16,027 nt of DNA, from the NCBI GenBank assembly GCA_002450295.1, contig DJYX01000090.1, positions 1 through 16,027 on the forward strand, written 5' to 3'. Within the stretch, counting starts at the first letter, position 1. Each line of letters starts with the position of its first letter. Shown here piece by piece: positions 1-16,027 of the stretch. The translations under genes were made by a program, and so were the position numbers. The DNA comes from Deltaproteobacteria bacterium UBA6967 (GTDB lineage Bacteria; SAR324; NAC60-12). A model generated the notes under the pieces. That model saw only the letters and a list, made by a program, of their open reading frames with translations. It ran no database searches and was not told where the DNA came from.

Positions 1-3000
1 TGATCGTTACTGTTGCCGTGTCCGTGATCTCTACACCACTGTGGCTGACTCCACTCATCCTCACATTGAGAGTCTCACTTTCTTCTACATTCGAATCATT
101 GTTGATCGCAATGCTCACTGTCTCTGCCTCTCCAGCACTACCTGAAAAAGTGACCCGCTTTGAGCCCAAGGCTGTGTAGTCACTACCCGCTAAAGCTGAA
201 CCATTGGAGGTCGATACATCCACAGAAAAACCTCCCGACACAGCCCTGTCTAAACGCAGGGTCAGCGTTGCGCTACCAGCATTCTCGGACACACTCACAT
301 CTGCTATCGTCACCGCTGCACTGTCATCGTCGCTGATTGTCAATGTCGTTTTTTGCGTACCTTCCTCAACTGCACTGTTGCCACCTGAGACACCAGCAAT
401 ATCAATGAAGACTGTTTCTGAGTTCTCCACAGTTTTGTCATTTGCAATTGTCAAAATCGCTGTACCGGATTTGCTCCCAGCTGGAATTGTTATCGTATTG
501 CTGGCGATTGAGTAGTCAGTGTCAAGGGTCGCTGTGCCTGATATATTCAGAGTTACCTTAGTATCCTGTGTTGCAACTACATTTTGGATAGCTGTCAAGC
601 TTACTGAACCTGCATTCTCCAAAACAGAGGAGGCTGCAGCATAAAGAGTTACTGTTGGGGCTGCCTCATCATCACTCGTGCTCACTAGTAGACTCTTGCT
701 GGAAAGAACAGCATACTTGATGTCGTTGGTACTGCTTTTGTTGATGGCTATTGCTACCTCACTGCTCACCAACTCATCGCGAATCGGATCATCTACGCCC
801 GTGACGGTGATGGTTTGGGCTTGATTCCAATTGGAAGCGTTGAATGTCAATTCTGATGGATTGACACTTGCCTCAGTATTATCACTAACTGTCACATCAA
901 ACATAACCTGACCCATCGGTTGTGATGCTAATGTGATAGTAAAACTATCTTTGCTTTCTCCAGATGGTAATTTCCATGTTGAATTGCCATTTAAGTTTGA
1001 TTTCAGAGCTCCTGCAGGGCTCCAAGGGTTACCATCAGCTGCATTTTGACTAACAGCAACATATACTAACGCAACACCTTTGTTGCAGTTGCCAGGAATG
1101 TTCGTGGCATCGATGAAGTAAGTTCGATCATCAGCAATAATTTGCTGACCTACCCCAAACAACGACTGGTTTTGTTGGTATAAAGATAGATTGATACCAA
1201 AGAAGTTTTGCCCTGTATTCCAAACGGGTTCGCAGCCAGTCACTTCAACACTGCCAGAAGCCAACGTACCTCCTCCTTCAGAAACTTTTGTTGCTCCATC
1301 AGTCTCAACAATCTTAAATGCAGATATGTCATCGTCCTTAACAGTGACTACGGCCAGTTGATAACCATTCGTACTTGCTCCACTGCCACCAGAGACTTCT
1401 CCTATCGAAATCTTGATTTCTTCTGTATCTTCATCAATCCAGTCTGAAATTACCGCCAGGTTGGTTGTCACCTCACGACTGCCCGCAGGAATGGTCAGTG
1501 AAGAACTCAAAAGTGAATAGTCTGAGTTCAGGACAGCTGTCCCAGAAGTGACTAAGGTCACCGTAGTATCAGCTAATGACGCTACATTCTGAGTCACCGT
1601 CAAGGTCACTTGACCTCCGCCTTCATTCAAGGAGCTAGCAGATGAAGCCAAGCTGACCAGCGGAACCGCCCCATCATCAATTGTGCTCACAGGCAAACTC
1701 TGACTCATCAGCCCATCATACTTCGAATCCAGCGTATCCTGCTTGTTGATTGCAACTTTTACCTCACTGTTGACCAAACCATCACGAATCAAATCATCCT
1801 CACCGTAAACCGTTATCGTCTGCGCTTTATTCCAATTAGAAGTATCAAACCTCAGCAAGGAAGGAGACACTCTGACCTCTGTTACATCGCTAACTTCTAC
1901 CAAGAAGGCCACTTTGCCAGTTGGTTCACTCTTCAGGACAACCGAAATTGTGTCTGTACTACTACCACTCTCGGATACACTCGTACTTCCTCCACTTGCG
2001 GCCACAGTGAATCCAGAAACATCATCGTCGTTGATGCTCACTTCAACTTGATTGCCTCCTGCCTTGGCACCATTGCCACCAGAGACGGAGCTAATCGACA
2101 CCTCAACCTTCTCAACTGCTTCATCAATGTTATCTGAGACTGCCTGAAGAGTAGTTGTCACCTCACGACTGCCCGCAGGAATGGTCAGTGAAGAACTCAA
2201 AAGTGTGTAGTCTGACAGGGTTGCTGTCCCAGCAGTACTCAAGGTCACCTTGGTATCAGTCACAGCCACCACATCCTGCTTCACTGTCAGGGTTGCTTGA
2301 CCACCACTTTCATCCATCGAATTGGCTGACGTAGCCACACTGACAATCGGATTCCCTTCATCATCACTCGTGCTCACCGATATGTTCTTGCTGGAAAGAG
2401 CAGCATACTTGGTGTCGTTCGTACTATTTTTGTTGATGGCTACTGCTATCTCACTTTTCACCAACTCATCACGAATCGGGTCATCTACACCAGACACGGT
2501 GACTGTCTGAGCTTGATTCCAGTTAGATGCATTGAATGTCAACGAAGACTTTGAGACACTAGCCTCCGTACTGTCACTAGCTGTTAGGTCAAACACCACA
2601 TTGCTGGTCGGCTCGGAGCCCAAAACTACCGTGAACGTGTCTTGGCTTCCATCCTCCTCAACAGTGGTTGAACCACCTGATTCATTAATCTTAAAAGCTG
2701 AAGTATCATCATCGTTAATTGTGATGGAAACCTGCTGCGTATCGCTTTCAGTTGCGATTCCCCCGAAAACTCCACTGATATCAAGCACTACTGTTTCTGC
2801 ATCTTCATCAACATAGTCCCCAACACTCTCAAGATTCGTTGTCCCAGTTGTCTTTCCTGCCAGGATAGTAATGGAAGTACTTGAGAGGGTATAGTCTTTA
2901 CTGGGAGTTGCACTACCTGAAGGTTCCATTGTCACGATAGTGTCGCTGTTTGAGACTGCACTGATTGTCGCTGTCAGGACCACTGTTTTTTTATTCTCAT

Positions 3001-5398
3001 CAAGATTGGTTGAGGATGATGCTAGGGTAATGACTGGGGCTGAGTCATTGTCCATGGTTATCAAATTTAGGCTTTGTGGCGGTAGCTTTGCGTAGGCCAG
3101 GTCTGCTGTGCTACTAGTGTTGACCACCAATTTGATCGTTACATTCACACTTTGATCATATATATTGTCATCTACACCAGTGACGGTTACGGTCTTCGCA
3201 GAGTTCCAATCAGAAGTTGTAAAAGTTAGACTTGAAGTAGAGATATGCGCTTCGGTGCTATCATCTGCTGTCAGATCAACAACTACATCACTTGTGGGCT
3301 GTGAACCCAGTTTGACAGTAAATGTATCTGTACTGCCATTCTCGTTAACAAGTGTAGAACCTTCAGTTTCATTGATTTTGATAGCTACTGTGTCATCATC
3401 AGTAATATTCACAGTAGTCTGTTGATTTCCACTTTCAATAGCTCCACTACTACTTGACACCCCACTGATTTCGATCAATATTGTCTCACTTTCTTCTGCT
3501 AATTGATCTGCAATTCCTGTAATTTTAATTGAGCCAGAAGTACTACCTGCAGGGATTGTGATAGTATTGCCAGATAGTGAATAGTCTTGATCTAAATTTG
3601 CTGTTCCTAAAATGCTGAGCTTTACTTCAGTATTACTTTTAAGAATGGTATTGAGGTTGGCTGTTAAGATCACTGAACCCCCGTTCTCTGAAACCAAAGA
3701 TTCGGTATTCGACAATGTCACGAGGGGAGTTGGTTCATTATCATTGTTGGTAACTGCTAAACTTTGAGTCAGAATTCCTAAATAACTGTTATCCTTGTTA
3801 CTTTCCTGATTTACGGACACTAAAACTTTACTACTGATTGCAGAATCGATCTCTTCATCGTCCACACCAGTAATAGTAACTTCTTGTGGAATATTCCAAT
3901 TGGAATTTGTGAAAATTAGTATGGATTCAGAAACTTTAGCTTCTTTAGTATTTTCAGAACTGATATTGAGGACGACATTTTCAGTTGGTTGAGAGCCAAG
4001 AACCACTGTAAAAATTTCTGTATCACCACTTTCAGTCACTACAGCACTACTTTTAGAAAGGCTGAAACCAGCTTGATCATCATCGTTAATTACAAATGAA
4101 GCTTGTTGCTCACCATATTCTTTTGCTCCATTACCTCCAGTAACCTCCTTGATACCAATGATAATTTTTTCATTTTCATCATCTATTTGATCATCAATAT
4201 TCTGAATTTTAGCTGTACTCGTTTTGCTACCAGCAGGAATTGTAACTGTATTGCTTGAGAGTTTATAATCACTACCAAAAGCTGCTGTTCCTGATGTTTC
4301 TAACGTAACAGTTGTATCGGTTCCAGCAGCTAGATCCATTATGAACGAAAGAGTTATTTCCCCACCATTTTCTTCAGCTTCTTCAGCTGAGGCTTTCATT
4401 GAAATGTTAGGTGAAGGCTCGTTATCTGCTGTAGTGGTATTCAGATTCTGACTGGATAATTTGTCGTATGTAGAATCTTTGGTTTTATCTTTATCAACTC
4501 CTACGATTATTGTACTAGAGATTGTGCCATCACTGATTTTATCATCTACTCCTCTTATCGTAACCGTTTGTGCTAGGCTCCAGTTGTCAATTCCAAATCC
4601 AAGTGATGAAGGAGAGGCCGATACTTCACCAGCATCACTGGCAACTACAGAAAGAACGACGTCGCCAATTGGCCCTGAATCTAGTACTACTGTAAAAGTC
4701 TCTGAGTTACCAATTTCTTGAAGAGAAGCATCATTTTTGCTGATCTTAAACCCTGCCGGTATTGTTTCGAAATTTTCTAGTTCAGAACTGACTGCCTGAA
4801 GTTCTTTATCACTAGCCACCTTACCATCCATTCCTTGATCTTCCATAGTACTGTGCAAGTGTTTGAGCGCTGCGGTCGCTGAAATCATTGGCTTCCCCAC
4901 AGCTTCTGTTACAGCAGTGGTTGCATTGTCAAAGGATTCGACTGGGACATCAAAATCAATGGCTTTTCCCTTCAGTGCTGCTTGGGTTGAGGCCTCGATA
5001 TTGATCCCATTGCTTGGATCTCCATCAGCATCCAAGGTCTGCAACAACCGACTCAGATTTATTACTTTTGGATCTGCTGTTCCCGAGGCTCCCATTACCT
5101 CCACCGGAGTCAATTTGGCTGAACCAGTTACACTTCCTAGGGATACATCACCAAGAGTGAAAGAAACTGTATCTCCAGAGTTGTAGTAGAAAGTTCCATT
5201 AGTATCGGTGACTCCTGCCAGACCACTACTGGTAATATAGTTTACCCCAGCTACAGCGCTATCTAAGAAAACTCCAGGACTACCAGCCCGCTCCACAGTA
5301 TCTGCGGTGACAACTTCATCTTCTTGAATAGCACAACTGGAATTGAGTAGAAGCACACATGATAAAAATGTTAGCGCTAGATTTCTAAGCCTGGGCAT
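1..5398 (-). CDS. Giant exported Calx-beta repeat protein (N-terminal 1799 codons, 3' end outside window)
   Basis: One frame stays open from an ATG at 5398 to the window edge. An SD GGAG lies 7 nt before the ATG. Residues 1-22 form a hydrophobic leader ending LLNSSC; the lipobox is imperfect (Asn at -3), so lipoprotein or SPI-cleaved protein are both possible. Residues about 41-95 carry a GVFLDSAV...GVTDTNGTFYY...GDTVSF module seen at the start of many Gram-negative exported repeat proteins. From about residue 210, two domain types alternate six times. Type A has a hallmark NWN.AQTVTV.GVDD. Type B is Calx-beta-like, with SGTA..DY.L, TIPAGS, DE..E and a closing DDD. Periods are about 230 residues. 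A classical Calx-beta domain (SVSENAGSATLTL) follows at the edge. Likely a Ca2+-stabilised surface adhesin or matrix protein; that role is inferred from the family. All other ORFs in this span are antisense shadows. Confidence 0.93.
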   Translation of the reverse strand, partial: MPRLRNLALTFLSCVLLLNSSCAIQEDEVVTADTVERAGSPGVFLDSAVAGVNYITSSGLAGVTDTNGTFYYNSGDTVSFTLGDVSLGSVTGSAKLTPVEVMGASGTADPKVINLSRLLQTLDADGDPSNGINIEASTQAALKGKAIDFDVPVESFDNATTAVTEAVGKPMISATAALKHLHSTMEDQGMDGKVASDKELQAVSSELENFETIPAGFKISKNDASLQEIGNSETFTVVLDSGPIGDVVLSVVASDAGEVSASPSSLGFGIDNWSLAQTVTIRGVDDKISDGTISSTIIVGVDKDKTKDSTYDKLSSQNLNTTTADNEPSPNISMKASAEEAEENGGEITLSFIMDLAAGTDTTVTLETSGTAAFGSDYKLSSNTVTIPAGSKTSTAKIQNIDDQIDDENEKIIIGIKEVTGGNGAKEYGEQQASFVINDDDQAGFSLSKSSAVVTESGDTEIFTVVLGSQPTENVVLNISSENTKEAKVSESILIFTNSNWNIPQEVTITGVDDEEIDSAISSKVLVSVNQESNKDNSYLGILTQSLAVTNNDNEPTPLVTLSNTESLVSENGGSVILTANLNTILKSNTEVKLSILGTANLDQDYSLSGNTITIPAGSTSGSIKITGIADQLAEESETILIEISGVSSSSGAIESGNQQTTVNITDDDTVAIKINETEGSTLVNENGSTDTFTVKLGSQPTSDVVVDLTADDSTEAHISTSSLTFTTSDWNSAKTVTVTGVDDNIYDQSVNVTIKLVVNTSSTADLAYAKLPPQSLNLITMDNDSAPVITLASSSTNLDENKKTVVLTATISAVSNSDTIVTMEPSGSATPSKDYTLSSTSITILAGKTTGTTNLESVGDYVDEDAETVVLDISGVFGGIATESDTQQVSITINDDDTSAFKINESGGSTTVEEDGSQDTFTVVLGSEPTSNVVFDLTASDSTEASVSKSSLTFNASNWNQAQTVTVSGVDDPIRDELVKSEIAVAINKNSTNDTKYAALSSKNISVSTSDDEGNPIVSVATSANSMDESGGQATLTVKQDVVAVTDTKVTLSTAGTATLSDYTLLSSSLTIPAGSREVTTTLQAVSDNIDEAVEKVEVSISSVSGGNGAKAGGNQVEVSINDDDVSGFTVAASGGSTSVSESGSSTDTISVVLKSEPTGKVAFLVEVSDVTEVRVSPSLLRFDTSNWNKAQTITVYGEDDLIRDGLVNSEVKVAINKQDTLDSKYDGLMSQSLPVSTIDDGAVPLVSLASSASSLNEGGGQVTLTVTQNVASLADTTVTLVTSGTAVLNSDYSLLSSSLTIPAGSREVTTNLAVISDWIDEDTEEIKISIGEVSGGSGASTNGYQLAVVTVKDDDISAFKIVETDGATKVSEGGGTLASGSVEVTGCEPVWNTGQNFFGINLSLYQQNQSLFGVGQQIIADDRTYFIDATNIPGNCNKGVALVYVAVSQNAADGNPWSPAGALKSNLNGNSTWKLPSGESKDSFTITLASQPMGQVMFDVTVSDNTEASVNPSELTFNASNWNQAQTITVTGVDDPIRDELVSSEVAIAINKSSTNDIKYAVLSSKSLLVSTSDDEAAPTVTLYAAASSVLENAGSVSLTAIQNVVATQDTKVTLNISGTATLDTDYSIASNTITIPAGSKSGTAILTIANDKTVENSETVFIDIAGVSGGNSAVEEGTQKTTLTISDDDSAAVTIADVSVSENAGSATLTLRLDRAVSGGFSVDVSTSNGSALAGSDYTALGSKRVTFSGSAGEAETVSIAINNDSNVEESETLNVRMSGVSHSGVEITDTATVTI
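960..1285 (-). other. Insertion of about 107 residues inside repeat pair six of the Calx-beta protein
   Basis: Successive DDD repeat ends fall near residues 439, 667, 897, 1123, 1355 and 1692, so spacings are about 230 except for the last, which is about 337. The extra segment sits between the TKVSEGGG start of a type-A domain and its continuation SKDSFTITL. It includes GCEPVWNTG, a Gln/Asn-rich stretch (LYQQNQSLFG), DDRTYFIDATN, GNCNKGVALVYVAV and STWKLPSG. It holds two cysteines; I saw none in the surrounding repeats. It reads as a folded inserted domain in a surface loop, function unknown. Confidence 0.75.
1474..1515. repeat. Exact 42-bp direct repeat, copy 1
   Basis: This segment is identical base for base to 2154-2195, 680 bp away, in the same reading frame. 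It encodes the LLSSSLTIPAGSREVTT strand region of two successive Calx-beta-like domains. Flanking sequence is similar but diverged, so the perfect block suggests recent recombination or gene conversion between repeat units. Confidence 0.95.
2154..2195. repeat. Exact 42-bp direct repeat, copy 2
   Basis: Partner of 1474-1515, identical over 42 bases. Both copies lie in phase within adjacent repeat pairs, so a crossover here would delete or add one whole pair of about 230 residues without a frameshift. Confidence 0.95.
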
Positions 5399-5801
5399 AT
5401 TGTCACTCCAGGGAGGAATAATACGTTACAGTAAGAGCCTTGAGCCATCTTTTTAGCTAACTGCGGTTAATACCGCTAGTTTAGGGAAATACCAGACAGA
5501 AAAAATTTGGTTCACTCATTACTGATAATATTTTTATCAGTTTTTCAGCAGTTAGAATTTTTTTTGGATTGCGGTCCGTGAAGCTTTACCCGATTTCAGA
5601 AAAGTAGTCAATCGTCTACTTTCTGATAGATCTATTTACGACATCCAATGATCTAAGTCACAAAAAGAAATTTTCTGGGAAGTCATGGAATTATCAGATA
5701 GGCAAAACTATTCTGTAGATCACTACAGAAATCAGTAATGTGATATCTCTAAGTGGAGCCCAAGTCACAACTTGGGCTTCTTGGGATTTAGGAGTGGGGA
5801 A
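5399..5801. other. Intergenic region rich in inverted repeats, 5' of the Calx-beta gene
   Basis: This AT-rich spacer contains no convincing gene. It holds several inverted repeats: GCGGT/ACCGC extended by AACT/AGTT at 5459-5481; CTGATAA/TTATCAG at 5522-5540, followed on the plus strand by five T; a GAAA.GTAG/CTACTTTC repeat near 5597-5628; TTCTGTAG/CTACAGAA at 5711-5730; and the hairpin at 5755-5780. On the minus strand this is the leader of the Calx-beta gene, so the structures could act in transcription termination or leader regulation. A TTGACT near 5611 (minus) with TAAAGC 17 nt on is only a weak promoter candidate. Confidence 0.6.
5755..5780 (-). terminator. Hairpin 22 nt after the bestrophin stop, possible terminator
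   Basis: AGCCCAAGT at 5757-5765 pairs perfectly with ACTTGGGCT at 5770-5778 around a CACA loop. It extends by one G-U and one G-C pair. It lies just downstream of the bestrophin gene on the minus strand. There is no strong T run after it in either direction, so it is either a weak or factor-assisted terminator, or a 3'-end stabilising hairpin. Confidence 0.45.
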
Positions 5802-6668
5802 TCAGCGCTCAAGAACGTCTTGGATGTCCTTAATGACACCATTGGTCAACGGCACGATGGGTAGGTCGTTGGGGTCATCCCCAAAGGGATCTTCGATCTC
5901 CAGACCAATCTCTTCGATACCCACCAAGGCATAGATGAAGAAGGCCATGATTACCAAAGTCATGTAGCCAAACTGGGGAATCAGGACGAAGGGCAGAGTG
6001 ACGAAATAGATCCCCATGAACACCTTGAGCTGGTTCACATAAGCGAAGGGCAAAGGTGTTTGACGGATTCTCCTCAAAGCATGCGTAGCCGCCTGCAAAT
6101 CGGCAATTGATTGAGCAATCGGATTAAACTCGGAGGGATGCATCCAGCGCTTGCGGACTCCCAACCGTAGCTCCACATTCAGCATACTGAGCAAGCCATT
6201 TAGCTTGTTACTGTGCTGATTCAACCGCTGATGCAGCTGGCCAGTCAGCTTACCCATCGATTTCAGAGTGATTCCATCCCGCAAGTCATCTCGCATCGCC
6301 CCCATGTAGGCCGCCAGTAGCATGCCAATTTGTTGACGGTACTCCTTCTCCTCTTCTGGAATCACTGCATTTGCTTGATTCATCAGGTTGCGGGCTCCAA
6401 TGCATAGTGAACCCAGTTGCTTTCTTCCCTCCCAGTAGCGATCGTAGGAAGTGTTGGTCCGGAAGACCAATAACAACCCGAGCGCGACCCCGACAATAGA
6501 GTGAGCTTGGGAGCTCATCTCGAATCCTAGTCCTGTGAACTCGAAAAATAGGATTAAGGCCAGAGACCACAACATCATTACAAAGACGTAGGGCAACACT
6601 CGTGGAAGCACCGTACCTGTGTAGGCGAAAATGATCTTCAGGCGCTTGTCAGACTGGTAATTAATCAT
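5802..6668 (-). CDS. Bestrophin family (RFP-TM) ion channel
   Basis: The 288-residue product matches bacterial bestrophins in length and signatures. FRTNTSYDRYWEGR near residue 69 follows two N-terminal membrane segments (about 22-45 and 55-70). Another hydrophobic hairpin lies at about 215-255 (KVFMGIYFVTLPFVLIP, YMTLVIMAFFIYALVGIEEIG). The EDPFGDDPNDLP signature lies near the C-terminus at about 262-273. Bestrophins form pentameric inner-membrane channels; bacterial members studied conduct cations and eukaryotic ones conduct anions. The ion carried here cannot be read from sequence. The start ATG at 6668 has only a weak GAGAAG upstream but fits the family N-terminus. The gene stands alone, in the same direction as the Calx-beta gene 403 bp downstream. 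Confidence 0.93.
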   Translation of the reverse strand: MINYQSDKRLKIIFAYTGTVLPRVLPYVFVMMLWSLALILFFEFTGLGFEMSSQAHSIVGVALGLLLVFRTNTSYDRYWEGRKQLGSLCIGARNLMNQANAVIPEEEKEYRQQIGMLLAAYMGAMRDDLRDGITLKSMGKLTGQLHQRLNQHSNKLNGLLSMLNVELRLGVRKRWMHPSEFNPIAQSIADLQAATHALRRIRQTPLPFAYVNQLKVFMGIYFVTLPFVLIPQFGYMTLVIMAFFIYALVGIEEIGLEIEDPFGDDPNDLPIVPLTNGVIKDIQDVLER

Positions 6669-7190
6669 CAGACTTCTCTCAAAGTAAACATCTAGGGCAG
6701 TGAGAATCTTTCTCTATCTAACTCCATGTACAACTGACGCAAGTATAATTTTTTCACAATGAGCAAAATTTTGGCCCATTCATCCTATAAAGAACGCTGA
6801 CCTCAAATTGAATTGTGATCCTTAGAATGGTCTTAAGCTCAGGGAATTCTTAAACTTTCGCCTTTATCAAAGCTTTCCGACAAACATATTCTCATTATCT
6901 TTCGAACGAACCCATCTACTTGTCAACTTCTAGTTTTGGAATATTAGCATAGGAGACTCAACGAGTTTAGACACAAAAACAAAAAATCTGAACTGCTGAG
7001 TGCTTTAATTTTTAATTGTGCCAGGAGGGCTTGTTGACTTCAACCTGTAGGAAAGAAGCGCAGAAGGGGAAGGCCTGGTGCAGCGAATGGATCACAGGCG
7101 ACACCAGTGTCTACAAAAATGAGTTGGGGAGCTATTGAAGATTTTGGATCTGAATAATAATAAGCAGCCAAGGACCATCAGCGGATTGCT
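6669..7190. other. Intergenic region, no convincing gene
   Basis: This is a 522-bp spacer upstream of the bestrophin gene. A TATACT hexamer sits near 6744-6749 on the minus strand without a well-spaced -35. At 7016-7138 (plus) a 40-codon open stretch ends in WCSEWITGDTSVYKNELGSY, but it has no good start or SD and I do not call it a gene. No repeat or RNA gene was recognised. Confidence 0.5.
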
Positions 7191-7298
7191 TCAGCCGATG
7201 TCTGGCACCTCAAGAGCTGTTTCGAGCACACCAAGAATAATAAAGATGGCTACCATGAAGATGAGCCAGATAAAGAAGTTTCTACCGTCATTCATCAT
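7191..7298 (-). CDS. 35-residue single-pass membrane protein, paralog A
   Basis: The product starts MMNDGRNFFIWLIF, continues through a hydrophobic span MVAIFIILGVL, and ends ETALEVPDIG. An SD TAGGAG at 7305-7310 lies 6 nt before the first ATG (7298) or 9 nt before the second (7295). The paralog at 7704-7808 begins at the position of the second Met. Twenty-six of 34 aligned residues are identical between the two, and 11 further codons differ only synonymously, which is strong evidence for selection on protein sequence. The predicted topology is one helix at about residues 8-24 with short polar ends. A TTGACA occurs upstream at 7378-7383 (minus), without a clear -10. I do not recognise the family. 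Small inner-membrane proteins of this size often bind larger complexes, but no partner is evident here. Confidence 0.8.
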   Translation of the reverse strand: MMNDGRNFFIWLIFMVAIFIILGVLETALEVPDIG

Positions 7299-7703
7299 AA
7301 CTGACTCCTACTCTTTTGGATTTGGAGTTGTAGTATGGTGGATTAAGTGCGGCTAGTAGTTACCTATCAGTCAGTAATGTCAAGCGATGGTTTCATAAAA
7401 ATCTACTGCATTGGCTGATTTCACCTTATCTTTAAGACTACAGGCAATTGATTACAAAAGCCCGAAGAGCACATCAACGAACAAAAATACTATTTTTATC
7501 AGTAGCTTATCCATGTAGCGGAATCAATGAAAAGGGCCACAGTGTTCTCAAAGCAGGTTAACTTGAGCAATGGCTACAGAAGCGAAATAAGTGGGACGTG
7601 AGGTCTTGGTGAACCGAAGAACCACAACTCATCGTGAAGTCCAACAAGTTATGGTTCTTGGTGAGTCCGGTAGGATGTTGATTGGGATCTGCGGCGGATT
7701 TAT
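7299..7703. other. Spacer between the two small membrane genes, with a long inverted repeat
   Basis: I see no gene here. AAGAACCACAACT at 7617-7629 pairs with AGTTATGGTTCTT at 7647-7659 over 13 positions, with one wobble, around a 17-nt loop. CTTGGTGA-type sequence flanks both arms. The structure lies downstream of the small membrane gene at 7704-7808 on the minus strand and lacks a T run, so it may be a 3'-end hairpin rather than an intrinsic terminator. Confidence 0.55.
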
Positions 7704-7808
7704 TTAGGAAATATCTGGAACCTCCAGAAGTGTCTCCAGTACTGCGAGTGTGACAAATATTGCGACCATGAAAACGAGCCACACAAAGAAGTTTCTACCT
7801 TCATTCAT
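7704..7808 (-). CDS. 34-residue single-pass membrane protein, paralog B
   Basis: The product begins MNEGRNFFVWLVFMVAIF, continues VTLAVL, and ends ETLLEVPDIS. It is a near-copy of the 35-residue protein encoded at 7191-7298. An SD GGGAG at 7817-7821 lies 8 nt before the ATG. The replacements are mainly I/V, D/E and G/A, as expected of a conserved transmembrane helix with acidic ends, and the Trp and the FMVAIF core are invariant. The two genes point the same way, 405 bp apart, with unrelated spacer sequence, so the duplication is old enough for non-coding DNA to have diverged. The function is unknown. The longer antisense-frame ORFs covering this site are shadows. Confidence 0.82.
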   Translation of the reverse strand: MNEGRNFFVWLVFMVAIFVTLAVLETLLEVPDIS

Positions 7809-7891
7809 AGGTAGTTCTCCCGAGGATTGTTGAGCCAAATCCGCAGAGAATGAAGGAGAAGTAGACTAGCTCCGTTCAGATAAGTTCTCAA

Positions 7892-8050
7892 TTAGCTTGA
7901 TTGGCCTAAAGGCTCCAGCTCTCCCAGGGAGATGTTTCCAGTTCTGCCAACGAAGCAAAAATACAACTCATGCAAACCGATGAATGCGAGTCCTTCTTCT
8001 GTCATTTCTATCTGATGTGATAACGCTTCCTTGCGTGCCAGTAAATCCAT
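7892..8050 (-). CDS. Possible 52-residue protein of unknown function
   Basis: An open frame runs from ATG at 8050 to TAA at 7892. The product starts MDLLARKEALSHQIEM, passes through TEEGLAFIGLHELYFCFVG and ends LGELEPLGQSS. An AGAGG lies 11 nt upstream, longer than ideal. The same frame stays open further upstream (KIIIAPDIAEAKSQ before the Met), so it might instead be the tail of a decayed longer gene. The first part would form an amphipathic helix. It ends 83 nt before the 34-residue membrane gene on the same strand. I do not recognise it, and a chance ORF of this length is not excluded. Confidence 0.33.
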   Translation of the reverse strand: MDLLARKEALSHQIEMTEEGLAFIGLHELYFCFVGRTGNISLGELEPLGQSS

Positions 8051-8082
8051 TTGGGATTTGGCCTCTGCAATATCCGGGGCAA

Positions 8083-8106
8083 TTATGATTTTACTCTAAA
8101 TCATAA
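8083..8106 (-). terminator. Perfect 9-bp hairpin after the barrel-like gene, possible terminator
   Basis: TTATGATTT at 8083-8091 pairs perfectly with AAATCATAA at 8098-8106 around a TACTCT loop. It lies about 118 nt past the stop of the gene at 8224-8880 and just before the possible small ORF on the same strand. The stem is AT-rich and no T tract follows, so termination is only one option; it could also be an operator-like palindrome. Confidence 0.35.
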
Positions 8107-8223
8107 CTCGTACTATCTAGAACAGACTGTAAAGGTAGCCCTAAATTTTAAGAGATTCTAGAAATGAAGTTTTTGAGGTGAGTTATCAGAAGGTATTTGA
8201 TGGCCTTTCATTAGGCTAAGTGT

Positions 8224-8880
8224 TCATAGAAAAGTATAGAACTCAGCACCATACATCTGAAAAGTAGGCTGTTCAGGATTACTATCCCGGTTGACCCCAT
8301 AGATTTTCAATTCGATTGTTTCAAGACTGTATGTAAACCGTAGTCCCCATTTTTTGTCTCTTTTACTGGGATCCTCTAAGGTCAGTGAAAGCCCTCTAGT
8401 GAACTTATTCATTGAATTTTTATACGGATTCCCCGTGGGCGATGTTGTATCTAGAACATACACCTCGGATTGCTTCAATTCTGATTTACAATAGGTATAA
8501 CCAGCATGAAAATTGATAAAGCCCCCTGCACCTAAAATCACTTCTATTCCAGGACCAAACATACATTTCGCATCAATCACGTTTTTAGCATGAAAATTAT
8601 AGTGTTCGAGCAAACCTCGAATTTCGAGTTCTGGTAGAGGACCAGGCTTTACGCGATATCCAGCAAAAAATTTGTAGCTATTTTTCTTCAGTGTTACTTC
8701 ATTTGTCGTATTGTCATTCACAGGATCTATGCTTTCAAACTTCGTATCGTAGTCTAGCATATCAATTTTATTGAACGCCAATCCTTCACTGTAAGAAAAC
8801 CCTATGATTTGATCAGCCCCTTGAGTTGTAGATACCGACATAATCAGCACGATCAAAATGTTCAACCAGAAACTGATCAA
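8224..8880 (-). CDS. Exported protein, possibly a small outer-membrane beta-barrel
   Basis: The 218-residue product opens with a hydrophobic leader (NILIVLIMSVSTTQGA) that fits a signal peptide cleaved near residue 22. It lacks the usual basic residues at the very N-terminus. The mature part alternates polar and hydrophobic residues in strand-like stretches such as SYKFFAGYRV, FINFHAGYTYC and WGLRFTYSLETIEL, and ends in the aromatic-rich FYTFL. That pattern and size suit an eight-stranded barrel, but no family signature is recognised. Two cysteines are present (KCMF, YCK). The start is a TTG at 8880 with an A-rich leader and no proper SD; a TAG stop four codons upstream in frame prevents any useful extension. 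It is a single gene with no obvious operon partner. Confidence 0.62.
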   Translation of the reverse strand: MISFWLNILIVLIMSVSTTQGADQIIGFSYSEGLAFNKIDMLDYDTKFESIDPVNDNTTNEVTLKKNSYKFFAGYRVKPGPLPELEIRGLLEHYNFHAKNVIDAKCMFGPGIEVILGAGGFINFHAGYTYCKSELKQSEVYVLDTTSPTGNPYKNSMNKFTRGLSLTLEDPSKRDKKWGLRFTYSLETIELKIYGVNRDSNPEQPTFQMYGAEFYTFL

Positions 8881-9392
8881 CCTATTTTTTTGCTAGCACA
8901 ACATCTCATATTAATTGTCGCAAAATCGAAACTTGGATATTTCATAATTGCTTCACTTGATTCTGTTTTTTTGTAATCAGGTGATAAATCTAATTTTTTC
9001 AACCTTCATACCTCAGAATTTCTACAGTATTTGGGGCATAGAGTTATTATCATCCAAAGTATTTGGGTGATGGTATCGTTTTGCAATTTATATACAAATA
9101 AAAAAATTTCAAACTAGTCAGAGAACATTTGGAAAAGAAATCAATTTGCATGATGCATTTTTTGAGGAGGATGAGCTTAATCTTGATGTTCTCTATGTCT
9201 GCAATGCTTTAAGTCGATAGCAAAGTCTACATGATGCGACTCCACTCCCCTGACACATTACAAACGTCCTAAACTGCAAATCAATATTGTGTTATCCAGA
9301 AGCGGATAACAGACTAGATCAAGCACACACCCAGAGCAGCACCTGCGATTATCCTTGGTGAGATCGGTAGAGAAGAAGGGAAGTCAATCGCT
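8881..9392. other. AT-rich intergenic region with two hairpins
   Basis: No convincing gene occupies this 512-bp spacer. ATCATCCAAA at 9049-9058 pairs with TTTGGGTGAT at 9062-9071 with one wobble and a 3-nt loop. TGTTATCC at 9290-9297 pairs perfectly with GGATAACA at 9304-9311 around AGAAGC, about 80 nt downstream of the coiled-coil gene at 9393. Neither has a clean T tract. A 45-codon open stretch at 9071-9205 (plus), containing HDAFFEEDELNLD, has no start codon. The segment next to 8880 should hold the promoter of the barrel-like gene, but no clear pair of hexamers was found. Confidence 0.5.
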
Positions 9393-9668
9393 TTACTTCT
9401 GAAAAACCTCCTCGAAAAATGTGGCTGTGGTCGGCAATTCATTCACAAAGGGAAGCTTACCGGGTTTGCTTAGCAACTCTTCAATGTAGGTTTCTAACTG
9501 CTGCCTTTTGAGCTGTTCCATTGAGATCTGCTGCTGTAGATCTTCTATGCACAACTCCAACTGCTCCCGTTTCAATTGTTCTACTGCCTGTCGCTCTTGC
9601 TGATCCTTGAACTGCTCCCTCATCAGTTTCAGTTCCCCAACTAGCTCGTTGAATCCAGTAATGGGCAT
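9393..9668 (-). CDS. 91-residue coiled-coil protein
   Basis: I start the gene at 9668 (MPITGFNELVGELKLM), where GAGGA sits 6 nt upstream. An ATG 29 codons earlier in frame lacks an SD and adds an unlikely leader. Residues about 10-70 are almost purely heptad-type Glu/Gln/Leu/Lys. Within them, EQLKREQLELCIEDL is repeated as EQLKRQQLETYIEEL about 21 residues later, a clear internal duplication. A non-helical tail follows (GKLPFVNELPTTATFFEEVF). There is no signal peptide or membrane segment, so it is probably cytoplasmic and oligomeric. The upstream gene at 9787-9948 encodes a shorter relative with the same FNE..EL opening. The function is unknown. Confidence 0.75.
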   Translation of the reverse strand: MPITGFNELVGELKLMREQFKDQQERQAVEQLKREQLELCIEDLQQQISMEQLKRQQLETYIEELLSKPGKLPFVNELPTTATFFEEVFQK

Positions 9669-9786
9669 TTTGCGTCCTCGATAGCTGTGTGATCCTTTAA
9701 TTGTCTGAACAACAGTGCATAGTAAATGCCCTGGTGAGGCCAACAGTGCTGGCACATGCTCGAGTGATTTTGCAGATCTTTGGAAA

Positions 9787-9948
9787 TTAATCCCTTTTCT
9801 GCCCTAGCTTGTCCAACAGTTGCTTGATCGTTTGCTCCATCTGCAACCGCTGTTGCTGCTCCTCATTCAATTGCTTTTGCAGTTGCTCGATCTCCTTGGA
9901 CAGTTTCAATAATTCTGCTGCGACCTCATTAAAATTGGAGAGAGACAT
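9787..9948 (-). CDS. 53-residue coiled-coil protein, paralog of its neighbour
   Basis: The chosen start is ATG 9948 (MSLSNFNEVAAELLKL), with AAGG 8 nt upstream. A start 12 codons earlier is possible but adds MHAPKILLKVPV, absent from the paralog. Nearly the whole chain is a charged Gln-rich coiled coil (EIEQLQKQLNEEQQQRLQ) ending QLLDKLGQKRD. The first residues match the 91-residue protein encoded downstream (M....FNE(L/V)..EL) and the end QMEQTIKQLLDKLGQ resembles its QLETYIEELLSKPGK. The pair, 118 nt apart in the same direction, looks like a tandem duplication, with the longer copy extended by one internal repeat. The function is unknown; the two may hetero-oligomerise. Confidence 0.72.
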   Translation of the reverse strand: MSLSNFNEVAAELLKLSKEIEQLQKQLNEEQQQRLQMEQTIKQLLDKLGQKRD

Positions 9949-10290
9949 GACAGGAACCTTTAGTAGTATTTTCGGAGCGTGCAAAATCCGTAAGGGTCGA
10001 CGGGAGCGTAAACATAGTGAAAATGTAGCGCCACATGCTGAAATTAATATAGAACGAACTTGCTGATGGCTTTTGGCTTTATTTCATCAGCATCTTGAGC
10101 CCTTACGATCATAGGCTGGACGACTAGGAATTGCTATTCAAGACTATCGGGTGATAAGCAGTAGGGTTTGAATCATTGGATTTGGCTTCATTAGGACGCA
10201 GACAAATGGGTTAGAGGATTTACTGTTTTTGCAGCAAAACAGAATACTGAATTGATCAACCCTAGGGAGTATGGGAGGAGTCTTTCATTG
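9949..10290. other. Divergent intergenic region between the coiled-coil and epimerase genes
   Basis: The genes on each side point away from each other, so promoters for both strands should lie here, but no strong hexamer pair was seen. CTGTTTT at 10223-10229 pairs with AAAACAG at 10236-10242 around TGCAGC, 50-70 nt before the epimerase start, and could be an operator. No gene is recognised. Confidence 0.45.
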
Positions 10291-11205
10291 ATGACATGTA
10301 AACAGATGCAAAATCAGGAACGAATTGTTCTCAACGACAGCCAAGGCGAGTTGGTCGTGGACCCTCTGATGGGCGGAGCTGTGGTCAACTATGATTTCAA
10401 AACGAGCCAAGGGTTGATTCCAATCCTGCGGCCAGGGGATTCTTTTCAGCGATCCGGTCCCTTCAGTTTGGGCTGCAACGTCCTCGTGCCGTTTGCAAAC
10501 CGCATCTCTGGTGGTGGATTTGAGACTCCTCAAGGAATTTTACCACTCTCTTCCAATCTGGTTGGGGAGCCGTTCCCCATTCATGGTAATGGTTTCCAAG
10601 TCCCCTGGCAGGTCAGTCAAGTCAAGGATCTTGAGATCTGTTTGACATTGCAGAGCCATGGGCCCAGTCACTTTCAATATTCAGCGCAACTACGTTACGT
10701 GTTGAAGCTGGGGTCATTGCAGATGGAGTTGGATGTGACCAATGAGGCGGAGGAAGCGCTACCTTACGGCCTGGGTTTTCATCCTTGGCTTGCTCGAGAG
10801 GAAAATAGCCAACTCCGATTCAATGCAACTGGTTGCTGGCTCGAAAATTTCGAGCATCTACCGACAGAACATGTTCCACCAGGTTCTGGCTCCTCGACAG
10901 ATTTTAGTACGGAGCATGATTTCCCTGACGGTTTGCTAAACAATGCCTACACTGGCTGGGATGGAATCGCAGATTTGATCCGGCCTCAACATGGATTGTC
11001 CGTACAGGTTAGGGCAGAAAGCCCCCTGAATTGCTTGCAGATCTACAGCCCTGCTGCTGAGGCAGATTTTGTTTGCATTGAACCTGTCAACCACACCGTT
11101 GATGCCTTGAACAATGTTGGCAAGCCAGGAGTCATCAGTCCCAAATGGTTGGAAAAAGGAGAATGCCTTTCTGTGAAATGCTGCATTGAGCCAAGGTTGA
11201 TCTAG
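10291..11205 (+). CDS. Aldose 1-epimerase (mutarotase) family protein
   Basis: The 304-residue product has the galactose-mutarotase-like pattern: GCNVLVPFANRISGG (Asn70-Arg71), PIHGNGF (His99), GLGFHPWL (His164), a D..Y..W segment near 213-224 and EPVNHTVDA (Glu264). In the family the two His residues and the Glu act in opening and re-closing the sugar ring, so His99, His164 and Glu264 are the likely catalytic set. The enzyme interconverts alpha and beta anomers of an aldose or a related sugar; the substrate cannot be told. GGGAGGAG at 10273-10280 lies 10 nt before ATG 10291 (7 nt before an in-frame TTG at 10288); a TTG at 10252 lies upstream of that SD and is unlikely. There is no signal peptide, so it is cytoplasmic. 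The gene stands alone. Confidence 0.9.
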   Translation: MTCKQMQNQERIVLNDSQGELVVDPLMGGAVVNYDFKTSQGLIPILRPGDSFQRSGPFSLGCNVLVPFANRISGGGFETPQGILPLSSNLVGEPFPIHGNGFQVPWQVSQVKDLEICLTLQSHGPSHFQYSAQLRYVLKLGSLQMELDVTNEAEEALPYGLGFHPWLAREENSQLRFNATGCWLENFEHLPTEHVPPGSGSSTDFSTEHDFPDGLLNNAYTGWDGIADLIRPQHGLSVQVRAESPLNCLQIYSPAAEADFVCIEPVNHTVDALNNVGKPGVISPKWLEKGECLSVKCCIEPRLI

Positions 11206-11344
11206 GGTCGATTGCAGATCATTTCGAACCCAGACAGCTTTTATATTAGAAGGAATCAGGTCAGCAAAACTACCCAATGGCCCTGAAGATCAGAGCACAG
11301 CAGAGGATTGGGGAATAGAACCGACAGATCTGTGTCAATCTTGA

Positions 11345-11716
11345 GTGAGCAAAAAAGGTGTGACGGAGATGCTGAGTATCCAGTCTTTCCTCAAAATTTC
11401 GGAAGTGTTGTCAGTTGATCTGTTGAAGGGGTTAGAGAGAGGACTAGAACGCTCACCCAAGCACCTAGGACAGATGCATTCATGCACAACGTGCTCAACA
11501 AGGGTACGTAGCGAACCTGAAGAATCTAATGGGATCATAACCATCGTTTTGGGCGCCTTTGATAACTCTCTTGAGTTTGAACCTAAGGGAGAAATTTTCA
11601 CAAACTACAAAATGAAATGACTACGAGACAGTGGCTGTATTCGAGAGTCCTTTGAAGAAGCTGCCGTCATGAAACATAAGCAAGCCCTGATGGAAAATTT
11701 GGATCAGCGCACTTAA
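11345..11716 (+). pseudogene. Decayed GFA-family (Mss4-like Zn fold) gene
   Basis: The C-terminal half matches the intact GFA protein encoded at 12559-13014. CTTCSTRVRSEPE corresponds to FCGQCGSQIFTRPE, IITIVLGAFDNSLEFEPKGEIFTNYK to MVYLNLGNFDDWEAFKPKVEIWTDYK, and the end ALMENLDQRT to MFMENLDQRE. At 11618-11620 an in-frame TGA replaces the Trp of the SSWLGK segment, after which the frame stays open and homologous to the TAA at 11714-11716. Upstream of about 11440 the N-terminal GGCYCG and CHC..C zinc sites are not found in this frame, so that half is lost or scrambled. It is most likely a relic of a duplication or of an independently acquired relative. The opposite-strand ORF is a shadow. 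Confidence 0.75.
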
Positions 11717-11732
11717 GACCAAACGTTTAATT

Positions 11733-11897
11733 TTTGCCTGTGATCTCCCAACAGTTTGCATCACCCTGAGCAATGGCTCCGTGATGTGAATCCATAGCTC
11801 TGCTTAAACACACAACGCCTCACAGGGCACTCCACCTTTGTCCCTATCCAAGCTCTGGATGTTGCACTGGGTCAGATATGCCCGTGCTTCCGCACAG
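11733..11897. repeat. Dispersed intergenic repeat, copy 1 (diverged)
   Basis: This stretch aligns collinearly, with small gaps, to 14927-15090. Shared blocks in order are GCCT, TCCCA, TTGCA, GAG, CAA.GGC, TCCAT, CAACGCC, CAG.GC, TTGT.CC, CTCTG.AT.TTG, TGGG.CAG and GCTTC..CACAG. Identity is only about two thirds by eye. It begins 16 nt after the decayed GFA gene. No long ORF is conserved between the copies, so it is more like a MITE-type relic or a structured 3' element than a coding relic. Confidence 0.55.
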
Positions 11898-11953
11898 GTC
11901 TTTGTCATTGTATCTAAGTGTTCTTGACTTTTACTATTGACTTCCTTGAATCT

Positions 11954-11983
11954 TTGACACCCAACTAAAAGGACTGTTTTAAT
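11954..11983 (+). promoter_or_regulatory. Sigma70-type promoter for the gene at 12027
   Basis: A perfect TTGACA at 11954-11959 is followed, after 18 nt, by TTTAAT at 11978-11983, five of six matches to TATAAT. Transcription would start near 11990, giving a leader of about 37 nt before ATG 12027. It is the best promoter match I noticed in the window. Confidence 0.6.
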
Positions 11984-12026
11984 AAAACTTTCCTTAGTTT
12001 CAATGATCAATATTTGAAAGGAAGCT

Positions 12027-12353
12027 ATGACAATCAAGTATGACAGGCTGATGAATGTGAAACCAGGATCAATGCCCATAGTCGTAGAGATGGGACCAAA
12101 ATTTCCTGAGTTAGCAAAAAAAATTCTTGGTGAGGAATATGCTGGAGGTGTGAAATTTTACGCCAGAGTTTTGGGCCCACTTAATCAAGTTATGTGGTCT
12201 TGGGAAGTTGAAAGCATGGATGAAGAGATGGCTAGGTCGGCGAAACTGGATGCGAATGAAGAGTGGAATCAAATGGTCTCTGAAATTATGCCCCATATGG
12301 AAAGTAGTTCGGTCGGTGATGCACTCTGGATGGAGATTAGTAAAACGGATTAA
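12027..12353 (+). CDS. Small dimeric alpha/beta-barrel protein, NIPSNAP-like
   Basis: The 108-residue product has the order strand (TIKYDRLMNVKPG), helix (KFPELAKKIL), strand (GVKFYARVLG), strand (QVMWSWEVESMD), helix (EEMARSAKLDANEEWNQMVSEI) and strand (SVGDALWMEI). This is the ferredoxin-like fold of dimeric alpha/beta-barrel proteins. The W.WEVESMDE turn and the helix ending NEEW..M resemble NIPSNAP-type members, but no catalytic residue can be assigned. AAGGA lies 4 nt before the ATG and a strong promoter lies upstream. There is no signal peptide. An intact GFA-family gene follows about 200 nt downstream, beyond two hairpins, so co-transcription is uncertain. The fold call is fairly good; the function is open. 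Confidence 0.72.
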   Translation: MTIKYDRLMNVKPGSMPIVVEMGPKFPELAKKILGEEYAGGVKFYARVLGPLNQVMWSWEVESMDEEMARSAKLDANEEWNQMVSEIMPHMESSSVGDALWMEISKTD

Positions 12354-12381
12354 TGTAGATTTGTCTCTTAGCATCAATATG

Positions 12382-12431
12382 TTGATGGGCACTGGAAAAG
12401 TCACTAGGCCAGAACCAGTGCCACTCATCAA
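12382..12431 (+). terminator. Imperfect 14-bp hairpin downstream of the NIPSNAP-like gene
   Basis: TTGATGGGCACTGG at 12382-12395 pairs with CCAGTGCC at 12415-12422 and then CATCAA at 12426-12431, with a 3-nt ACT bulge and a 19-nt loop. It begins 29 nt after the stop codon. No T tract follows, so it is a 3'-end structure or factor-assisted terminator rather than a canonical intrinsic one. Confidence 0.4.
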
Positions 12432-12468
12432 TATGGATGGACCTGGGAGAAGAACCCAACTCCAATTT

Positions 12469-12508
12469 CCTGCGATAAGATACGCCAGTACTTCCACGAT
12501 TTCGCAGG
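12469..12508. repeat. Inverted repeat between the NIPSNAP-like and GFA genes
   Basis: CCTGCGA at 12469-12475 is the exact inverse of TCGCAGG at 12502-12508, with 26 nt between. It lies about 50 nt before the GFA start and could be part of its leader or a second hairpin of the intergenic region. The role is unknown. Confidence 0.4.
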
Positions 12509-12558
12509 CAGCAACTCTACTGACGCTTCACTAAATAACTGACCAACTTGGAGATTCT

Positions 12559-13014
12559 ATGATCAAACATCAAGGTGGATGCTATTGTGGTCAAGTTAGA
12601 TTCACTACAGAGTTCGACCCGATGCTGGTGATGAATTGTCACTGCAGGACCTGTAAGAAAATTTCTGGAGCCAATTTATCCAGTTTTGCTGCCTTTTATG
12701 AATCCGAAATCCTGATAACCGGCGATCGTCAATCCTTCGAATACAAAGGAACAAGCGGCAAGAAGATGGAGAAAGAGTTTTGTGGCCAATGTGGCTCACA
12801 AATCTTCACAAGACCGGAGTTGATTGAAGGAATGGTTTATCTGAATCTGGGGAATTTTGACGACTGGGAAGCTTTCAAACCCAAGGTTGAAATCTGGACA
12901 GATTATAAATCCTCTTGGCTTGGCAAGTTTGACTGTGTGGCTGAGGCCTTCGTAGACAATGGGACTCTCGATAGAATACAGATGTTCATGGAAAATCTTG
13001 ATCAACGAGAGTGA
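12559..13014 (+). CDS. GFA-family zinc protein (Mss4-like fold)
   Basis: The 151-residue product has the complete GFA zinc-ligand set: GGCYCGQVRF (Cys8, Cys10), NCHCRTCKK (Cys27, Cys29, Cys32) and FCGQCGS (Cys75, Cys78). In the family these bind a structural and a second zinc. The founding member is described as glutathione-dependent formaldehyde-activating (S-hydroxymethylglutathione forming), but most members have no proven substrate, so a formaldehyde role is only a family label here. GGAG lies 5 nt before ATG 12559. The protein is cytoplasmic, without a leader. A decayed relative lies about 0.8 kb upstream. The C-terminus MENLDQRE is nearly shared with that relic (MENLDQRT), suggesting recent common descent. 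Confidence 0.92.
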   Translation: MIKHQGGCYCGQVRFTTEFDPMLVMNCHCRTCKKISGANLSSFAAFYESEILITGDRQSFEYKGTSGKKMEKEFCGQCGSQIFTRPELIEGMVYLNLGNFDDWEAFKPKVEIWTDYKSSWLGKFDCVAEAFVDNGTLDRIQMFMENLDQRE

Positions 13015-13260
13015 ACCACTGCTCTCGATTTTCACCTGCAAAGCCCAATAGTTTACTCATTGTAAGTATAATTTCTGTGGCTTGCTTCCCCCACCTAATC
13101 AATCACAACATCTGCACAGAGCACTGACCGGTGATTTTGGCTGGATCGAGAGGCTTGACTTCAGATACCTATAGTCATTAAAGTTAGTCTCGACTACTTA
13201 GTTGGCATCTGGTCTTGCTTTGCTGACTTGTTGCTCAATTTTTTAAAGATAAGTAACACT

Positions 13261-13767
13261 ATGAAAAAGATACTTTCTGCGCTGATTGGCTTTGGCTTGT
13301 TGGCATCCCCAGCTTTTGCACAAAAAATTCCCGTGGAGGGATGGTTTAAAGGCACTAATACCAAAGTTGGAGAGATGTGGAGAGATTCTGGTAGAAGAAA
13401 ACACTTTGTCAGTGCTAAATCCACTGGTGAGATAACTTTGTATGGTGAAGGCTTTGGCTTTAAGGGGAAAGCTGAGTCTGATTGGGGACTTGCCATGCTT
13501 GATGACTATGGAAATGGTCGTATAGTCACAAAAGAAACTTGGACAGCAGAAAAGGATTCAACTGTTCAATTCAGAGGACACGCAAGTTGCGAACTTACTT
13601 CAGCTTCGACAACCTGTGTGATGTGGTTCAAGGGATATAATCAGTATGAAGGAAAGATCTTGGAACTGACTTTCAACGAAAAAGATGCTGCTGAAAACGA
13701 AAAGGATGAAAATCCAAACTTGTATATGCTTGAAGGCATTGTGATGGATGAGCCAAGCACTGAATAA
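13261..13767 (+). CDS. Secreted two-cysteine protein, tandem family copy 1
   Basis: The 168-residue precursor has a textbook signal peptide, MKKILSALIGFGLLASPAFA, cut before QKIPVEGW. I start at ATG 13261 rather than an upstream in-frame TTG because the KK-hydrophobic-AFA layout then fits exactly; no strong SD is visible. The mature part of about 148 residues has repeated W/Y/F-G motifs (MWRDSGRR, LYGEGFGFKGK, FKGYNQYEGKILEL) and two cysteines, Cys110 and Cys119, that probably form a disulfide in the periplasm. It ends LYMLEGIVMDEP. Beta-rich composition is likely. I do not recognise the family. Two paralogs follow directly in the same direction, the first of them broken. Confidence 0.85.
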   Translation: MKKILSALIGFGLLASPAFAQKIPVEGWFKGTNTKVGEMWRDSGRRKHFVSAKSTGEITLYGEGFGFKGKAESDWGLAMLDDYGNGRIVTKETWTAEKDSTVQFRGHASCELTSASTTCVMWFKGYNQYEGKILELTFNEKDAAENEKDENPNLYMLEGIVMDEPSTE

Positions 13768-13860
13768 TTTCCAAAACACAGTTCTGTACATCTGAATTCA
13801 AAACAATGATAAGCCAGAATCACATGAAAACAATCATCTTAAGCCTGATCATAGTTAACC
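13762..13860. repeat. Tandem-duplication junction, copy 1 (99 bp)
   Basis: From the GAATAA stop of copy 1, through the spacer, to the signal-peptide codons of copy 2, this segment matches 14325-14423 at 92 of 99 positions by my count, without gaps. The offset of 563 bp is the duplication unit. The spacer, identical except for single bases, shows that the gene plus its leader was duplicated. Confidence 0.9.
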
Positions 13861-14330
13861 TCTTTGCTTTACCAATTTTTGCTGAAAAAATCCCTGTGGA
13901 AGGGTGGTACAAATCTACTGGTAGTGAGTTTGGTGAAAAGTGGAGAGATTCAGGCAGGAGAACCCATTTTTTCTCGGTAAAAGGAACCGCTTAAGTTACC
14001 ATTTATGGAGAAGGTTTTGGTTTCAAGGGTAAAGCAGAGAGTGACTGGGCACCTTCTATCTTCGACAAATATGTCAACGGTTCAATTGTTTCACGTACTG
14101 TTTGGACTTCTGAAAAAGACACGATATCCGGCTTTAAAGGGCATCAACGTTGTGATTTAACGGGTGGATCAACCTCATGTGTAATGTGGTTTAAAGGCTT
14201 TGGGGAATTCGAAGGAAAAATTCTTGAACTCAATTTCAATGAAAAAGATGCAGTTGAAACGGATGAAAAAGAAGGACCAAACCTGTATATACTTGAAGGA
14301 GCCTTCATGGATGAGCCAAACGCCGAATAA
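13806..14330 (+). pseudogene. Secreted two-cysteine protein, tandem family copy 2, interrupted by one stop codon
   Basis: Reading from ATG 13806 (or ATG 13824, which matches the start of copy 1) gives a signal peptide ending LPIFAEKIPVEGW, then RDSGRRTHFFSVKGTA, then TAA at 13992-13994. The frame continues without another stop or shift to TAA 14328-14330 and is fully homologous: VTIYGEGFGFKGK, RCDLTGGSTSCVMWFKG, GKILELNFNEKD, MDEPNAE. The paralogs have Glu at the stop position (GAG or GAA), so a single G-to-T change explains it. Everything else is preserved, so inactivation is very recent, or the stop is a sequencing error, a phase-variable state or read through. The start follows copy 1 by 38 nt. 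Confidence 0.85.
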
Positions 14331-14423
14331 TTTCCAAAACACAGTTCTGTACATCTGAATCCAAAACAATGATAAGTCAGAATCACATAAAAAAAGTCAT
14401 CTTAAGCCTGATCGTAGTTAGCC
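14325..14423. repeat. Tandem-duplication junction, copy 2 (99 bp)
   Basis: Partner of 13762-13860. The seven differences include the ATG-to-ATA change that removes the inner start codon present in copy 2, leaving the outer ATG at 14369 as the only ATG start for copy 3. Confidence 0.9.
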
Positions 14424-14899
14424 TTATAGTTCCATCTATCTTTGCTGAGAGAATTCCAGTTGATGGCTGGGCTAAATCAATTGGGAAGGCTCAATTTGGA
14501 GATAGTTGGAAAGATTCTGGGCAAAGAACCCACTACGTTTCAGCAAAAAGTATTGGAGAAATATCCATTTACGGTGAGAGTTTTGGTTTCAAGGGTAAAT
14601 CGGAATCAGAATGGAGTTTGAGTTTTCATGACAAACACATCAATGGACGGATAATATCTAAAACCACATGGACATCAGAGAAGAATCCTTCATCAAAATT
14701 TAGAGGTCATGGAATTTGCGATCTTACGGCAGGAGCTGCTACTTGTGTAAGTTGGTTGAAAGGCTACGGTGAGTATGATGGAAAAATTCTAGAACTTACC
14801 AGAAACGAAAGTGCTTCAGCTTCCAGAGAAAATGATGATAGTTCTGGACCTAACTTATACAAATTAGAAGGTATCGTGATGGATGAACCCGAGCCGTAA
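14369..14899 (+). CDS. Secreted two-cysteine protein, tandem family copy 3
   Basis: The 176-residue precursor starts MISQNHIKKVILSL; its signal peptide ends VPSIFA before ERIPVDGW. The mature chain keeps all family blocks: WKDSGQRTHYVSAK, IYGESFGFKGKSESEW, TWTSEK, FRGHGICDLT with Cys117, ATCVSWLKGYGEYDGKILEL with Cys126, and LYKLEGIVMDEP. A Ser/Asp/Glu-rich insert (SASASRENDDSSG) lengthens the loop before the last strand. No SD precedes the ATG; the start lies 38 nt after the stop of copy 2, so expression may depend on the upstream transcript. It is an unrecognised periplasmic or secreted family. A copy of the dispersed repeat begins about 28 nt downstream. Confidence 0.83.
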   Translation: MISQNHIKKVILSLIVVSLIVPSIFAERIPVDGWAKSIGKAQFGDSWKDSGQRTHYVSAKSIGEISIYGESFGFKGKSESEWSLSFHDKHINGRIISKTTWTSEKNPSSKFRGHGICDLTAGAATCVSWLKGYGEYDGKILELTRNESASASRENDDSSGPNLYKLEGIVMDEPEP

Positions 14900-14926
14900 T
14901 TAGGCCATTAGACAAATGAATTTCAC

Positions 14927-15090
14927 TCGCCTTCTGACATTCCCAGTGCTTGCAATTTCTAAGTTCGAGATCCAAGGCCTTGCGATCCGGCTCTCCATCC
15001 CTGACTAACCGTGCAACGCCCCTCTCAGTGCCCCATCCTTGTTCCCACCAGACTCTGAATATTGAAGTGGGACAGGGCTTCATCACAGAT
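14927..15090. repeat. Dispersed intergenic repeat, copy 2
   Basis: Diverged, collinear partner of 11733-11897 in the same orientation. Here too it begins shortly after a plus-strand gene. An opposite-strand ORF of 78 codons covers it but is not conserved in the other copy, so I do not call a gene. Confidence 0.55.
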
Positions 15091-15117
15091 TACAAAGTGT
15101 AATAGGGCTTGTCCAGA

Positions 15118-15138
15118 TTGATCCATATTTTAGATCAA
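15118..15138. promoter_or_regulatory. Operator-like inverted repeat over the hydrolase promoter
   Basis: TTGATC at 15118-15123 and GATCAA at 15133-15138 are exact inverses separated by 9 nt. The right arm overlaps the proposed -35 of the hydrolase promoter, where a repressor or activator dimer could bind. Confidence 0.35.
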
Positions 15139-15156
15139 CAGTCTATTATTTATAAT
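15129..15156 (+). promoter_or_regulatory. Sigma70-type promoter of the hydrolase gene
   Basis: A perfect TATAAT at 15151-15156 is preceded, 16 nt away, by TTTAGA at 15129-15134, four of six matches to TTGACA. A start near 15163 would leave a leader of about 22 nt with AGGA before the ATG. Confidence 0.5.
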
Positions 15157-15184
15157 AAGGTTTCAATCAGATATAGGATTCCAA

Positions 15185-15820
15185 ATGCAATTCAAGCGAA
15201 AGTTTACTCAAGAAGTCAGCGCTCATTACCTACTTGATCTGCCCAAAGACTATGCTGAAAAAACGAATTGGCCACTCGTAGTTTATTTGCATGGCTATGG
15301 AGAAAGTGGTGATGATCTAGAAATGGTGAAACAGAATGGACCACCAAAATTAGTGACTGAAGGCAAGCGGTTTCCCTTTGTGCTTGTAAGTCCTCAATGT
15401 CCCTCTGGCTTCTACTGGAGAGGTAATGTCATCATGGGACTGATTGATCAGATCGTGGAGAACTACTCTATCGACACAACCAGAATCTATATGACTGGAA
15501 AGAGCATGGGTGGGTATGGGACTTGGCAAATATCACATGAGTATCCAGAACGGTTTGCTGCTATTGCTCCTATTGCTGGTGGGGGCTTGTTTGTTAGCCC
15601 CTATTTTATGGAAAGACTTCAGGCACTCCCTGTATGGGCTTTTCACGACAAGAGAGATGATTTGGTACCGTATCAGGAGTCAGTTCGCATGGTCGAAGGA
15701 GTTAATGCTGCAGGTGGGAATGCTAAGTTGACCACTTATGACGAAGGGAAGCATGATGCTTGGACAGAGGCCTACAGTAACGAACAACTGTATGATTGGC
15801 TGCTGAAGCATTCGAAATGA
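15185..15820 (+). CDS. Alpha/beta hydrolase, phospholipase/carboxylesterase type
   Basis: The 211-residue product has LVVYLHGYGESGDD (oxyanion loop, His36-Gly37), VLVSPQCPSGFYW, the nucleophile elbow GKSMGG with Ser107, HDKRDDLVPY with Asp158 as the likely acid, and GKHDAW with His190. The Ser-Asp-His triad is therefore complete. The layout matches small phospholipase/carboxylesterase and feruloyl-esterase-like hydrolases that cleave carboxylic esters; the substrate is unknown. No signal peptide is present, so it should be cytoplasmic, unlike many family members with a leader. AGGA lies 6 nt before ATG 15185 and a TATAAT promoter lies just upstream. It is a single-gene unit. Confidence 0.92.
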   Translation: MQFKRKFTQEVSAHYLLDLPKDYAEKTNWPLVVYLHGYGESGDDLEMVKQNGPPKLVTEGKRFPFVLVSPQCPSGFYWRGNVIMGLIDQIVENYSIDTTRIYMTGKSMGGYGTWQISHEYPERFAAIAPIAGGGLFVSPYFMERLQALPVWAFHDKRDDLVPYQESVRMVEGVNAAGGNAKLTTYDEGKHDAWTEAYSNEQLYDWLLKHSK

Positions 15821-16027
15821 GACTAGTAATCTTACGGCACATTCCGCATATTGTAAATTGGCTGTGTCTAAAGTTATGACCTCTCACTTAATGAGCAGAA
15901 AGGAATCCCATCAATTCAATGTACCCATCCAGATGTCTTGATTTTAGGACTGATTTGTCAGGGGTTGGAGCAGTTGCGTCGTTTATACAAATGAAGGAAT
16001 CTCCGAGATTTGGAGAACTAACGATGC
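15821..16027. other. Downstream region with a possible gene start at the window edge
   Basis: No complete gene is present. GGAG at 16012-16015 lies 8 nt before an ATG at 16024, a good initiation site for a gene running off the window. The same frame is open back through ATG 15991 (MKESPRFGELTM) to ATG 15919, but neither earlier start has an SD. Nothing can be said of the product. Confidence 0.35.

Follow-up and report, generated by a model that had tools for sequence, protein, structure and literature searches.

A family of predicted single-helix membrane micro-proteins in a SAR324 genus, with copies on phage contigs

Two paralogous small ORFs and their locus

The window analysed here, a 16,027-nt stretch of the Deltaproteobacteria bacterium UBA6967 assembly (contig DJYX01000090.1), carries two very short paralogous open reading frames on its minus strand. 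ORF A (7191..7298, minus) comprises 35 codons plus a stop and encodes 34 aa when counted from its conserved second Met at 7295, MNDGRNFFIWLIFMVAIFIILGVLETALEVPDIG. ORF B (7704..7808, minus) comprises 34 codons plus a stop, MNEGRNFFVWLVFMVAIFVTLAVLETLLEVPDIS; the ORF list gives it as a TTG-started version of 44 aa, and its 34 aa are counted here from the ATG at 7808. Each ORF is present in all six genomes of the genus, a SAR324 lineage whose genomes we label G000 to G005. The codon preceding the second Met of A is not ATG in three of the six (G002, G004 and G005), which marks that Met as the conserved start, and the frame of B is closed 6 codons (G004) and 4 codons (G005) upstream of its ATG. 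Shine-Dalgarno-like sites read from the sequence precede both ORFs: AGGAG (7305..7309, minus) before A is kept in the six-genome alignment, and GGGAG (7817..7821, minus) before B is kept there with small changes. The pair is flanked by a bestrophin-family gene (5802-6668; Pfam Bestrophin_2) on one side and by an ORF without Pfam match (8224-8880) on the other.

An earlier note on this window had described two paralogous membrane proteins of 34/35 residues within 7191..7808, each with a good Shine-Dalgarno sequence, and had counted 26 of 34 residues as identical, with 11 further codons changed only synonymously. The positions and sites hold, and the count is exact on recount (15 identical plus 11 synonymous-only codons). 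The same note saw no similarity between the spacers, and the repeat search agrees: between 6700 and 8300 it reported a single direct repeat of 14 nt or more, a 124-nt pair (7172-7295 and 7685-7808; 73% identity) that corresponds to the two ORFs plus 19 nt beyond their 3′ ends, so that the spacers are otherwise unrelated. Its view that such genes are invisible to gene length cut-offs is true only in part, because members do appear in some sources as hypothetical proteins.

Sequence variation among the six genus genomes falls largely on third codon positions. Variable sites by codon position number 1/0/18 in A (binomial P 3e-8) and 2/2/18 in B (binomial P 4e-6), P values that are indicative only because the sequences are related. 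Over 15 genome pairs, pS and pN are 0.375 and 0.004 for A and 0.329 and 0.013 for B; differences in both ORFs are thus mostly synonymous. When the same three genomes are used, omega is 0.018 for the bestrophin gene, 0.041 for A and 0 for B, and two yardstick genes gave 0.069 (ADH-like, five genomes) and 0.198 (aldose-epimerase-like by our own reading, three genomes). The values for A and B lie near that of bestrophin, indicating that they are held about as tightly as this conserved neighbour, not more. Constraint is looser in other groups of the family than in A and B. Their omega values are 0.126 (H), 0.165 (I), 0.172 (J) and 0.261 (D); pN/pS reaches 0.148 in E and 0.087 in C, the latter estimated from only 8 differences, and the third-position excess is weak for E (P 0.03) and absent for C (P 0.8). 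These substitution patterns, far outside what chance would give, show A and B to be coding sequences under purifying selection, presumably translated in the cell. The earlier note had proposed selection on a micro-protein from the A/B comparison; homologs in 6/6 genus genomes and a synonymous bias that runs through orthologs, the paralogs A and B and a phage copy bear this out.

Conserved DNA also surrounds the two ORFs. Upstream of A, the element CTTGACATTACTGAC (7370..7384, minus) may represent a -35 region or a regulator site. Its core, TTGACATTACTGA, lies about 75 nt upstream and is conserved in 6/6 genomes; when eight genomes were searched with at most one mismatch, the element matched once, at A, in each of five genus genomes, and a reversed control pattern gave one match. 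No sigma-70 consensus promoter was found upstream of A, and the search for an upstream motif common to the paralogs yielded nothing beyond 8-9 nt words in three groups. B is preceded by a single-copy block of 118 nt (7967..8084, minus) whose frame is interrupted in some genomes; its identity is 81-91% in 4/4 other genus genomes among the eight searched, and the mean pairwise identity over 15 pairs is 0.82. Downstream of B, inverted arms recognised by eye (7617-7629, aagaaccacaact; 7648-7660, agttatggttctt) are largely kept in the six-genome alignment, without a T-run after them.

Family extent, helix face and gene neighbours

A 27-row profile run against 52 phylum genomes located the family, at E<=0.001, in the six genus genomes alone, with 44 matches there and none in the other 46. 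Forty-three of these lie at E<=2e-5, including one with two stops (G003:C309), and the 44th is a partial match; the 43 copies are distributed as 9, 6, 11, 5, 7 and 5 over G000 to G005, and we sorted the copies by flanks and sequence into about 12 groups of our own definition. A 13-row profile run on 116 genomes gave matches below E 0.005 only in the six genus genomes (best elsewhere E 0.007). A search of the window's own genome returned nine matches at E<=10, and a two-peptide-pattern scan of the species genomes, possibly excluding the window's own genome, produced 70 stretches, eight of them relatives, in four MAGs. Protein clusters yielded 130 matches at E<=10 among 303 candidates; the 120 listed all have E<=1.9e-8, and the W-13-LE motif occurs in 115 of the 120.

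Reference databases gave no match above cut-off. Among five members, Pfam came closest with Babuvirus_MP, hit by B at E 8e-4 and 19.7 bits where the cut-off is 27 (Pfam lists reach E 10, though filters drop most matches above 0.1). NCBIfam (27 members, best E 0.038), PHROGs (three members, best E 0.076) and a PDB profile search (best E 1.5) were likewise empty above cut-off, and PADLOC gave no match for 27 members. The earlier note had not recognised the family either, and together these searches support A and B as members of a real, so far unrecognised protein family. In the SAR324 literature, we found no paper on small or transmembrane proteins or on hypothetical or small ORFs, and nothing wider is claimed. 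Few parts of bacterial genomes are as poorly annotated as small membrane proteins.

AlphaFold predicts one helix spanning residues 4-28 (mean pLDDT 91.8), and the best 19-residue hydropathy is 1.9-3.0 in 11/11 members tested, consistent with the single transmembrane helix proposed earlier. Net charge, for 11 members tested, is -3 in A, B, F and the phage copy, -2 in E, I and J, -1 in C and 0 in G, H and K. The most conserved positions are W11, L22, L25, E26, L29, V31 and P32; in weighted sequences, the Trp is present in 97%, E26 in 92%, E30 in 67% and D33 in 16%. The conserved Trp of the earlier note is therefore retained and its invariant acidic tail is not, the tail being across paralogs a V-P with variable charge. 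Over residues 8-29, conservation rises and falls with helical periodicity, peaking at 99 degrees (119 sequences, effective 14.8), at a permutation P of only 0.027 on related sequences. The conserved side of the helix runs F8-W11-M15-I18-L22-E26-L29. Such a periodic face is the pattern expected of a helix that docks on a partner; it lends support to the binding partner suggested in the earlier note, with the partner itself still putative.

The flanking genes vary by group and include bestrophin, MFS, ADH-like, methyltransferase, amino-acid ABC transport and pentapeptide proteins. Pentapeptide-repeat ORFs, recognised by a simple pattern of our own, lie within 1 kb of 11 of the 28 members examined (28 of 43; random mean 4.5, P 0.001), a count in which orthologous loci are repeated and three loci, C/D, G and H, are independent. 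Pfam confirmed the repeats in the three ORFs tested. These proteins stand beside C/D, G and H (L050:7036-7683, L040:2406-3371, L042:7417-7869 and orthologous places), and no A or B copy has one within 1 kb; they may be partners, or their recurrence may simply reflect how abundant such proteins are in these genomes. Copy G in G002 also has a caspase-domain protein beside it (Peptidase_C14, L040:996-1850; Pfam E 9e-19, PADLOC E 2e-11), the only clear PADLOC match among 10 neighbour proteins, two others being weak (E 3e-4 and 8e-4). Gene neighbourhood thus pointed to no single partner, pentapeptide ORFs recurring near C/D, G and H and never near A or B. Because A and B have neither a pentapeptide-repeat nor a caspase neighbour, these genes leave our weighing of the functional readings unaltered.

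The copies of groups H, I and J are embedded in a duplicated unit, roughly 350 nt long, that also takes in related sequence on the 5′ and the 3′ side of the ORF. Directly after the stop, an element of about 100 nt can fold (stretches L097, L098, L052, L044, L091, L042, L049, L056, L087 and L092). A search with the 3′ flank in 12 genomes gave 20 matches; eight of them, counting the query itself, have E<=1e-5, and each of these eight immediately follows a family ORF. Mean nucleotide identity of element versus ORF is 0.71 vs 0.51 for H-J, 0.79 vs 0.48 for I-J and 0.70 vs 0.70 for H-I, with three of 14 rows left out. The fold is branched, with 24 pairs and 86.7% of cells paired over 12 sequences. 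Covariation is modest: three pairs changed on both sides, a number reached by 224 of 500 shuffles, and 4 of the 500 attained the covariation score. Folds of individual sequences are unremarkable (z -0.9 to -1.9). Rfam gave no match in six sources. Candidate roles for the element are regulatory RNA, terminator and boundary of the duplicated unit.

Elsewhere in the family, individual copies appear to be decaying: the G003 copy mentioned above (G003:C309 4586-4684) has two in-frame stops, and copy D in G002 (G002:C253 2165-2266) has lost both the Trp and the Glu.

Copies on phage contigs and a candidate host

Family members of two phage types occur on five IMG/VR contigs. The first, MNDARNFLIWLVFMVVIFVLLAVLETILEVPDI, emerged from a scan of viral contigs on a 146.5-kb contig that encodes a T4-type DNA polymerase, UvsX, a DnaB-like helicase, an SbcC-like nuclease subunit, a baseplate wedge and tail fibre proteins, genes from which we read it as a T4-type phage; the same 10-kb stretch of the contig holds iscU and purL/Q/M-like genes (the pur names are our reading). 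The second type, MKDGKNLVLWLFFMIVTFTVLAILETVLEVPDI, came from a profile search of 84 loci, made up of 80 retained from the 148 that IscU had located and four stretches of the first phage; this search placed it on three contigs, and a pattern scan supplied one more. Three of these four contigs are >99.9% identical over 9.7 kb, and the fourth has an identical peptide. Elsewhere, a search of 50,697 phage records gave one 11-residue match at chance level (E 3), viral scans of 78 and 6 stretches gave no relative, and those of 70 and 4 stretches (one of the 4 followed) gave none beyond the contig already found. A test with the PF07068 phage major capsid profile was uninformative, as its controls rang nowhere.

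Both phage types share a gene row of 140-143, 53-57, 28-29, 33 and 109-111 aa, with start/stop overlaps at most junctions of the small genes and, in the second type, one base between the 28-aa and 33-aa genes. The two tiny hydrophobic proteins that precede the micro-protein (53-57 and 28-29 aa; L216 11355-11617, L217 11351-11595) had no convincing relative in 30 SAR324-phylum genomes, the best match (E 0.004) lying inside a 262-residue frame.

The two phage micro-proteins are 61% identical to each other. The first shares 26 of 33 residues (79%) with host B, and its codons divide into 8 identical, 18 synonymous-only and 7 replaced. Together with the third-position bias in A and B, these synonymous host-phage differences contradict a reading as chance ORFs. 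GC3 of this copy is 21%, versus 38-62% in the host copies counted, a difference suggesting that the gene has long been resident in the phage, with its protein sequence maintained. A short tree (36 columns, support unexamined) places the phage copies among the host A, B and F proteins, which hints at a host origin. The phage micro-protein lies inside a phage genome, is homologous to a bacterial gene and is under selection, the marks of an auxiliary gene. Host-like auxiliary genes of marine T4-like phages include iscU, as described in the iscU account of PMC5332604; here, too, a host-type gene lies near iscU in a T4-type phage, but auxiliary iscU encodes a metabolic protein and the present gene a 33-residue membrane protein without assigned role.

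The phage IscU is 81-82% identical to that of the genus itself and 76-82% identical over 14 SAR324-phylum genomes; in plasmid records it reaches 75% at best, and Vibrio and E. coli stand at 73-75% among the matches listed. An identical IscU is found on 45 contigs and an identical micro-protein on 10, the longest contig being 157,813 bp for both. The micro-protein and the IscU identity point to SAR324 as the phage host. Other proteins at 82-94% identity nevertheless outrank the single SAR324-named row in the IscU match list, and in the tree published in PMC5332604 the IscU proteins of six marine phages fall with those of gammaproteobacteria, one of the six near SAR86, which makes SAR324 a likely candidate and no firmer than that. 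The available portion of PMC11694666 mentions SAR324 virus links and contains nothing on the micro-protein family.

Possible roles of the family

We consider it about an even chance that the family consists of stand-alone, single-pass membrane accessory proteins that dock on a partner, exist as several isoforms and have been borrowed by phages. A and B would be two isoforms of an inner-membrane protein whose residues 4-28 form the membrane-crossing helix. The positive-inside rule would place the N-terminus, which carries Arg, in the cytoplasm and the LExxLxVP tail outside. The helix-face stripe of near-invariant Trp, Leu and Glu would dock on a larger membrane partner or a second copy. Because the copies lie apart and beside different genes, the isoforms could be made under different conditions. 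In the T4-type phage and its relative, the copy retained in a compact gene row probably serves to tune the same membrane machinery in infected cells. The proposal fits the purifying selection on A and B, the 43 matches in 6/6 genomes, the single helix with its periodic face, the differing flanks of the groups and the motif and gene row kept by the phage copies. Against it stand a constraint on A and B no higher than on bestrophin, the decayed look of some copies, the recurrence of one neighbour type (pentapeptide-repeat ORFs, at three independent loci), the borderline periodicity of related sequences and a partner that is so far only postulated.

A more specific form of the accessory-protein proposal, which we put forward tentatively as a lesser possibility, is that each genome holds a toolkit of 5-11 micro-proteins that all fit one shared docking site on a single membrane machine, which T4-like phages would retune in infection by means of a version of their own. 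This would be a counterpart of hli outside photosynthesis; cyanophages carry hli genes. Like the present family, the Hli/Hlip proteins of cyanobacteria and cyanophages are single-helix, occur in several copies per host genome and are found on T4-like marine phages. They differ in their ExxNGRxAMxGF chlorophyll motif, which by eye is absent here, in the lack of a Pfam match for the five members searched, and in their hosts, which are cyanobacteria and not SAR324.

It seems unlikely, on present evidence, that the micro-proteins are instead small structural subunits of a membrane complex, with condition-specific isoforms, one of them contributed by the phage so that the complex goes on working. 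The near-invariant Trp and Glu on one face, the tight constraint on A and the two core copies in 6/6 genomes would suit such a subunit. Examples are CydX of cytochrome bd and the small subunits found in cbb3 oxidase or in photosystems. Among these, CydX/YbgT and its counterparts in other oxidases resemble the family in being about 35 residues long, in having one helix, and in a conserved Trp towards one end with a Glu towards the other. In contrast to these, the family has many dispersed copies and no Pfam match (five members), and neither NCBIfam nor PDB linked it to known small subunits. No gene for such a complex was seen among the neighbour proteins scanned with Pfam, nor was cydAB or another oxidase gene adjacent among the window and neighbour proteins scanned, a part of all the copies' neighbours. 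Such complexes are moreover widespread, whereas the family is found in 6 of 52 phylum genomes, all of one genus.

We regard as improbable a type I-like toxin, that is, a hydrophobic peptide damaging the inner membrane and checked by antisense RNA. Known type I toxins are mostly basic, and the net charge of -3 in A, B, F and the phage copy speaks against this, although C, G, H and K (-1 to 0 among the 11 members tested) are not strongly acidic. Small size, hydrophobicity, multiple copies, tandem pairs in intergenic space and the foldable 3′ element directly after the stop in H, I and J recall the type I toxins Ldr, Ibs, TisB and DinQ (the last the subject of PMC3567139), small single-helix membrane peptides that are multi-copy, intergenic and in some cases tandem. 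Unlike them, the family has a conserved helix face, acidic A, B and phage proteins, A and B copies that keep their place across six genomes, and phages that carry and keep a copy; no toxin or antitoxin family was matched in Pfam (five members, listed to E 10) or in Rfam (six sources).

Slightly less probable still, in our judgement, is an anti-phage or superinfection-immunity factor, with host and phage copies acting on phage entry or lysis. Its attraction is that the family occurs in both the host genus and phages, that the phage copy sits in a row of small membrane proteins, and that the protein beside copy G is of a caspase-domain type also found in defence systems. The purifying selection on two core copies argues the other way, as do the 27 members without PADLOC match and the 10 neighbour proteins among which only the caspase is clear. 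That there is no functional protein at all, only conserved DNA with a chance frame or mobile-element debris, is hardly credible: broken copies such as that in G003 and the duplicated H/I/J unit are set against the third-position bias in A and B, the synonymous host-phage differences and the 120 listed homologs at E<=1.9e-8.

Returning to the accessory-protein proposal, carriage by phages suggests that the family does something worth controlling during infection. Because the family unites orthologs, paralogs and phage copies, sequence comparison is enough to show a likely docking face. Should the phages retain their copy for infection, the partner would be host machinery of this ocean lineage over which phages need control.

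Two further features of the window were recorded. At 2-5398 (minus) lies a very large Calx-beta-rich protein cut by the window edge, with eight Calx-beta stretches and a weaker LapA match. At 13228-14899 there are three tandem paralogs with a KIPVEGW or RIPVDGW motif, the middle ORF being short (62 aa); the one tested has no Pfam match above cut-off, and a relative of these paralogs lies in G002 on the contig that carries a J copy (G002:C277).
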